A model generated the notes under the pieces. It was not told where the DNA came from and did no database searches. It saw only the letters and a program-made list of their open reading frames with translations. From assembly GCA_002698985.1 (NCBI GenBank), contig PAAY01000004.1:62001-126000 (forward strand): DNA of 64,000 nt, in the 5' to 3' direction. Origin of the DNA: Saprospirales bacterium. Lineage in GTDB: Bacteria > Bacteroidota > Bacteroidia > Chitinophagales > Saprospiraceae. The position numbers were made by a program, and so were the translations under genes. This document shows positions 1-64,000 of this stretch, one piece after another. Each line of letters begins with the position of its first letter. The first letter of the stretch is position 1.

Positions 1-986
1 CCCTGCAGGAAGAGGAGTATTTCACCCAACAGCGCAGCCCGGTGGATGAGGTGTACAAGCTGATAGAGCAAGACTTGGTGGATGCCATTGCCGCCCTTCC
101 GGAAAAGTCAGAATATCCCGCCAAAGACCTGGGCCGGGCTACCAAAGGCGCCGCCCGTGGCATCCTGGCAAAATTGTACATGCTTCGAAAAGACTACACC
201 AAAGCGCTGGAGCAGTGCCAGGCCATCATCAACTCCGGCGAGTACAGCCTGGAGCCACGCTATGGTGATATCTTCCTTCCGCAAGGCGAAAACGGAGTTG
301 AGAGCATTTTCGAGATCGGTGCAGTGGCAGTGCAAGCCGCTGTAGCTGGCTCAGGTGCGTCTCCTTACAACATGATCCAGGGTGTGCGTGGCATCCCCAA
401 CCTCGGCTGGGGTTTCAACCGCCCCAGCGACGACCTGGTGGCCAGCTATGAACCCGGTGACCCTCGCCGGCAGGCCACCATCATCTACGTCGGTGAAGTA
501 CTCCCCGACGGCAGCACCATCGTGCAGGACAACCCCGAAATCGTGAACGAACGTTACAACCAGAAAGCATGGGTGCCTGCACACCCTGGCCTTCAGGATA
601 ACGGCCCCGGCAACCTGCGTCTTCTCCGCTACGCCGACATTCTCCTCCTTGCCTCCGAAGCCCTCAACGAGCTGGGTCAACCGGACCAGGCACTCACCTA
701 CCTGAACATGGTCCGCCAACGGGCCCGCGGTACCAACAACTTCATCCTGCCCGATATCACCACCACCGACCAGACGGAACTGCGCACCATCATCCGCCAC
801 GAACGCCGCGTAGAGCTGGCCATGGAACAACAGCGCTGGTTCGACCTGCTGCGCTGGGGCATCGCCGGTGATGTAATGCAGGCCCTCGGCAAAAACTTCG
901 AAAAAGGCAAACACGAACTGCTACCGCTACCCCAATCGGAAATTGACCTGAGCGGGGGGAGACTCCAACAAAATTCAGGCTACTGA
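1..986 (+). CDS. RagB/SusD-family nutrient uptake outer membrane lipoprotein (5' end outside window)
   Basis: The reading frame is open from base 3, so the gene starts before the window and about 327 C-terminal residues are seen. The sequence has the SusD look: a TPR-like helical stretch (ARGILAKLYMLRKDYTKAL), the late motif LRYADILLLASEALNELG, RHERRVELAMEQQRWFDLLRW, and the closing LPLPQSEIDL...NSGY. In this family the protein is a surface-exposed lipoprotein that forms the lid of a SusC-type TonB-dependent transporter and captures glycans or peptides; the SusC partner is expected upstream, outside the window. The substrate cannot be told from this part. The TGA stop (984-986) is also the first triplet of the repeat array that follows. 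Confidence 0.93.
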   Translation, partial: LQEEEYFTQQRSPVDEVYKLIEQDLVDAIAALPEKSEYPAKDLGRATKGAARGILAKLYMLRKDYTKALEQCQAIINSGEYSLEPRYGDIFLPQGENGVESIFEIGAVAVQAAVAGSGASPYNMIQGVRGIPNLGWGFNRPSDDLVASYEPGDPRRQATIIYVGEVLPDGSTIVQDNPEIVNERYNQKAWVPAHPGLQDNGPGNLRLLRYADILLLASEALNELGQPDQALTYLNMVRQRARGTNNFILPDITTTDQTELRTIIRHERRVELAMEQQRWFDLLRWGIAGDVMQALGKNFEKGKHELLPLPQSEIDLSGGRLQQNSGY

Positions 987-1267
987 CTTTGATTCTTGTG
1001 ATTATGTGATGGACTATGATTAGGCAGGTTGAAATCAAGGTAATCAAGGCAATCAAAAAAATCAGAGTCTGACTTTGATTAATGTGATTGTATGATGGGC
1101 TGTGATGGACGCTGGTTAATATGATTTAATGATGGACTGTGATTAGGCGTTGTTGAAATCAAGGTAATCAAGAAAATCAGGCAAATCAAAGTAAAACTAT
1201 GGTTGGGATGGATTATATTTATCCGTGGAGAATCAAGATGATCAAGAAAATCAAATGAATCAAAGTA
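984..1267. repeat. Upstream arm of palindromic nonamer repeat array
   Basis: Two imperfect palindromic units are visible, 985-1069 and 1071-1192, plus a solitary right arm at 1231-1266. Each unit begins GACTTTGATT, passes through GATT-type steps about 9 bases apart (TGTGATTAT), crosses a loop, and returns as AATCAAGGY-type nonamers ending in ATCARAGTC, the inverse of the start. The first unit overlaps the TGA of the susD gene. The last right arm ends only 9 bases before the ATG of the GxxExxY gene. Copies here are more divergent than those downstream of that gene. Confidence 0.85.
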
Positions 1268-1274
1268 CAGACAC

Positions 1275-1700
1275 ATGATCAAAGAACAATACATATACTC
1301 TGATCTGACCGCAAAAATCATCGGCTGCGCAATGGAGGTACACCGCCAGTTGGGCAATGGATTTCCTGAAAAGCTTTACCAGCGGGCATTGGCCATTGAA
1401 ATGGAATCGCAAGGGCTATCGTTCAGCCGGGAATTTGTAATGCCGGTTTACTACAAGGGGCAGAAGATAGGCACCCGCCGGGCAGATTTCTTGGTGGAGA
1501 AAGTCATCGCAGTCGAGTTAAAAGCGGTGATCCAGCTGGAAGATGTACACCTCGCACAAGCCATCAACTACCTGGAAGCCTACGACTTGGAGGTAGGTTT
1601 ATTGATAAACTTCGGTGCCCGGAGCCTTCAGTTCAAGCGGGTTCAGAATAAGAAGTTCAATCAGGCGAAGCAGGGGAACCCAAACGTGAGGAAAAAGTAA
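1275..1700 (+). CDS. GxxExxY family protein (PD-(D/E)XK nuclease-like, PDDEXK_3)
   Basis: A 141-residue protein with the signature GFPEKLY (residues 29-35), which gives the family its name GxxExxY. A PD-(D/E)XK-type active site is visible: E42, D71 in RRADFLV, and E81-x-K83 in AVELKA, with D71 and E81 spaced by nine residues. This is the layout expected of an endonuclease-like fold, but to my knowledge no activity or substrate is firmly established for the family. The C-terminus is basic (KKFNQAKQGNPNVRKK), fitting nucleic-acid contact. The ATG lies 9 bases after a repeat arm, and another repeat arm begins 10 bases after the stop, so the gene sits inside the repeat array with no independent promoter seen. 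Family call is sure; biochemical role is inferred. Confidence 0.9.
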   Translation: MIKEQYIYSDLTAKIIGCAMEVHRQLGNGFPEKLYQRALAIEMESQGLSFSREFVMPVYYKGQKIGTRRADFLVEKVIAVELKAVIQLEDVHLAQAINYLEAYDLEVGLLINFGARSLQFKRVQNKKFNQAKQGNPNVRKK

Positions 1701-1707
1701 AGACAGG

Positions 1708-2021
1708 TTGAAATCAAGGCAATCAAGGCAATCACATGAATCAAAGTCGGGCTGTGATTAATGTGATTATGTGATGGACTATGATTAGACAAGGGTTGAA
1801 ATCAGGGCAATCAAGGCAATCACATAAATCAAAGTCGGGCTGTGATTAATGTGATTATGTGATGTGCTATGATTAGACAAGGGTTGAAATCAAGGCAATC
1901 AAGGCAATCACATGAATCAAAGTCGGACTGTGATTAAGGTGATTATGTGATGTGCTATGATTAGGCAAGGGGTGAAATCAAGGCAATCAATAAATCATAC
2001 GAATCAAGGTCTTCATAGTCA
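1708..2021. repeat. Downstream tandem array of an 88-bp palindromic unit
   Basis: The marker TTGAAATCA (last copy GTGAAATCA) recurs at 1708, 1796, 1884 and 1972, exactly 88 bases apart. Each unit carries nonamers AATCAAGGC, AATCAAGGC, AATCACATG, AATCAAAGT, then the inverse GATT-type steps (TGTGATTAATGTGATTATG) and a short spacer containing GATTAGACAAGG. The two halves can pair into an imperfect stem of about 38 bp. Units are nearly identical to one another, unlike the upstream arm. The array runs up to the TGA of sufT on the opposite strand (2019-2021). This explains the whole 318-base gap between the GxxExxY gene and sufT. Confidence 0.9.
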
Positions 2022-2330
2022 AAACATGTCCAGCATCAGCCGTGCCTCTTCGCTCATGCGCTCTTTGGTCCAGGGTGGGTCGAAAACCACTTGCAGGTCC
2101 ACGTCGTTGACACCTTCCACTTCCATGACTTTTTGCTGTACTTCCAAAGGTAGTGAGCCGGCCACCGGACACATGGGGGTGGTCAAGGTCATTTTAATGT
2201 CCACTTTTCCGTCGTCAGAAATGGCGATGTCGTAGATCAGGCCCAACTCGTAGATGTCCACGGGGATCTCCGGGTCGTGCACGGTTTTGATGGCGGCTAT
2301 GATCTTTTCTCTGAGGCTGTCACGGTCCAT
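2019..2330 (-). CDS. sufT: SufT-like Fe-S assembly protein (DUF59/MIP18 family)
   Basis: A 103-residue single-domain DUF59 protein. Visible family features are the N-terminal HDPEIPVDIYELGLIYDI and the conserved TTPMCP stretch with its cysteine, then PLEVQQKV and a VVFDPPWTKERMSEEAR tail. DUF59 proteins act in Fe-S cluster assembly or delivery (SufT in bacteria, MIP18/CIA2 in eukaryotes). It is the last gene of the suf operon, 4 bases after the sufE stop, which supports this role over the related PaaD subunit of phenylacetyl-CoA epoxygenase. Its TGA abuts the repeat array. Confidence 0.9.
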   Translation of the reverse strand: MDRDSLREKIIAAIKTVHDPEIPVDIYELGLIYDIAISDDGKVDIKMTLTTPMCPVAGSLPLEVQQKVMEVEGVNDVDLQVVFDPPWTKERMSEEARLMLDMF

Positions 2331-2334
2331 TTGA

Positions 2335-2772
2335 TTATTCGTTCTTGCCGGTCAATTGTTTTTGAAAAGCCAGGGCGTATAGTTTCATCTGTTTCAGCAT
2401 GCTCACCAGGCCGTTGGCACGAGTGGGCGACAGGTGTTCTTTCAGCCCGATTTTGTCCAGGAAGTAGAGGTCGGCATCCAGGATTTCCTGTGGGCTGTGG
2501 CCCGAAAGCACCCTGATTAGCAGAGCGATGATGCCTTTGGTGATAACGGCATCGCTGTCGGCTTTGAAAACCACCTTGCCGTCTTCGAGGTTTGCGTGCA
2601 GCCACACTTTGCTTTGGCAACCCCTTACCAGGTAGTCCTCCGTTTTGTATTGCTCGTCGATGAGGGGAAGGTCTTTTCCCAGCTCGATGATGTATTCGTA
2701 TTTCTCCAACCAGTCGCCAAAAAAGGAAAACTCTTCGATGATGGCGTCCTGGATCTGGTTGATGCTTTCCAT
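2335..2772 (-). CDS. sufE: Cysteine desulfuration protein SufE
   Basis: A 145-residue SufE/NifU-like fold protein. It accepts persulfide sulfur from the SufS cysteine desulfurase and passes it to the SufBCD scaffold. The acceptor cysteine is C52 in LVRGCQSKVW, equivalent to C51 of the E. coli protein. The family hallmarks GDWLEKYEYIIELG and LSPTRANGLVSML are present and the length is normal. It lies 32 bases downstream of sufS and 4 bases upstream of sufT in one transcription unit. Confidence 0.95.
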   Translation of the reverse strand: MESINQIQDAIIEEFSFFGDWLEKYEYIIELGKDLPLIDEQYKTEDYLVRGCQSKVWLHANLEDGKVVFKADSDAVITKGIIALLIRVLSGHSPQEILDADLYFLDKIGLKEHLSPTRANGLVSMLKQMKLYALAFQKQLTGKNE

Positions 2773-2804
2773 GCGATATTGGTTTCGCTTCGCAAAAAAG
2801 CGGT

Positions 2805-4049
2805 TTAAAGCAAGAGTTTCACGGCTCGTTTGATACCGGCAGCCAGCCTATCCAGCTCTGCTTTGGTGGTGTACATGCCAAAGGAGGCCCGCACAGTGCC
2901 GGGAATGCCGAAGCGATCCATGATCGGCTCGGTACAGTGGTGGCCGGTACGCACGGCTATCCCCATTTTGTCGAGCAGGGTACCGATGTCGTAGGGGTGG
3001 GTGCCTTCCACCACGAAAGAAAGCAGGCCTGCTTTGTTGGAAGCATTGCCTATCAGGCGCAAGCCAGGTATTTCACGAAGCAGCTCGGTGCCGTATTTCA
3101 GTAATTCGTTTTCGTGTTCCGCAATGTTGTTAAGGCCGATTCCCTGCAGGTATTCAATGGCGGCATGCAGCCCCACACTGCCGGCGATGTCTGGTGTGCC
3201 GGCTTCAAATTTGAAGGGCAGCTCGTTGTAAGTGGTCTTTTCGAAGGTGACCCGTGAGATCATCTCTCCGCCGCCGTGGTAAGGTGGCATTTTTTCCAAC
3301 CACGCAGTTTTTCCGAAGAGAATGCCGATGCCCGTAGGGCCGTACATTTTATGGCCGCTGAAAGCATAGAAATCCACATCCAGTTCCGAAACGTTGACAG
3401 GTGAATGCGGCACGGCCTGTGCTCCGTCCACCAGGACAGGAATGCCATATTGATGAGCCATCTTCACAATTTCCCGGATGGGGTTGATGGTTCCCAGGGT
3501 GTTGGATACATGCGTGAGTGCCAGGATTTTAACCGGCCCCTGCAGGTATTGCCCGAGGGCATCCATGTCCAGCTCTCCTTCGTCGGAGATGGGAACTACC
3601 CGCAGTGTGGCTCCTGTTCGTTCGCAGATGAGTTGCCAGGGAACGATGTTGGAATGATGCTCCATCCAGGTGATGAGTACTTCATCTCCTGGCTTTAAAA
3701 AGGCGCTGCCGAAGCTGCTGGCCACCAGGTTGATGGACTCTGTGGTGCCACGGGTAAAAATGACCTCGTGCTCCTCCCTAGCACCGATAAAACGCTGTAC
3801 GGCCTTGCGGGCTGCCTCAAACATATCGGTGGCTTCCTGGCTGAGCTGATACACCCCCCTGTGCACGTTGGCGTGGTGCTGCCGGTAGTAGTTGTCCATG
3901 GCCTGCAATACCGGAAGAGGTTTCTGACTGGAAGCAGCGGTGTCGAGGAAACAAAGGGGCTGGCCATTCATCTCCCGTTGCAGAATGGGAAAATCCTTCC
4001 GCACGGCTTCCACATCAAAAACACCGGTTGTTGCAAGGTTTCCGGACAT
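2805..4049 (-). CDS. sufS: Cysteine desulfurase SufS (class II)
   Basis: A 414-residue PLP enzyme that removes sulfur from L-cysteine, giving alanine and an enzyme-bound persulfide. The PLP lysine is K234 in AFSGHKMYGPTGIG, and the active cysteine is C372 in RTGHHCTEP, the short-loop arrangement of SufS rather than IscS. The N-terminal FLDTAASSQKP and the HRGVYQLS segment are standard. Length matches the family. The gene starts 3 bases after the sufD stop, so translation is probably coupled, and sufE, its partner, follows. Confidence 0.97.
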   Translation of the reverse strand: MSGNLATTGVFDVEAVRKDFPILQREMNGQPLCFLDTAASSQKPLPVLQAMDNYYRQHHANVHRGVYQLSQEATDMFEAARKAVQRFIGAREEHEVIFTRGTTESINLVASSFGSAFLKPGDEVLITWMEHHSNIVPWQLICERTGATLRVVPISDEGELDMDALGQYLQGPVKILALTHVSNTLGTINPIREIVKMAHQYGIPVLVDGAQAVPHSPVNVSELDVDFYAFSGHKMYGPTGIGILFGKTAWLEKMPPYHGGGEMISRVTFEKTTYNELPFKFEAGTPDIAGSVGLHAAIEYLQGIGLNNIAEHENELLKYGTELLREIPGLRLIGNASNKAGLLSFVVEGTHPYDIGTLLDKMGIAVRTGHHCTEPIMDRFGIPGTVRASFGMYTTKAELDRLAAGIKRAVKLLL

Positions 4050-4052
4050 GGG

Positions 4053-5372
4053 TCAATGGTTGTAAAGCTTATCGTGAACGAGTTTTTCCACAAAATTTCT
4101 CACAGGTTCGTGAGGCATGTTGCTGATCACCTCGCCTAGAAAGGCAAATTGCAGGAGGGTGCGGGCTTCCCGCAGCGGCAGGCCCCTCGAACGCAGGTAA
4201 AAAACGGCGCTTTCGTCCAGTTGGCCGATGGTGGCACCGTGGCTGCATTTCACATCATCGGCAAAGATCTCCAACTGCGGCTTGGCGTCCATAATTGCAT
4301 CGGGTGAGAGCAGCAGGGTGCTGTTTTGCTGAAAAGCATTGGTCTTTTGGGCATCGGGGCGCACCAGCACCTTGCCGTTGAAAACACCCCTGGCCTTACC
4401 GGTCACGATGCCTTTGTACAGCTCGTTGCTGTTGCAATGGGGCACGGCGTGGTCCATAAAAGTCTGGTTGTCCACGTGTTGCTCGCCATTGATGAGGTAA
4501 ATGCCGTTGAGGTGTGTCTCGGTGTTCGACTGCTCCAGCAGCACGTTCTGGTTGTTGCGCACGATGGCGCCTCCCAGGTCGGTTGCATAAGAACTGTATA
4601 CACTGTCCCGCTCTTGCTCCACTTCACAAAAGTTGATCTGGAAAGCAGTGTCGCTTTCCCTTTGCAGGCGGTAGTGGTGCACATGGGCGTTGGCTTCCAG
4701 CCGCAGGCAGCTGACAGCACAGGTGAAGTGCGGCGTATTTCCTTCCTTCGGTAAATAGTGCTCCATCACGGAAAACTCACTGCCAGTTTGTGCGTGCACC
4801 CACAATTGGGGAAACTGCACAAAGGCTTCTTCCCCGGTGGAGAACATCATCAGGTGTACGGGTTTCTCGATGACGGCACCTTTCTGCACCTCCATGTACC
4901 ACCCGTTTTGCCCGAAGGCAGTATTCATTACCACGAATGGATTGTCATGCATGGCATGGGCCTCGAGTTTGGCGCTCAGCCATTCAGAATCCTCACCTTC
5001 CAGGGCATCAGCCAGGGATTTAATGGTCAGCCCTTGCGGCCATTGCGACGCAGGCGTTGAAAGGGCCGGGACAAACTGCCCATTGACGAAGACGAAACGG
5101 ATGTCGTCGAGGTCTTTGATGGCGGCATTTTCAATGTGTTCGGGGCTGAGCGTTGTGGCTTTTCCCAAAGCCCAGTTTTGGGAGACAATTTGGCGAACGC
5201 TGGTGTATTTCCAGTCTTCGTCCCTTCTGGTCGGGAAGCGCATTTCCTCGAGGTGAGCAGCGGCTTTGTCCTGAAGGGCTGCCAGCTTTGGTGCCGGCGA
5301 AGACAGGGCTTTGGCCTTTTCGTACAGCTCTATGAAGTGGCCTATATGTTCTGATGCGATGGCGGTTGGCAT
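4053..5372 (-). CDS. sufD: Fe-S cluster assembly protein SufD
   Basis: A 439-residue SufD, a beta-helix scaffold subunit that pairs with SufB and binds the SufC ATPase. Recognisable parts are RRDEDWKYTS near the N-terminus, the long beta-helix, and the C-terminal KCSHGATIGQLDESAVFYLRSRG block that houses the SufC contact. I chose the ATG at 5372 (MPTAIASEHIG), which leaves a 40-base gap after sufC. An in-frame start at 5429 would add 19 residues and overlap the sufC 3' end, with a non-conserved N-terminus. Together with SufB and SufC it forms the SufBC2D complex. Confidence 0.95.
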   Translation of the reverse strand: MPTAIASEHIGHFIELYEKAKALSSPAPKLAALQDKAAAHLEEMRFPTRRDEDWKYTSVRQIVSQNWALGKATTLSPEHIENAAIKDLDDIRFVFVNGQFVPALSTPASQWPQGLTIKSLADALEGEDSEWLSAKLEAHAMHDNPFVVMNTAFGQNGWYMEVQKGAVIEKPVHLMMFSTGEEAFVQFPQLWVHAQTGSEFSVMEHYLPKEGNTPHFTCAVSCLRLEANAHVHHYRLQRESDTAFQINFCEVEQERDSVYSSYATDLGGAIVRNNQNVLLEQSNTETHLNGIYLINGEQHVDNQTFMDHAVPHCNSNELYKGIVTGKARGVFNGKVLVRPDAQKTNAFQQNSTLLLSPDAIMDAKPQLEIFADDVKCSHGATIGQLDESAVFYLRSRGLPLREARTLLQFAFLGEVISNMPHEPVRNFVEKLVHDKLYNH

Positions 5373-5412
5373 TGCTTGATTTGTTTTTTCACGAAAGCGG
5401 TTGATGACTCCT

Positions 5413-6171
5413 TTAGCCGGCAACGGCATTTTCTTCCTTGATCCAGTCGTAACCTTTCTCTTCCAGTTGCAGGGCCAGCTCTTTGCCGCCGGATTTCACG
5501 ATGCGGCCGTTGAAGAGCACGTGCACAAAATCCGGAACGATGTAGTTGAGCAGGCGCTGGTAGTGGGTCACCACGATGAAAGAGCGGTCGGGGCTGCGCA
5601 GGGCGTTCACGGAATCAGCCACCACTTTCAGGGCGTCGATGTCAAGTCCGGAGTCCGTTTCATCGAGGATGGCGAGGCTGGGCTCCAGCAAGGCCATCTG
5701 CAGCATTTCGTTGCGCTTTTTCTCACCGCCGCTGAAGCCTTCGTTGAGCGAGCGCTTGAGCATTTGCTCGTCCATGCCCAACAGCTTCGTTTTGGAACGG
5801 ATGAACTTGAGCATTTCCACCGGACTCAGCTCCTGCTGGCCGCGGGCACGGCGGTTGGCGTTGATGGCCTCTTTGAGGAAAGTGGCCATGCTGACACCCG
5901 GTATTTCCACCGGGTATTGAAAAGCCAGAAAAACACCGGCGTGAGCCCTTTCGTCCACGTCCATCTCCAGGAGGTCTTCACCTTTGTAAATGACGGAGCC
6001 TTCGGTAACCTCGTATTCTTCCCTTCCGGCCAGCACATTGGCCAGGGTTGATTTACCGGAGCCATTGGGGCCCATGATGGCGTGCACCTCACCGGGGTTC
6101 ACCTCCAGGTTGATGCCTTTGAGTATTTCGTTGCCTTCTACTGAGGCGTGCAAATTCTTAATACTGAGCAT
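5413..6171 (-). CDS. sufC: Fe-S cluster assembly ATPase SufC
   Basis: A 252-residue ABC-type ATPase with Walker [10 protein letters not shown] at residues 34-42, signature [10 protein letters not shown], and Walker [13 protein letters not shown] followed by the switch histidine in VVTHYQRLL. It energises conformational change of the SufBCD scaffold; it is cytosolic, not part of a transporter. It sits between sufB and sufD, which decides the call over other ABC ATPases. Length is typical. Confidence 0.97.
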
Positions 6172-6203
6172 ATCTAAGTTGGTTAAGTTTTTTCAGAATG
6201 AAA

Positions 6204-7658
6204 TTATCCTACGCTGCCTTCCAGGCTGATGGCCAGTAGTTTTTGCGCTTCTGCAGCAAACTCCATGGGCAGTTCCTGAAAGACCTCCTTGCAATAGCCA
6301 TTCACGATCATGTTGATGGCGTCCTCTTCTTTCAGCCCCCGCTGCTGGAGGTAGAAAAGCTGGTCTTCACCGATTTTTGAGGTGGTGGCTTCGTGTTCCA
6401 CTTTGGCGGTGTTGTTTTCCACTTCCAGGTAGGGGAAGGTGTGCGCTCCGCATTTATCGCCCATGAGCAGGGAGTCGCATTGCGAAAAGTTGTGGGCGTT
6501 CTCGGCCCGTTTGCCCACTTTCACCAGGCCCCGGTAGGAGTTGTGGCTGCGGCCTGCGGAAATACCCTTCGACACGATGGTGCTTCGGGTGTTCTTGCCG
6601 ATGTGGATCATCTTGGTGCCGGTGTCGGCTTCCTGCCGATTGTTGGTCACGGCCACGCTGTAAAACTCCCCGATGGAGTCGTCGCCTTTCAGAATGCAGG
6701 AAGGATATTTCCAGGTTATGGCAGAGCCGGTTTCCACCTGTGTCCATGAAATGCGGCTGCGCTTGCCGGCACAAAGGCCGCGCTTGGTCACGAAGTTATA
6801 AATGCCACCCCGTCCTTCTTCATCGCCCGGATACCAGTTCTGCACGGTTGAGTATTTGATGTAGGCATCGTCAAGGGCAATCAGTTCCACAACGGCCGCG
6901 TGCAGTTGATTCTCATCCCGCATAGGTGCGGTGCAACCTTCCAGGTAGCTGACATAGCTGCCTTCTTCGGCAACGATGAGGGTACGCTCAAACTGCCCCG
7001 TATTGGCAGTGTTGATCCGGAAATAGGTTGACAGCTCGATGGGGCAGCGCACTCCTTTCGGTATGTAAACAAAAGAGCCGTCGCTGAAAACGGCGGAGTT
7101 GAGTGCAGCAAAGAAGTTATCGGTTTGCGGAACCACCGAGCCCAGGTACTTTTTTACCAGTTCCGGGTGCTCCTTGACGGCTTCGCTGAAAGAGCAGAAG
7201 ATGATCCCTTTTTCAGCGAGCATTTCTTTGTAGGTGGTGGTGACTGACACACTGTCGATCACGGCGTCCACAGCCACACCGGCCAGCACCTTTTGCTCTT
7301 CCAGGGGAATGCCCAGCTTCTCAAATGTGCGGAGCAGCTCAGGGTCCACCTCGTCCAGGCTGTCGTATTTGGGCTTCTTTTTTGGCGAAGCGTAATAAAT
7401 GATGTCCTGGTAATCAATGGGCTCGTATTTGACATTGGGCCAGTGCGGCTCCTCCATGGTCAGCCAGTGGCGGTAGGCTTTAAGCCGCCATTCCAACAGC
7501 CATTCCGGCTCTTCTTTTTTGGCCGAAATCTGCCGGATAACATCCTCGTTGAGTCCCTTCGGAAAAACTTCGGTATCAATATCGGATGTGAAGCCGTACT
7601 TGTAATCACTCGACGTGTGTTCCTCGAGTGTCTGCATTGACTCGCTCATAACAGTCAT
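6204..7658 (-). CDS. sufB: Fe-S cluster assembly protein SufB
   Basis: A 484-residue SufB, the scaffold on which the nascent Fe-S cluster is built. Diagnostic blocks are [27 protein letters not shown] near the N-terminus, FIYIPKGV-like [22 protein letters not shown] in the core, and the C-terminal [21 protein letters not shown]. First gene of the sufBCDSE-T operon. ATG codons at 7658, 7649 and 7637 are all possible starts; conservation begins only around residue 17, so the first is kept by default. A Bacteroidota-type promoter lies about 50 bases upstream. Confidence 0.97.
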
Positions 7659-7707
7659 TATTTATGGAAGTGAGAGGCGTGCATTTCCTGCCGGATGAAC
7701 AGGGCGG

Positions 7708-7741
7708 CAAAGGTACGCATGTTATTTAGACTAATTTTCAA
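7708..7741 (-). promoter_or_regulatory. Candidate promoter of the suf operon
   Basis: On the minus strand TACCTTTG (7715-7708) matches the Bacteroidota -7 box TAnnTTTG, with TTG at 7741-7739, 23 bases upstream. Transcription would begin about 45 bases before the sufB ATG. No IscR or Fur-type operator was recognised nearby. Confidence 0.5.
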
Positions 7742-7895
7742 TTAGGTAGCAATAATTACAAAAATCACCAGCCTGGGTTCATCAGAGAATGTCATTTTTT
7801 AGTCCTTCAAACTGATTTTAATCGCCAAATGGTGCAAAGATTCGCTTACTGGGACAGAAGCCGGCATTAAGCTATCTTGCGCCACATAGTATAAC

Positions 7896-10670
7896 GTGCA
7901 GGAAATTCACCTCGATTTGTTCCGACGCAAGCCCAAAACACATGTTCTTCCGGCCCTGATTGTGGGGTTGCTGCTGCTTGCTTCCGCAATGCGGGCGCAG
8001 GAGTTGCCCAATACCATCCATTTCGATAAAGGCGATTACCACTCCCAGAGTCAGAACTGGGACATCTGCGCCTTGCCTGACGGAACTGTTTTCTTCGCAA
8101 ACAACGGTGGCCTGCTGGAATACGACGGCGCACGCTGGTATCAATACCAACTGCCTGACCGACAGGTGGTGCGGGCCGTGGCCTGCCTCGACGGGAAGGT
8201 CTTTGCCGGCGGCTTCGCCGAGTTCGGCTACTTTGAGCCTGATGAGGCAAGGAAGTGGCGCTACGTGTCATTGAGCAAAGCACTGAACAGTGAGGCCATC
8301 CGCACCGAAGAGGTCTGGCACATATTGGCGCACGCTCCTTCGGGCAATGTTTACTTCCAGTCATTCTCCACCATTTTCAGGTACGACGGACACCGGGTGG
8401 AACAAATCACCCCTCCGGCCAATATCATGTACCTCGAAAACATCCGCGGGAGGATCGTTTTTCAGGGAATCGGATCGGGGCTTTATGAACTGTTGGATGG
8501 TGGCGGCTTCCGCTTTCTTGAGGGGTCGGAAGCACTGGCCGAAAGCATCGTCACCTTCATTTTGCCGAAGGGAAAAGACACCCTGCTGGTGGGTACCCGC
8601 AACGAGGGGCTCTTTACCTTCAGCAACAGGAGCTGCCAACCCTGGGCAAACGCTTTCAACCAGCGAATCCGGAAATCCCAGCCCAACAAAGCAGTGCTGC
8701 TCCCCGATGGACGCCTGTGTATCGGAACCATCCGGGAAGGGGTTTACGTCTTTTCTGCCGAGGGTGAGATGCTGTACCACCTTGAGCGTCCGAGCGGTTT
8801 GCAGAACAATACTGTGCTGGCAATGACCCCGGGCGTTCAGGGGGAACTTTGGGTGGGCCTTGACCGGGGAATCGATTGTGTGGAGCTGAACATGCCGTTA
8901 CTGCGCTTCACCGATTGGACCGGGAAGTTAGGGACTGCCTATGCTGCTTCGCTGCGCAACGGTAAGTTGTACCTGGGCACCAACCAGGGGCTTTTCTTGA
9001 AAAACTGGCCGGATCGCAATGCCCGATTCGAGCTGATCGATGGGACCCAGGGGCAGGTCTGGTGCCTGTACGATACACCTGAAGGATTGCTCTGCGGTCA
9101 CAATGAAGGCACTTTTCTGATTGAAGGGTCCAATGCCCGCAGAGTATCGGATGTAACGGGTGGGTGGACGATCTCGGCTGTTGCCGGAAAACCCGATGTG
9201 CTTTTGCAGGGTACCTACACTGGGCTGGTGGTTTTTGGCCGCAAAGAAAATACCTGGCAGTTCAGTCACCGTGTGGATGGCTTCCAGAAGGCCGTCAAGT
9301 ACCTGTTTATGGATGATGGGGGCTACTGGTGGGCAGCACATCCCAGCCGGGGCCTGTGGCGTCTGAAGCTGAGTGAGGATTTTTCAAAAGTGGTGGAAAT
9401 AAGGCGCTTTGGTGCAAAGGACGGCCTGGAGGCTGATTTCAATGTGCGGATGTATCGCTGTGAGGACAAGTTGTTTCTGGTGGAAGGTGGCAGGTGGTAC
9501 AGGGTGGCCGATGGGCAACTGAATGGCATCGAGGAAAACCTGAATGTTGAGACGGAAATCTGTTTGCCGAAGGGACTTCGCGTGCATGCCGCTTCGGGCA
9601 ATGTGGAGGTAGTGCGGAATAACTTGCGCAGGCGCTATCCGCTGGTGCTGGTGCCCGGCTATGAAACGGCAATTTTGCTCGCCGATTCCATCCTGCTATT
9701 CTGTTTGGAAGACGGGTATGCGCTGTTGCCTGCCGAAGCAGTTCAGGAAGAATCAAAACCTGAAACCGGACTTCGGGTGGCTGCCGTGGAGGTGCTGGGC
9801 AACCCGGCCAAAACATATTACCCCACCGGCAAGGATACGCTGTGGCAAACAGCAGCGAACCGCAACAACCTGCGACTGCTGCTGGCTACACCGGCCATGT
9901 GGCATGCCGGTCCTTTCGAATGGCAACTTGCAGGCCCCGTGGAAAAAAGCTTTACGACCGAAAAACCGGAAGCAGAGCTGACGGGCCTGGAAGCGGGCGT
10001 TTACACCCTTTCTGTTTTTGCCGAAGGGAATAAAGGGGAGTGTGAATTCAGCTTTGAAGTGTTGCCTCCCTGGTGGCAGCAATGGTGGGCCCTGCTGATC
10101 TGGGCTTGTCTGCTTTTATTGGCGGTTGCCTTCGTCGAAAAATTTTACCGGGCACGGCTGCGGCGCCATCAGTTGAAAATGCAGGCAGAAAAAGAAAGAG
10201 AACTGGCTGCCGAAAGGCTGGAAGCGGAGCGGGAACGCCTGGCAGCTGAAGTGCAGAACAAAACCAGGGAGCTGTCAAGCGCCACCATCAACCTCATTCG
10301 CAAGAACGAGGCTTTGACCGGATTGCTCGAAGAGCTGAAGGGCATGGACATGGACAGCCGCAGCCGGTTCAGGCTGCGAAAGTTGATCGAAAGCCACCTG
10401 TCGGCCGATGAGGATTGGCAAACCTATGAGCAGGCTTTCAATCAGGTGCACGATGCCTTCTTTACAAAACTCAAACAAAAGCATCCGCAACTGACAACCG
10501 GTGACCTGCGGTTGGCTTCTTTTCTCCGTCTCAATTTGTCTTCGAAAGAAATCGCATCGCTGCTGGGAATCTCGGTCAGGGGAGTGGAAAACAAGCGCTA
10601 TCGTCTGAGGAAGAAACTCGGGTTGCCGCCGGATGCCAACCTGGCTGCTTACATCATCGAGTTTGAGTAA
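7896..10670 (+). CDS. Membrane-bound beta-propeller sensor with LuxR-like HTH (triple-tyrosine motif protein)
   Basis: A 924-residue one-protein signalling chain. Order of parts: signal peptide (about residues 18-33, LPALIVGLLLLASAMRAQ), periplasmic propeller repeats of the two-component-regulator type (about 45-620), a Y_Y_Y-like beta domain (about 640-715), one transmembrane helix (about 731-748), a charged coiled coil (about 755-800), and a C-terminal helix-turn-helix (about 866-909) with SSKEIASLLGISVRGVENKRYRLRKKLG. This is the SpoIIE/LuxR-type architecture known from Bacteroidota in which a periplasmic ligand controls a cytosolic DNA-binding domain without phosphotransfer; no kinase domain is present. 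The start is GTG at 7896, since a TAG lies just upstream in frame and the next ATG falls within the signal peptide; TTG at 7917 is an alternative. It is divergent from the suf operon, but no functional tie is shown. Confidence 0.85.
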   Translation: MQEIHLDLFRRKPKTHVLPALIVGLLLLASAMRAQELPNTIHFDKGDYHSQSQNWDICALPDGTVFFANNGGLLEYDGARWYQYQLPDRQVVRAVACLDGKVFAGGFAEFGYFEPDEARKWRYVSLSKALNSEAIRTEEVWHILAHAPSGNVYFQSFSTIFRYDGHRVEQITPPANIMYLENIRGRIVFQGIGSGLYELLDGGGFRFLEGSEALAESIVTFILPKGKDTLLVGTRNEGLFTFSNRSCQPWANAFNQRIRKSQPNKAVLLPDGRLCIGTIREGVYVFSAEGEMLYHLERPSGLQNNTVLAMTPGVQGELWVGLDRGIDCVELNMPLLRFTDWTGKLGTAYAASLRNGKLYLGTNQGLFLKNWPDRNARFELIDGTQGQVWCLYDTPEGLLCGHNEGTFLIEGSNARRVSDVTGGWTISAVAGKPDVLLQGTYTGLVVFGRKENTWQFSHRVDGFQKAVKYLFMDDGGYWWAAHPSRGLWRLKLSEDFSKVVEIRRFGAKDGLEADFNVRMYRCEDKLFLVEGGRWYRVADGQLNGIEENLNVETEICLPKGLRVHAASGNVEVVRNNLRRRYPLVLVPGYETAILLADSILLFCLEDGYALLPAEAVQEESKPETGLRVAAVEVLGNPAKTYYPTGKDTLWQTAANRNNLRLLLATPAMWHAGPFEWQLAGPVEKSFTTEKPEAELTGLEAGVYTLSVFAEGNKGECEFSFEVLPPWWQQWWALLIWACLLLLAVAFVEKFYRARLRRHQLKMQAEKERELAAERLEAERERLAAEVQNKTRELSSATINLIRKNEALTGLLEELKGMDMDSRSRFRLRKLIESHLSADEDWQTYEQAFNQVHDAFFTKLKQKHPQLTTGDLRLASFLRLNLSSKEIASLLGISVRGVENKRYRLRKKLGLPPDANLAAYIIEFE

Positions 10671-10830
10671 AGCAGAAGATTGCCCCAAAAACCTCAAAAA
10701 CCTGATAAAAAACCTCCCCAAACCCTTTCCCTTCGGTAAACACCGATCATTCCCTATAAGTGGCAAAAGTCACCGAATGCCGGTGTGTGATGTTTATTAT
10801 TTTCCGCCGGACAATAGCCTGAAGAATTCC

Positions 10831-10838
10831 TACTTTTG
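10831..10838 (+). promoter_or_regulatory. Candidate -7 box upstream of citrate synthase
   Basis: TACTTTTG matches TAnnTTTG. A good -33 TTTG at the right distance is not visible, so support is partial. It would give a leader of about 125 bases to the ATG at 10963. The 292-base gap also holds three A-rich direct repeats (AAAAACCT, 10687-10715) and one copy of CCTTCGGTAAAC at 10730. Confidence 0.35.
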
Positions 10839-10962
10839 CTGGCCTTTTGAGGCAAACCATTTGGCTGCCTGTTCGTTGAGGATGTGCAGGCTGCTTTTCC
10901 GAAAGAAAATTCAGGTATTGGAAAGTGTTATTTTCTGAAGATTTGTTTTTCCGGAGAATAAC

Positions 10963-12342
10963 ATGGGTGCGTTCAAAATCAACTTGAAACTCGAAAAATC
11001 ACAAAAAGGTATGGATCCACTGAAGAAGAAATTTGCGGAACTGGCCCTGGCACAGTTCAAAGAAATGAAGGCTTTCAAAGCCGAATACGGCAACGTAAAA
11101 GTTTCTGAAGTATCGGCGGCTCAGGTGTTTGGCGGCGCCAGGGGGGTTATCATGTTATTGTGGGAGACTTCTTTGCTGGATCCGGACCTGGGTATCAGGT
11201 TTCGCGGGTATTCCATTCCGGAACTCAGAGAAAAACTGCCTTGCCTCGGTTGTTCAGAGCCCTTGCCGGAAGGATTGTTCTGGCTGATGATGGTTGGGGA
11301 GATTCCGACCGAAGAAGAGGTAAAATGGCTCAGCGAGGAATGGAGGAAAAGAGCAACTGTTCCTGAGCATACGTTCCGAATGCTGGATTCACTGCCCGTG
11401 GACACCCACCCGATGACCCAGTTCATTGCAGCCATCAGTTCCATGCAAACCGATTCCATTTTTGCGAAGCGGTACTTTGAAGGAATGGCCAAAACTGAAT
11501 ACTGGGATGCCGTTTATGAGGATGCAATGAACCTCATCGCCAGGTTGCCCAGGATCGCAGCTTATATCTACCGGCGGTCTTACCACAATGGTGAGCACAT
11601 CGATCCCGACCCCAATCTTGACTGGTCAGCCAACCTGGCTCACATGCTTGGTGTAACGGACGATCCGACCTTTAAAGACCTGATGCGTCTTTACATGACC
11701 ATCCACGCAGACCACGAAGGTGGAAACGCATCTGCCCATACCACACACCTAGTTTCATCTACCCTTAGCGACCCGTACCTGTCTTTCGCTGCCGGCATGT
11801 CTTCTTTGGCCGGCCCATTGCACGGCCTGGCAAACCAGGAGGTGATCAAGTGGATTTTCGAAATGGTGGAGGAACTGGGAACCACCAAGCCTTCCTCTGA
11901 CCAGATCGAAGCATTTGTCAAGAAAACCCTGAGTGAGGGCAAGGTAATTCCGGGATATGGTCACGCTGTTCTTCGTCAACCGGACCCGCGGTTCATTGCA
12001 CAAAAGCGATTTGCCGAGAGGCACCTGCCCGATGATGATTTCATCAATGTGGTTTGGAAGGTTTACGAAGTGGTGCCACCCATTCTCCAGAGCCTCGGCA
12101 AGGTGAAAAACCCATGGCCCAATGTGGATGCACACTCGGGCGCCATTCTGGTTCACTACGGACTGAAGGAGTACAGTTTCTACACCGTCTTGTTCGGTGT
12201 GTCAAGGGCATTGGGTGTGCTGGCCTCTGCCTGTTGGTCCAGAGCTTTGGGCTTGCCTTTGGAAAGGCCAAAGTCCATCACTTTCAATGCACTGAAAGAA
12301 AAGGTGCTTCAAAGTGCTAAGAACACGGCGTCTGCCAATTAA
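10963..12342 (+). CDS. gltA: Citrate synthase, eukaryote-like (si) type
   Basis: A 459-residue enzyme condensing oxaloacetate and acetyl-CoA in the TCA cycle. Catalytic positions are seen as H in SSLAGPLHGLANQEV, H in IPGYGHAVLRQPDPR and D in NVDAHSGAILVHYGL, corresponding to the H274/H320/D375 trio of the pig enzyme. The whole sequence, for example GYSIPELREKLP and FIAAISSMQTDS, follows the mitochondrial-type branch rather than the hexameric E. coli type. ATG at 10963 is taken as start; M17 (11011) is possible because MGAFKINLKLEKSQKG is not an obvious family segment. Monocistronic, with a strong terminator after it. Confidence 0.95.
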   Translation: MGAFKINLKLEKSQKGMDPLKKKFAELALAQFKEMKAFKAEYGNVKVSEVSAAQVFGGARGVIMLLWETSLLDPDLGIRFRGYSIPELREKLPCLGCSEPLPEGLFWLMMVGEIPTEEEVKWLSEEWRKRATVPEHTFRMLDSLPVDTHPMTQFIAAISSMQTDSIFAKRYFEGMAKTEYWDAVYEDAMNLIARLPRIAAYIYRRSYHNGEHIDPDPNLDWSANLAHMLGVTDDPTFKDLMRLYMTIHADHEGGNASAHTTHLVSSTLSDPYLSFAAGMSSLAGPLHGLANQEVIKWIFEMVEELGTTKPSSDQIEAFVKKTLSEGKVIPGYGHAVLRQPDPRFIAQKRFAERHLPDDDFINVVWKVYEVVPPILQSLGKVKNPWPNVDAHSGAILVHYGLKEYSFYTVLFGVSRALGVLASACWSRALGLPLERPKSITFNALKEKVLQSAKNTASAN

Positions 12343-12365
12343 ACCTGTCTGGCGTCCAACAGCGC

Positions 12366-12403
12366 AAAATGGCATCCGGCATTTACCGGGTGCCATTTTT
12401 TGT
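12366..12403 (+). terminator. Rho-independent terminator after citrate synthase
   Basis: AATGGCATCCGG (12368-12379) pairs with CCGGGTGCCATT (12386-12397) around a 6-base loop, followed by a T run. Strong 12-bp stem with one wobble. Confidence 0.9.
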
Positions 12404-12503
12404 TTGGTGGAAATGTGGATAGCTGGATTTTAAGCGGAGGGCTCAGGGCTGGTGTGTCTATTGGCAAAACCCAAATGCGTATCTCCCTCGCTGCCTGTAA
12501 AAT

Positions 12504-12534
12504 TTTGTTTTAGTGCCCAAAGAAATTACTTTTG
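12504..12534 (+). promoter_or_regulatory. Promoter of the PpiD-like gene with long leader
   Basis: TTTG (12504-12507), 19-base spacer, TACTTTTG (12527-12534): an exact match to the Bacteroidota consensus. It leaves a leader of about 190 bases before the ATG at 12729. That leader contains two compact hairpins, CCCGTA-AA-TACGGG (12648-12661) and GTAAG-GAA-CTTAC (12676-12688). With the terminator this accounts for the 386-base gap 12343-12728; no gene is seen in it. Confidence 0.7.
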
Positions 12535-12728
12535 CCCGGATTTTTTCGAAGGTGGCGGGCAATCATTGTATCCTCTCAAAAAATTGCGCCCTGCTTTCGA
12601 TCCAATCCGCTAAAAATCAACTTTTTAAGAATCTTATTTCTTCACAACCCGTAAATACGGGCGGCGGTTGGTTTGGTAAGGAACTTACTGAACAGGGCCC
12701 CGGCAACGAAACGTAAAGTACAACAGAC

Positions 12729-14900
12729 ATGGCTTTAATCGGAAAAATCAGGAGACAGAAGTGGTTGTTAACAGGTTCGCTGGCAGTTGCTTTGTTCCTG
12801 TTTATTGCAATGTTGATGTTCGACAACCCCAACCAAAGTTTCATGGGTGGCAGTGCCACCATGGTTGGTGAAATTGAAGGTCGCAAAATTGAAAACAGCG
12901 AGTTCAACGCTACCTATGACATGTTGTACCGGAATCAAACCGGTGACACTTATGCACAGCGCACTTACCTGTGGAACTACTTCGTGGAAGAAGCATTGGT
13001 GAAAAAGTACGCCGAACTCATCGGCCTGGGAGTCAGCAAAACTGAATTGCTCGACCTGCAATTTTCTGCTGACAACAGCCGCCTGAGCCCCATCATCACC
13101 AGCCGCTATGTAAACCCCAATACCGGACAGCTCGACAGGGCGCAACTGGATCAGCTCAAAAATATCATCACGGCCAACCAGATTGACCAGATGATTGCCA
13201 ATGGCCAATTGCCAGCTGATTTCAAAGCTCGCTGGGCTTATCAGGAGAATGAGATCATCAAAGAGAGATTGCAGACCAAGCTTTCCAATCTGATCGCCAA
13301 AGCGATGTACACACCCACCTGGATGGCCGAAATGATCAGCACCGATCAGAACACCAAAGTGGACTTTGAGTACGTCATGGTTCCTTTTGATGAGATTGAC
13401 AACGCTGATGTCTCCCTCGAGGATGCTGATTACGAGGCATATTTCGAAGAGAACAAGGAGCAGTTCCGTCAGAAAGAAGAAACCCGCAAACTGGAATACG
13501 TCGTTTTGAATGTCATTCCTACCGCTGAGGACTCTGCCAATATCCGCCAACGCATCGCCGATCTGGTGGATGATTTTGCGCAAGCTGAAGACGATTCTTT
13601 GTTTGTTGAGACCAACTACGGTACCATTGACGTGGCCTACTTCAAAAAAGACCAGCTCAGTCCGGCCATTGCTGACACCATTGCTGACCTTGCCATTGGG
13701 CAGGTTTACGGTCCTTACCTCGATGCAGGTGAGTACAAAGCCGTGAAATTGCTGGATAAAAAAGTGGTGCCGGATTCTGTAAGAGCCCGCCACATTCTGC
13801 GCAGGGCTGAAGACCAGACCTCTTACCTGGCTGCTGTCAAGACCATTGACAGTTTGAAAACACTGATTGAAACCGGTGCTGCAACATTTGACTCGCTGGC
13901 ACCTGCTTTCAGCCAGGACCTTTCTAACGCCAGCAAAGGAGGCGATCTTGGCTTCTTTGCACCCGGCATGATGGTTAAGCCTTTCAACGATGTGTGCTTC
14001 TACCAGGCCGAGCCAGGCAAGGTGTACACGGTGACAACCCAGTTCGGTGTTCACCTCATCGAGGTGACCGACCGCAAGTTTTCCGACAACCGTGAAGAGT
14101 CTTACCAGGTGGCATACATTGCACAGCAAATCGTGCCCAGCCAGGAGACCCAGGATGCCGTTCGTGATGAAGCCCTTCAGTTGATCGAAGACAACCCCAC
14201 ATTGGCGGATTTGAGAAAGGCTGCTGCCGACAAAGGCCTCAGTACGGAAGTGTCCGGACCACTCAAGAAGAATGATTACATCGTCGGAAACCTGGGAGCC
14301 GGAGAGGGTTCCCGTGAAATGGTTCGCTGGGCGTTCGGACTAGATCCGAATGCTGATGAGCCTGAGGTGGGAGATGTGGCCCCACGTGAATTTGGCTTCC
14401 AGGCTGCAAACCAGTTTTACACTGAAAAATACGTTGTAACCGGCCTGCACAGCATCCGTCCGGAAGGTTTGCCAAGTTACAAGGACGTGAAAGCCGAGAT
14501 AGAACCAGCAGTGATTAACCGCAAGAAAGGAGAAATCATTGCCGGCCGTATCAATGGCAACACCGACCTCGTATCCATCGCCAATACTTTCTCCACCAAA
14601 GTTGATACTGCATTGAATGTTACGTTGGCTTCTGCCTTCATTCCGAATGTAGGCGCAGAGCCAAAGGTGGTAGCAAAAGCTTACAAGACCGAGATTGGTC
14701 AGGTAGCTCCTCCGGTGGTTGGAAATGCAGGGGTTTTCTCTGTGAAACCAACCAACAAACCGGCGCCGGCTCCCGCAGCAAATATAGCCCAGGTGAAAAT
14801 CTCCAACCAGCAGGGTTTGCGCTCACTGGTCAGAACCCGCCTGATGCAGGCCTTGATGAAAAACGCCGATATCACTGACAACAGGGCAAGATTCTTTTAA
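12729..14900 (+). CDS. PpiD/SurA-like peptidyl-prolyl isomerase
   Basis: A 723-residue inner-membrane-anchored periplasmic foldase. One transmembrane helix (about 13-31, KWLLTGSLAVALFLFIAMLMF) is followed by a SurA_N/PpiD-type helical region and a parvulin (PPIC) domain around 350-450, with ARHILRR, FDSLAPAFSQD, GGDLGFFAPGMMVKPF and TQFGVHLIEV all recognisable. A second, weaker rotamase-like or helical region follows, and the C-terminus is proline/alanine-rich then basic. Role in the family: assisting folding of exported and outer-membrane proteins. Longer than E. coli PpiD (623 residues), which is usual in Bacteroidota. Confidence 0.9.
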   Translation: MALIGKIRRQKWLLTGSLAVALFLFIAMLMFDNPNQSFMGGSATMVGEIEGRKIENSEFNATYDMLYRNQTGDTYAQRTYLWNYFVEEALVKKYAELIGLGVSKTELLDLQFSADNSRLSPIITSRYVNPNTGQLDRAQLDQLKNIITANQIDQMIANGQLPADFKARWAYQENEIIKERLQTKLSNLIAKAMYTPTWMAEMISTDQNTKVDFEYVMVPFDEIDNADVSLEDADYEAYFEENKEQFRQKEETRKLEYVVLNVIPTAEDSANIRQRIADLVDDFAQAEDDSLFVETNYGTIDVAYFKKDQLSPAIADTIADLAIGQVYGPYLDAGEYKAVKLLDKKVVPDSVRARHILRRAEDQTSYLAAVKTIDSLKTLIETGAATFDSLAPAFSQDLSNASKGGDLGFFAPGMMVKPFNDVCFYQAEPGKVYTVTTQFGVHLIEVTDRKFSDNREESYQVAYIAQQIVPSQETQDAVRDEALQLIEDNPTLADLRKAAADKGLSTEVSGPLKKNDYIVGNLGAGEGSREMVRWAFGLDPNADEPEVGDVAPREFGFQAANQFYTEKYVVTGLHSIRPEGLPSYKDVKAEIEPAVINRKKGEIIAGRINGNTDLVSIANTFSTKVDTALNVTLASAFIPNVGAEPKVVAKAYKTEIGQVAPPVVGNAGVFSVKPTNKPAPAPAANIAQVKISNQQGLRSLVRTRLMQALMKNADITDNRARFF

Positions 14901-14924
14901 GCACCCAGGTGCCCTTCGTCGAAG

Positions 14925-14957
14925 AAAGCGCAGCCGAATTCCGGCTGCGCTTTTTTG
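14925..14957 (+). terminator. Rho-independent terminator after the PpiD-like gene
   Basis: AGCGCAGCCG (14927-14936) pairs with CGGCTGCGCT (14942-14951) with a 5-base loop and a TTTTTTGTTTT tail. Confidence 0.92.
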
Positions 14958-15023
14958 TTTTGACCTGTAGCAGTACATTTAGCCTCCAATTGAAACAATC
15001 GTCTTTCACAAAACCGAAAAACA

Positions 15024-15815
15024 ATGAGCGAATTTGCCAACGAAAAGATTGAAAGAATCATCAATGAAGGCTACGACTTCAGGATGGGGGACTACATCAG
15101 CCAGGGTTTTAACACTGTGCAGAAGAACCTGGGAGGTTTCATTCTCTATGCCCTTGCAATGTTTGTGATACTGGCTGTGGTCAACTTCATACCCATTATC
15201 GGGGCCCTTCTCAATCAGTTCATCCTGGGGCCTGCCCTCACGGTAGGGGCTTATCTGGTGGCCAACAAGATTCGAAAAGGAGAATCCACTGAGTTCAGTG
15301 ACTTTTTCAAAGGGTTCGATTACGTACGCCCGCTGGCACTCACAGCACTGGGCATTTTTGTGGTAACCATGCTGGCCATGCTTCCTTTTGTTTTTCTGGG
15401 TGGCGGGATGGAGCTTTTCAGCTGGTACATGGAAGCGATGCAGGATCCCATGGGAATGCAGGGAACCGTACCCGATTTCGGCTTTTCCATTCTCTCCTTC
15501 CTCTTGCTTTTGCCAGCCGTTTACCTGGGTGTAGCCTATAGTTGGGCATACAAGTTTGTGGTTTTTTACGACATGAGTTTCTGGGATGCCATGGAGGCCA
15601 GCCGAAAGGTCATCACCAAAAAGTGGTTCATGATTTTCATTTTCATGATCATCATAGGCATCATCGCAAGTTTGGGAATTCTCCTGCTTTGCGTGGGTAT
15701 TTTGTTCACCTTTCCGGCTTACCTGTGCATGAACTTCAGTGCTTTCGCAGATGTTACCCGCCTCGATGAAGAAGGCGATGCCATGGACGAGATCGAGCGC
15801 CACCTGGTGGATTGA
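15024..15815 (+). CDS. Multi-pass membrane protein of unknown function (DUF2189/YciC-like appearance)
   Basis: A 263-residue protein with about six hydrophobic segments: residues 37-57, 62-80, 105-130, 152-175, 185-195 (amphipathic) and 208-240. The arrangement of glycine-rich helices and the phrase SFWDAMEASRKVITKKW resemble DUF2189/DUF975-like integral membrane families, where a short cytosolic loop with an A-x-E-x-S-x-K motif precedes the last helices. The N- and C-termini are charged and cytosolic in appearance. No function can be assigned. It is a single gene between two terminators. Confidence 0.75.
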   Translation: MSEFANEKIERIINEGYDFRMGDYISQGFNTVQKNLGGFILYALAMFVILAVVNFIPIIGALLNQFILGPALTVGAYLVANKIRKGESTEFSDFFKGFDYVRPLALTALGIFVVTMLAMLPFVFLGGGMELFSWYMEAMQDPMGMQGTVPDFGFSILSFLLLLPAVYLGVAYSWAYKFVVFYDMSFWDAMEASRKVITKKWFMIFIFMIIIGIIASLGILLLCVGILFTFPAYLCMNFSAFADVTRLDEEGDAMDEIERHLVD

Positions 15816-15836
15816 TCTCAGATCATTGGTAGAAAC

Positions 15837-15878
15837 AAAAAAAGAGCTGACACCTTAGGTGCCAGCTCTTTTCTTTTT
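15837..15878. terminator. Bidirectional terminator between convergent genes
   Basis: AAAAGAGCTGACACC (15840-15854) pairs with GGTGCCAGCTCTTTT (15858-15872) around TTA; A run on one side and T run on the other serve both the membrane-protein gene and tatA. Confidence 0.92.
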
Positions 15879-15895
15879 ACGGCGAACACTAAATT

Positions 15896-16135
15896 TTACT
15901 CAGCAGTGTCAGCTTCCTTCTTCTCTTCGATTTTCTTGCGGTCTACTTCGCGCATGCCTTCTTTAATTTCGCTCTCAACGGCGTTTCGGGCATTGTTGAA
16001 TTCTCGGATGCCTTTGCCAAGACCGCGCATGAGCTCAGGAATTTTCTTTCCGCCAAAGAGCAATAGAACCACGAAAAGTATGACGATCAGTTCTCCTCCA
16101 CCTGGAAGGCTGAACAGGAAAATGGTATTGGTCAT
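15896..16135 (-). CDS. tatA: Sec-independent translocase subunit TatA/TatB family
   Basis: A 79-residue protein with one N-terminal membrane helix ([21 protein letters not shown]), the [20 protein letters not shown] hinge and amphipathic helix typical of TatA/TatB/Hcf106, and a charged tail rich in Glu and Lys. TatA multimers form the twin-arginine protein-conducting pore. I use the ATG at 16135; an upstream in-frame ATG at 16183 would add a polar extension before the membrane helix, which the family does not have. tatC is not in the window. Confidence 0.9.
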
Positions 16136-16299
16136 GGTCGTAATTTTTGAATTGTGATTTTGAAATGCAGGGCTTTGAAGCAAATGCTACCACCACTGCC
16201 AGCAAGCAAAATTAGTCTATTTATCAATGCCTGTTAGAAATAGCCGGTTGAGAATTGACACCTTAACGCGATGTCACACATCACTTCGCGGTAGGTCAC

Positions 16300-17253
16300 T
16301 CATTTTTTAAGGCCGATTTCCCTCAGTCGTTCATCCAGGTATTGACCCGCCGTAATGGGCTCATAGGCCAATGGCCGCTCCTCGGAAACACACTGCGGCA
16401 GGCAACTGAGATCCATTTCGCTTCTGGGGTGCAAAAAGAACGGAATGGACAAACGCGGCTTGTGCCATTCTTCCCGGGGCGGATTTACCACCCGGTGGGT
16501 GGTGCTCTTTAGGTAATTGTTGGTCAGGCGCTGGAGCATATCCCCAACGTTGATGACGATTTCATCTTTTTCCGGCACCACATCCAGCCATTCGTTGTCC
16601 ATGGTGAGTACCTGAAGGCCACCGGCAGAAGCGCCCACCAGCAAGGTGATGAGGTTGATATCCTCGTGCTGTTCGGCGCGGATGGCGCTTTCCGGCTCCT
16701 GTGTAATGGGCGGGTAGTGGATGGCCCTGAGTATGCTGTTGCCGAGGTGGATTTTGTCTTCAAAATAATCTTCCGGCAATTCCAGGTGGATGGCAATGGC
16801 TTTGAGTAGCTGTGCACCAGCTTTTTCAAATGCCCTGTAAAGCTTTATGCCCAGCTCCAGAAATTCCGGTGCTTCGTCCACCTTTACATTTGGTGGATAA
16901 TCTTCCGGCGGAAGCTCGTTGTCACCTACTTCCTGGCCGATTTGGAAAAACTCTTTCAGGTCGCCGACATTGGAATGCTTGGCGTGTTCTTTTCCGAAGG
17001 AAGTGTAGCCGCGCTGCCCTGCCAGCCCTGGCACTTCGTATTTTTTCTTCACCGCTTCGGGCAATGCGAAAAAGGCTTTGGACGCAGCGTAGAAGTCTTC
17101 GATGAGCTTTTTGGGGATGCCGTGGTTGATGACCCCGACGAATCCGATCTCATGGAATGCTTTGCCGAGCGCTGCTACGAAGTCCTTTCGTTGCTGCTCA
17201 TCCCCATCCACGAATTGCGACAGGTCAACCAGGGGTATTGCACGTTTTGCCAT
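16300..17253 (-). CDS. 2-oxoglutarate-Fe(II) oxygenase, isopenicillin-N-synthase-like
   Basis: A 317-residue double-stranded beta-helix dioxygenase. The DIOX_N part (IPLVDLSQFV, GFVGVINHGIPKKLI) is followed by the 2OG-FeII_Oxy core with iron ligands H196 and D198 (EQHEDINLITLL) and H253 (THRVVNPP), and the 2OG-binding pair R267/S269 (PRLSIPFF). The family hydroxylates or desaturates small molecules; the substrate is not evident. Closest general type is the bacterial isopenicillin N synthase family oxygenase, widespread without assigned substrate. It stands alone between tatA and the LytS/LytTR pair. Confidence 0.9.
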   Translation of the reverse strand: MAKRAIPLVDLSQFVDGDEQQRKDFVAALGKAFHEIGFVGVINHGIPKKLIEDFYAASKAFFALPEAVKKKYEVPGLAGQRGYTSFGKEHAKHSNVGDLKEFFQIGQEVGDNELPPEDYPPNVKVDEAPEFLELGIKLYRAFEKAGAQLLKAIAIHLELPEDYFEDKIHLGNSILRAIHYPPITQEPESAIRAEQHEDINLITLLVGASAGGLQVLTMDNEWLDVVPEKDEIVINVGDMLQRLTNNYLKSTTHRVVNPPREEWHKPRLSIPFFLHPRSEMDLSCLPQCVSEERPLAYEPITAGQYLDERLREIGLKK

Positions 17254-17401
17254 TTTGAAAAGTTTAGAATTGAATGTTTAGGGTTTAGATTGGGACTTCT
17301 GCCGAGTAAAAAGAGGGCGGCTTTTACCTTAATTCTGCGCAAGTCCTCTCGATCTCTACCTTGTAGGTAACGGATAGGTGCACATACGGTTGCCTAAGCA
17401 C

Positions 17402-17409
17402 TACCTTTG
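17402..17409 (+). promoter_or_regulatory. Candidate -7 box for the LytS/LytTR operon
   Basis: TACCTTTG matches TAnnTTTG, 29 bases before the ATG at 17439. No good -33 element at standard spacing, so support is moderate. Confidence 0.4.
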
Positions 17410-17438
17410 CAAGGTTCATCAATGAATTCACATCCCTG

Positions 17439-18485
17439 ATGGAGCGAAAACAATCGCAAATATATCCTTCGGAGTGGGTTTACCACCTAATGTTCTGGCT
17501 GGTGTATTGGGTTTTTGCCAGTATGCAGGATGTGGTTTACATTCCGCAATTCAGGGAGAACTTCAACCTGCCCATGCTTTTTGGATCCATTGGGGTGGTG
17601 TATTTCAACTACTACTACTGGATTCCAAAATACCTGATCAAGCAGAAAAGGCACTGGTTTTACTCGCTCAGCATTTTTAGTATTATCGTCGTAAATGCCT
17701 GGGTGGTCATCTACATCATTCAGATGTTCAGCCACCAGAAAGAGTTTTATTTCTGGGAGCGGGTCTTTACCCTCGGAGTTGACACCACTGTGCTGGTGGC
17801 ATTTACCACTGCCTTCAAGTTCATTGTACAATGGCATGAGCGGAACAACTACGCGATAAACCTCGAGAAGAAAAGCCTCGAGAACGAGTTGGACATGCTG
17901 AAATCGCAAATCAACCCGCATTTCATTTTCAACACCCTGAACACCATCTATTTCCTGATGGAGCAAAAGGAAAGCGAAAAGGCAAAAGAGGCCCTGCTGA
18001 AATTCTCTGATACGCTCAGCCACCAGTTGTACGACTACAACAAAGACCTCATTGAACTGGACAAAGAGGTGGAGTACCTGAAGAACTACATTGAACTGCA
18101 AAAGCTGCGTTCGGACGAAGAGCTGCTGGACCTGCACGTTTCATTGCCCGAAAGGGCGACCGGCTACAAAATAGCGCCTATGCTGCTCATTCCTTTTGTA
18201 GAAAATGCCTTTAAGCATGGTTCCAACTCAAAAGGTTACTATGTGTTGGTAGATTTGAAGTTGGACGACGGCGTATTGTATTTCCGGACGGAGAATACCG
18301 TGAACCCTAACAAACGCACATTGCGCAGCCAAAGTGAAGGGGGCATCGGCCTGGTCAATGTGCAAAGGCGTTTGGAGCTGACCTATCCCGGACGCCACGA
18401 ACTTCACCTCTCGAATGGGAATGGCCGCTACAAAGTTGATTTGAAAATCCAATTGAATGAAAATAAGCTGCCTGGTAATCGATGA
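17439..18485 (+). CDS. LytS-type sensor histidine kinase
   Basis: A 348-residue membrane kinase: four hydrophobic segments within residues 12-130, then the His_kinase domain (PF06580) with phospho-acceptor H161 in SQINPHFIFNTLNTIYFLME, and an HATPase_c part with LLIPFVENAFKHG and GGIGLVNVQRRLELTYPG. It autophosphorylates and hands the phosphate to the LytTR regulator encoded immediately downstream, with which it overlaps by 29 bases. No extracytoplasmic ligand domain is present, so the signal is probably sensed in or near the membrane. Confidence 0.93.
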   Translation: MERKQSQIYPSEWVYHLMFWLVYWVFASMQDVVYIPQFRENFNLPMLFGSIGVVYFNYYYWIPKYLIKQKRHWFYSLSIFSIIVVNAWVVIYIIQMFSHQKEFYFWERVFTLGVDTTVLVAFTTAFKFIVQWHERNNYAINLEKKSLENELDMLKSQINPHFIFNTLNTIYFLMEQKESEKAKEALLKFSDTLSHQLYDYNKDLIELDKEVEYLKNYIELQKLRSDEELLDLHVSLPERATGYKIAPMLLIPFVENAFKHGSNSKGYYVLVDLKLDDGVLYFRTENTVNPNKRTLRSQSEGGIGLVNVQRRLELTYPGRHELHLSNGNGRYKVDLKIQLNENKLPGNR

Positions 18486-19185
18486 CGAACCCGTAGCCCG
18501 GAAAGGCCTTGCACTCTATGTGGAACAAACCCCTTTCCTGGAACTGGTAGGCACCTGCAAGAGTGCCCTGGAAGCCACCTCCATCCTCCACGAGCAGGAG
18601 GTGGAGCTGCTCTTTTTGGACATTCAGATGCCTGAGCTGTCAGGAATAGATTTCATGAAGTCGTTGGAGCAGCCGCCCGCCGTGATCTTCACCACAGCCT
18701 ACCGGGATTATGCCATCGAGGGTTTTGAGTTGAATGCCCTGGATTACCTTGTGAAGCCCATTTCTTTCCAGCGCTTTCTGAAAGCGGCCAACAAGGCCCA
18801 GAGCCATTTTGAAATGTTGCGCCAGCAAAGCCCTGTAGCTGCCAGTGAAAGAGATGATTATTTCTTCATCAAATCAGATGGGCAGTTCATTCGCATCAGG
18901 CTGGAGAATGTACTCTATTTTGAGTCGGAAAAAGATTACGTTTTCATCTACACCCGGCAAAAACGATACCTGACGCTTCTGTCATTGAAGCAATTGGAAA
19001 AAGAGCTGCCGGAAGATCGTTTCCTGCGGGTGCACCGCTCTTTCATCGTTTCGCTGGACAAAGTCGAGCTGATGGAGGGCAACCAGGTGGTCATTGCGGA
19101 CAGGAAGATTCCCGTTAGCCGTACACTACAGGAAACCATTTACAACAAGCTCATTGCCGGGCGTCTCTGGAAAAGGGACATGTGA
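18457..19185 (+). CDS. LytTR-family response regulator
   Basis: A 242-residue regulator: receiver domain 1-120 with phospho-acceptor D55 (LLFLDIQMPELSG), switch T in VIFTTAYRDYAIEGFE and K in DYLVKPISF, and a C-terminal LytTR DNA-binding domain (about 138-240, DYFFIKSDGQFIRI, RVHRSFIVSLDKVE). The ATG at 18457 lies inside the kinase gene, so the two are translationally coupled. Target genes are not evident; LytTR sites were not recognised in the neighbourhood. Its stop lies 3 bases from the stop of the next, convergent gene. Confidence 0.94.
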   Translation: MKISCLVIDDEPVARKGLALYVEQTPFLELVGTCKSALEATSILHEQEVELLFLDIQMPELSGIDFMKSLEQPPAVIFTTAYRDYAIEGFELNALDYLVKPISFQRFLKAANKAQSHFEMLRQQSPVAASERDDYFFIKSDGQFIRIRLENVLYFESEKDYVFIYTRQKRYLTLLSLKQLEKELPEDRFLRVHRSFIVSLDKVELMEGNQVVIADRKIPVSRTLQETIYNKLIAGRLWKRDM

Positions 19186-19188
19186 TGC

Positions 19189-19437
19189 TCAAGGCTTCAG
19201 GTCGAGGTTCACGAACTTTGCCACCATCACGACCGCATTTTCATCTTCAAAAGCGCTTTTCATTTCTCTTTTCAACACATCCATGACCAGCTCGTAAGGT
19301 CCGAAGACCTGTGTGCTCATGGTGTTGGTATTTACGGTGAGGCCTTCGTAAGACTTCAGCTTTTCCACAAACTTCAGAATGGGTGTTCCGTAAGCTTCCG
19401 AAAGAGGATACATGCTCAGTTCTACTGATATCTTCAT
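19189..19437 (-). CDS. Thiamine-binding protein, MTH1187/YkoF type
   Basis: An 82-residue ferredoxin-like-fold protein of the PF01910 family, with the opening MKISVELSMYPLSE, the GLTVNTNTMSTQVFGPYELVM core and KSAFEDENAVVMVAKFVNLDL. Members bind thiamine or its pyrimidine moiety and are thought to act in thiamine salvage or sensing. Length is normal for the single-domain form. No thiamine gene or TPP riboswitch is nearby. Confidence 0.8.
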   Translation of the reverse strand: MKISVELSMYPLSEAYGTPILKFVEKLKSYEGLTVNTNTMSTQVFGPYELVMDVLKREMKSAFEDENAVVMVAKFVNLDLKP

Positions 19438-20013
19438 TGCGCTGTTTTTTTCTCAAATGTTTGGTCGTCAACAGGCCGCAAAGATTCAACATTCGGCAGG
19501 TAGGTAAAACCAGGAGAGGTATGACTTTCCCTTGCCTACTCAATTTGCAGCAAGTATTCTCGCAACGAAGTGGATCGGAACCCTAAGGCCCCCACCCTCT
19601 GTGAAATCAAAAGGTTGGATTTTCTCATACCAATTCGCATTGGGTATATAAATCCATGAGTGCCATGTATGTAACGGATAGTTCTCTTACTTTTACAGCG
19701 TCCAAATTGTGTTGGAAAACGACGTTCAGGAAAGACGCCTGTTAAAGTGAAAAGGAATTTGGTCTTTGGATATAAATAGTCGCCGCTGTTGGGTTTCAGA
19801 GGATGTTGGAAGTGAGAAGATACAGCGGCGCAGTCATGCAAGTATAAAATTCAATTGGCATCAGCCAGTATCCGGCAGTGCAATTCTTGTGCATTTTCCG
19901 GAATAGTGAATACCATTTGAAGCGCTCGCAGCAACAGCCATTCACTTCACTTTTACAGTTTTTCCTGTTCACATAATGGTGCCGCCTGTTGCGGCAATAA
20001 AACCGGATCAGAA
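19438..20013. other. 576-base gap with nested inverted repeats, no convincing gene
   Basis: More AT-rich than its neighbours. Short reading frames exist on the minus strand (19536-19841 and 19796-20050) but have odd composition and match nothing I know. Visible structure: outer arms CTGTTAAAGTGAA (19739-19751) and TTCACTTTTACAG (19946-19958), 12 of 13 complementary; inner arms CGCCGCTGT (19781-19789) and ACAGCGGCG (19822-19830), perfect; and a small hairpin TGCCGC/GCGGCA (19980-19996). ACTTTTACAG also occurs at 19689-19698. It could be a structured RNA, a small mobile-element remnant or a decayed gene. Confidence 0.5.
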
Positions 20014-21141
20014 TTGCAGTTTCGGGAAATACATGGTCAGTCCTGGGCAAAAGGTAGTTTGTTGTCCATGGCTTCCGGGGGGAGGCTGCCCCATGCTGTC
20101 ATGCTGATTGGCAGCCCTGGCAGCGGAGACCTCGCCCTTGCCCTCGCTTTTGCCCAGTATGTGCTGTGCGAAAGCCCGATGGAGGGTGATTCCTGTGGCC
20201 AATGCCGGCATTGTAAGAAAGCCGCCCGGCTGATACATCCTGATCTCCATTTTTCTTTTCCAACTGTTGGGAAGGACGTGACCAGTGACTCGCTGCTTCC
20301 GCAATGGCGTGAAGCGGTGGCGGAGAACCCCTTCCTGAATGTCAACGACTGGCTGGAGCACCTTGACGCCGGTAACAAACAGGCCAACATCAACCGGGCA
20401 GAATGCCTGCACGTGGTCAAAAAATTGAGCCTGAAATCTTTTGAATCACCTTTCAAGGTGCTGGTCATGTGGCTGCCGGAGTACATGGGCCGGGAAGGCA
20501 ACCGGCTGTTGAAGCTCATCGAGGAGCCACCGGAAAACACCCTTTTGATCTTTGTAGCCCAAAAAGAGGAACTACTGCTGGGAACCATCGTTTCAAGGTG
20601 CCAGCTGGTAAGGGTTCCCAGGCTGAAGGATGAAGAAATCGCCCAGGCCCTGCAGCAGCTTAAATCACTGCCGCCGGAAAAAGCACACTTGCTGGCTCAC
20701 CTGGCCGATGGCGACCTGAACGACGCCTTGAAACTCAGCCAGAACCAGGAATATTCTTTTTCAGACCTGTTCATATCCTGGCTGCGGCATTGTTACACCG
20801 GCAACGGGGTGGAATTAACCGCCATGACCGAAAAGATCTGTCAATTTGGACGTGAAGAGCAAAAACAATTCTTGCAGTACGGGCTCCATTTCCTTCGGGA
20901 AATGACCCAGATAAAACTGACTGGCGAGGCTTCAAACGCAAGGTTGCTGGAAGCTGAAAAGAAGCCCGCCCAAAGCCTTGCAGGCTTGTTGAGTGTCGAA
21001 CAACTCGATAAAATGAGCCGCTTGCTGAATGATTGCGCCTATTACATCGAACGTAATGCCAATCAAAAACTGTTGTTCCTGGACGCTTCCATCCAGGTTC
21101 ACAAACTTTTTAAAATGAATCGCCAGCCCGTGAATGGCTGA
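20014..21141 (+). CDS. holB: DNA polymerase III subunit delta'
   Basis: A 375-residue clamp-loader subunit. Features: the start MQFREIHGQ, a degenerate P-loop GSPGSGDLA lacking the lysine (as expected for the non-ATPase delta'), a zinc-binding module CGQCRHCKKAARLIHPDLHF, and the sensor-1 type segment RLLKLIEEPPENTLLIFVAQ and SRCQLVRVPRL. Start is TTG at 20014, chosen because the family N-terminus MQF-x-E/D-I-x-GQ begins exactly there and no ATG is available. It works with delta, gamma/tau in loading the beta clamp. Confidence 0.9.
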   Translation: MQFREIHGQSWAKGSLLSMASGGRLPHAVMLIGSPGSGDLALALAFAQYVLCESPMEGDSCGQCRHCKKAARLIHPDLHFSFPTVGKDVTSDSLLPQWREAVAENPFLNVNDWLEHLDAGNKQANINRAECLHVVKKLSLKSFESPFKVLVMWLPEYMGREGNRLLKLIEEPPENTLLIFVAQKEELLLGTIVSRCQLVRVPRLKDEEIAQALQQLKSLPPEKAHLLAHLADGDLNDALKLSQNQEYSFSDLFISWLRHCYTGNGVELTAMTEKICQFGREEQKQFLQYGLHFLREMTQIKLTGEASNARLLEAEKKPAQSLAGLLSVEQLDKMSRLLNDCAYYIERNANQKLLFLDASIQVHKLFKMNRQPVNG

Positions 21142-21201
21142 CGGAATTGACAATGAACGGGTCCTGCGTCCCGACAGCGGATCCGCAAAAAGATAAAAAC
21201 C

Positions 21202-22536
21202 ATGGCTTGTGCTGGGTGTAGTGTAAAGACGAAAGATGGAACTCCGCTCGGTTGCCGAAGCAACGGCAACTGTTCCACTGGCGGTTGCAACCGCCTGAAT
21301 ACTTACGATTGGCTTACTGCGCTGGATATTGAAGATGTAGAGCCTTTCAATGTCGTGGAGGTGAGCTTCAAGAATGGCGCCCGTAAAGCTTTTTATTACA
21401 ACCAACCCTATACCCGGGCTACCACCGGCGATTATGTAGCGGTGGAAACCAATTCGGGGTTCGACATTGGTTGCATCACCCTGTCGGGTGAGTTGGTACG
21501 CACACAGATGCGAAAAAAGCGGGTGCCCGAAGACGGGTATTTTCCGAAGGTGCTCAGGAAAGCCAATGAAAAAGACCTGAAAAAACTGGACGAAGCCCGG
21601 AGTCGTGAAAAAGAAGTGATGATTCGGGCCAGAGCCATCGCCCGCACCCTGAAGCTGAACATGAAAGTTGGTGATGTAGAGTTTCAGGGGGATGGCCGGA
21701 AAGCCACTTTTTATTACACCGCAGATGGCAGGGTGGATTTCCGGGAGCTTATCAAGCTCTATGCAAAGGAGTTCAAAGTGAAAATCGAAATGCGCCAGAT
21801 TGGCGCCCGCCAGGAATCTGCCAGGATAGGCGGCCTGGGCCCCTGTGGCCGTGAGCTGTGCTGCTCCACCTGGCTGACCTCCTACCGCACAGTGTCAACG
21901 GCCGCCGCCCGCTATCAAAACCTGGCCATCAACCAGGCCAAACTCTCGGGACAATGCGGCCGCCTGAAATGCTGCCTCAATTACGAGTTGGACACTTACA
22001 TGGAGGCACTTTCCAACTTCCCTGAAGATGCCGAAAAACTTCAGACCAAGTTGGGAACCGCCGTCCTTGTGAAGACCGATATCTTCAAGGGACTCATGTA
22101 CTACACCTACGAAAAAGGCGCCAACAGGGGCAGGTTGTTTACCCTTGACCTCGAGAAGGTCCGCTCCGTGCGTGAAATGAATAAAAAGGGTGAATTCCCC
22201 GAAGATCTTGCCGAGTTGCACGTCAACCTCACCCCTGCTGGTGAAGAGCCGGAACATGATTACGAAGATGTAACCGGGGTGATTGAGCTGCCTCCCGAAG
22301 AACGGAAGCGCAGAAGAAACAAGCGGAGGAAAAAAGGCAGAAACACCAGGAGCGGAAATACCAGAGGCGGAAACAATCAAAAAAAGTCTGCCGACGATAA
22401 AGGCCCCGAATCCAACCAAACCAAAAGTGACAACCAAAATGCCAAAGGTGGCAGCCGACGCCCCCAGCGAAACCGCGGGCGCGGCAGGGGAAGAAACCGC
22501 AACCGGAACAATGACAACAAAGACAAAAAGTCTTGA
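21202..22536 (+). CDS. ricT: RicT-like PSP1-domain protein
   Basis: A 444-residue protein with a cysteine-rich N-terminus (CAGC, GCRSNGNCSTGGC), the PSP1 domain (about 40-270) with IGGLGPCGRELCCSTWL and LSGQCGRLKCCLNYE, and a long basic tail (about 365-444) of Arg/Lys/Asn/Gly repeats. In Bacillus, RicT (YaaT) with RicA and RicF forms an Fe-S-containing complex that affects RNase Y-dependent RNA processing; the cysteines here fit an Fe-S ligand role. The basic tail, absent from short homologues, looks RNA-binding (inference). It follows holB by 60 bases, as in many Bacteroidota and Firmicutes. Confidence 0.88.
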   Translation: MACAGCSVKTKDGTPLGCRSNGNCSTGGCNRLNTYDWLTALDIEDVEPFNVVEVSFKNGARKAFYYNQPYTRATTGDYVAVETNSGFDIGCITLSGELVRTQMRKKRVPEDGYFPKVLRKANEKDLKKLDEARSREKEVMIRARAIARTLKLNMKVGDVEFQGDGRKATFYYTADGRVDFRELIKLYAKEFKVKIEMRQIGARQESARIGGLGPCGRELCCSTWLTSYRTVSTAAARYQNLAINQAKLSGQCGRLKCCLNYELDTYMEALSNFPEDAEKLQTKLGTAVLVKTDIFKGLMYYTYEKGANRGRLFTLDLEKVRSVREMNKKGEFPEDLAELHVNLTPAGEEPEHDYEDVTGVIELPPEERKRRRNKRRKKGRNTRSGNTRGGNNQKKSADDKGPESNQTKSDNQNAKGGSRRPQRNRGRGRGRNRNRNNDNKDKKS

Positions 22537-22584
22537 TCCGGGTGATTTGATTGTTGTTAATCCCAAACACAAACTCCAACTATT

Positions 22585-23988
22585 ATGAACTACGATGTGA
22601 CGGTTATCGGGTCAGGACCAGGTGGTTATGTCGCTGCCATCCGCTGCGCCCAGCTTGGCTTCAAAACAGCCATTATTGAAAAATACAACACCCTGGGAGG
22701 TACCTGTCTGAATGTGGGGTGCATACCATCAAAGGCCCTGCTGGATTCGTCAGAACATTTTTACCAGGCTGCCCATGACTTCGAGGCGCATGGCATTTCT
22801 GTTGGAAGCCTGAAAGTGGACCTGGCCAAAATGATCGACCGTAAAAACGACGTGGTCAACCAGAACGTGAGCGGCATCAGCTACCTGATGAAGAAGAACA
22901 AGATCGATGTTCATCACGGACATGCATCGTTTGTCGATGCCAACACCATCTCCATTGCCAAAGGCGATGGAAAGACGGAAGAAGTAAAAACTGACAAGGT
23001 CATCATTGCAACGGGTTCAAAGCCCATAGTTCCCGAAGCATTCAACTACGATAAGAAACGGGTCATCACCTCCACTGAAGCCCTCAACATCACCAAAGTG
23101 CCAAAGCGCATGGTGGTCATTGGTGGTGGTGTCATCGGCCTGGAGCTGGGTTCTGTTTACGCCCGCCTCGGAACGGAGGTGGAAGTGGTGGAGTTCCTGG
23201 ACCGCATCATTGCGACGATGGACAAAGATTGCAGCAAGGAGCTGATGCGCTCCCTGAAAAAACTGGGAATGAAATTTCACCTTGGCCACAAGGTGAACAC
23301 CGTGACCCCTTCCGCCAAAGGCGTTAAGGTGGAAGTGCAAAAGCGTGACAGCGATGAGACCTTCACCCTGGCAGCCGACTATTGCCTGGTGGCCATCGGA
23401 AGGAGACCCTACACCGATGGGCTTGGACTTGGCAAGGCCGGCGTGCAGATGGACGAAAAGGGGCGGATCCTTGTGGATGAGCACCTGCAAACCAACGTGC
23501 CGGGCATCTACGCCATTGGCGACGTGGTGCGGGGCGCCATGCTGGCCCACAAGGCTGAAGAGGAAGGTGTTTTCGTGGCGGAAACCATGGCCGGTCAGAA
23601 ACCTCACATCGATTACAACCTCATCCCGGGCGTGGTTTACACCTGGCCGGAAGTGGCTGGCGTGGGCAAAACCGAAGACCAGCTCAAAGAGGAAGGCGTG
23701 CCTTTCAAAGTGGGCAAGTTCCCTTACAAAGCCCTGGGCAGGGCCCGTGCCAGCGGAGATGTTGACGGCATGGCTAAAATTCTGGCCCACAAAGACACCG
23801 ATGAAATACTGGGTGTGCACATCGTGGGTGCCAGGGCAGCGGACATGATTGCCGAAGCCGTGGCTTTGATGGAGTTCAGGGCTTCAGCAGAAGACTGCGC
23901 CCGCATGAGCCACGCCCACCCGACCTTTACCGAAGCTATTAAAGAGGCGGCGCTGGCCGCCACCGATAACAGGCCGATTCACCTGTAA
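22585..23988 (+). CDS. lpdA: Dihydrolipoyl dehydrogenase
   Basis: A 467-residue flavoprotein (E3) that reoxidises lipoamide in pyruvate, 2-oxoglutarate or branched-chain dehydrogenase complexes and the glycine cleavage system. FAD site GSGPGGYVAAIR (9-20), redox-active disulfide C41/C46 in GGTCLNVGCIPSK, NAD site VVIGGGVIGLELG, second FAD motif YAIGDVVRGAMLAHKAEEEG, and the C-terminal catalytic HAHPTFTEA. Length is standard. No E1/E2 gene is adjacent. Confidence 0.96.
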   Translation: MNYDVTVIGSGPGGYVAAIRCAQLGFKTAIIEKYNTLGGTCLNVGCIPSKALLDSSEHFYQAAHDFEAHGISVGSLKVDLAKMIDRKNDVVNQNVSGISYLMKKNKIDVHHGHASFVDANTISIAKGDGKTEEVKTDKVIIATGSKPIVPEAFNYDKKRVITSTEALNITKVPKRMVVIGGGVIGLELGSVYARLGTEVEVVEFLDRIIATMDKDCSKELMRSLKKLGMKFHLGHKVNTVTPSAKGVKVEVQKRDSDETFTLAADYCLVAIGRRPYTDGLGLGKAGVQMDEKGRILVDEHLQTNVPGIYAIGDVVRGAMLAHKAEEEGVFVAETMAGQKPHIDYNLIPGVVYTWPEVAGVGKTEDQLKEEGVPFKVGKFPYKALGRARASGDVDGMAKILAHKDTDEILGVHIVGARAADMIAEAVALMEFRASAEDCARMSHAHPTFTEAIKEAALAATDNRPIHL

Positions 23989-24009
23989 TCTCAATGATGG
24001 ATCAGAGCA

Positions 24010-24050
24010 GTGCGGCATTCGGACAGGTTCCGGATGCCGCATTATTTTTT
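24010..24050. terminator. Terminator between lpdA and the DUF4249 gene
   Basis: TGCGGCATTCGG (24011-24022) pairs with CCGGATGCCGCA (24030-24041), one wobble, then TTATTTTTT. The tail includes the TAA (24042-24044) of the convergent gene. Confidence 0.88.
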
Positions 24051-24893
24051 GATCCTGATCATTTTGCGGTCGTAACTGAGGCCGGTGAAAATGCCCAGCG
24101 CATTGGCATCACCTTCAAGGTTGGAGATGATGGAGCTGGGTTGACCGAAGGGGTTCCCGTTGGCATCGATGGCGTACTGAAGGCTCTCCAGAAAATCGAA
24201 ATAGGCCCGTTCGATGTGGAAGATGGTTGTGAAAACCGTGTCGCCCTCCTCAAAGTCGAAGCCCGTTCCGAAGACAATCTTGTTGTCGTCAACAAAATCA
24301 TCGAAGGTGGTAAAATCCTGATCGGGGATGGAATCCAGTGAGCCATGGTGCAGCATCCTTCGGTAGTAGTCTTTGGTATTGGGATCATCGGTGAGGTAGG
24401 TGAGCACCCTGGCCAGCGAATCTTTCTCTTCGTCAAATTCTACCACTACGCTGTCAATGGGCACTACCGGTAAAATACGGGTGGTAGCAGTGATGTGTTT
24501 GCCGTCGGGAGTGGTGATGTCCAGCTCGAAGTCGTTGTCGTAGTCAGCTGGAACCAGCTCTTCGTTGTAGTAGTTGAAAATTTTCTTCGTAAAAGGATTG
24601 AGCACGAGTCCGTTGGTCAGTTGGTGGGTTTTGCCCTGGTAGTGGATCAGCACCTCGGCACTGTCCACCAGCAGGTTTTCCACAAAGCCCTCCAGGTCCG
24701 ACGGAAATGGTTCGAAATAGGGTGCACTGCGGGTGAGCAGGAGGCTGAAGGGTTGTCCGGGTTCCAGGTAACACTCAACGACGTATTGCGGCTGGTATTC
24801 CGGAAGGTTCAGGTCAATTTCCTTTTCCAGTGAGCCGCAGGCAGCAATGGCGGCTACAAATAAGGATGCTATGAGGTACGGCAGGTATTTCAT
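24042..24893 (-). CDS. DUF4249 lipoprotein
   Basis: A 283-residue lipoprotein: signal peptide MKYLPYLIASLFVAAIAAC with lipobox cysteine at residue 19, then a beta-rich body beginning EKEIDLNLPEYQPQYVVECYLEPGQPFSLLLTRS, the family hallmark, and ending with FLESLQYAIDANGNPFGQPSSIISNLEGDANALGIFTG. DUF4249 proteins are encoded next to particular TonB-dependent receptors in Bacteroidota and probably serve as a SusD-like partner; the ligand is unknown. It follows the TonB receptor gene by 17 bases in the same unit. Confidence 0.9.
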   Translation of the reverse strand: MKYLPYLIASLFVAAIAACGSLEKEIDLNLPEYQPQYVVECYLEPGQPFSLLLTRSAPYFEPFPSDLEGFVENLLVDSAEVLIHYQGKTHQLTNGLVLNPFTKKIFNYYNEELVPADYDNDFELDITTPDGKHITATTRILPVVPIDSVVVEFDEEKDSLARVLTYLTDDPNTKDYYRRMLHHGSLDSIPDQDFTTFDDFVDDNKIVFGTGFDFEEGDTVFTTIFHIERAYFDFLESLQYAIDANGNPFGQPSSIISNLEGDANALGIFTGLSYDRKMIRIKK

Positions 24894-24910
24894 TGCGGAT
24901 TGGTTTTTTG

Positions 24911-27277
24911 TCAGAATTTGAAATTCCAGGTTAATGAGCCCAGGATGGGGAAGAGCGAGACCTGTTTGGCTTTAATTCCGGTTGGGATGGCCAGGGGCTC
25001 CGTTTCCGGATCGATGCTCTCTTCGTATTGAGGCTCCAGGTACAGGAAGAATGCATTCCTTCGGTTGGTCAGGTTGAAGATGCTCAGGGTCAGGTCGCTT
25101 TCGCCCCACTTCGGAAAGAAGCGGTAAACGAGGCCTGCATCCGCCCGGAAGAAATAGGGAAGGCGGAAGGCGTTGCGCTCGCCAAACACCGGCACGATGG
25201 GCTCGAAATCGGCACCATAAACATCCTGGAAGGCAAAGCGGCCAACGGGCAGCCAGGTGCGGTCGCCGCTGCCGTACACGGCCGTTCCGGAAATGGTCAG
25301 GCGCTTCGACAGCTTGTACATCAACACCAGCGAGAGGTCGTGGCGGCGATCATAGCGCGGGAAGTAGGGGTTCTCGTCACCGCTGAAAGTGCGGGTTTCA
25401 TCCACCGGTTTGAAGCCGGTGCGGCGCACCATGGCGAGGGTGTAACCCAGCCAGCCGGTCAGTTTGCCTTCCTGTTTCTCGATGCCGAATTCCATTCCGT
25501 AACCATAACCCCGGCCAATGGCGAATTCATTTTCGAGTTCATTGTTGGCGAAAAGCCGGGCGCCATCCACGAAATCCACTTGTTTGCCGAAGCGCTTATA
25601 GTAAAACTCCTGGGTAAACAAAAAGCGGCTGCCGAGCAGGTATTCCCAGCCAAGTGCCACCTGGTCGGAGTTTTCGGGTTTGATGGTTTCAGTGGTGGGA
25701 TACCAGATGTCGGTGGGCAAAGCAATGCCGGAGGTGCTGACAAGGTGCAGGTATTGGTACATCCTGGCATAACTGCCCTTTAGCGAGAAGTCGGGGCTGA
25801 CAGAATAGACTGCGGCAAGGCGCGGCTCCACACCGCCGGAAAACTTGCCCTCATTGAGGAAGCCTGAAAAACGAATGCCTGCATTGACTTTCCAGGAATC
25901 GCCGATTTCCATTTCGTCAGAAAAATAGAGGCCCAGCGAGGCAGCATTGAAATCATCGCCACCGGAAAAAGACACCGAACCGTCGTCACTGCCTGCTTTC
26001 AGCCGGCCTACCCCAAACCAGTGGTAGGTCACATTGCCGCCGAAACGGAGGGTGTTGTTGCTGTTGAGCGAATAATAAAAGTCCGACTTCAGGTTGGCGT
26101 CGCGCACATTGGAGCCCACCTGGAAAGAGAAACCGGTCACTTTCGTCTCGATGTTGTATTCGTAGTCAGAATAGGTGAAGGTGAGGTTGTGGAACAGGTT
26201 GTTGTTGAAAACGTGGTTCCAGCGCACGGTGCCGGTGTTGTTGCCCCAGTTGAAACTGAAGTCGAAAAAGTCACCTTCAAAGCCAAAAACGTCCTGGCCG
26301 AAATAACCGCTCAGGAAGAGCCTGTCTTTCTCTCCGAGGGTAAAATTCACTTTGGTGTTGAGGTCGTAAAAATAGTAGTCGGGAATGGGCGAATAGTCTT
26401 CCTTGTCTTCGTTGGCCTTGTTGATCTGCCGGGTGAACAGGTCCACATAAGTCCGGCGGCCGGAAACGATAAATGAGGACTTTTCTTTTTGGATGGGGCC
26501 TTCCACCGTAAGCCTGGAAGTGATCAGACCGATGCCACCGGTGCCGTGAAAGGAGCGGTTGTTTCCCTCTTTCATTCTGACATCGATGACAGAGGAGAGC
26601 CTGCCGCCGTATTGCGCCGGAAAGCCGCCTTTGTAGAGTTTCAGGTCTTTGACGGCATCGGTGTTGAAGGTGCTGAAGAAGCCGAAGAGGTGATTGGCAT
26701 TGTACACCACTGCCTCATCCAGAACGATCAGGTTTTGGTCAGAACCACCACCCCGTACAAACAGGCCTGTGGTGCCTTCCGAACCGGAAGGGATACCGGG
26801 TTTGAGCTGAATGGTTTTGAGAATATCGGTTTCGCCCAGGAAGGCCGGAATCACTTTCACTTCTTTGGTGCTCAGTTCTTCCACACTCATTTCGGTGCTC
26901 CTGAGCGATTCACGGAAGGAGTTGGCCTGCACCACCACCTCTGCCAATTGCACACCGGTGCTCAGTTCCACATTCAGGGTGGTATTTTCCTTCGGCAAAA
27001 TTCTGAAAAGCCGGGGCTGGTAGCCCACATAGCTGAACTCGAGGGTCAGGCTGTCGTTGCCCGAAGGAACCTGGAAGGCGTAATAGCCATACTCGTTGGT
27101 GCTGGTGCCAAGTGAGGGCTTGTCGGGCACCAAAATGGTGGCGCCTATAAGGGTTTCGCCGCTTTCAGCGTCAATGACCGTACCGCTGATGGTGACTTCC
27201 GGCTGTGCCGTGTTTTGCGAAGACAAAACAAGTGCAGCATGCACAGCGACCAGAACAATGAATAGTTTTCTGAGCAT
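24911..27277 (-). CDS. TonB-dependent receptor with carboxypeptidase-like regulatory domain
   Basis: A 788-residue outer-membrane protein. Signal peptide (1-19), a CarboxypepD_reg-like beta sandwich (about 28-110, ISGTVIDAESGETLIGATILV), a plug domain (about 115-235) with GLFVRGGGSDQNLIVLDEAVVYNANHLFGFFS, and a beta barrel to the C-terminal aromatic end LTWNFKF. It imports a ligand across the outer membrane using TonB energy. With the DUF4249 lipoprotein it forms a two-gene unit, the non-SusD class. Iron or peptide transport are possible; the sequence does not decide. Confidence 0.93.
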   Translation of the reverse strand: MLRKLFIVLVAVHAALVLSSQNTAQPEVTISGTVIDAESGETLIGATILVPDKPSLGTSTNEYGYYAFQVPSGNDSLTLEFSYVGYQPRLFRILPKENTTLNVELSTGVQLAEVVVQANSFRESLRSTEMSVEELSTKEVKVIPAFLGETDILKTIQLKPGIPSGSEGTTGLFVRGGGSDQNLIVLDEAVVYNANHLFGFFSTFNTDAVKDLKLYKGGFPAQYGGRLSSVIDVRMKEGNNRSFHGTGGIGLITSRLTVEGPIQKEKSSFIVSGRRTYVDLFTRQINKANEDKEDYSPIPDYYFYDLNTKVNFTLGEKDRLFLSGYFGQDVFGFEGDFFDFSFNWGNNTGTVRWNHVFNNNLFHNLTFTYSDYEYNIETKVTGFSFQVGSNVRDANLKSDFYYSLNSNNTLRFGGNVTYHWFGVGRLKAGSDDGSVSFSGGDDFNAASLGLYFSDEMEIGDSWKVNAGIRFSGFLNEGKFSGGVEPRLAAVYSVSPDFSLKGSYARMYQYLHLVSTSGIALPTDIWYPTTETIKPENSDQVALGWEYLLGSRFLFTQEFYYKRFGKQVDFVDGARLFANNELENEFAIGRGYGYGMEFGIEKQEGKLTGWLGYTLAMVRRTGFKPVDETRTFSGDENPYFPRYDRRHDLSLVLMYKLSKRLTISGTAVYGSGDRTWLPVGRFAFQDVYGADFEPIVPVFGERNAFRLPYFFRADAGLVYRFFPKWGESDLTLSIFNLTNRRNAFFLYLEPQYEESIDPETEPLAIPTGIKAKQVSLFPILGSLTWNFKF

Positions 27278-27509
27278 TTGGTGTCGGGTGTATTAGGATG
27301 GAAGATTTTCGGGAAGGTGCGAAAGTACCTTCGTGCAATATGAACGCTTTACAATTTTATACCAACAAAGTTCAGGTGCCAACAAATGGGCCAGGTCAGC
27401 CATTTGCCAAATACATAGGAAACGGAGAGCTGGGTTCCATCTTCATTGAATCACTCCATTACTGATGACGGTCTGTTCCTTTTGAATTCAAAGGTGTAAT
27501 TCAGGGCCG

Positions 27510-28580
27510 TCAGCCCATGTTTTTCAGAAATTGCCTCAGCTTCTCAATTTGCCGGCTGGACCCGATAACAATGAAACTGGAACCTGGTTCGAGGACGGTA
27601 TCTGGGGAAGGGTTCACCTGGAAGCTGCCCGTAGGGGTGATATAACCGATGATGTTGGTGCCGGTTTTCTGACGGATGTGAAGTTCCCGTATCGATTTGT
27701 TTTTGCAGGAGGCCGGAGCCTTATTATAACTGATCTCTTCAAAAAGGATGTCGGCTTCGTTCTCGCGGCTGATCCGTGAGAAAAATTCAGTGGCCCCGGG
27801 CTTGCTCACCAGAGTTGCCATATAAAAACCGCCGATCTGCTCCGGCATGATGACGTGATCTGCTCCGGCCAGCTTCAGCTTTTTGATGGAGCGCTGAGAA
27901 TTGGCCCGGCTGATGATGTTCAGGTTGGGATTCAGCTGGCGAGCGGTCAGTACCACATACAGGTTTTCCGAATCATCGGGCAAAGCTGCAATGAGTGCTT
28001 TGGCATTGGTTATTCGCGCCTCAATAAGGGCTTCATCGGTGGTTGCATCTCCTTGTACATACAGAATCTTATCATCACTTAGCTGAATGTCTTCCACTAC
28101 TGCGGTGTCGTGCTCAATGACTACAAACGGCATTTTGTGAAGCAAGAAATGCTGGACCATTTCCTTGCCGTAGCGGCCATGGCCACAGATGATCACATGG
28201 TCGTTGAGTTTTTGGATGTTCTTTCTCATGATGTTGTGGTACATTCGTTTGAATAGCTCTCCATTTACGACGTAATAGGAAAAAACGGACAACAGATATG
28301 CAAACAAGCCTACGTTCAAGATGATGTAAAGCGAGGCAAAAAGGTGCCCAGTATCAGAAAGTGGACGAACTTCTGTGTAGCCTACTGTTGATACTGTGAT
28401 CACCACCATGTAAAAAGCTTCCACCAGGTTGTACCCTTCCAGGTACATAAACCCGGAAACACCCACGAAAATGTCAAACAAGAAAAGAAAAAGCGCAATG
28501 CGGCCACTGAGGATGCTCTGAGAGATCTTGTTCAGCTTGGCTTCCGGCAAGGTCAATGCTCTTTTAATTTTATTTCTCAT
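27510..28580 (-). CDS. Potassium channel protein with TrkA-N/RCK domain
   Basis: A 356-residue two-helix K+ channel. Membrane helices at about 28-48 and 80-105 flank the selectivity filter TVSTVGYTE (62-70). A cytosolic RCK part follows with Rossmann motif VIICGHGRYGKEM (about 128-140), then a TrkA-C-like domain at the end (about 270-350). Family role: K+ conductance gated by NAD(H), nucleotides or Ca2+ through the RCK ring. It precedes the M48 gene's operon end on the same strand with a 23-base gap, so the two may be co-transcribed. Confidence 0.92.
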   Translation of the reverse strand: MRNKIKRALTLPEAKLNKISQSILSGRIALFLFLFDIFVGVSGFMYLEGYNLVEAFYMVVITVSTVGYTEVRPLSDTGHLFASLYIILNVGLFAYLLSVFSYYVVNGELFKRMYHNIMRKNIQKLNDHVIICGHGRYGKEMVQHFLLHKMPFVVIEHDTAVVEDIQLSDDKILYVQGDATTDEALIEARITNAKALIAALPDDSENLYVVLTARQLNPNLNIISRANSQRSIKKLKLAGADHVIMPEQIGGFYMATLVSKPGATEFFSRISRENEADILFEEISYNKAPASCKNKSIRELHIRQKTGTNIIGYITPTGSFQVNPSPDTVLEPGSSFIVIGSSRQIEKLRQFLKNMG

Positions 28581-28603
28581 CTTGATTAAGGTGTGGGCTG
28601 TCG

Positions 28604-29404
28604 CTAATCCAACAGGTTTTTGATCCTCTGGTACTCGGATTGGAAGGTTTTGTTGCCTTTGCAGGCCAACTCCGAGGCTTTCTTCTCTATGGCAACCACC
28701 CTGTTGCCGGGGTCCGGGTGGGTGCTGAGAAACTCAGGCGGCGTGCCACCTTTGCCTTTTATCTTTTTGAAAAATGCCGCGGCTCCATCGGCCTTGTAAT
28801 CGGTGGGGCAGAGGTAGATCACGGAGTATTCGTCTGCCTCGCTTTCGTGCTCCCGGCTGAAACGCAAAGAAGCCAGGCCGAGCGCTATTTGCTCGATCAG
28901 GCCGGGGTCGCTTTTGCCGGTAATGATCTGCCTGATGGCATCGAGGCCGTACAATTTGGTCATTTGCTGGGTGGAATGCCGGCGGGCTGCGTGGGCAATT
29001 TCGTGACCCATCACACCGGCCAGTTGCTCTTCTGAATCGAGGAATTTGATCAGTCCGGTGTACACGTACAGGTAGCCACCCGGCACTGCAAAGGCGTTCA
29101 GGGTTTCATCGTCTTTGATGATCTTCACCTCCCAGGCAAATTCATCTTTGTGTTCCACCTTGCCGGTTTGCAGCAGTTTGCCGGTGATGTTGCGGATGTA
29201 GCGGTAAACTTCTTCGTTGCCTTGTTCAGGCAAAATGGGGAATTGCTCGGGGTCGCTTTCGATCTGCGCTTTTACTTGTTTGCCGAGTGCAATGTCATCC
29301 TGCACGGTGAAGAGGTTGAAACCGCTTTTTAAGGCTCCGCAGCCCGGCAATGAGATGCCTGCCAGTAATATCGTTGCGAAGAGAATTGTAATCCGGGAAT
29401 TCAT
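28604..29404 (-). CDS. M48-family metallopeptidase lipoprotein
   Basis: A 266-residue zinc protease: signal peptide with lipobox ending SLPGC (C22), the catalytic HEIAH (H134, E135, H138) in GVMGHEIAHAARRHSTQQ, and the third ligand region REHESEADEY. Compare E. coli LoiP/YcaL/BepA, periplasmic lipoproteins that degrade misassembled outer-membrane proteins. Length matches the short, single-domain group. A near-perfect promoter sits 40 bases upstream. Confidence 0.92.
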   Translation of the reverse strand: MNSRITILFATILLAGISLPGCGALKSGFNLFTVQDDIALGKQVKAQIESDPEQFPILPEQGNEEVYRYIRNITGKLLQTGKVEHKDEFAWEVKIIKDDETLNAFAVPGGYLYVYTGLIKFLDSEEQLAGVMGHEIAHAARRHSTQQMTKLYGLDAIRQIITGKSDPGLIEQIALGLASLRFSREHESEADEYSVIYLCPTDYKADGAAAFFKKIKGKGGTPPEFLSTHPDPGNRVVAIEKKASELACKGNKTFQSEYQRIKNLLD

Positions 29405-29445
29405 GGTTGAGTATTTTGGTTTGTGAAATGAGGTTATGATGCTCG

Positions 29446-29476
29446 CAAAAGTAGTTTGGTCACTTTCGATGGCAAA
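29446..29476 (-). promoter_or_regulatory. Promoter of the M48 protease gene
   Basis: On the minus strand TTTG (29476-29473), 19-base spacer, TACTTTTG (29453-29446), an exact Bacteroidota consensus. Expected leader about 35 bases. Confidence 0.7.
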
Positions 29477-29623
29477 AGAATTTTCGGGCGCTTCAATGAA
29501 TGCAGGCAGAACCTGTCTTATTGCTCCAATTAAGTGAACAAAGGGTTAAGTCCGGCAGGATTCGTGTAGATACAAACAGGCTTTTCATGATATTTGCCAG
29601 GTCAGCAAAAAAACGGAATCACC

Positions 29624-32134
29624 ATGCGACTGATTATTACCCTCTTTTTTTTCCTTCTCACATTTTCTGTTTCCTTCGGTCAAAAACCTCAGCGCCTGTC
29701 GAGTGCTGACATTTACGACGAAATAAAGGAACTCCAGGTATTGGGTTCAGCCCTCTATGTGGCTGCTCACCCGGACGACGAGAACACCCGCCTCATTTCC
29801 TGGCTGGCCAGTTCAAAGCACATCCGCACCGCCTACCTGTCACTGACCCGCGGTGACGGGGGCCAAAACCTAATCGGAACCGAAATAGCAGAACTGCTCG
29901 GTGTCATCCGTACGCAGGAGTTGCTGGCAGCGCGAAGGCTGGACGGCGGCCACCAATTTTTCAGCCGGGCCAACGACTTTGGCTACTCCAAACACCCCGA
30001 TGAAACGCTCCGCATCTGGAACAAGAACGAGGTGCTGAGTGATGCGGTCAGGGCCATTCGCCGCTGGCAACCCGATGTGATCATCACCCGCTTTGACCCT
30101 AACTCCGCCGGCAGAACGCACGGCCATCACACCGCTTCGGCAATGCTGGCGCTGGAGGCTTATGAGCAGGCCGGCAACCCCAACGCCTACCCCGATCAGC
30201 TGACGGAGCTGAGCCCCTGGCAGCCCCGCCGTATCTTCTTCAACACTTCCTGGTGGTTTTACGGAAGCAGGGAGAACTTTGAGAAGGCCGATAAATCCAA
30301 AATGGTTACCGTGGATGTTGGCACTTACTTCCCCCTGAAAGGGAAATCCAACAACGAAATAGCAGCCGAGAGCCGCTCGCAGCACAAGAGCCAGGGCTTC
30401 GGGTCTATAGGAACTCGAGGCTCCCAGGAAGAATACCTGGACCTTTTGAGAGGGGATATGCCCAAAGACCCCACTGACCTTTTTGACGGCATCAATACCA
30501 CCTGGTCCAGGCTGGAAGGTGGCGCCCCGATCGGAAAATTGCTGAAGCAAATAGAGCTGGATTATCGTCATGACAATCCGGCTGCAAGTGTGCCTGCCCT
30601 GCTGCAGGCTTACGCCAAAATGGGTGAACTGCCCGACAGTTATTGGAAGCGGGCGAAAATGGAAGATACACGGCGGATCATCGAGGCTTGCCTCGGTCTG
30701 TTCGCTGAAGCGGTGGCCACTGATTATTCCGCCACCCCCGGTGACGAAGTCACACTCGACCTCGAAATCATCAACCGCTCTGATATAGCTTGCAGGTTGG
30801 AAGGATTGCGGATTGTACCGGCAGGCTTCGACACCACTTTCACCCTCAGCCTGGAAAACAACGTGGACCACAGGTGGAGCCATACCCTGCGTTTGCCGAA
30901 GGAAATGCCTTACACCGCCCCGTACTGGCTTGACAAACCCTGGCAACTGGGCATGTACGAAGTGGACGACCCCGCCCTGATCGGCTTGCCGGAAACGCCC
31001 CGGAAGTTCAAGGTCATGTTCAGCCTGAACGTGGCCGGTTTTCCGATGGTGATTGAAAAAGAGGTGGTGCACAAATACGATGACGACGTGAAAGGCGAGG
31101 TGTACCGGCCTTTTGAGATTACACCTCCTGTCTTCGCAAACTTTGAAAGCAAGGTCTTTCTTTTTACCAGCGAAGAACCCCAGGAAGTGAGTGTGCGCCT
31201 GCGGGCAGGTAAAGATGCTGTGGCAGGCGAGGTTCAGATTTGCTTGCCCGACACCTGGCGGGTAGAACCGGAAACCATTGCATTCGAAATGGAGAAAAAA
31301 GGAGAGGAAAAGCGGGTAAGCTTTCTGCTTTATCCTCCGGCTTCACATTCCGAAGGAAAGATCTCTCCCATTTTGAAAATTGGCGATGAGAGCTACACGA
31401 AAGCACTCGTCAACATCGAATACGACCACATTCCGCCACAAATGGTGGTGGAACCTTCCGAAGCCAAAGTGGCCCGTATGGAATTGAAAAAAACGGGCGG
31501 CCGCATTGCCTACATCATGGGTGCAGGTGACCTGGTACCGGATTTCCTCCGGCAGATTGGTTATCAGGTAGATGTCATTCCTGAAGAAGCCATCACCGCC
31601 GAAAACCTGAAAACCTACGACGCCGTGGTGGTGGGCATCAGGGCTTACAATGTGCTCCAGCGCATCCAGTTCCTCCAGCCCGTGCTGCTGGATTATGTCA
31701 AAAACGGCGGCACCATGGTTGTGCAGTACAATACCAGCCGGGGTCTGAACATCCCCGATGAGGAGCTAGCGCCCTACCCTTTGAAGTTGTCCCGAGACCG
31801 TGTGACCGTTGAGGAGGCGCCGGTCAGCTTTCTGGCTCCCAACCATCCGGTGTTGAACTTTCCGAACAAGATCACCGAAAAGGATTTTGAAGGCTGGGTA
31901 CAGGAGCGGGGGCTTTATTTCCCCAACGAGTGGAGCGATGAATTCACCCCCATTTTGGAAATGAACGACCCCGGCGAGGACCCCAAACAAGGCAGCTTGC
32001 TGGTGGCCAAATACGGTGAAGGGTACTACATCTACACAGGATTGAGCTTTTTCAGGGAATTGCCGGCAGGCGTAACAGGGGCTTACAGGCTCTTTGCCAA
32101 CCTGCTCTCAATTGGTGATGCTGAAAAGCGTTAG
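29624..32134 (+). CDS. PIG-L family deacetylase, large exported form
   Basis: An 836-residue exported protein. The signal peptide MRLIITLFFFLLTFSVSFGQ decides the ATG at 29624; an in-frame start at 29594 would put ten polar residues before it. The N-terminal half has the LmbE/PIG-L zinc motif AAHPDDE (H49, D51, D52) and THGHHTASAMLALEAYEQAG with further zinc histidines, so it probably deacetylates an N-acetyl sugar. The middle is beta-rich (NEW3/NPCBM-associated-like, about 400-600), and the last 230 residues (GRIAYIMGAGDLVPDFLRQIGYQVDVI, YDAVVVGIRAYN) resemble a glutamine-amidotransferase-like or ThuA-like fold. This three-part design is common in Bacteroidota; substrate unknown. Confidence 0.88.
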   Translation: MRLIITLFFFLLTFSVSFGQKPQRLSSADIYDEIKELQVLGSALYVAAHPDDENTRLISWLASSKHIRTAYLSLTRGDGGQNLIGTEIAELLGVIRTQELLAARRLDGGHQFFSRANDFGYSKHPDETLRIWNKNEVLSDAVRAIRRWQPDVIITRFDPNSAGRTHGHHTASAMLALEAYEQAGNPNAYPDQLTELSPWQPRRIFFNTSWWFYGSRENFEKADKSKMVTVDVGTYFPLKGKSNNEIAAESRSQHKSQGFGSIGTRGSQEEYLDLLRGDMPKDPTDLFDGINTTWSRLEGGAPIGKLLKQIELDYRHDNPAASVPALLQAYAKMGELPDSYWKRAKMEDTRRIIEACLGLFAEAVATDYSATPGDEVTLDLEIINRSDIACRLEGLRIVPAGFDTTFTLSLENNVDHRWSHTLRLPKEMPYTAPYWLDKPWQLGMYEVDDPALIGLPETPRKFKVMFSLNVAGFPMVIEKEVVHKYDDDVKGEVYRPFEITPPVFANFESKVFLFTSEEPQEVSVRLRAGKDAVAGEVQICLPDTWRVEPETIAFEMEKKGEEKRVSFLLYPPASHSEGKISPILKIGDESYTKALVNIEYDHIPPQMVVEPSEAKVARMELKKTGGRIAYIMGAGDLVPDFLRQIGYQVDVIPEEAITAENLKTYDAVVVGIRAYNVLQRIQFLQPVLLDYVKNGGTMVVQYNTSRGLNIPDEELAPYPLKLSRDRVTVEEAPVSFLAPNHPVLNFPNKITEKDFEGWVQERGLYFPNEWSDEFTPILEMNDPGEDPKQGSLLVAKYGEGYYIYTGLSFFRELPAGVTGAYRLFANLLSIGDAEKR

Positions 32135-32157
32135 AGAAAAAAATTGGAAGGGTTCTC

Positions 32158-33039
32158 TCAGCCTAATTCTTCAAGTTGGGAGAACTTTTTCAAGGTGATG
32201 ATTTCCCATTCTTTCAAGACAGGTTCGACCTTCTGCTTTTCCGTGGCGGCGATGGCCACCAGGTAGAGGTCTCTTTTGTGCTTACCAACATTGGTCAGGT
32301 CAAAGTACTCCGTCACTTTGGGGTGCAACCTGGGCTGAAGATACCGCAATGCATGCGACCAATTGTCGAAGCCGAGCCGGTTGTCCTCACAAAGGGCAGC
32401 CAGCACGGCCACATCGTCGATGGAGCCGGTGTGCAAGTATGTGGCAAAGGTTTTCCAGGGCGACCTTTTCAGGTGCTCCAGCTCATTGAAATAGGGAACG
32501 GCGTGCCGGCCGATGTAGTGATTGCCAGCGGGGTTCAGGTCGATGAGCAGGGTGTCTTTGTAGCGCCGGCCGGAAGAAGGCTGCGGGATGCTTTCAATGA
32601 TTACCCGCACGGGGTCGATTCGGCTGGCTTCCACTATTTCGGGGTTGCTGTCGGGGTTGAGGCAAACGGCCAGCCTCCCCATCTCCAGTCGCAGTTCCCG
32701 GTCGGCTTTTCTGAATTTATAGCCCAGCTGATTCCAGGCCTGGCGGGCTATTTCCCATTCTTCCAGGACCGTGGCTGCCAGTGCCAGGTTGCTCCAGGTT
32801 TCGTCGTTGAAAGGGTTGTTTTTGACGGCCCTCAGGCTGTAGTGGTAAACGGGTTTCCACTCCTTGCGGCTTTTATACAGGCGGCCCAGGTAGGCGTAGG
32901 GCGCTGACCAGTCAGGTGCCAGTTTCGCAATGCGCTTGCATAGCTTCACGGCGTTGTAAACGTCTCCCTCGCGGTCGTACTTCATCACCTCGCGGTAAAG
33001 CTTTTCTATTTCAGCGTTATTTTCGAAATGCTCTTTCAT
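32158..33039 (-). CDS. TPR-repeat protein of unknown function
   Basis: A 293-residue, apparently cytosolic protein. Residues 8-110 form about three tetratricopeptide repeats (EIEKLYREVMKYDREGDVYNAVKLCKRI, APYAYLGRLYKSRKEW, ETWSNLALAATVLEEWEIARQAWNQLG). The remainder has RVIIESIPQPSSGRRYKDTLLIDLNPAGNH and is not recognised; it recalls tetratricopeptide proteins of Bacteroidota annotated only by the repeat. No signal peptide. It follows the glycosyltransferase by 14 bases and so is probably in the relA-GT-TPR transcription unit. Confidence 0.75.
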   Translation of the reverse strand: MKEHFENNAEIEKLYREVMKYDREGDVYNAVKLCKRIAKLAPDWSAPYAYLGRLYKSRKEWKPVYHYSLRAVKNNPFNDETWSNLALAATVLEEWEIARQAWNQLGYKFRKADRELRLEMGRLAVCLNPDSNPEIVEASRIDPVRVIIESIPQPSSGRRYKDTLLIDLNPAGNHYIGRHAVPYFNELEHLKRSPWKTFATYLHTGSIDDVAVLAALCEDNRLGFDNWSHALRYLQPRLHPKVTEYFDLTNVGKHKRDLYLVAIAATEKQKVEPVLKEWEIITLKKFSQLEELG

Positions 33040-33053
33040 TCAGTTGCAAAATA

Positions 33054-34220
33054 CTACCTGACGGTTCTTCCTTTCCAGTCGTATCGTTTCACCAGGTTGC
33101 CCAAGACACCTACAGTAACGATGTAAAGGATGTGAATCAACTGGGCGGGAAAGTAGCTCATCATCAATTCTTCTCTTCGAAAAAACTTTGCCATCATCCC
33201 GAGGTAAAAGTAGTCGGTCACAGTTTTTACAGATAACAAAAAAACAAATAAAACCAGTGCCTTTGTTCCGACGAAAAGAAAAAGAATTGGCGTGGTGAGG
33301 ATAAATACACAGTAAAAGAAAACCCAGCCGAGGATGAAGGTGACCAGCCATTCCTTGTAATCTGTTGATTTAGAGGCCCAGCGCACCCGCTGGCTGATGA
33401 ATTCCCTTACAGTGGGTTTGGCCAGGGTGCGTGCCGTGGCTTTTTCATTTTTCAGGAATGCGGTTTTGCCGGGGTTGCTAGCTGCAATTTTTTGCATCAG
33501 CAAAATGTCGTCACCGGTGGCAAGGTGGTCAATGCCCCGGAAGCCGTTCACTGCCTGATAAGCAGCTTTCGAATACGCCAGGTTGGCGCCATTGGCCATG
33601 TTCTTTATTCCGAGGCGGATGCCGGCCGCGGTTCCGCACATCATTCCGAAGAAATCTAGTGACTGGAACCGTTCGAACAATGATTGCTCCCGGTGAAAGC
33701 CTACGGGGGCAGCTATGAAAACCGGTTTCTTCACTTCGTAAAATGAACACATAAGCATCAGCCAGTCCGGCGGCAACACACAATCGGCATCTGTGGTTAC
33801 AATCAACTCGCCATCGGCTGCCCTTACCCCCAGGTCTATCGCCTCCTTTTTGAAGGAGTTGACTTTTTTGCCTTCGGGCAAATGGGCTTTCAGTTCCAGC
33901 ACTTCAAAGTGGGGGTACCTGTCAGCGAATTTCCGGGCAATGTCCAGTGTTTCATCTTCAGAATGATCATCCACGACGATGACCTGGGTGAGGCTGGCCG
34001 GATAGCTTTGCCCGGCGATGGATGCCAGGCATTCGGGTAGGTTGGGGGCTTCGTTCCTGGCGGGTATGATGACGGTGCATTTTACCGAAGGAAGATAAGC
34101 TGCCGGGGGCTCCCACACCGGCAGGCGCTTCCATCCAAAGGTGTAAATGGCAATGATGGCCACATACCCGGCAGCCAGGATGAGGGAGGAAATTGTCCAC
34201 CAGGTGAAAAGCGTTTCCAT
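33054..34220 (-). CDS. Membrane-bound glycosyltransferase family 2
   Basis: A 388-residue GT2 enzyme. One N-terminal membrane helix (about 5-25), GT-A catalytic domain with CTVIIPARNEAPNLPECL, VVDDHSEDET, the metal-binding TTDADCVLP, acceptor-site TGDDILL and QRVRWASKS (the QxxRW motif of processive or membrane-product transferases), then about three C-terminal helices (295-380). Start is the ATG at 34220, 7 bases after the relA/spoT stop; upstream in-frame codons lie inside that gene. The product could be a glycolipid or polysaccharide; not decidable here. Confidence 0.9.
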   Translation of the reverse strand: METLFTWWTISSLILAAGYVAIIAIYTFGWKRLPVWEPPAAYLPSVKCTVIIPARNEAPNLPECLASIAGQSYPASLTQVIVVDDHSEDETLDIARKFADRYPHFEVLELKAHLPEGKKVNSFKKEAIDLGVRAADGELIVTTDADCVLPPDWLMLMCSFYEVKKPVFIAAPVGFHREQSLFERFQSLDFFGMMCGTAAGIRLGIKNMANGANLAYSKAAYQAVNGFRGIDHLATGDDILLMQKIAASNPGKTAFLKNEKATARTLAKPTVREFISQRVRWASKSTDYKEWLVTFILGWVFFYCVFILTTPILFLFVGTKALVLFVFLLSVKTVTDYFYLGMMAKFFRREELMMSYFPAQLIHILYIVTVGVLGNLVKRYDWKGRTVR

Positions 34221-34227
34221 GCTGGAT

Positions 34228-36462
34228 TTACTCGATGCGGGTGACGGTCTCCACGCTGTCAATCTTCTGGAGGTTTTTGATGACGAGATTGAGCTGGTCT
34301 TTGTTGGCCACCAGCAGACTGATTTTCCCTTCGAAATAACCTTCGTCACCTCCTTCAATGTGGAAAGAGCGTATGTTCAAACCCAGTTCTGAGGAGATTT
34401 TGTGCATCAGCCGCTCGATGACACCCACCCCCTCATCGATCCCTGTTATTTTCAGGTCTGCAACGAAAGTGGTGTCACTGCTCACTACCCATTCGGCTTT
34501 CATGACCCGGTAACCGTATTTGGCCAGCAGGTTGGTGGCGTTGGGGCAGTTGGTGCGGTGAATTTTGAGGCCGTCCTTTGAAGTCAGAAAAGCGAAGATG
34601 TCGTCACCCTGTACGGGGTTGCAGCAGTTGGCCAGCTTGTAATGGTACAATTCGGCAGGTTCTCCGTTAACCAGGATCTTGGTTTTGGGAGAGAGCTTCC
34701 TGAAAATGTGAGTTTCCTGATCTGACTCCTCCTCTGGTAGGGCATTTTTCTTTTCAGGCTCAGTTGGCTTGAGAATGAGTTTCTGTTCCTTGACTTCAAA
34801 GTCCTTAAGGACGTTGGTTAGGTTGAGGGCATCCGTGGCGATATCGAAATACAGGTCCACGTGCGATTTGTACCCGAGGTGTTTGACCAGGGTCTCTACG
34901 GCAGGCTCAAAGAGCACCTTCATGTTTTTGAGCTTCCGTTGCAGCGCTTCCTTGCCCAGTTGCCCTTTGCGACGCCGATCTTCTTTCATGGTCGATCGGA
35001 TCTTCGATCGGGCCTTCCCGGTCACCACCAGTTTTATCCAGCTTTCGTTGGGCTTTTGATTGCGGTCGGTGATGACTTCCACTTTGTCCCCCATGTTGAG
35101 CTTGTAGCCCATGGGTACGATGCGGTTGTTCACTTTCACAGCTTTGCAATGGTATCCCACATCGGTGTGGATGTGGAATGCAAAGTCCAGTGCGGTTGCG
35201 CCTTTGGGCAGGTTGATCATATCGCCCAGCGGGGTCACCACGTAGATATCATCCTGGTAAAGGTTGTTTTTGAAATCACTGATGAACTCGAGTGCGTCGG
35301 AGTTGGGGTTTTCCATGATCTCGCGCACCTGATCCAGCCATTTGTCATAAACGTCGGGCTGGCTGGAAATGCCCTTGTATTTCCAGTGGGCAGCAAAACC
35401 CCGCTCTGCAATTTCATCCATGCGCTCCGTCCGGATCTGTACCTCCACGAACCGGCCGCCCGGGCCAATTACGGTGGTGTGCAGCGATTCATAGCCGTTG
35501 GATTTGGGCATGGTGACCCAGTCTTTCAGGCGTTCCGGAATGGGCCTGTAAATGTCAGTCACGATGGAGTACACCGTCCAGCATGTGGGCTTTTCCCGTT
35601 TCTTGTCCACATCCAGAATGATGCGCACGGCAAACAGGTCGTAAACCTCTTCGAAAGGGACGTTCTTGGTTTTGATCTTGTTGTAGATGGAAGAAATGGA
35701 CTTGGCCCTGCCAAAGGCCCTGTAAGGGATGTCGTACTCTTCGATCTGTTTGCGGATGGGCGCCAGAAATTCTTCGATGAATTTCGAACGGTCCTCGGCG
35801 GTCTCCTGCAGCTTTCTGGCAATCTCCTCGTAAGCTTCCGGTTCAGTAATTTTCAGACAGAGGTCCTGAAACTCAGAACGGATGTTGTAGAGGCCGAGCC
35901 GGTGGGCCAGGGGGGCATAGATGAAGCTGGTCTCCGCGGCTATTTTGAGCTGTTTGTGTCTGGGCATGTGCCCCAGGGTACGCATGTTGTGGAGGCGGTC
36001 AGCCATTTTGATCAGTACCACTCGCACATCCACCACCAGGGTGCTCAGCACCTTTCTGAAGTTTTCAGCCTGGGGGCTCTCCGATTCACTGGTGTTGTCC
36101 AGTTTGGTCAGGCCGTCAACAATCTTGGCAACCTTCTCACCAAATTCTTCTTTGATGTCTTCCAGACTGAGGTCGGTATCCTCGACGACATCGTGCAGCA
36201 GGGCGCAGACGGCAGCCGTAGGGCCAAGCCCGATTTCCTCGATGCAAATGCGGGCCACCTCGATGGGATGCATGATGTATGGCTCACCGGCTTTGCGGCG
36301 CTGTTTTTCATGGGCTTTGGCTGCCAGTTCAAAAGCCTTGCGTATCTGCTCCTGGTCGTTTCCTTTCATCTTCCCATGTAGCAAACGCAATAGCTGACGG
36401 TAGGCGTTCTGTATCTCCTTCCGTTCCTCCTCTGTTATGGGTTTAACCGTTCCTGCTGGCAT
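34228..36462 (-). CDS. spoT: Bifunctional (p)ppGpp synthetase/hydrolase RelA/SpoT
   Basis: A 744-residue stringent-response enzyme with all domains. HD hydrolase (about 45-200) keeps HPIEVAR and LLHDVVEDTD, so hydrolysis is likely intact. The synthetase follows (about 240-370) with RAFGRAKSISSIYNKIKTK and SLHTTVIGPGGRFVEVQIRTERM. TGS (about 400-460, VVTPLGDMINLPKGATALDFAFHIHTDVG), then helical/zinc-finger-like and ACT regions to the end (DLKITGIDEGVGVIERLMHKISSELG). It makes and degrades the alarmone (p)ppGpp. It heads a unit with the GT2 and TPR genes. Confidence 0.96.
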   Translation of the reverse strand: MPAGTVKPITEEERKEIQNAYRQLLRLLHGKMKGNDQEQIRKAFELAAKAHEKQRRKAGEPYIMHPIEVARICIEEIGLGPTAAVCALLHDVVEDTDLSLEDIKEEFGEKVAKIVDGLTKLDNTSESESPQAENFRKVLSTLVVDVRVVLIKMADRLHNMRTLGHMPRHKQLKIAAETSFIYAPLAHRLGLYNIRSEFQDLCLKITEPEAYEEIARKLQETAEDRSKFIEEFLAPIRKQIEEYDIPYRAFGRAKSISSIYNKIKTKNVPFEEVYDLFAVRIILDVDKKREKPTCWTVYSIVTDIYRPIPERLKDWVTMPKSNGYESLHTTVIGPGGRFVEVQIRTERMDEIAERGFAAHWKYKGISSQPDVYDKWLDQVREIMENPNSDALEFISDFKNNLYQDDIYVVTPLGDMINLPKGATALDFAFHIHTDVGYHCKAVKVNNRIVPMGYKLNMGDKVEVITDRNQKPNESWIKLVVTGKARSKIRSTMKEDRRRKGQLGKEALQRKLKNMKVLFEPAVETLVKHLGYKSHVDLYFDIATDALNLTNVLKDFEVKEQKLILKPTEPEKKNALPEEESDQETHIFRKLSPKTKILVNGEPAELYHYKLANCCNPVQGDDIFAFLTSKDGLKIHRTNCPNATNLLAKYGYRVMKAEWVVSSDTTFVADLKITGIDEGVGVIERLMHKISSELGLNIRSFHIEGGDEGYFEGKISLLVANKDQLNLVIKNLQKIDSVETVTRIE

Positions 36463-36677
36463 CTTTTACATTTATGAGGTTGGAGAACAAAGTGGATCAA
36501 TGGCTCCACGATTGCTGCTTTACACAAAACTATGTATTTCTTTTACACAGCTTTCTTCACCTCTGAACTTATACATGATTTTCTTTTTCCTTCGGTAAAC
36601 AATTGGATGGGATATGAAGTTGTTTCGGCCCTGATTTGAATTCATCTGTAAGCCAACCTTAATCTCAAAAAGCTATG

Positions 36678-36685
36678 TATCTTTG
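36678..36685 (+). promoter_or_regulatory. Candidate -7 box for tRNA-Leu
   Basis: TATCTTTG matches TAnnTTTG 49 bases before the mature tRNA 5' end. No clear -33 TTTG at standard distance. The 271-base gap 36463-36733 otherwise holds one CCTTCGGTAAAC motif (36589) and a possible relA-side -7 box TAGTTTTG on the minus strand (36532-36525). Confidence 0.4.
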
Positions 36686-36733
36686 CGGCTCTTTTGCCAA
36701 AAGGGAAATCTGTTCATTGATTTTCAACAAAAT

Positions 36734-36815
36734 GCAGGTGTGGCGAAATTGGTAGACGCGCCAGACTTAGGATCTGGTCCCGCGAGGGGTGGGGGTTCGA
36801 GTCCCTCCACCTGCA
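36734..36815 (+). tRNA. tRNA-Leu (UAG anticodon)
   Basis: An 82-base class II tRNA. Acceptor GCAGGTG (36734-36740) pairs with CACCTGC (36808-36814), discriminator A815. Anticodon stem CCAGA/TCTGG encloses loop CTTAGGA, anticodon TAG at 36768-36770. A variable arm and T arm GGGGG-TTCGAGT-CCCTC follow. CCA is not encoded. Confidence 0.96.
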
Positions 36816-36979
36816 CTGTTTATAGCTTATCGTTTTCAGGAAGACATCCATCAGTTATTTAACCTCTCTCAAACTGTTCCTTCAGAATGGCTGTGTTGCT
36901 GACCTTACTCAACTTCATGGTCAGGTGGGTGTTCCTGAAACCGCAATTTTTCTGTTCAATTATCGAAAGCCGTTAAATC

Positions 36980-38437
36980 ATGCCCAAAGTAAATCTGGAA
37001 GAAATTGACAAATTGAATGCAGTGGTTGACATTGCAGTTACACCTGAGGACTATGAGCCTGAGATGAAGAAAGAGCTGAAGAAGCTGGCCACTTCTCAAA
37101 ACATGAAGGGGTTCAGGAAGGGTAAAACACCCATCAGCTTTATCAAAAAGGTTTACGGGAAGGGAGTACTTGGTGAAATAGTGTCCAAGATGTTTTCCGA
37201 AGAGCTGGACAAGATCATGCGCAGCGAAGACGCGAAGTACATTGGCAGTCCGCTGCTCGTCAAAGGCCAGCCCCAACTCGATTTCAATCCTGATGCTAAA
37301 GAAACCTATTCCTTGAAGTTTGAACTGGGCAAAGCGCCTGAGTTTGAAGTGAAAGGCCTGGACGAGAACAAGGAATTCACCCTCTTCAAGCTCAAAGTGG
37401 ATGACAAGCAAGTAGATGACGAGTACAAGCGAGTACTCGAAAGCTGGGGCAAAGAAGAAGAGACGGATGAACCGGTTGAGACTGGTTTTATAGTGAAGAT
37501 CAATGCCAAAGAACTGGACCAGAACGGCGCTGCAAAAGAAGATGGCATTGATTCAACCTTCCACCTGCGGATCAATGAAGAAATGAGCGATGACTTCGTC
37601 AAGGCAGTGTCCGGCAAAAAGAAAGGAGACAAGTTCCAATTCAACCTCTTCAAGGTTTTCAAAGAGGGCAAGCCAGAGGATATCAAGCGCAGCCTGCTCA
37701 AGCTGAGCGATGAGGAGATTGAAAGCCGGGAGGTAGGCGAGAACTTCGAGTTGGAAATTGCCGAAGTGAAAAAGCTCATTCCTGCCGAGGCCAACCAGGA
37801 GTTGTTCGACAAAGTGTTTGGCGAAGGTGAGGTGAGCAAAGAGGAAGAAGCCAAAGCCAGAATCAAAGGGTCCTTACAGTCCCGCAAATTGCTTGAAGGT
37901 AATTCACTCCTGTTTCGCGAGATGAGGAACTACCTCGTTGATCAAAACCGGGCAGATATGCCCCTGCCAGAGGATTTCCTCAAGCGCTATGTGCAGGAAG
38001 AGAATGCCCGGGAAGCTGAGCGCATTCTGGAAAAATTTGACGAATTTCTCGATGACCTGCGCTGGGATTTGATTGCCTCAAAACTCATCAAGCAATTTGA
38101 GGTGGAGGTAAGTGCCGAGGATGTGCGCAATGCAACTGCTGCTGAAATCAGGCAATACATGGGTGGTTACGGAGACCAGGCTTTCCTCGACAGCATGGTG
38201 ACCAGAATGCTGCAAAACCAGGATCATGTGCGTCGCACTTACGAAAGGGTTATGTACGACAAGCTCTACGGCAAACTGAAAGAGGCATTCAAAGTGGTGG
38301 ACAAGGAAGTCGAGGAGGAGAAGCTGGATGAAATGTACGCCGAGGTTTTCAAGAGCGAGGAACCAGCGGTGGATTCAGAAGACAACAATGAAGAACCCGC
38401 CAGTGAAGAATCAGGTTCTGAAGAGGTGACAGCTTAA
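36980..38437 (+). CDS. tig: Trigger factor
   Basis: A 485-residue ribosome-associated chaperone. The ribosome-binding loop appears as MKGFRKGKTPISFIKKVYG (about 40-60). A PPIase-like insert lies at about 150-240 but lacks obvious FKBP catalytic identity, and a helical C-terminal chaperone region ends in a very acidic tail (EEKLDEMYAEVFKSEEPAVDSEDNNEEP...). Longer than the E. coli protein (432) mainly because of that tail. It stands directly before clpP and clpX, the conserved tig-clpP-clpX order, but intervening promoter and terminator sequences suggest separate transcripts as well. Confidence 0.94.
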   Translation: MPKVNLEEIDKLNAVVDIAVTPEDYEPEMKKELKKLATSQNMKGFRKGKTPISFIKKVYGKGVLGEIVSKMFSEELDKIMRSEDAKYIGSPLLVKGQPQLDFNPDAKETYSLKFELGKAPEFEVKGLDENKEFTLFKLKVDDKQVDDEYKRVLESWGKEEETDEPVETGFIVKINAKELDQNGAAKEDGIDSTFHLRINEEMSDDFVKAVSGKKKGDKFQFNLFKVFKEGKPEDIKRSLLKLSDEEIESREVGENFELEIAEVKKLIPAEANQELFDKVFGEGEVSKEEEAKARIKGSLQSRKLLEGNSLLFREMRNYLVDQNRADMPLPEDFLKRYVQEENAREAERILEKFDEFLDDLRWDLIASKLIKQFEVEVSAEDVRNATAAEIRQYMGGYGDQAFLDSMVTRMLQNQDHVRRTYERVMYDKLYGKLKEAFKVVDKEVEEEKLDEMYAEVFKSEEPAVDSEDNNEEPASEESGSEEVTA

Positions 38438-38452
38438 GGTGTAAAACCTATG

Positions 38453-38479
38453 TTTGCCTTTTCCGTTAAACTACCTTTG
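38453..38479 (+). promoter_or_regulatory. Candidate promoter of clpP
   Basis: TTTG (38453-38456), 15-base spacer, TACCTTTG (38472-38479); spacer slightly short of the usual 17-23. Leader of about 50 bases. Confidence 0.45.
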
Positions 38480-38538
38480 AATCCAGGCGTTCCTAATGCA
38501 TCCTGATTTATTGAAGTAATCAAACATTTTATAGCACC

Positions 38539-39249
38539 ATGTTTCAAAAAGATGAATTCCTCAAGTATGCAACCAAGCACCTCGGCATGAGTCGTATGCA
38601 CCTCGAGACCTATGCCGAGAAAGCGAATACCCTTGTTCCGAATATCCAGGGCTTCACCCCTGCCGTGATTGAAGAGCGTGAGATGAGGGTGGCGGTAATG
38701 GACGTTTTCAGCCGCCTGATGATGGACCGGATCATTTTCATGGGAGTGCCCATTGATTCTTATGTGGCCAATGTGATCCAGGCCCAGTTGCTGTTCTTAG
38801 ATTCCACCGATCCCAAGCGCGACATTCAGATGTACATCAACAGCCCCGGTGGTTCCGTTACTGCCGGTATGGGCATTTACGATACCATGCAATACATCTC
38901 TCCGGATGTTGGAACCATTTGCACGGGTATGGCTGCCTCTATGGGCGCCGTGTTGCTTTGCGCCGGCACCAAGGGCAAGCGCACCTGTCTGGAGCACAGC
39001 CGTGTGATGATACACCAGCCAATGGGAGGTATGCAGGGTCAGGTTTCAGACATGGAAATTTCCTATCGCCTGATCAAAGCCATGCAGAAAGAGCTTTACG
39101 AAATCATGTCGCACCACACAGGCCAGCCTTACGAGAAGATTGAGCAGGACTGTGACCGCGACAACTGGATGACGGCTCCGGAAGCCAAAGAGTATGGCCT
39201 CGTTGACGAGGTACTCGTTCGCCCTGACAGGGATGGAGCCAAAAAGTAA
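38539..39249 (+). CDS. clpP: ATP-dependent Clp protease proteolytic subunit
   Basis: A 236-residue serine protease subunit. Catalytic triad S134 (CTGMAASMGAVLL), H159 (SRVMIHQPMGG) and D208 (DRDNWMTAPEAKEYGLVDE). The N-terminal 30 residues are a little longer than in E. coli and may include a propeptide. It assembles as a double heptamer and works with ClpX, encoded next. Confidence 0.97.
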   Translation: MFQKDEFLKYATKHLGMSRMHLETYAEKANTLVPNIQGFTPAVIEEREMRVAVMDVFSRLMMDRIIFMGVPIDSYVANVIQAQLLFLDSTDPKRDIQMYINSPGGSVTAGMGIYDTMQYISPDVGTICTGMAASMGAVLLCAGTKGKRTCLEHSRVMIHQPMGGMQGQVSDMEISYRLIKAMQKELYEIMSHHTGQPYEKIEQDCDRDNWMTAPEAKEYGLVDEVLVRPDRDGAKK

Positions 39250-39263
39250 CCATCTGCAAGACC

Positions 39264-39310
39264 GGAAAATGGGTTCGCCGTTTGCATTGCCTCTGCGAGC
39301 CCATTTTTCT
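39264..39310 (+). terminator. Terminator between clpP and clpX
   Basis: AAAATGGGTTCGC (39266-39278) pairs with GCGAGCCCATTTT (39295-39307), one wobble, with a T run. Confidence 0.85.
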
Positions 39311-39422
39311 TGAATTGATTTTTATACTCCATGCTTTTCAATATTCAGGCGCCGGCAGATTACATGGGGCTGAACCCATCAAATCGGCGTACTGATTCAG
39401 GGAAAGTAGAAACAGTATCATC

Positions 39423-40685
39423 ATGAGAAAGAGCAAACAGGATTACAGGTGTTCGTTTTGTGGCAAGGATAAATCCGAAGCGATGATCCTCATCGCCGGT
39501 ATCGATGGTCACATCTGTGAGACCTGCGCCGAACAGGCAATGGACATCGTAGAGGAGGAGCTTTACGGGCAAAACAAACGCAGCAAGAAGGCTCCCTCAG
39601 CCAAGCCCTCCAATTTCGTATTGCCTGATTCCGTAACTCCCAAAGAAATCAAAGCCTACCTCGATCAATATGTCATCGGACAAGAAGAGGCCAAGAAGAC
39701 CCTCTCCGTGGCGGTTTACAACCACTACAAGCGGTTGCGCCAGGAAACCGATGACGATGTAGAGATCGAAAAATCGAACGTCCTTTTCGTGGGTGAAACA
39801 GGTACGGGAAAGACCCTGATGGCCAAAACCATTGCCAACTTCCTGAACGTACCCTTTGCCATCGTAGATGCTACCGTTTTTACCGAAGCAGGCTATGTCG
39901 GTGAAGACGTTGAGAGTATCCTTTCACGCCTGCTCCAGGTCTGCGATTACGATGTGGCCGCAGCCGAAAAGGGCATCGTTTACATTGACGAGATCGATAA
40001 AATCGCCCGGAAAAGTGACAATCCATCCATCACCCGTGACGTGTCAGGTGAGGGTGTTCAGCAAGGTCTTCTGAAAATGCTGGAAGGAACGGATGTAAGT
40101 GTACCGCCACAGGGTGGACGCAAACACCCCGAGCAGAAGATGGTGAAGGTCAATACCCAAAACATTCTGTTTATCTGCGGCGGTGCCTTTGACGGGATCG
40201 AAAAAGTTATTGCCCGAAGGTTGAACACCCACGTCATTGGCTTCAAAGCCGATGAGAAAGAAAGGGTGGATGAGGAGAACCTTATTTCTTATGTCAACCA
40301 GCAGGACCTCAAGCGCTTTGGTTTGATTCCTGAACTGGTGGGGCGTCTGCCGGTGGTTACTTACCTGGAACCACTCGGATTGGACACCCTGCGCCGGATA
40401 TTGGTAGAGCCGAAGAATTCCATCCTCAAGCAATACACCAAGCTTTTTGCCCTGGAAGGCATCAAACTGAATGTAACTCCCGAGGCCATCGATTACATCG
40501 CCCGCAAAGCCCTTGAATTCAAACTCGGGGCGAGGGGCCTGCGCTCTATTTGCGAAGCGATCATGGTGGACGCAATGTTTGAGTTGCCCTCGAAAAAAGA
40601 TGATGTCAAAGAATTTACGCTTACCGAAGAATACGCCATGAAACAGCTCGAGCACTCGAAACTGAAAGTGCTAAAGGCCGCCTGA
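39423..40685 (+). CDS. clpX: ATP-dependent Clp protease ATP-binding subunit ClpX
   Basis: A 420-residue AAA+ unfoldase. N-terminal zinc-binding domain with C10, C13, C32, C35 ([10 protein letters not shown]...CETC); Walker A GETGTGKT; Walker [14 protein letters not shown]; the pore loop [10 protein letters not shown]-terminal sensor-2 region LGARGLRSI. It recognises and unfolds substrates for ClpP. Length and motifs are standard. Confidence 0.97.
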
Positions 40686-40705
40686 TGAGGCATTGTTTCA
40701 TCTTC

Positions 40706-40746
40706 GAAAACTCCCGGTAATGGTTTGCCGGGAGTTTTCGTTTTCC
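40706..40746 (+). terminator. Terminator after clpX
   Basis: GAAAACTCCCGG (40706-40717) pairs perfectly with CCGGGAGTTTTC (40728-40739), followed by GTTTTC. Confidence 0.92.
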
Positions 40747-40863
40747 TGACAGGAATGAAAACCATGTACCTGCGGACAGTCAGCCCGATACACCTGTTCC
40801 CAGTAAATCCTCTTCTTTTTTTTGTGCAACTTGCGCTTCGCCGGATCCAAACTCACAATTCAC

Positions 40864-42003
40864 ATGAAACGAATCCTCCTGTTTTTGGTAGTGCTTGGGC
40901 TTTTCTCGGCCTGCGGCCAACGCCAACTCGTTGAGCCCGAACTGCCCAGGCCCGTCCCCGATGATTCCATTTCATTTAACCCTCCGAAAAATATCATTCT
41001 GTTGATTGGTGACGGAATGGGGATCGCCCAGATAACCGCAGGAATGTACTCCAACGGGAACCAACTGAACCTGGAGCGCTGCAAGTACATCGGTCTTCAC
41101 ATCCCCTATTCTTCGGACAACCTCGTGACAGACTCTGCGGCCGGCGCCACAGCCTTCGCCTGCGGCATCAAAACTTACAACGGCGCCATTGGTGTGGATC
41201 CTTCCAAGAAAGCAGTTCCCAATATCGTGGAACAGGTTTCAGCCATGGGCATGGAAACCGGGCTGGTTGTAACATCCACCATTACCCATGCCACCCCCGC
41301 TGCATTTTATGCCCACCAGCCACGGAGAGACATGTACGAGGCCATCGCTGCCGACCTTGCCGCATCCGAAATAGATTTTTTCGTAGGTGGCGGAACGACG
41401 GACTTTGTGGGCCGCCAGGATGGCCGGAACCTGATCGATGAGATGAGAAACAATGGCTTTTTTCTGACGGATTCAGCCACCGTGAGTTTTGACAAGGTGC
41501 AAATACCCTTCGATAAAAAATTTGGCTACTTCTCCTCTCCCAATGCTCCGGTGAAAGCTTCCGAAGGGCGTGACTATCTCCCCCTCGCAACCCAAAAGGC
41601 CATCCAGTACCTGAAGCGAAACGGAGGCAAGAAAGGATTCTTTCTGATGGTGGAGGGCTCACAGATCGACTGGGGCGGCCATGCCAATGACTCGGATTAC
41701 ATCGTGTCGGAAATGCTCGATTTCGACAAGGCGGTCGGCGCTGCACTGGATTTTGCGGAAGAGGACGGTAATACCCTGGTCATCATCACTGCCGACCATG
41801 AAACAGGTGGCTACTCTATCCTGCCCGGCTCGGAAATGAATAAGATCCGGCCTGGTTTCACCACCGATTCACATACGGCTTCGCTGATTCCAGTCTTTGC
41901 CTTTGGCCCGGGGCAGGAGTTGTTCACAGGTGTTTATGAAAACACAGCCATTTACCACAAAATGGTGAGAGCGCTAAGTTTGAGTAAGAAGCTTCAGCCC
42001 TGA
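40864..42003 (+). CDS. Alkaline phosphatase family lipoprotein
   Basis: A 379-residue exported phosphatase. The lipoprotein signal MKRILLFLVVLGLFSAC (C17) fixes the ATG at 40864 over an in-frame start at 40822. Metal ligand D50 in NIILLIGDGMG, nucleophile S91 in VTDSAAGATAFACG, and later VEGSQIDWGGHAND, ITADHETGG and TDSHTASLIPVFAFGPG, the zinc ligands of the PhoA fold. It hydrolyses phosphomonoesters outside the cytoplasm. No Pho-box was recognised. Confidence 0.93.
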   Translation: MKRILLFLVVLGLFSACGQRQLVEPELPRPVPDDSISFNPPKNIILLIGDGMGIAQITAGMYSNGNQLNLERCKYIGLHIPYSSDNLVTDSAAGATAFACGIKTYNGAIGVDPSKKAVPNIVEQVSAMGMETGLVVTSTITHATPAAFYAHQPRRDMYEAIAADLAASEIDFFVGGGTTDFVGRQDGRNLIDEMRNNGFFLTDSATVSFDKVQIPFDKKFGYFSSPNAPVKASEGRDYLPLATQKAIQYLKRNGGKKGFFLMVEGSQIDWGGHANDSDYIVSEMLDFDKAVGAALDFAEEDGNTLVIITADHETGGYSILPGSEMNKIRPGFTTDSHTASLIPVFAFGPGQELFTGVYENTAIYHKMVRALSLSKKLQP

Positions 42004-42021
42004 TACGGTGATCGGTGGCAA

Positions 42022-42068
42022 AAAGAAAAGCGGCAGCTTCTTTGACGGAAGTGCCGCTTTTCTTTTTG
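42022..42068. terminator. Bidirectional terminator, alkaline phosphatase / YeeE operon
   Basis: AAAAGCGGCA (42026-42035) pairs with TGCCGCTTTT (42052-42061), flanked by A-rich and T-rich runs; an inner GCTTC/GGAAG pairing extends the stem. Confidence 0.85.
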
Positions 42069-42084
42069 AGGAAATGCCTTCTGA

Positions 42085-42612
42085 TCAATTCGGCAGTTTC
42101 TCCCTGAGCAATCCGTACACCCAGGTGCCTGCAATGGCGCTGATGATGGTTACGCCGACGGCGGTGAAGCCCATTCCGAGTTGGGCAAAAAGTGGCCCCG
42201 GACAGGCCCCTGTAATGGCCCAGCCAATTCCAAAGATCAAACCTCCGTAAACCTGGCCTTTCAGGAAGCGCTTGTCAGTGAACACGATGGACTCCCCATC
42301 GATGGTTTTTGCCTTGAACTTTTTGATGAGGAATACGGAAATCATGCCTGTTACGACGGCCACTCCCATGACCCCATACATGTGAAAGGATTCCAGCCGG
42401 AACATTTCCTGAATGCGGAACCAGGAAACCACTTCGGATTTTACGAGGGCAATTCCAAATAACACGCCTGCCACCAGGTAGCGCAGGTTGACAAACCAGG
42501 GTTTCGTATCATCAACCTCACTGACGTTGACACACTGGGCATTTTGAGAGCGGATCTCAAAATCCTTTTGCTTATCGATTCCAGGTGAATCTGAATTAAT
42601 ATCCTTAGTCAT
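42085..42612 (-). CDS. YeeE/YedE-family transporter subunit (half 2, DUF6691-like)
   Basis: A 175-residue protein with about four membrane helices. A hydrophilic, cysteine-containing N-terminal region of about 40 residues is followed by FGIALVKSEVVSWFRIQEMF and a GIGWAITGACPGPLFAQLG motif bearing the conserved cysteine of the YeeE thiosulfate-transporter fold. In many bacteria this half protein is encoded next to a second half, as here. It probably imports thiosulfate or a related sulfur compound. The stop is 17 bases from the terminator; it is the last gene of the sulfur operon. Confidence 0.88.
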   Translation of the reverse strand: MTKDINSDSPGIDKQKDFEIRSQNAQCVNVSEVDDTKPWFVNLRYLVAGVLFGIALVKSEVVSWFRIQEMFRLESFHMYGVMGVAVVTGMISVFLIKKFKAKTIDGESIVFTDKRFLKGQVYGGLIFGIGWAITGACPGPLFAQLGMGFTAVGVTIISAIAGTWVYGLLREKLPN

Positions 42613-42621
42613 AATATTGAT

Positions 42622-43191
42622 TTAAAGTTTGAGGAGAAAAGGAACAATCAAATTGGCAGAGATGAACCCGCCAATCATGAACATAATGGTGGCCACCAAT
42701 GAGGGCCATTGCAGATTGGAAAGCCCCATGATGGCGTGGCCGCTGGTACAGCCGCCGGCATAACGGGTGCCAAAGCCAACCAGAAATCCTCCGATTACGA
42801 AGAAAAACAAGCCTTTCAGGCTGAACAGCATGTCCCACGAAAAGAGTTGGACAGGCAGCATTTTGGAGTAATCGTCAATGCCGTATTGTTCCAGATCAGT
42901 GGCCAGTGTGGGAGCCACCTGGATGGGGTCGGGTGTCATCAGGAATTGCGAAGCGATGAAAGCCCCGATGACAATGCCTGCCACAAAAAACAGGTTCCAC
43001 ACCTCCTTTTTCCAGTTGTATTTGAAAAACGGAATATCAGCAGGGATGCAAGCTGCACAGATGTGACGCAGGTTGCCGCTGATGCCAAAATGCTTATTGC
43101 CCAGCAAGAGCAACATGGGTACGGTGAGGCCAATCACCACTCCTGCCGGTGCCCAATGCCAGGGCTGGCTGATAAATTCTAACACAGTCAT
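42622..43191 (-). CDS. YeeE/YedE-family transporter subunit (half 1)
   Basis: A 189-residue membrane protein with about five helices and the signature FGTRYAGGCTSGHAIMGLSNLQWPS, which carries the cysteine that contacts thiosulfate in YeeE structures. With the next gene, 9 bases downstream, it makes one complete YeeE-like inverted-repeat transporter. A ring of additional cysteines (HICAACIPADIP) is present in the N-terminal third. Confidence 0.9.
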   Translation of the reverse strand: MTVLEFISQPWHWAPAGVVIGLTVPMLLLLGNKHFGISGNLRHICAACIPADIPFFKYNWKKEVWNLFFVAGIVIGAFIASQFLMTPDPIQVAPTLATDLEQYGIDDYSKMLPVQLFSWDMLFSLKGLFFFVIGGFLVGFGTRYAGGCTSGHAIMGLSNLQWPSLVATIMFMIGGFISANLIVPFLLKL

Positions 43192-43259
43192 TTTTTCTAT
43201 GGGTTTGTTCCGGGCTGCGAAACATTGCAGGAATACTTTCGCACCACCCGGATAGGAAA

Positions 43260-43712
43260 TTATTGTTGTTGCGTCCAGGCTTTGTAACCGCCAAGCAGGT
43301 TGTAGCAGTGTTTAAAGCCTTTGGAGGCCATCATGTTGCAGGTCTTTGCGCTGCGGTTGCCGCTGCGGCAATAGACCAGGTAGGTTTTTTCCGGATCCAG
43401 TTTCTCGATCTCGCTTTCGAAATTGTCACTGTAAAAATCAATTTCGATTGCACCGTCGATCTTTCCCTGAGCCGTTTCATCCGGGGTGCGCACATCCAGG
43501 ATGACCACTCCCGGCTCCTTCATTTTTTCTTTGAAGGCAGCCACTTCGAGGTTGGTGAAAGGGAGCTGGGTGGTATCGGCAACGGTCTCAGTTGTTGCAG
43601 CTGCCTGCTGTTCAACGGCAGCGGTGTTTTGTTGGCCATTGTTGTCAGTTGCATCCTGACAGGCGGAACACAGGCCTGAGAAAACCAAGAATGAGAGGAG
43701 AATGGATTTCAT
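43260..43712 (-). CDS. Rhodanese-like lipoprotein
   Basis: A 150-residue exported protein. Lipoprotein signal MKSILLSFLVFSGLCSAC (C18), a Gln/Ala/Thr-rich linker (about 19-50), then a single rhodanese domain with VVILDVRTPDETAQGKI and the active-site loop CRSGNRSAKTC. The active cysteine would carry a persulfide. Placement just before two YeeE halves suggests it hands or receives sulfane sulfur at the cell surface or periplasm (inference). Confidence 0.92.
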   Translation of the reverse strand: MKSILLSFLVFSGLCSACQDATDNNGQQNTAAVEQQAAATTETVADTTQLPFTNLEVAAFKEKMKEPGVVILDVRTPDETAQGKIDGAIEIDFYSDNFESEIEKLDPEKTYLVYCRSGNRSAKTCNMMASKGFKHCYNLLGGYKAWTQQQ

Positions 43713-43730
43713 AACGTCTCTTGTTTTACT

Positions 43731-44333
43731 TCACTTTTGGTTGAATGATACGCTCCAGATGCCTCTTAGTTCACCGGCTTTGTAACCTTTTGCTGCATCT
43801 TCCGGGTAGCGCTCGGCCAGGGTTTGCAAAGTTTCCGGTGCAATATCCTGCTCCGGTTGGCCATGGCACACCAGACATTGGGGCAATACGCGGATGGGTG
43901 CGGTGAACACCACTTTGTCTTCTACTGTAAAAACCCGTGGCTTTGGTTCCTGTCCGTTTTCCATGAGCTTCTGGTAGTCACGAATGACCTCCAATTCCCA
44001 TTCTGCGGGCCGGTTGGCCGGGTTGCGCAGCTTATCGCTGGTTCGCTTGATGGTGGCATTGAAGGCCCTGCTCAGGCTGTCGGTCAAGGGCAGTGCCTGC
44101 AACTGGCAATACCCGATGGCTCCAGTCGGGCCGCTTTCTTTCATGGCCTGAGTCAAGCTACTGCTCAGCGCAGCAAAGGTGGCAGCGGTAATTTCCTTGC
44201 CTTTGCTCAGGTATTCCTCCTTATGTTCTTCGGAAAGAGGGACATTTTCACCGTTTGTGCAGCTGGTGAAAATGGTCAGTGTCAACATCATGATCCCCCC
44301 GAAAACAACAGGGAAGTTTTGTCCGAAACTCAT
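43731..44333 (-). CDS. DUF3365 (Tll0287-like) haem c-binding lipoprotein
   Basis: A 200-residue lipoprotein. I choose the ATG at 44333, giving a signal peptide ending in IFTSC (C25); an upstream ATG at 44375 is in frame. The body matches the Tll0287-like/DUF3365 fold: AIGYCQLQALPLTDSLSRAF, IKRTSDKLRNPANRP, and the c-type haem motif CLVCH. Such proteins bind haem in a PAS-like fold and act as redox or gas sensors or electron carriers. Its 18-base spacing before the rhodanese gene makes a four-gene operon of haem protein, rhodanese and two YeeE halves. Confidence 0.88.
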   Translation of the reverse strand: MSFGQNFPVVFGGIMMLTLTIFTSCTNGENVPLSEEHKEEYLSKGKEITAATFAALSSSLTQAMKESGPTGAIGYCQLQALPLTDSLSRAFNATIKRTSDKLRNPANRPAEWELEVIRDYQKLMENGQEPKPRVFTVEDKVVFTAPIRVLPQCLVCHGQPEQDIAPETLQTLAERYPEDAAKGYKAGELRGIWSVSFNQK

Positions 44334-44523
44334 ACCTTGAATTGCGATTTGAGCTGCAAAAGTCGGCAGAGACAAAGATCGATGTAGTGACCTACATCAC
44401 GAAGGCGGGGAATTCATTTGCTTATTCATCCGGATTATAGCGCCAATTCAGGTTCCTTATCGTCCTATTTCCGACTTTTGCAGGCCGCTGAAAAACGAAT
44501 CGAAATTCCAAAGTTCATAGCCA

Positions 44524-45345
44524 ATGCTCTACGACCAAATAGAACAAGCCGTTGAATTCATCCGAAGGAAAACCAGCCTGAATCCCAGGGTAGCCATTAT
44601 ACTGGGTTCAGGATTGGGAGGCTTGACCGAACAAATCGAAACTGCCTGTATCATACCCTACGGGGATATTCCTCATTTTCCCGTCTCAACGGTCTCCGGC
44701 CACAAAGGGCAGTTGGTGTTTGGCCAACTGAATGGGGTGCCAGTAGTTACCATGGCTGGCCGCTTTCATTATTACGAAGGGTATTCCTTGCAACAAGTGA
44801 CTTTTCCGGTGCGGGTCATGAAGATGCTGGGTGCCAGATTGCTCATCGCATCCAATGCGGCCGGAAGCGTAAACCCCGGCCACGAAGTAGGCGACCTCGT
44901 ATTCATCGAGGATCACATCAATCTGCTTCCCGACAATCCGTTGCGGGGGCCGAATGACGATCGCCTTGGACCCCGGTTTCCTGACATGCTCAACACCTAT
45001 GACAAGGAGCTTTTGAATAAAGCCCTTGCCATTGCCGAAGCAAAAGGATACAGGGCACACCGGGGCGTCTATGCCGTTCTTCAGGGACCCAACTTTGAAA
45101 CTCCGGCAGAATACACCTGGCTGCACCGCATCGGAGCTGACCTGGCCGGCATGTCCACCGTGCCGGAAGTCCTGGTAGCCCGGCACATGGGAATGGATGT
45201 TTTCGCTGCTTCAGTGGTTACGGATGTGGGCTACCCACCCGAGCGAATCAAACACACGAGCCACGAAGAGGTGGTGCAGGTTGCAGCCCAGGCCGGGCAA
45301 CGTTTGGCTGTGGTAATCCGGGAACTGCTGGGCAACCTTAGCTGA
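44524..45345 (+). CDS. punA: Purine nucleoside phosphorylase (PNP-I, trimeric type)
   Basis: A 273-residue enzyme that splits purine nucleosides with phosphate. Family marks: AIILGSGLGGLTEQI, IPHFPVSTVSGHKGQLVFG, GRFHYYEGYSLQQVTFPVRVMK, NAAGSVNPGHEVGDLVFIEDHIN, and YAVLQGPNFETPAEYTWLHRIGADLAGMSTVPEV. Length fits the mammalian-like low-molecular-mass class. Single gene. Confidence 0.95.
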   Translation: MLYDQIEQAVEFIRRKTSLNPRVAIILGSGLGGLTEQIETACIIPYGDIPHFPVSTVSGHKGQLVFGQLNGVPVVTMAGRFHYYEGYSLQQVTFPVRVMKMLGARLLIASNAAGSVNPGHEVGDLVFIEDHINLLPDNPLRGPNDDRLGPRFPDMLNTYDKELLNKALAIAEAKGYRAHRGVYAVLQGPNFETPAEYTWLHRIGADLAGMSTVPEVLVARHMGMDVFAASVVTDVGYPPERIKHTSHEEVVQVAAQAGQRLAVVIRELLGNLS

Positions 45346-45404
45346 CTTCTGTATAGCAATACGCTGCACGACCCGGAACTTTTTCAGACCCGGCTGCGTT
45401 TCGA

Positions 45405-45412
45405 TACTTTTG
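45405..45412 (+). promoter_or_regulatory. -7 box very close to a start codon
   Basis: TACTTTTG matches TAnnTTTG and ends 6 bases before the ATG at 45419, so a transcript from it would start at or next to the start codon. The -33 region has only a T run (45380-45384). Confidence 0.4.
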
Positions 45413-45418
45413 ATTTTC

Positions 45419-45781
45419 ATGAAAGCACAACAACTGAAGAAAATACCCGCCTGGATTTACTACATCACCGGCGCTGCAGGCTTGGCCATGTGTCTGTGGA
45501 TGTTTCTCAGCCACTTCACCGGTGAGGATTCACACCCCTGGCTGGAGTTGGGTGCAGGCTGGATGCTGGCAGGCCTGCTCTGCATCTGGTGCGGTATGGA
45601 CTACAGCCGCTCACCCGTGATCCGCTTTTTCTGCATGTTGTTTTTCGGGTTGATTGCTTTCATTCACTGGCTGGAATTTTTCCGAGGCTTTCTGCCCATT
45701 TACGTTCCCATCACCCAATCGCTTCCTTTCGTGCTGCTCATTTCTGCAGAGTTGATCATTTGCAACCTGGTAAAAGAGTAG
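45419..45781 (+). CDS. Small multi-pass membrane protein of unknown function
   Basis: A 120-residue protein with four predicted helices: about 11-31 (WIYYITGAAGLAMCLWMFLSH), 42-58, 66-86 and 95-117. The start is taken at ATG 45419; an ATG at 45410 would add three residues. No motif is recognised. It lies 73 bases after punA in the same direction with its own -7 box, so it may be independent. Confidence 0.65.
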   Translation: MKAQQLKKIPAWIYYITGAAGLAMCLWMFLSHFTGEDSHPWLELGAGWMLAGLLCIWCGMDYSRSPVIRFFCMLFFGLIAFIHWLEFFRGFLPIYVPITQSLPFVLLISAELIICNLVKE

Positions 45782-45898
45782 GCCAAGCTGAAGTTCCAAC
45801 ACCTCTCAGGGTCTTTTCGTCGAAATCTCTCCTTCGGCAAACAAGGCTGTATTTTATTTGCCGCATTCCTTTTTTTCCTGAGTATCAATTCAAATCTG

Positions 45899-48800
45899 AT
45901 GAAAATACTGTACACCTGCGGTTTGTTTTTCCTGCTTTCTCTCGTAGCGCTTTCAGCGCAACAACCCATTGACATTTCTTTTGGCGATATGCGGGCCAGA
46001 AGCATCGGCCCTGCTGTAATGAGCGGCCGGATATCCACCATCGACGGCAGTGCTTCCAATCCAAAACTGTTGTACATCGGTGCAGCATCCGGTGGGGTCT
46101 GGAAAAGCGTCAGCGGAGGAGCCAACTTCTCCCCAGTTTTTGACGATCACCTCCAGTCCATCGGAGCCATCCACATTGACCAGCAACACCCCGACACCGT
46201 CTGGGTGGGCACGGGTGAGCCCTGGGTGCGCAACTCGACCTCCGTCGGAAAAGGCATCTACGTCACCACCAACGGCGGCAGGGACTGGACATTTAAAGGC
46301 CTGGAGAATTCTGAGCGCATTGCCAATGTGATCGTTGATCCCCGAAACTCCGCCCGCATCTATGTGGCAGCACAAGGTCCCCTGTGGTCAGCAGGCGGTG
46401 AGCGGGGCGTTTATCTGAGTGAGGATTTTGGTGAGACCTGGACCTGTGTGCTCAGTGTGGATGAAAACACCGGATGTGCCGATCTGGCCATGAACCCGGA
46501 AAACCCTGACGAGTTGTTTGCTGCCATGTGGGATCATCGCAGGTATCCTGACTTTTTCCGTTCCGGCGGGCCGGGCAGCGGCCTGTACCACAGCACCGAC
46601 GGCGGCAAAACCTGGAAAAAACTCAGCCCCGAAGAAAATGGATTGCCTCAGGGCTTGTTGGGCCGGATGGCGGTGGCATTTGCTCCTTCCGATCCCAGTG
46701 TAGTTTACCTGACCATAGAGGCAGAAAAAAAGGATGACAAGGGACTTTACAGAAGCAATGACGGCGGTAAAACCTGGAAGAAGGTCAATTCAGAATTCAA
46801 CAGTACCGTAAGGCCGTTTTACTTTTCGAGGCTGGTGGTGGATCCCAACAATGCCGACAAAGTGTTCAAATGCGGCCTCAATCTGACCATCAGCGAGGAT
46901 GGCGGTGAGACCTTCCGCACCGTAGGCAGTGGTGTGCATTCGGACATCCACGCCGTATGGGTCAACCCCAATAATTCCGACCACATCGTCATCGGCACCG
47001 ATGGCGGAGGCTATCGCTCATTGGACGGAGGCTATGCCTTTGAAATGTTCATGGACCTGCCCATCTCCCAGTTCTACCATGTGAGTGTGGACAACGAAGA
47101 GCCATTCAACGTCTATGGTGGCCTGCAGGACAATGGCTCCTGGTACGGCCCCAGTGCCAGCCCCGGCGGAGTGGAAAACAAAGACTGGAACCTCAGCAAC
47201 TGGGGCGATGGCTTTTATTCCTTCCCCCATCCCACCGATAAAAACATCATTTACTCCGAGTCGCAGGGCGGCAATCTGGTGCGCCACGACCGCAGCGACG
47301 GGCAGTCCAAAGACATCCAGCCCATTGCCCGTGAGGGCGAACCCGAACTCAGATTCAACTGGAATGCACCCGTTCACATCAGCCCCAACAATCCCGAGCG
47401 GCTTTACTTCGGGGCGCAATACCTGTTCATGACCGAAAACAGGGGCGACAGTTGGAAACGGATTTCCCCTGATTTGACCACCAACGATCCGCAACGCCAA
47501 CGCCAGAAAAAATCCGGCGGACTGTCCATTGACAATTCAGGTGCAGAGAACAACACCACCATTTACACCATCGCCGAATCACCCCTCGATGAAAAGGTCA
47601 TCTGGGTGGGCACTGACGACGGCAACGTGCAAGTGACCACCGATGGCGGCCTGAACTGGACCAACGTGGCTCCAAACCTACCGGAGCTCCCGACTGGCCT
47701 CTGGGTCAGCTGTGTAGAGCCCGGACATTTTGACCGCAACACCTGCTATGTCACAGTGGATGGCCACAGGTCAGGCGACATGGAAACCTATGTTTTCAAA
47801 ACCACCGACCTTGGAAAAACCTGGACCTCCATTGCGACGAAAGAAATAGAGGGCCATGTCCATGTGATCCGGGAAGACCTGGAGAACCCGAACCTTTTGT
47901 TTCTGGGTACGGAATTCGGCTTGTACATCAGCCTGGATGGCGGCCTCTACTGGGAGCGCTTCGAAAACAACCTGCCCAAAGTGCCGGTGCATGCGCTGGT
48001 GGTTCACCCCCGCGATGCGGCTTTGGTCATCGGCACCCACGGGCGTGGCATTTACATCATCGACGACCTGCTGCCACTCCGCCAGATCGATGAGGAAGTG
48101 CTGAACGTCACCCTCCATTTCTTTGAGACAAAACCGGCCTACATCCGCCTGCCAAGGGGCGGTGCTCCATTTGGCGGTGCCGGCAATTTCGTGGGTGCCA
48201 ATCCCAACGACGGTGCCTACATCGCTTACTACATGCGCCGCAGACATACCTTCGGTAAAATGACCATGGAGATTGTGAACGAGAAAGGCGAGGTCATCAA
48301 GACCGTGACACCCGGCAAGAGCGGTGGCATCAACGTGGTGAACTTCCCCACCCGCCTGCGCATGCCCAAAGGTGCTCCTACCATGAACCGGCAGGCCCTC
48401 GGAAGCTCGGTATTCCCACCCGCCATTCCGGAAGGGCAGTACACCGTGAGAATCCAAAAGGGAAAACAGACCTATGAAAAGCAGGTGAACCTCCAATTCG
48501 ACCCGGCAGCGGATTCAAAATACCCTCGCGAAGACCGGCAACTGGCCCTCGAAACACAAATGCGGCTGTTTAACCTGACGGAGCGCATCGGCTATATCTA
48601 CTATGCCCTGCAGGACATGCACACGCAGGCGGAAAAACTTTTCGGAAAAGCTCCAAAGAAACTGGATAGCGAAATCAAGTCATTTGCCGAAGCCACCAAA
48701 AAAGAGAAAGATGGCCTGGTATCTATGGAAGGCGACGGCTATGTGGATGAAAGCTCACGCCTGCGGGAGGATGTGGCCGTGCTTTACGGTCGCATCAGCA

Positions 48801-48991
48801 ACTACCCCGGACGCCCCTCCGACGATCAGCTGCGCAGAACGGATGCACTCGAAAAGCAGTTCCAGACCGTTCAGGATAAATTCGATGCCTTCGTGCAACG
48901 AATGAAGGCCCTCAATGAAAAGCTCAGGAAAAAAGAACTCCCCGAAATCAAGATCCAGAGCTGGGAGGAGTATGTTAGAGATGAAGAATGA
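45899..48991 (+). CDS. Exported sortilin/BNR-type beta-propeller protein
   Basis: A 1030-residue exported protein. A signal peptide (1-20, FFLLSLVALSAQ) is followed by two or more propellers made of VPS10/BNR-like repeats with Asp-box motifs such as TTNGGRDWTF, STDGGKTWKK, SNDGGKTWKK, SEDGGETFR and TTDGGLNWT (to about residue 730). Then a beta-sandwich part (about 745-860, KMTMEIVNEKGEVIKTV) and a C-terminal helical, coiled-coil-like tail (about 870-1030). Homologues are annotated glycosyl hydrolase or sortilin-like in Bacteroidota; true activity unknown. The TGA stop opens an octamer repeat array. Confidence 0.88.
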   Translation: MKILYTCGLFFLLSLVALSAQQPIDISFGDMRARSIGPAVMSGRISTIDGSASNPKLLYIGAASGGVWKSVSGGANFSPVFDDHLQSIGAIHIDQQHPDTVWVGTGEPWVRNSTSVGKGIYVTTNGGRDWTFKGLENSERIANVIVDPRNSARIYVAAQGPLWSAGGERGVYLSEDFGETWTCVLSVDENTGCADLAMNPENPDELFAAMWDHRRYPDFFRSGGPGSGLYHSTDGGKTWKKLSPEENGLPQGLLGRMAVAFAPSDPSVVYLTIEAEKKDDKGLYRSNDGGKTWKKVNSEFNSTVRPFYFSRLVVDPNNADKVFKCGLNLTISEDGGETFRTVGSGVHSDIHAVWVNPNNSDHIVIGTDGGGYRSLDGGYAFEMFMDLPISQFYHVSVDNEEPFNVYGGLQDNGSWYGPSASPGGVENKDWNLSNWGDGFYSFPHPTDKNIIYSESQGGNLVRHDRSDGQSKDIQPIAREGEPELRFNWNAPVHISPNNPERLYFGAQYLFMTENRGDSWKRISPDLTTNDPQRQRQKKSGGLSIDNSGAENNTTIYTIAESPLDEKVIWVGTDDGNVQVTTDGGLNWTNVAPNLPELPTGLWVSCVEPGHFDRNTCYVTVDGHRSGDMETYVFKTTDLGKTWTSIATKEIEGHVHVIREDLENPNLLFLGTEFGLYISLDGGLYWERFENNLPKVPVHALVVHPRDAALVIGTHGRGIYIIDDLLPLRQIDEEVLNVTLHFFETKPAYIRLPRGGAPFGGAGNFVGANPNDGAYIAYYMRRRHTFGKMTMEIVNEKGEVIKTVTPGKSGGINVVNFPTRLRMPKGAPTMNRQALGSSVFPPAIPEGQYTVRIQKGKQTYEKQVNLQFDPAADSKYPREDRQLALETQMRLFNLTERIGYIYYALQDMHTQAEKLFGKAPKKLDSEIKSFAEATKKEKDGLVSMEGDGYVDESSRLREDVAVLYGRISNYPGRPSDDQLRRTDALEKQFQTVQDKFDAFVQRMKALNEKLRKKELPEIKIQSWEEYVRDEE

Positions 48992-49157
48992 GGAATTGAG
49001 GAACTGAAGAACTGAGAGACGCTGGCAGTGGTTCAAAACCCTGCCAGCGTTTGATGATTGTGTTTTTATCAGTTTTTTGAAATGGTATTTCAGGGGTTGT
49101 TAACCGAAATATGGCCTTTTAGCAGTATCCTCAAATCCTCGAATCTTCAGTTCCTCA
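48989..49157. repeat. Inverted octamer-iteron element spanning two stop codons
   Basis: From the propeller gene's TGA on the plus strand run octamers TGAGGAAT, TGAGGAAC, TGAAGAAC, TGAGAGAC (48989-49020). From the recX TGA on the minus strand run TGAGGAAC, TGAAGATT, CGAGGATT, TGAGGATA (49157-49126). TGAGGAACTGAAGA is a perfect 14-base inverted repeat (48997-49010 / 49144-49157). Between them is a hairpin ACGCTGGCAG/CTGCCAGCGT (49019-49028, 49041-49050) with a T-rich tail that may act as the terminator. The stop codons of both convergent genes are the first triplet of their arm. Confidence 0.85.
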
Positions 49158-49628
49158 CTCTCCAATCAATTTCTTCCCTTCTTCAAAAACCAGTTCCGGT
49201 TCATAGCCACGCCTGAGTGCCGCTTCGGTTGCCTTTTTGCGGCGTTCGTATTTGTTGCCGGAGGCGAGTGAAAAGCGTTTGTGTAACACCTGCCGGAGGG
49301 CTTCGCTGTATTCCTCTTCGTCAATTTCAGTGAGGGCTTTGCGGATGCAATACTCGCTGATATCCCTTTTTTTCAGTTCCTGAACGATGCGGCGGCGGCC
49401 CCAAAGTTTCATGCGGAACTTGCCTCGGGCAAAGCTTCGTGCGAAGCGTTCTTCGTCCAGAAACTTTTCTTCGATCAACTGCACCATGATGTCCTCCAGG
49501 TCCATTCCGTAAATGCCTAGCGAGAGGAGTTTGCTGCGCACCTCCTTGTGGCAGCGATCCTGGTAGGCACAGTAGCGCTGCAGTGCTGCCAGGGCCTCGG
49601 CTTTGGAATAATACTTTTTGGGTTTCAT
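49155..49628 (-). CDS. recX: Regulatory protein RecX
   Basis: A 157-residue all-helical protein with three RecX repeats: YCAYQDRCHKEVRSKLLSLGI, IMVQLIEEKFLDEERFARSFARGKFRMKLWGRRRI and the C-terminal YERRKKATEAALRRGYEPELV. RecX binds inside the RecA filament groove and damps recombination. recA is not in the window. Its TGA is the end of the inverted octamer element. Confidence 0.92.
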   Translation of the reverse strand: MKPKKYYSKAEALAALQRYCAYQDRCHKEVRSKLLSLGIYGMDLEDIMVQLIEEKFLDEERFARSFARGKFRMKLWGRRRIVQELKKRDISEYCIRKALTEIDEEEYSEALRQVLHKRFSLASGNKYERRKKATEAALRRGYEPELVFEEGKKLIGE

Positions 49629-49654
49629 CAGCTGCGTTCGGTTGATCTGCCGGA

Positions 49655-51706
49655 TCAGCTTTGGTCCAGCTTTTTCACCATGGTCAGGATGGTAGCCAGG
49701 GCCACGGTTTCACCGGTTTCGTCGTAAACATCCACCAGGTATTTCACGATGCCTTTGGCGATGTCGTCCTCGCTCTTTTTCTCCTGGTCAATTTTTTCTT
49801 TCACCGTGAGCCGCACGCCGATGGTCATGCCGGGGTACACCGGTTTGGTGAACCTGCATTCGTCGATGCCGTAGTTGAGCAGCACAGGACCTTTGCGGGG
49901 TTCCACGAAGAGGCCGGCAGCTTTGGAGAGGATGTAATAGCCGTGGGCCACCCGCCGCTCGAAGATGGTGCCTTCGAGAGAGGTTTCGTCCACATGGGCA
50001 TAGAAGTGGTCGCCGCTGATGTTGGCGAAGTTGACGATATCAGCCTCGGTGACTGTGTGTTTGGAGGTAACAACGGTCTCACCGATTTCCAGTTCCTCAA
50101 AGTGCTTTCTGAAAACGTGCACCGGTTTTTCAATTTGCCGGGCGCCTTGCTGGTATTGCTGCGTCACTGCGGTTATGAACGTGGGGTGCCCCTGCAGGGC
50201 GGTTGTTTGCAGGTAGAAGCGTACACTGCGCAGGCCTCCCAGTTCCTGGCCGCCACCGGCTCTGCCGGGTCCGCCGTGCATCAGGTTGGGCAGCGGCGAT
50301 CCGTGGCCGGTATTTTCGCCGGCGCAGTCTTCGTTCAGAATGAGTATGCGGCCGTGGTAGGCAGCGGCTCCGAGTACATAGTCACGTGCTGTGTTTCCGT
50401 CTTTCGTCACAATGGTGCTGACGAGTGACCCCTTCCCGAGTCGGGTCAATTCAATGGCCTCCTCGAGGGTTTTGTAAGGCATGATGGTGCTGACCGGGCC
50501 AAAGGCTTCCACCTCGTGGCTGGTCAGGTTGTGGAAAGGATCGTCGTTTCGGAACAAAAGCGGCGACATGAAGGCACCTTTTGTAGCATCGGCACCGGTC
50601 ACTTCCACATAATCCGGGTCTCCATATACCAAGGTGCTTGCCTCGGCCAGCTCAGCCACCCGTGCTTTCACTTCCTCCACTTGTATGCGGGCCACCAGGC
50701 TGCCCATTCGCACGCCTTCCACCTGCGGATCGCCAATGACTGTTTTTGCCAGCCGGGCACTGAGGGCTGATTGCACCTCCTCCACCAGGTTTTCCGGAAC
50801 GATGATGCGCCGGACGGCGGTACACTTTTGGCCGGCTTTGGTCACCATCTCGCGGTGCACTTCTTTGATGAAGATGCCGAACTCGGGCGTGTCAGGGGTG
50901 GCATCCGGTGCCAGCACGGCGGCGTTGAGGCTGTCGGCTTCCATGTTGAAAGGCACCGAGTTTTCGATGATCTTCGGGTGGGCTTTCAGCATGCGGCCGG
51001 TGCTGGCCGAGCCGGTGAATGTCACCACGTCTTGTTCCGTAATGGGTTCCAGAATGCCGTCGCCGCGGCCACAGACCAATTGGATGGCCCCTTCCGGAAC
51101 GATGCCGGAGGCAACGATGTCTTTGACCATGGCCTGGGTCAGAAAGCTGGTCAGCTCAGAGGGCTTCACAATGGCCGGCATACCAGCCAGCCAGGTGGGC
51201 GCCAGTTTTTCCAGCATGCCCCAGATGGGAAAGTTGAAGGCATTGATGTGGATGGCTACCCCCTGGCGGGGTGTCATGATGTGATGGCCGATGAAGGTGC
51301 CTTCTTTGGAGGACTTGATGGCCTCGCCATCTATGTAAAAGGGTTGGCTGCCCATTTTTCTTCGCAAACTTGCGAAGGCGAACAAGGTGCCGATACCGCC
51401 TTCGATGTCCACCCAGCTGTCGGCTTTGGTAGCACCGGTGCGGTAGCTCAGTGGGTAATAGGATTTGCGCCGCTCGTGCAGGTAAAGGGCCAGTTGTTTG
51501 AGCATGAGGCCGCGCTCGTAAAAGGTCATTTTCCGAAGGGCAGGACCACCCACACGCCGTGCGTAATCCATCATCGCAGCAAAGTCGAGTCCTTCGCTGC
51601 CGGCGGTGCAGATCACCTCGCCGGTGATGGCATCGTACTGGGGTTCTCCGGGGCCTTCATGGGGCACCCATTTACCGAGGGCATAATTGGTGAGCTTCTC
51701 TGGCAT
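49655..51706 (-). CDS. paaZ: Phenylacetate degradation bifunctional protein PaaZ
   Basis: A 683-residue fusion of an aldehyde dehydrogenase (1-520) and an R-specific MaoC-like hydratase (about 530-683). Dehydrogenase residues E256 (FNMEADS) and C295 (AGQKCTAVRR) fall at the same numbers as in E. coli PaaZ. The hydratase motif ISGDHFYAHVDE carries the catalytic Asp and His. It opens the oxepin-CoA ring and oxidises the resulting semialdehyde in aerobic phenylacetate breakdown. No other paa gene is nearby, so it either works with a distant cluster or protects against a leaked reactive aldehyde. Confidence 0.95.
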   Translation of the reverse strand: MPEKLTNYALGKWVPHEGPGEPQYDAITGEVICTAGSEGLDFAAMMDYARRVGGPALRKMTFYERGLMLKQLALYLHERRKSYYPLSYRTGATKADSWVDIEGGIGTLFAFASLRRKMGSQPFYIDGEAIKSSKEGTFIGHHIMTPRQGVAIHINAFNFPIWGMLEKLAPTWLAGMPAIVKPSELTSFLTQAMVKDIVASGIVPEGAIQLVCGRGDGILEPITEQDVVTFTGSASTGRMLKAHPKIIENSVPFNMEADSLNAAVLAPDATPDTPEFGIFIKEVHREMVTKAGQKCTAVRRIIVPENLVEEVQSALSARLAKTVIGDPQVEGVRMGSLVARIQVEEVKARVAELAEASTLVYGDPDYVEVTGADATKGAFMSPLLFRNDDPFHNLTSHEVEAFGPVSTIMPYKTLEEAIELTRLGKGSLVSTIVTKDGNTARDYVLGAAAYHGRILILNEDCAGENTGHGSPLPNLMHGGPGRAGGGQELGGLRSVRFYLQTTALQGHPTFITAVTQQYQQGARQIEKPVHVFRKHFEELEIGETVVTSKHTVTEADIVNFANISGDHFYAHVDETSLEGTIFERRVAHGYYILSKAAGLFVEPRKGPVLLNYGIDECRFTKPVYPGMTIGVRLTVKEKIDQEKKSEDDIAKGIVKYLVDVYDETGETVALATILTMVKKLDQS

Positions 51707-51746
51707 TTTTTCAGTTTTATGTTGGTCAAGTTTATTTTTTGGGAAT

Positions 51747-52262
51747 TTACTCCAGGGTGCCGGGGTGTTTCTTTTTGATGTAGCTGATGCCGGCGCCGTA
51801 CACCCATCCTTCGAGGCCTTTTTTTGTGCGCACTTTTATGTAGGGCTCGTCCACCACCATCCTGCCCAGGTTTACTTCAAAAGTGCTGTCGGTCATCTCG
51901 TTCAGGAAGTAAACGGGCTCGAACAGGGGCAGCTCGGTGAGCACCTTGCTCTTGAGTCCCGGGCCTTCACGCAGTTTCAGTTTGTCGATGACTACGAAAA
52001 GCCTGGCGTACTCTTCATTGGGGTCGGCCAGCAGATCCTTTTGGGGCTGGGTGTTGGCTGGCTCTGGCTTGGCAGCCTCCTTCGCCGGCTGCTCCTGCTT
52101 TTGCTTTTCCACCATGGCAATGCTGTCCTGTGCTGCTTCAGCTGCTTTTTTGGCTTGCAGCTCAGCCTTGGTCGAGTTGCATTTAGAGACTGCCCAGATG
52201 AGGAAAAATATCGCCAGGCCGGCGATGAGGATGACTTCTATTTTTGATCTGAAACCTTTCAT
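51747..52262 (-). CDS. Membrane-anchored SH3-like domain protein
   Basis: A 171-residue protein: one N-terminal helix (about 9-26, VILIAGLAIFFLIWAVSKC), an Ala/Lys/Gln/Pro-rich linker (about 30-85) of coiled-coil look, and a C-terminal bacterial SH3 domain (about 88-165, KLKLREGPGLKSKVLTELP, GLEGWVYGAGI). Such domains commonly bind peptidoglycan or periplasmic partners. It is divergent from dprA and 40 bases from paaZ. Function unknown. Confidence 0.82.
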   Translation of the reverse strand: MKGFRSKIEVILIAGLAIFFLIWAVSKCNSTKAELQAKKAAEAAQDSIAMVEKQKQEQPAKEAAKPEPANTQPQKDLLADPNEEYARLFVVIDKLKLREGPGLKSKVLTELPLFEPVYFLNEMTDSTFEVNLGRMVVDEPYIKVRTKKGLEGWVYGAGISYIKKKHPGTLE

Positions 52263-52360
52263 CTCTTTGAATTATGTTTGCAATGGCCGAAATGATACGG
52301 GCAAAGGAAAGCCTTTCCTTTCATTTTGCCCGGCTCCCTTCTTTTCGGGCTCCAAAAACT

Positions 52361-53476
52361 ATGAGAAAAACAAAGTTAGTGAAAGACCTCATTTACAAAA
52401 TTGCGCTCACCAGGATTCCGCTTGTTGGAGTCGTAACGGCCAAAGTCCTCGTCAGTTATTGCGGCGGTGTCAGGGAAGTATTCGAAGCCTCTGAAAAAGA
52501 ACTGAAAAAGATACCCGGCATTGGTGATCAGGTGGCCAAACAGGTGCGCCGGGAAGAACCACTGGTCGAAGCCGAACGGGAGTTGGCGTTTGTGGAGCAG
52601 AACGGCCTGCAGGTTCTTTTCTACCTCGATGCCGAATTTCCGCAGCGCCTGAAGCCACTTGCCGATGCCCCCATCCTGCTTTACTATAAAGGAACCGCCA
52701 ATCTCAACCAGCGAAAAGTGTTGGGTGTCATCGGCACCCGAACCCCTTCGCCACACGGGGTGGGCATTTGCGAAGAAATAATCAAAGGCCTGGCTCCCTA
52801 CCAGCCGCTCATCGTCAGTGGCCTGGCTTATGGCATCGATGTGACGGCCCACCGGGCAAGCCTGAAAGAAGGCCTTGAAACCGTTGCCGTATTGGGCCAC
52901 GGACTTCAGCAGGTATATCCTGCCCAGCACCGTTCAGTGGCCATGAAGATGATCAGCCAGGGCGGCCTGCTGACGGAGTTTACCAGCCAGGAGGGGCCTG
53001 CCAAGGAGCATTTCCCCATGCGCAACCGCATCGTTGCCGGCATGTGCGATGGCATCATCGTCGTCGAAACAGCGTTGCGCGGCGGCTCCATCATCACCGC
53101 TAAACAGGCCAATGGCTACGGCAGGGATGTCTTTGCCGTGCCCGGCAGGGTAAAAGACAAGTACTCGCAGGGCTGCAACATGATGATCAAAAAATCCTGG
53201 GCCCACCTGCTCGAAAGTGCCGACGATGTGGCTCGGGTCTTCGGTTGGAACCTCAAAGAAGGCGCTTCTGACAATGGCCAGCAGAAGCTCTTCGAAGAAC
53301 TGACAGAACCCGAAAAGAAGGTCATCGATCTCATCCATGAAGCCGAGGAAATAGGCATCGATCAGTTGAGTTACCGCTCCGAAATCGGCCCCGCCGAGTT
53401 GGCCTCCCTCCTGCTCGATTTGGAGTTCAAAGGCCTGGTGCGTTCCCTCCCCGGAAAACGCTATGTGCTCTCCTGA
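52361..53476 (+). CDS. dprA: DNA-processing protein DprA
   Basis: A 371-residue protein that loads RecA on incoming single-stranded DNA during natural transformation. A SAM-like helix-hairpin-helix N-terminus (ELKKIPGIGDQVAKQV) precedes the Rossmann core with VLGVIGTRTPSPHGV, IVSGLAYGIDVTAHRASL, EHFPMRNRIVAGMCDGIIVVE and DVFAVPGR, and a winged helix (DprA_WH) closes the protein. The ATG at 52361 is preferred; an in-frame ATG at 52274 would add 29 residues without family similarity. Single gene, divergent from the SH3 protein. Confidence 0.95.
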   Translation: MRKTKLVKDLIYKIALTRIPLVGVVTAKVLVSYCGGVREVFEASEKELKKIPGIGDQVAKQVRREEPLVEAERELAFVEQNGLQVLFYLDAEFPQRLKPLADAPILLYYKGTANLNQRKVLGVIGTRTPSPHGVGICEEIIKGLAPYQPLIVSGLAYGIDVTAHRASLKEGLETVAVLGHGLQQVYPAQHRSVAMKMISQGGLLTEFTSQEGPAKEHFPMRNRIVAGMCDGIIVVETALRGGSIITAKQANGYGRDVFAVPGRVKDKYSQGCNMMIKKSWAHLLESADDVARVFGWNLKEGASDNGQQKLFEELTEPEKKVIDLIHEAEEIGIDQLSYRSEIGPAELASLLLDLEFKGLVRSLPGKRYVLS

Positions 53477-53526
53477 ATTCAGTGCACCCGGTTGGTTTTC
53501 AGGATTCCCTTCGGTAAACTTGCCGG

Positions 53527-55107
53527 ATGCAACACGATTATGACTACATCATCATTGGCAGTGGATTCGGAGGTTCTGTAAGCGCGCTGCGGCTTTCGGA
53601 AAAGGGCTACAAAGTGCTGGTACTGGAAAAGGGCAAGTGGTACCGGGCCGAAGATTTTCCGAAGACCAACTGGAATCTGCGGCGCTGGCTTTGGCTGCCG
53701 GCCTTGCGATGGTTTGGCATCATGAAGCTGACCTTCTTCCGGCATGTCACCATCCTTTCCGGAACGGGGGTAGGAGGTGGTTCACTGGTCTATGCAAACA
53801 CCCTCCCCCGGCCCAAAGCTGCTTTTTTCAAAACCGGAAGCTGGGCCGGGCTGACCGACTGGGAGCAGGAATTGGAGCCGTACTACCAGACTGCTGAGCG
53901 AATGTTGGGAGCAGCCAAAAACCCGCATCCCGGTCCTGCCGACAAAGCATTGGAGGAACTTGCCGCTCAACTGGGCAGACAAAAGAAATACTCCCACACC
54001 CGTGTTGGGGTTTTCTTCGGCCCTCCGGGCCAAACCGTGGACGATCCCTACTTCGATGGCAAAGGGCCACGACGTGCCGGCTGCATTTTCTGCGGCAGTT
54101 GCATGACGGGCTGCCGTCACAATGCCAAAAACTCCCTGGATAAAAACTACCTGCACCTGGCCATGCTCCAGGGTGCGGAAGTCAAAGCCGAACAGGAGGT
54201 ATTCGATGTACGCCCACTGGACGGGGCTGATGGCAGCACAGGGTATGAAGTGCATTTCCGGAAAAGCACCGCCTGGTTTTTTCCGAAGAAAAACAAACTG
54301 ACCTGCAAAGGCCTTGTGTTTGCCGGTGGTGTGCTGGGCACGGTTCCGCTTTTACTTCGCCTGCGGCAACATTCACTTCCGCGCCTGTCGGCAAGGCTTG
54401 GGCACGATGTGAGAACCAATAACGAAAGCCTGCTGCCCGTCACCAGCCTGGATAAATCGGTGGATTACTCGGAAGGGGTGGCCATAGGCTCCATTCTGCA
54501 AACGGACGAACACAGCCACCTGGAACCGGTGCGATACGGCAAAGGCTCCGGTTTCTGGCGCTTCAGCCTGCTGCCCCTGGTCAGCGGCGGTGCTTTCTGG
54601 CAGCGAATGAAAGACCTGCTCCGGATCCTGGTCAAAGATGCTTCACGCATCGCCCGGGTGCTCACCGTTGGCGACTGGGCCCGCCATACGCCCATCCTGC
54701 TCTTCATGCAACATCTTGACAGCACCCTTCAACTGCGTCTTACCAAATTGGGCCGGGTGAACACCAGCCTGGGCCAGGGGCCTGCTCCCACACCTTTCAT
54801 TCCGCAAGCAGTTTCACTGGCTAAAGGCTATGCCCAAAAAGTGAAAGGCTACCCCATGTCCTTTTTTCTGGAACCGCTGGCCGGGATCTCCTCAACTGCT
54901 CACATCCTCGGCGGCGCCGTCATGGGCGATTCAGCAGAAACCGGTGTCATTGACAAAAACAACAAGGTGTTCGGTTACCAAAACATGTACATCTGCGACG
55001 GCTCCATGATCTCCGCCAACCCGGGTGTCAATCCCTCCCTAACCATTACGGCCATCAGTGAAAGGGCGATGGCGAAGGTGGAGGATGCAAAAGCGGCTGG
55101 CGTTTGA
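53527..55107 (+). CDS. GMC oxidoreductase, cholesterol-oxidase-like
   Basis: A 526-residue flavoprotein with FAD motif YIIIGSGFGGSVSALRLSEKG (8-28), a typical cholesterol-oxidase-type covering region SGTGVGGGSLVYANTL, and the C-terminal HILGGAVMGDSAETGVID...CDGSMISANPGVNPSLTITAISERAM. A cysteine cluster CIFCGSCMTGC around residues 181-191 is present, as in the bacterial GMC branch lacking a secreted signal. It oxidises an alcohol or sterol-like lipid; substrate unknown. Starts 50 bases after dprA. Confidence 0.9.
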   Translation: MQHDYDYIIIGSGFGGSVSALRLSEKGYKVLVLEKGKWYRAEDFPKTNWNLRRWLWLPALRWFGIMKLTFFRHVTILSGTGVGGGSLVYANTLPRPKAAFFKTGSWAGLTDWEQELEPYYQTAERMLGAAKNPHPGPADKALEELAAQLGRQKKYSHTRVGVFFGPPGQTVDDPYFDGKGPRRAGCIFCGSCMTGCRHNAKNSLDKNYLHLAMLQGAEVKAEQEVFDVRPLDGADGSTGYEVHFRKSTAWFFPKKNKLTCKGLVFAGGVLGTVPLLLRLRQHSLPRLSARLGHDVRTNNESLLPVTSLDKSVDYSEGVAIGSILQTDEHSHLEPVRYGKGSGFWRFSLLPLVSGGAFWQRMKDLLRILVKDASRIARVLTVGDWARHTPILLFMQHLDSTLQLRLTKLGRVNTSLGQGPAPTPFIPQAVSLAKGYAQKVKGYPMSFFLEPLAGISSTAHILGGAVMGDSAETGVIDKNNKVFGYQNMYICDGSMISANPGVNPSLTITAISERAMAKVEDAKAAGV

Positions 55108-55128
55108 GGGGAATGTTTGGTAGATTTG
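55102..55128 (+). promoter_or_regulatory. Candidate promoter of the RhuM/Fic gene
   Basis: TTTG (55102-55105), 15-base spacer, TAGATTTG (55121-55128), ending 40 bases before the ATG. The -33 box overlaps the end of the GMC gene. Confidence 0.4.
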
Positions 55129-55168
55129 GGAGGGATTTAAGTACAATAAATTGAACCATCGAATACAA

Positions 55169-56149
55169 ATGAAAAAAGGAGAAATAGAAATTTACAGAAG
55201 TGAAGACGGTACAGAGATTCAGGTAAAGCTGGAGAATGATACTGTGTGGCTTAATCAGGAACAAATGAGCACCCTATTCGAAAGGGATCGTACAGTTATT
55301 GGACGGCATATTCGAAATATTTTCAAGGAAGGTGAACTTGATGAAAATATGGTATGTGCAAATTTTGCACACACCACTGCACATGGAGCAATCAAAGGTA
55401 AATCTCAAACCAAATTCGTAACACATTACAATCTCGATGTTATAATTTCTGTAGGATACCGGGTAAAATCAATAAGAGGCACCCAATTCCGCATCTGGGC
55501 CACCCAGCGCCTGAAAGACTACCTGGTGCAGGGTTATGCTATCAACGAAAAAAGACTGGCTCAGAAAGAAATGGAGGTGCTTCATCTCAAAACCGGAATC
55601 CAGATTCTTAGCCGGGCCATTGAACAAAAGGCAGGAGAGGAAGGCTATGAGTGGCTGCTCCAATACGCCAAAGGCCTTGAACTGCTGGACGATTACGACC
55701 ACGAAAAATTGGATCAGCAGGGAATCACAAAAAAGGAAGCCCATTACCCCAGCCGGCAGGAGTATCAGGAGTTGATAGATCAGATGAAGGCTGATTTTGA
55801 TTCGGCGGTATTTGGGCTCGAAAAAGACCAGGGATTTGAGAGCGCAATAGCCCAAATAGCGCAGGGCTTTGGCGGGCAAGACCTCTATCCAACATTGGAA
55901 GAAAAAGCCGCCATGCTGTTGTACCTCATTACGAAGAATCACGCTTTTGCAGATGGCAACAAACGAATTGCCGCAGCTTGCTTCCTGTTGTTTTTGGAAC
56001 AAAATGACATGCTGACCAATTCCAAGGGAGAACCCATCATCAGCAATGAGGCTTTGGCAGGGCTTACACTATTCGTCGCTGCCAGTAAGCCAGAGGAGAT
56101 GGAAACGGTAAAAAGACTGATCGTCAGTGTGCTGAACCGTAATCAGTAA
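55169..56149 (+). CDS. RhuM family protein fused to a Fic/Doc domain
   Basis: A 326-residue fusion known as virulence protein RhuM/Fic/DOC. The RhuM part (about 1-130) has DDGTEIQV-like SEDGTEIQVKLENDTVWLNQ and VKSIRGTQFRIWATQRLKDYLVQGYAINEKRL. The C-terminal Fic part has HAFADGNKRIAA beginning at H258. The K in place of the usual G after N resembles Doc, which phosphorylates rather than AMPylates; this is inference from one position. ATG at 55169 is used; a TTG six codons upstream is in frame. The first 310 bases are AT-rich while the rest is as GC-rich as its neighbours. No antitoxin gene is adjacent. Confidence 0.88.
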   Translation: MKKGEIEIYRSEDGTEIQVKLENDTVWLNQEQMSTLFERDRTVIGRHIRNIFKEGELDENMVCANFAHTTAHGAIKGKSQTKFVTHYNLDVIISVGYRVKSIRGTQFRIWATQRLKDYLVQGYAINEKRLAQKEMEVLHLKTGIQILSRAIEQKAGEEGYEWLLQYAKGLELLDDYDHEKLDQQGITKKEAHYPSRQEYQELIDQMKADFDSAVFGLEKDQGFESAIAQIAQGFGGQDLYPTLEEKAAMLLYLITKNHAFADGNKRIAAACFLLFLEQNDMLTNSKGEPIISNEALAGLTLFVAASKPEEMETVKRLIVSVLNRNQ

Positions 56150-56198
56150 AGGTAGATTTCGGTCGGGAGATTTAGGTTAGTGATTATCTCCTCCCCCC

Positions 56199-57341
56199 TC
56201 AATCCACAATCATTTTTTCCCTGTCCAGATCCTGCTGCAGAATGTTGGCTGGGAGTTCCCGGTATTCGTATTCCTGGTTCCGCAACTGCGGGGTGAATCC
56301 GGCTTCCCGGATGGCTTCCTGAATGCCCTCGGCGGTGAAGCGGAAGCGGGCACCAGCTGCTGATACCACATTTTCTTCGATCATGATGGAGCCGAAGTCG
56401 TTGGCGCCGGCGTGGAGGCAGAGTTGGCCTACCTGTTTACCGACGGTGAGCCAGGAGGCCTGTACGTTGATGACATTGGGCAGCATGATCCGGCTCATGG
56501 CGATCATGCGAATGTACTCATCACCGGTGCAGGTGTTGCGGGCTCTTTTGAGTTTGCGAAGGATGGTGTCGTAGTCCTGAAATGGCCAGGGGATGAAGGC
56601 CAGGAAGCCTTTGGCGCCCTCCGGTTTTTCACTTTGCACCTGGCGGATCTTCACCAGGTGTTCCATGCGCTCCAGGTTGGTTTCTATGTGGCCGAACATC
56701 ATGGTGGCTGAGGTGGTGAGTCCCAGTTTGTGGGCGGCCCGCATCACATCCAGCCATTCATCGGCGCCGCATTTGCCGGCAGAGATGAGGCGGCGCACCC
56801 GGTCGTCGAGGATTTCGGCGCCTGCACCTGGCAAGCTGTCGAGGCCGGATTCTTTGAGCGCTTTGAGCACTTCGTAATGGGTGCTCTGCTCCAGCTTGGT
56901 GATGTGGGCAATTTCAGGGGGACCCAGTGCATGAAGCTTGAGGTTGGGGTACCATTCTTTCAATTGCCGGAAGAGCTTCGTGTAATAATCGAGGCCGAGC
57001 TCAGGGTGGTGGCCGCCCTGCAGCAAGAGTTGCTCTCCTCCCAGTGCAAAAGTCTCTTCGATCTTTTGGCAGTACTGCTCCAGGGTGGTTACGTAGCTCT
57101 CTTCATGGCCGGGCCGGCGAAAGAAGTTGCAGAACTTGCAGTTGGCGATGCAAACATTGGTGGTATTGGCATTGCGGTCAATGATCCAGGTGACCACATT
57201 TCCCGGCACATGGTGTTGCCGGAGGCGATTGCCAACAAACATGAGCTCTGCCGTGGCGGCATTCTCGAAGAGGAAAACGCCTTCTTCTGCCGTGAGGTCT
57301 TCCAGGTTGAGGGCTTTCTGAAGCAGGTCGTCGATACGCAT
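56199..57341 (-). CDS. mqnC: Dehypoxanthine futalosine cyclase MqnC
   Basis: A 380-residue radical SAM enzyme of the futalosine menaquinone pathway, converting dehypoxanthine futalosine to its cyclic form. The 4Fe-4S cysteines are C64, C68, C71 (NVCIANCKFCNFF). MqnC rather than MqnE is indicated by LLQGGHHPELGLDYYT, GLDSLPGAGAEIL, FIPWPFQDYDT and ASWLTVGKQVGQLCLHAGANDFGSIMIEENVV. The -7 box TACCTTTG lies on the minus strand at 57371-57364. A hairpin GGGAGAT/ATCTCC (56166-56199 region) separates it from the convergent RhuM/Fic gene. Confidence 0.94.
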   Translation of the reverse strand: MRIDDLLQKALNLEDLTAEEGVFLFENAATAELMFVGNRLRQHHVPGNVVTWIIDRNANTTNVCIANCKFCNFFRRPGHEESYVTTLEQYCQKIEETFALGGEQLLLQGGHHPELGLDYYTKLFRQLKEWYPNLKLHALGPPEIAHITKLEQSTHYEVLKALKESGLDSLPGAGAEILDDRVRRLISAGKCGADEWLDVMRAAHKLGLTTSATMMFGHIETNLERMEHLVKIRQVQSEKPEGAKGFLAFIPWPFQDYDTILRKLKRARNTCTGDEYIRMIAMSRIMLPNVINVQASWLTVGKQVGQLCLHAGANDFGSIMIEENVVSAAGARFRFTAEGIQEAIREAGFTPQLRNQEYEYRELPANILQQDLDREKMIVD

Positions 57342-57488
57342 AACAGTTGGTTTGATTGAGGGGCAAAGGTAGGTATGTTCCCGTTATTCACAGGATGTGC
57401 GAAAGCAGCGGTTTTGGCTACCTTAGCGCCTCGTAAGTGGATGTACCTAACATCGCTTTTTGAAACCGGTTCTAACCAATCGACCATT

Positions 57489-59030
57489 ATGGATAAAAAA
57501 CTCGAACTCCTTCAGAAAAAGATTGCGGAAGCTCAACTGGGCGGCGGCGCTGACCGCATCGCCAAAGAACACAAAAAGGGCAAATTGACCGCCCGGGAAC
57601 GCATCCACTTCTTATTGGACGAAGGTTCTTTTGAAGAGATAGGCATGTTCGTGACCCACCGTTGCAATGACTTCGGAATGGAAAAGCAAAAGGTGCTGGG
57701 AGATGGTGTGGTGACCGGTTATGGAACCATCGATGGCCGGCTGGTCTATGTGTTTGCGCAGGATTTCACTGTTTTCGGTGGATCCTTGTCGGAAACCCAT
57801 GCCGAGAAAATTTGCAAGATCATGGACCTGGCCATGCGCAACGGCGCCCCGGTCATTGGCCTCAACGATTCCGGCGGTGCCCGCATACAGGAAGGGGTTA
57901 GCTCACTGGGTGGCTATGCCGACATCTTTTACCGGAACGTGCGTTCCAGCGGCGTCATCCCGCAGATTTCTGCCATCATGGGGCCATGTGCGGGAGGTGC
58001 GGTTTACAGCCCTGCCATGACCGATTTTACCATCATGGTGGAGCATACCAGCTACATGTTCGTGACGGGTCCCAACGTGGTGAAAACCGTGACAAACGAG
58101 GAAGTGACATCTGAAGAACTGGGTGGTGCGCATACCCACGCCACCAAATCGGGCGTGACCCACCTGACCGCCGCCAACGATATCGACTGCATTGCGAAGC
58201 TCAAAAAGCTGCTGTCTTACCTGCCTCAGAATTGCGAAGAAAAGCCCGCCAAACTGCCCTACGAACCCGGTGATGAATTCCGGGATCAACTGACCGACCT
58301 CATTCCCGAAAGCGCACAGCAACCCTATGACATGCGGGAGGTGATCCGTGGCATCGTTGACGAAGACAGCTTTTTTGAAATTCACGAGGACTGGGCCGAG
58401 AACATCGTGGTCGGTTTTGCCCGGCTGGCCGGGCGAAGTATAGGCATCGTGGGCAACCAGCCCATGACACTGGCCGGGGTGCTGGATGTGAATTCATCCC
58501 GCAAAGGCGCCCGTTTCGTGCGCTTTTGCGACAGCTTCAACATTCCGCTGCTGGTGTTGGAGGATGTGCCCGGCTTTCTGCCCGGCACCGATCAGGAATG
58601 GAACGGCATCATCAGCAACGGAGCCAAGCTCCTCTACGCCTTCAGCGAGGCCACAGTGCCCCGGGTGACGGTGATTACCCGGAAAGCTTATGGTGGCGCT
58701 TACGACGTGATGAATTCCAAACACATCGGCGCTGATATGAATTTTGCCTGGCCCACGGCCGAAATTGCCGTGATGGGGGCCAAAGGTGCTTCAGGAATTA
58801 TTTTCCGGAAAGAAATTCAGGCTGCCGAAGATCCGCAGGCACTGTTGGCCCAAAAAGAACAGGAATACCAGGAAACCTTTGCCAACCCCTACCGTGCTGC
58901 CCAGCGGGGATTCATCGATGAGGTGATCCACCCCAGGGAAACCCGCCGCAAACTGATCAAAGCTTTTGCCATGCTGGAAAACAAGGTGGACAGTTTGCCG
59001 AAGAAAAAGCACGGGAATATTCCGTTGTGA
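57489..59030 (+). CDS. pccB: Acyl-CoA carboxylase beta subunit (propionyl-CoA type)
   Basis: A 513-residue biotin-dependent carboxyltransferase that moves carboxyl from biotin to an acyl-CoA, most often propionyl-CoA. N- and C-terminal crotonase halves are visible, with the oxyanion sites [15 protein letters not shown] and [17 protein letters not shown]. Opening [31 protein letters not shown] is characteristic. The ATG at 57489 (MDKKLELL) gives the family's usual length; an upstream start at 57375 lies before a poorly conserved segment. The alpha (biotin) subunit gene is not nearby. Confidence 0.94.
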
Positions 59031-59163
59031 GGAGAGTGGAATAGTTGGGCATGTTGCGATCAAACCACAATTGATATATTTGAGGTTAAACGTTTCGTAA
59101 GTTGAGTGCCAGTTGATAGTAGTAAGCAAAAGAGTCATTAGAAAGCATTGGGGCCTTTAACTT

Positions 59164-59211
59164 TGATTAAATTTTAATCATCGCCTGGCTTACTTGGTTG
59201 GTGTATATTTG
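59164..59211 (+). promoter_or_regulatory. Palindrome plus -7 box upstream of the Fic gene
   Basis: TGATTAA (59164-59170) and TTAATCA (59174-59180) form a palindrome with a 3-base centre, 24 bases before TATATTTG (59204-59211), a TAnnTTTG match 33 bases before the ATG. The palindrome would cover the -33 region, so it is a candidate operator. The remainder of the 214-base gap 59031-59244 shows nothing else. Confidence 0.45.
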
Positions 59212-59244
59212 AATAAGAAGCGTTTTTGATAATTTATCATTTTC

Positions 59245-60318
59245 ATGGCCTTTCAACCAGACATTCCCTACAATGATTTGCCGTTGTTACCTCCTGATAA
59301 GGCCAATTGGGAGACGCTGGCTGTTTATAAAAATCTGGCAGAAGCCAGGGCTGCCATGGCAGAGTTAAAGGGAAGAATGCCAATCATTCCCAATCCTTTA
59401 ATGCTCATCAATACCCTTGTCCTGCAGGAAGCGAAGGAGTCCTCCTCGATTGAGAACATTTTTACTTCGTCGGATAAACTTTATAAGGCTTTTGCTTCAT
59501 CCACGATGGATGCCGATCCGCAAACCAAAGAGGTTTTACGTTACAGGGTAGCTTTGTATGAAGGCTGGCAACAACAACAAAACAATGGGATTGACCTTTC
59601 ACTTATAGAAAATGTATATCGAAAGATTAAAGACAAGAATGATGGAATTAGGGATTCTGAGGTTTACCTTGGTAATCGATATAAAGTGGTGTACACTCCA
59701 CCTTGTTGCTATGAAATCCTCAATGAGAAATTGAAGAACTGGGTGGAATTTGCCAAGGCTAATGATGATATAGATCCGCTTATCAAAATGGCTATATTAC
59801 ATTACCAATTTGAAGCAATACACCCTTTTACTGATGGTAACGGACGTACAGGTCGCGTGCTGAATGTGCTTTATCTGACGCAAGCAGGGCTTATTGATAA
59901 ACCCGTGCTTTATCTGTCCAAATTTATCAATGCTTTTAAGGCAGATTATTATCGTTTATTACTTGGGGTTACTGAAAGCAGTGATTGGGAAGCTTGGGTG
60001 ATATACATGCTTAAGGCTGTCAAAGCTACAGCAGAAGAAACCTTGAAAAAGCTCAATCAGATATTTGAGCTTCTTCATAATACTATTGAGAAAGTTAGAA
60101 CCGAGGCTGGAGATATTTACAGCAGAGAATTGGTGGACATGCTATTTGTACAACCTTACTGTAAAATCAGTTTCCTGGTCAATGGAGGCATAGCTTCCAG
60201 AAACACGGCCAGTAAGTATCTTAACAGATTGGTAGACCTTGGGATTTTAGAGCTGGAGAAAGTAGGTAATGAATCTCTTTACCTGAACAGGCAACTTTAT
60301 GATCTATTAAGTGAATAA
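59245..60318 (+). CDS. Fic family protein with inhibitory motif and winged helix
   Basis: A 357-residue Fic protein. The N-terminal helix carries an SxxxE(N) inhibitory motif, S66-SSI-E70-N71, which would block ATP in the active site (class II layout). The catalytic motif HPFTDGNGRTGR spans 193-204 and is complete, so AMP transfer is likely. A C-terminal winged-helix part (about 300-357, NGGIASRNTASKYLNRLVDLGILELEKVG) suggests DNA binding or self-regulation. The gene is clearly AT-richer than its neighbours. It stands alone; transfer is probable. Confidence 0.93.
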   Translation: MAFQPDIPYNDLPLLPPDKANWETLAVYKNLAEARAAMAELKGRMPIIPNPLMLINTLVLQEAKESSSIENIFTSSDKLYKAFASSTMDADPQTKEVLRYRVALYEGWQQQQNNGIDLSLIENVYRKIKDKNDGIRDSEVYLGNRYKVVYTPPCCYEILNEKLKNWVEFAKANDDIDPLIKMAILHYQFEAIHPFTDGNGRTGRVLNVLYLTQAGLIDKPVLYLSKFINAFKADYYRLLLGVTESSDWEAWVIYMLKAVKATAEETLKKLNQIFELLHNTIEKVRTEAGDIYSRELVDMLFVQPYCKISFLVNGGIASRNTASKYLNRLVDLGILELEKVGNESLYLNRQLYDLLSE

Positions 60319-60453
60319 CAAGCGCTGCACAATAGGATGAAGGAAGTGTGCACTCCTATTTGCCAATGCACAGTTCTTGTGCAAAGAATTAGATCAGTGC
60401 ACAAAATGAGTAGATTTTTGTGCGCTTACTGGATCTGTATTAAGTTTTCTTGA
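60319..60453. repeat. Cluster of GTGCAC/TGCACA half-sites between convergent genes
   Basis: Within about 105 bases lie CTGCACAA (60325), GTGTGCAC (60346), TGCACA (60368), TTGTGCA (60378), GTGCACAAAA (60398) and TTTTGTGCGC (60417). Paired arms include TGCACA-GTTCT-TGTGCA and GTGCACAAAA/TTTTGTGCGC. AATAGG/CCTATT (60331, 60355) adds another stem. The region lies between the Fic gene stop and the psuG stop, with no gene in it. Confidence 0.65.
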
Positions 60454-61365
60454 TTACCTCCCACTATACCCCACAGCCACCCTGGCTGCCAGCCGGGCGT
60501 TGTTGAGGGCCAGCTCAACGTTGGCTCGAAGGCTTTCACCTCCGGTTAGTTCCTTTATTCGTCGCAATAGAAACGGGGTGATTTCCTTTCCCCGCAGTTT
60601 TTGGCGCTGGGCTTCATCCAGTGCCTTTTCCGTCGCTTGCGCAATGGTGGAGTAGGCGGGCTCCTTACCTGCGGGAATTGGATTGGCAACCACCACCCCG
60701 CCTTTCAGTCCGCCATTCCATTTTGTATGTATGAATTGGGCCACTTCATCGGGGCTGTCCAGCCGGCAGTCAACACCGTAGCCAGAGGAGCGGGTGTAAA
60801 AGGCCGGAAATTCATCTGTTTGAAATCCAACCACTGGCACACCGAGGGTTTCAAGGTATTCAAGGGTGAGGCCTATGTCGAGGATGGATTTGGCACCTGC
60901 ACAGACCACGGCCACGTTGGTGCGGGCCAGTTCCTGCAGGTCGGCTGATATATCGAAAGTCTCCGAAGCTCCCCGGTGGACGCCACCGATGCCACCCGTT
61001 GCGAAGATGGAAATGCCGGCTTTTTCTGCGATGAGCATGGTGGCCGCCACGGTGGTGGCACCGGGCAGTTTCTTCATCAGTAGCCAGGGCAGGTCGCGCC
61101 GGCTGGCTTTGGCGATCTTGTTTTCTGGTTTGCCAAGCCATTCCAGTTCGTCCGGGCTTAGGCCGGCTTTCATTTTACCGTTGATGATGGCGATGGTGGC
61201 CGGAATTGCCCCTTCTTCCCGGATGGCCTGCTCCAGGGCCCGGCCTGTGGCTACATTGTCCGGATAGGGCATGCCGTGGGAAATGATGGTGCTCTCAAGC
61301 GCCACAACAGGATTTCCTTGATGCAATGCCGAAGCTACTTCCGGGGCGATGTCGAGATACTGCAT
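60454..61365 (-). CDS. psuG: Pseudouridine-5'-phosphate glycosidase
   Basis: A 303-residue enzyme cleaving pseudouridine 5'-phosphate to uracil and ribose 5-phosphate. Conserved blocks are VVALESTIISHGMPYPDN, SRRDLPWLLMKKLPGATTVAATM, FATGGIGGVHRGAS, VVCAGAKSILDIGLTLEYLETLGVPVVGF and GVVVANPIPAGKEP. The ATG at 61365 gives the usual length; a longer frame to 61554 covers the end of the next gene's coding region. No pseudouridine kinase (psuK) is adjacent. Confidence 0.94.
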   Translation of the reverse strand: MQYLDIAPEVASALHQGNPVVALESTIISHGMPYPDNVATGRALEQAIREEGAIPATIAIINGKMKAGLSPDELEWLGKPENKIAKASRRDLPWLLMKKLPGATTVAATMLIAEKAGISIFATGGIGGVHRGASETFDISADLQELARTNVAVVCAGAKSILDIGLTLEYLETLGVPVVGFQTDEFPAFYTRSSGYGVDCRLDSPDEVAQFIHTKWNGGLKGGVVVANPIPAGKEPAYSTIAQATEKALDEAQRQKLRGKEITPFLLRRIKELTGGESLRANVELALNNARLAARVAVGYSGR

Positions 61366-61396
61366 TCGTGTTTTAGCCGGAAAGATAGGAAGCCGA

Positions 61397-62092
61397 TCAG
61401 TATTCCTTCCCTTTGAAAAAATCCGGTGAGAAGGAACCGAAAAAATAGGAAACCGAACCTCCGACAAAGAGGTACCAGTCGTTTCTGTTCGGATTGCCAT
61501 TCTGTGAAACGTCGTCGAGGTAGTCTGAGAAAGTGGCCCGCCAACCCCATTCACCGCTGATGGAAACGTGCTCGTGTAGGTCTATGCGGACACCAAACAT
61601 GAAAGGAACGGTGATAAACTTGTCCACGTCTTCTGCTTCCGGGAACATTCCCGAATCACTGGACGGCACCACCAAGTCAATGTTGGTAAAGGTGTAACCC
61701 AGGCCGGTAGCTATGTAGGGTGAGATTTGCCGACGGAAGATACCGGTGCTGCCGGCACGGCTCCGACCGAGTGGGTGGTATTCACCTGTGATGGCTACTT
61801 CCAGTACGGTGCCGTCAAATTTCCAACCCCGGTTCTTTTTGTTGCTGTCGGCGTTGGCGTCGTTGCCGCCTATGAAGCCGTAATACACATTTCCACGAAT
61901 CTTGAACTTGTCTTCGTAATGGAGCCGGACGAAGCCGCCGTAGGATTTTTTGGTTTCCTTCAGCACGATGGGATTGTCGGAAAGGTCGCCCTGATAGTTG
62001 GCAAAGCCGAGAAAAAAGCCCCCTTCAACAATTTGCTGCGAATGCACGTACAGCGGCAACAGAAGCGCACAAAGAATGGCAATTCTTTTCAT
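61397..62092 (-). CDS. DUF6089-type outer-membrane beta-barrel protein
   Basis: A 231-residue exported protein: signal peptide MKRIAILCALLLPLYVHSQ, then alternating amphipathic strands of an 8-strand barrel, beginning EGGFFLGFANYQGDLSD and ending VSYFFGSFSPDFFKGKEY. The GFANYQGDL opening is typical of the DUF6089 group found in Bacteroidota. Function unknown; probably structural or adhesion related. It is 31 bases from psuG. Confidence 0.85.
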   Translation of the reverse strand: MKRIAILCALLLPLYVHSQQIVEGGFFLGFANYQGDLSDNPIVLKETKKSYGGFVRLHYEDKFKIRGNVYYGFIGGNDANADSNKKNRGWKFDGTVLEVAITGEYHPLGRSRAGSTGIFRRQISPYIATGLGYTFTNIDLVVPSSDSGMFPEAEDVDKFITVPFMFGVRIDLHEHVSISGEWGWRATFSDYLDDVSQNGNPNRNDWYLFVGGSVSYFFGSFSPDFFKGKEY

Positions 62093-62260
62093 GAAGTTGT
62101 TTTGTAATGAGAGAGATGAGTGTCAGTTCCCTTATGCCTTTACCATTTCAAATGTTCATTTTGGGAGGGGGGCAAACAGGTCTTGCCTGTATCCGGCAGA
62201 ACAGCCGGGGAGGTTGGCACGGGAAAGTATTATTCAAAGTATTGTGTACTATGCAAATAC

Positions 62261-64000
62261 CTAACCATTCGTAAAGGCCAGGGCATTCAGAGATTGCTGA
62301 AGTTTTTCCAGCAGTTCCCGTGCCGATTTCAGCGAACCCACGCCGTCTTTGGTCATGATGAGGCTGCGCGGAGTTTTTTTGAGGCCCAATCCCAACTTGC
62401 TGCCATTGCTGCCGAGGTATTGGAAAATCATCTGGAAAGTGGAGCTGTCATAGTAGCTCGACTGCGGATTTTCGACAAAGAAACAACGCAGTTTTTTATT
62501 CTTCAGAATGATGCGCTCGAAGCCCAGTTCTTTGGCAATCCAGCGCAGACGCAGGCCGTGGAAGAGCTCTTTGACGGGGGGCGGTACCTTGCCAAACCGG
62601 TCTTTGAGCATCTTTTCGAAATCGGCCAGTTCCCGCTCATCGTTGAGTGCATCCAGGCGGGTGTACAGGCTGAGCCTTTCGGAAATACTGCTCACATAGT
62701 CGTCGGGTATGTGCATTTCCGTATCGGTGTCGATTTGCACATCTTTTACAAAAGTGGTCTTTTTCTTCAGCTCTTCTTTGAACACCTCTTTGAAGTCGGT
62801 TTCCTTCAGTTCCTGAATGGCTTCTTCCAGGATGCGCTGGAAAGTCTCGTAGCCAATGTCGGCAATGAAGCCGCTCTGCTCTGCACCCAGCAGGTTGCCG
62901 GCCCCCCGGATGTCGAGGTCGCGCATCGCAATTTCAAAGCCGCTGCCCAGATCGCTGAATTCTTCGATGGTTTTCAGCCTTTTGCGGGCATCGTGCGTCA
63001 GCACCGACATGGGTGGACAGAACAGGTAACAATAGGCCTTTTTGTTGGAGCGGCCGATGCGTCCCCGGAGCTGGTGCAGGTCGCTGAGGCCAAACTGGTT
63101 GGCGTTGTTGATGATCATCGTGTTGGCGTTGGGGATGTCCAGGCCGGTTTCGATGATGTTGGTGCAGACCAGTACGTCGTAACGGTTGTCGATGAAATCG
63201 ATCAGGGTCTTTTCCAGTTTGTTGCTGTCCATCTGGCCGTGGGCCATGGCCACATCCACATCGGGGCAAAGGCGTTTGATGAGGGCGGTAATGTCCGGCA
63301 GGCTCTTCACGCGGTTGTGCACAAAAAACACCTGCCCTCCGCGGTGCACCTCTTTGTAAATAGCGTCTTTGATCAGCGATTCACTGAAAACCCTGATCTC
63401 CGTATGGATGGGTTGCCGGTTGGGCGGAGGTGTGCGTATGATGGACAAATCCCTGGCGGCCATCAGGCTGAATTGCAGTGTCCGGGGAATGGGCGTTGCC
63501 GTCAATGTCAGGGTGTCCACGTTCGCTTTCAGTGAGCGCAGCTTTTCTTTGGCGGCTACGCCGAACTTTTGCTCTTCGTCAATGATGAGCAAGCCCAGGT
63601 CTTTGAATCTCACTTCTTTGTTCAGCAGGGCATGCGTGCCGATGATGATGTCTATTTTCCCTTCTTTCAGGTTCCTGAAAATGGCGTTCTTTTCTTTGGT
63701 GGAGCGGAAGCGGTTCAGGTAGTCGATCCTGAGGTCGAAATCGGCCAGCCTTTCGCTGAAGGTTTTGAAATGCTGTAGTGCCAGAATGGTGGTGGGCACC
63801 AGAATGGCCACCTGCTTGCCATCGAGCACCGCTTTGAAAGTTGCCCGGATGGCGACCTCCGTTTTTCCGAAGCCAACATCACCGCAGATCAGCCTGTCCA
63901 TCGGGTGGGGCTTCATCATGTCTTCCTTCACATCGATGGTTGCCTTTTCCTGGTCGGGTGTGTCTTCGTAAATGAAGGAAGACTCCAGCTCGGCCTGCAG
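62261..64000 (-). CDS. mfd: Transcription-repair coupling factor Mfd (3' part)
   Basis: The frame is open to the window edge; about 579 C-terminal residues of a protein of roughly 1100 are seen. The RecG-like translocase appears with Walker A GDVGFGKTEVAIR, DEEQ box LIIDEEQKFGV, TATPIPRTLQFSL, motif IV to VI NIIETGLDIPNANTMI and QLRGRIGRSNKKAYCYL. The TRCF C-terminal domain follows and ends NALAFTNG. Mfd removes RNA polymerase stalled at lesions and recruits UvrA. Gene symbol follows from the TRCF domain and DEEQ box, which separate it from RecG and PriA. Confidence 0.95.
   Translation of the reverse strand: MQAELESSFIYEDTPDQEKATIDVKEDMMKPHPMDRLICGDVGFGKTEVAIRATFKAVLDGKQVAILVPTTILALQHFKTFSERLADFDLRIDYLNRFRSTKEKNAIFRNLKEGKIDIIIGTHALLNKEVRFKDLGLLIIDEEQKFGVAAKEKLRSLKANVDTLTLTATPIPRTLQFSLMAARDLSIIRTPPPNRQPIHTEIRVFSESLIKDAIYKEVHRGGQVFFVHNRVKSLPDITALIKRLCPDVDVAMAHGQMDSNKLEKTLIDFIDNRYDVLVCTNIIETGLDIPNANTMIINNANQFGLSDLHQLRGRIGRSNKKAYCYLFCPPMSVLTHDARKRLKTIEEFSDLGSGFEIAMRDLDIRGAGNLLGAEQSGFIADIGYETFQRILEEAIQELKETDFKEVFKEELKKKTTFVKDVQIDTDTEMHIPDDYVSSISERLSLYTRLDALNDERELADFEKMLKDRFGKVPPPVKELFHGLRLRWIAKELGFERIILKNKKLRCFFVENPQSSYYDSSTFQMIFQYLGSNGSKLGLGLKKTPRSLIMTKDGVGSLKSARELLEKLQQSLNALAFTNG

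Follow-up and report, generated by a model that had tools for sequence, protein, structure and literature searches.

The locus described here resembles REPIN/RAYT systems and the S23 intervening sequences (IVS) of 23S rRNA. In REPIN/RAYT systems, according to passages of two published accounts, a small gene for a DNA enzyme lies between two inverted palindromes, and similar hairpins without the gene are scattered elsewhere (PMC2817692, PMC3116915). The IS200/IS605 family, to which RAYT is related, leaves no larger target duplications in the part of the account that treats it (PMC2817692). The 23S rRNA IVS is presented, in the sections concerned, as a selfish element that was acquired horizontally and carries one small ORF (PMC4990558). 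Intergenic heptamers such as TAACTGA occur in Beggiatoaceae, cyanobacteria, and Bacteroidetes; the pertinent passages describe no agent for them, and their author considered that a repeat-binding protein might be a mobile element (PMC4679880).

The window (i.e., the whole 64,000-nucleotide stretch of Saprospirales bacterium DNA that was analysed) contains a gene of the GxxExxY family. A preliminary description of this DNA had placed the gene amid inverted repeats, and we found this to hold: the ORF at 1275-1700 is intact (141 aa) and has arms on both sides. The gene is flanked on each side by AATCAAGGC-type arms and by inverse arms of the GATT type, spaced approximately 9 nt apart. The names of the neighbouring ORFs, susD-like and suf, are ones that we presume from their translations. 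The features of the locus are as follows.

985-1069, no strand: hairpin unit A, its left end overlapping the susD stop TGA (984-986); ssDNA fold z -1.97
1070-1193, no strand: hairpin unit B; ssDNA fold z -2.60
1194-1272, no strand: degenerate unit C, ending in AATCAAAGTACAGACA (1257-1272); pattern match G000:C10:63249-63272, one mismatch
1275-1700, plus strand: GxxExxY (TIGR04256/PF13366) predicted PD-(D/E)XK nuclease gene, 141 aa; profile matches, invariant residues, AF2 model
1701-1748, no strand: right arm adjoining the gene, AATCA-type 9-nt repeats; repeat inspection
1749-1836, no strand: 88-bp hairpin unit 1; ssDNA fold z -3.66
1837-1924, no strand: 88-bp hairpin unit 2; ssDNA fold z -4.49
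1925-2015, no strand: 88-bp unit 3, the last copy, degenerate towards the sufT stop; repeat inspection

The right side is a tandem 88-bp unit, the 109-nt stretches at 1794 and 1882 being 95% and 94% identical to the stretch at 1706. As ssDNA, the right array folds at -48.8 compared to -25.6 for shuffles (sd 3.2; z -7.2), the left array reaches z -3.0, and four single units range from z -2.0 to -4.5. Folding of the window arrays is more than chance. The array had also been said to run from stop codon to stop codon; it does start at the susD-like TGA, and at the other side the final unit that can be made out reaches 2015, leaving 3 bases up to the sufT stop on the minus strand (2019-2021). We searched the bacterium's own genome (4.83 Mb, 102 contigs, 95.5% complete), in which the window gene is the only GxxExxY match. 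Gene-free copies of the array, sought there at the suggestion of the preliminary description, did not appear: all 11 matches to AATCAAGGNAATCAAGGNAATCA (up to 3 mismatches) fall at the window locus, and its reversed control has 0. The only evident near-canonical element end in the window copy is AATCAAAGTACAGACA, directly before the ATG, and the copy is rearranged and partly decayed. No Rfam 15 family scored above its gathering score in window 900-2100, and among six other loci only L115 gave a match, a SAM riboswitch.

The window protein matches TIGR04256 (E 8e-42, 142.3 bits; curated cut-off 35) and PF13366 (E 2.4e-40, 138 bits; cut-off 22), the latter being its sole Pfam match at E<=1. The library entries for both give a nuclease superfamily without a biological role. 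Residues E32, D71, E81, K83, Q95, and Y99 are invariant across 77 sequences, and we take the E...D...ExK core followed by QxxxY to be the motifs of RecB/Cas4-type PD-(D/E)XK enzymes. An AF2 model of the protein (pLDDT 89.7, pTM 0.83) has as its best Foldseek matches Cas4 SSO0001 (4ic1; E 4e-5) and lambda exonuclease (E 1.4e-3), followed by LHK-Exo, with MGME1 and AddAB lower and RNA splicing endonucleases among the weaker matches; the VIA Z was 9.1 for 4ic1 and below 8 for other structures. Residues and predicted fold both place the protein in the RecB/Cas4-like branch of PD-(D/E)XK proteins. The active-site residues of this Cas4/RecB-like protein do not vary, and these data suggest an active nuclease that works on DNA ends or ssDNA. 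Cas4 has four cysteines that bind an Fe-S cluster; the 141-aa translation has one Cys, which leaves no Cas4-type Fe-S cluster, although predicted fold, E-D-ExK core, and QxxxY motif are Cas4/RecB-like. Sequence searches returned no PDB relative at E<=10 and one weak PHROG match whose function is unannotated. We rejected a defence system (0 families at E<=1 in PADLOC-DB 2.0.0), a phage vehicle (0 matches among 50,697 phage records at E<=1e-5), and a plasmid vehicle (only 8 of 72,556 plasmid records match at E<=1e-5). None of the near window ORFs, as read, is a CRISPR or helicase gene.

We next compared GxxExxY loci from other genomes in three sets: the 80 closest loci, chosen by protein alone (set A), the 30 best-scoring family loci of the class (set B), and 40 loci hand-picked from middle and lower ranks among the matches listed (set C). 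In set A, GTCTGAACYWTGATT (up to 3 mismatches) has 179 matches in 61.0 kb of near flank versus 35 in 212.7 kb farther out, and an element end lies on at least one side in 61 and on both sides in 43 of the 76 loci whose two flanks are both 100 bp or longer. Sets B and C mostly have other arm sequences, for example ACCACAGAGGACACAGAGG or AACCGCAAAGACGCAGAG, which are also inverted across the gene. We aligned each upstream flank locally with the reverse complement of the downstream flank, with a threshold score of 18, omitting four of the 80 set-A loci for short flanks and dropping one ParE locus (L228). Inverted arms were found in 31/76, 18/30, and 29/40 loci of sets A, B, and C (45, 12, and 11 fell below the threshold), compared to 1/30 rpsR and 0/29 ParE control genes. 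Mismatched flank pairs reached the threshold in 118/380, 23/150, and 15/200 cases, respectively; in set A, nearly all of whose loci share one short arm type, own pairs do little better than these. The score at lag 9 is raised in all three sets (8.3, 8.3, and 8.0) relative to rpsR (6.2) and ParE (6.4), with lag 10 equal to lag 9 in set B (8.4), and lag is a weak detector for a single locus (18/80, 8/30, and 6/40 above threshold; controls 3/30 and 3/29). Thus, the enrichment of inverted arrays at GxxExxY genes elsewhere, on which the preliminary description had staked its pairing, is present relative to rpsR, to ParE, and to more distant DNA. The association recurs in genomes labelled as many groups. 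The GxxExxY gene commonly lies between inverted arms, and the pairing is general.

Arm sequence differs with the type of protein. Proteins of the GNGFQE type have GATT arms in 67 cases, CACAGAG/CGCAAAG-like (CRC) arms in 0, and unclear arms in 12; those of the GPGLLE type have GATT arms in 2, CACAGAG/CGCAAAG-like arms in 42, and unclear arms in 22. Of the 150 proteins counted, 37 have no clear arm type and 5 belong to neither clade, 3 proteins falling in both of these groups. The exceptions are the GPGLLE-like L244 and L263, which have TGATT arms. On a tree of 143 proteins (the window protein and 142 of the 150 from GxxExxY loci; 35 rows unlabelled, branch support poor), arm labels change 41 times compared to a shuffled mean of 76.2, and 0 of 200 shuffles were as low. 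Furthermore, three genomes labelled Calditrichaceae, Melioribacter, and Ignavibacteriales (G403, G404, and G406) each contain both clades, with GATT arms around the GNGFQE gene and arms of the CAC or CGC type around the GPGLLE gene. In the survey that included these genomes, the gene could be placed in 25 of 30 loci, approximately half of them set-A loci found again, and 12 of the 25 pass the inverted-arm threshold. At the level of sequence, then, arm type follows protein clade, even within one genome. Since the arms are clade-specific, these data support recognition of the arms by the protein.

We asked how gene-free hairpins are distributed over the 296 genomes searched in the class. GTCTGAACYNTGATTNNNNTGATT is present in 67 of them (reversed control 17 genomes, 18 matches) and ACCACAGAGNNCACAGAG in 74 (reversed control 5 genomes, 5 matches); single pattern matches are partly chance, so we required at least two. 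The preliminary description had tied its proposal to such arrays not being independent of the gene, and they are not: the gene is present in 63 of 72 array genomes with at least two matches versus 125 of the remaining 224 (p 5e-7), those 125 gene-bearing genomes showing neither pattern at this threshold. Genomes can hold many hairpins and one gene, as do G144 (62 array matches) and G274 (36). In G144, the element that carries the gene measures 459 bp and has the same ends as the ~84-95-bp hairpins of that genome, where a 1,100-bp query around one hairpin has 82 matches (flank matches and both-strand doubles included). One G274 hairpin (L330) is 105 bp long; its two arms agree in 44 of 45 positions, and its fold z is -16.5. 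The arms around gene copies agree with gene-free copies from the same genome at 20.8 of 24 positions, and with those from other genomes at 18.3 (0 of 10,000 permutations). Of 14 genomes whose gene loci were examined, 9 had arms and 8 entered this comparison, with gene-free copies chosen by hand among the matches listed and some G176 copies adjoining truncated gene copies.

Like MITEs, the gene-free hairpins are short, non-coding, dispersed, and bounded by inverted ends, which they have in common with the gene-bearing elements. We read 27 end-pairs, of which 20 are short (53-153 bp), all without the gene motif, and 7 are longer, all with it. Counting L134 and L441 once, as the same locus, and setting aside L433, which was chosen for its known gene, leaves a small sample of 5 distinct long pairs found by pattern (L317 and L431 chosen for long end spacing), and all 5 hold GxxExxY. 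For the L152 hairpin, we rejected G168, G144, G117, and G011 as clean empty sites on the layout of its flanks, which are approximately 1 kb apart in G168 and on different contigs in the others. Separately, G290 combines 149 CACAGAG array matches with just two to GxxExxY (L355, L362); an internal TGA interrupts one of these, and the other is truncated where its contig stops.

Both ends, TGTCTGAAC...GTTCAGACA (outermost, one mismatch allowed), are present in 50 of 150 loci, nearly all of set A, and delimit elements of 464-967 bp (median 559). Short target duplications of at least 4 bp occur in 5 of these 50 gene-bearing elements versus 10% of mismatched pairs, so that target-site duplication of the MITE/DDE type is not a feature of them; longer imperfect duplications at the hsdR tails of L066 and L091 were judged ambiguous. 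Past the right end, 40 of the 50 elements continue with A (background 34%) and 29 with AT (background 9%). Among 41 elements with a long upstream ORF, the stop codon of that ORF lies within the element or overlaps the element's start in 29, an uncontrolled count, and an ATG lies at most 9 nt past the right end in 28 of the 50. Upstream stops inside the element and a start just after it fit the earlier remark on stop-to-stop arrays.

Several kinds of site recur. Type I restriction junctions (hsdR/hsdS, hsdS/hsdM) are frequent sites of GATT-type elements (L014-L016, L021, L023, L027, L029, L037, L039, L040, L048, L066), some with diverged duplications of the hsdR tail. Fourteen hsdR tails were read: six, all of set A, have an element (L021, L023, L029, L039, L040, L048), and eight do not, the latter coming from genomes other than the occupied ones and not from sister strains. 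In L395, L397, L398, and L400, an hsdS-like start directly follows the element-free hsdR tail. In five genomes, GxxExxY elements lie between apparently the same two aldehyde-dehydrogenase-like genes (L094, L100, L102, L103, L107). The suf genes recur as well, with GxxExxY beside sufT in the window (2019-6171) and S23 genes beside sufE- or sufC-like starts (L175, L177, L180). At L033, tandem 5' fragments of the gene lie 3' of it, each after a GTCTGAAC-type left end, as if partial copies had been laid down repeatedly.

Taken together, gene and repeats have the appearance of a family of very small mobile DNAs that had gone unrecognised. We think it rather probable that the window locus is the resident copy of a one-gene mobile element of which gene-free hairpins are non-autonomous derivatives, movement and cleavage being the parts that we infer. 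The element would consist of a PD-(D/E)XK nuclease gene between inverted arms of short units, mostly 8-10 nt apart. Its protein would recognise its own folded arms as an ssDNA hairpin or cruciform and cut exactly at the conserved ends or close to them; when the snap-back DNA is repaired or replicated, the unit would be copied into junctions between cistrons and could also be amplified in tandem, and gene-free hairpins would be mobilised in trans by the nuclease. Because the arms contain stop codons (TGATT) at which the upstream gene terminates, operons might tolerate insertion between their genes. The idea that GxxExxY is the partner nuclease of these repeats came from the preliminary description, and enrichment, clade-specific arms, and own-genome resemblance speak for it, with cutting and spreading as its presumptive activities. 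The high rate among mismatched set-A pairs and the partly selected long pairs weaken this support.

The repeats might instead be spread by host activities (recombination, replication slippage, or a reverse transcriptase), with GxxExxY as cargo, a nuclease that would cut gene-less arrays, allelic or related, into which repair then copies the gene. Arrays persist without the gene in 9 of the 72 array genomes, e.g., G088 (21 matches) and G181 (8), single genes accompany the many matches of G274 and G144, tandem 88-bp units resemble amplification, and homologous arms would guide repair. However, no cargo other than GxxExxY was seen in the small sample of long end-pairs, and an arm type that tracks protein clade within one genome is unexpected for a mere passenger; we consider this explanation unlikely. 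Less likely still is an RNA-level element like the S23 IVS of 23S rRNA. Such an element would be selected for arms that fold into an RNA hairpin, which is excised or terminates the message upstream, and the nuclease would have RNA as its substrate. Both neighbours have the same sense as the gene in 53 of 61 set-A and 21 of 28 set-B loci compared to 12 of 27 for ParE, where the count used 61 of 80 and 28 of 30 loci and the control is heuristic (for rpsR, the longest-ORF heuristic gave near-random strands). Furthermore, each GATT-arm unit carries a TGA, S23 genes share the architecture with 7-nt units, and the Coxiella IVS is excised by RNase III in the section describing it (PMC4990558). Against this, the nearest folds are the DNA nucleases Cas4, lambda exonuclease, and then MGME1, with RNA splicing endonucleases weaker, and the neighbours examined are protein-coding. 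The window copy, which fills a convergent junction unlike the usual same-sense neighbours, would also suit an unrelated gene that happens to lie among common intergenic repeats or terminators. This explanation is rejected as very unlikely on the rpsR and ParE genes, which lack such inverted flanks, and on the distance control; the array pattern is found nowhere else in the copy's own genome, and the association recurs across genomes labelled as many groups.

The preferred reading, a one-gene mobile element, bears on a widespread family, since TIGR04256 is matched in 188 of the 296 genomes. Through the linkage, the GxxExxY protein acquires a substrate that can be tested, and an enzyme can be proposed for the repeats. 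Should that enzyme prove to mobilise them, a RAYT-like strategy would have evolved with an unrelated nuclease fold, and occupied gene junctions, including type I restriction loci, could be read in many genomes.

We also observed that genes of TIGR02436 (four-helix-bundle, S23) lie in 7-nt arrays, the best lag being 7 in 23 of 30 loci (L153-L182), with inverted arms in 23 of 30 compared to 28 of 150 mismatched pairs. The window's own genome has six TIGR02436 genes, and the one that was read (L161) lies in a GTGACAC-type array. In six genomes, S23 genes stand beside the start of a gene that we take from its translated start to be thiolase-like, apparently at the same place (L162, L164, L165, L169, L172, L174), and their heptamers differ, as if the unit had been rewritten in both arms together. 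The GxxExxY and S23 families seem to be parallel architectures with different periods, and S23-type genes may be the missing partner of the published heptamer repeats. More tentatively, GxxExxY and S23 proteins could be the dedicated enzymes of two parallel, minimal hairpin-array superfamilies (~9-nt and 7-nt units) whose mobilising chemistry differs from that of known transposases, the folded arms being resolved or re-templated by the Cas4-like nuclease to which they belong. If so, both arms would change together, making unit sequences clade- or genome-specific, and many unexplained short-period intergenic repeats of bacteria would be accounted for.

No description of this pairing of gene and repeats was found in the literature searched, which covers few subscription papers and no preprints. 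The heptamers are 7-nt direct repeats for which the passages concerned name no dedicated gene, whereas GxxExxY loci have ~9-nt inverted arms together with a gene (PMC4679880). The S23 IVS lies in 23S rRNA and encodes S23p; GxxExxY sites lie between protein genes and encode a PF13366 protein, and the window locus, with its susD-like and suf neighbours, is accordingly not an S23 IVS. Flanking palindromes are shared with REPIN/RAYT by the GxxExxY family, and the window copy has the arms without dispersed relatives in its own genome. The differences are that RAYTs are tyrosine transposases and GxxExxY is a PD-(D/E)XK protein with a predicted Cas4-like fold, in keeping with the lack of any tyrosine (HUH) transposase match among Pfam families at E<=1, and that GxxExxY arms are runs of ~9-nt units in elements that abut operon gene junctions. 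By analogy, our best reading is that the GxxExxY element works like REPIN/RAYT with an unrelated enzyme and would move in a comparable way.
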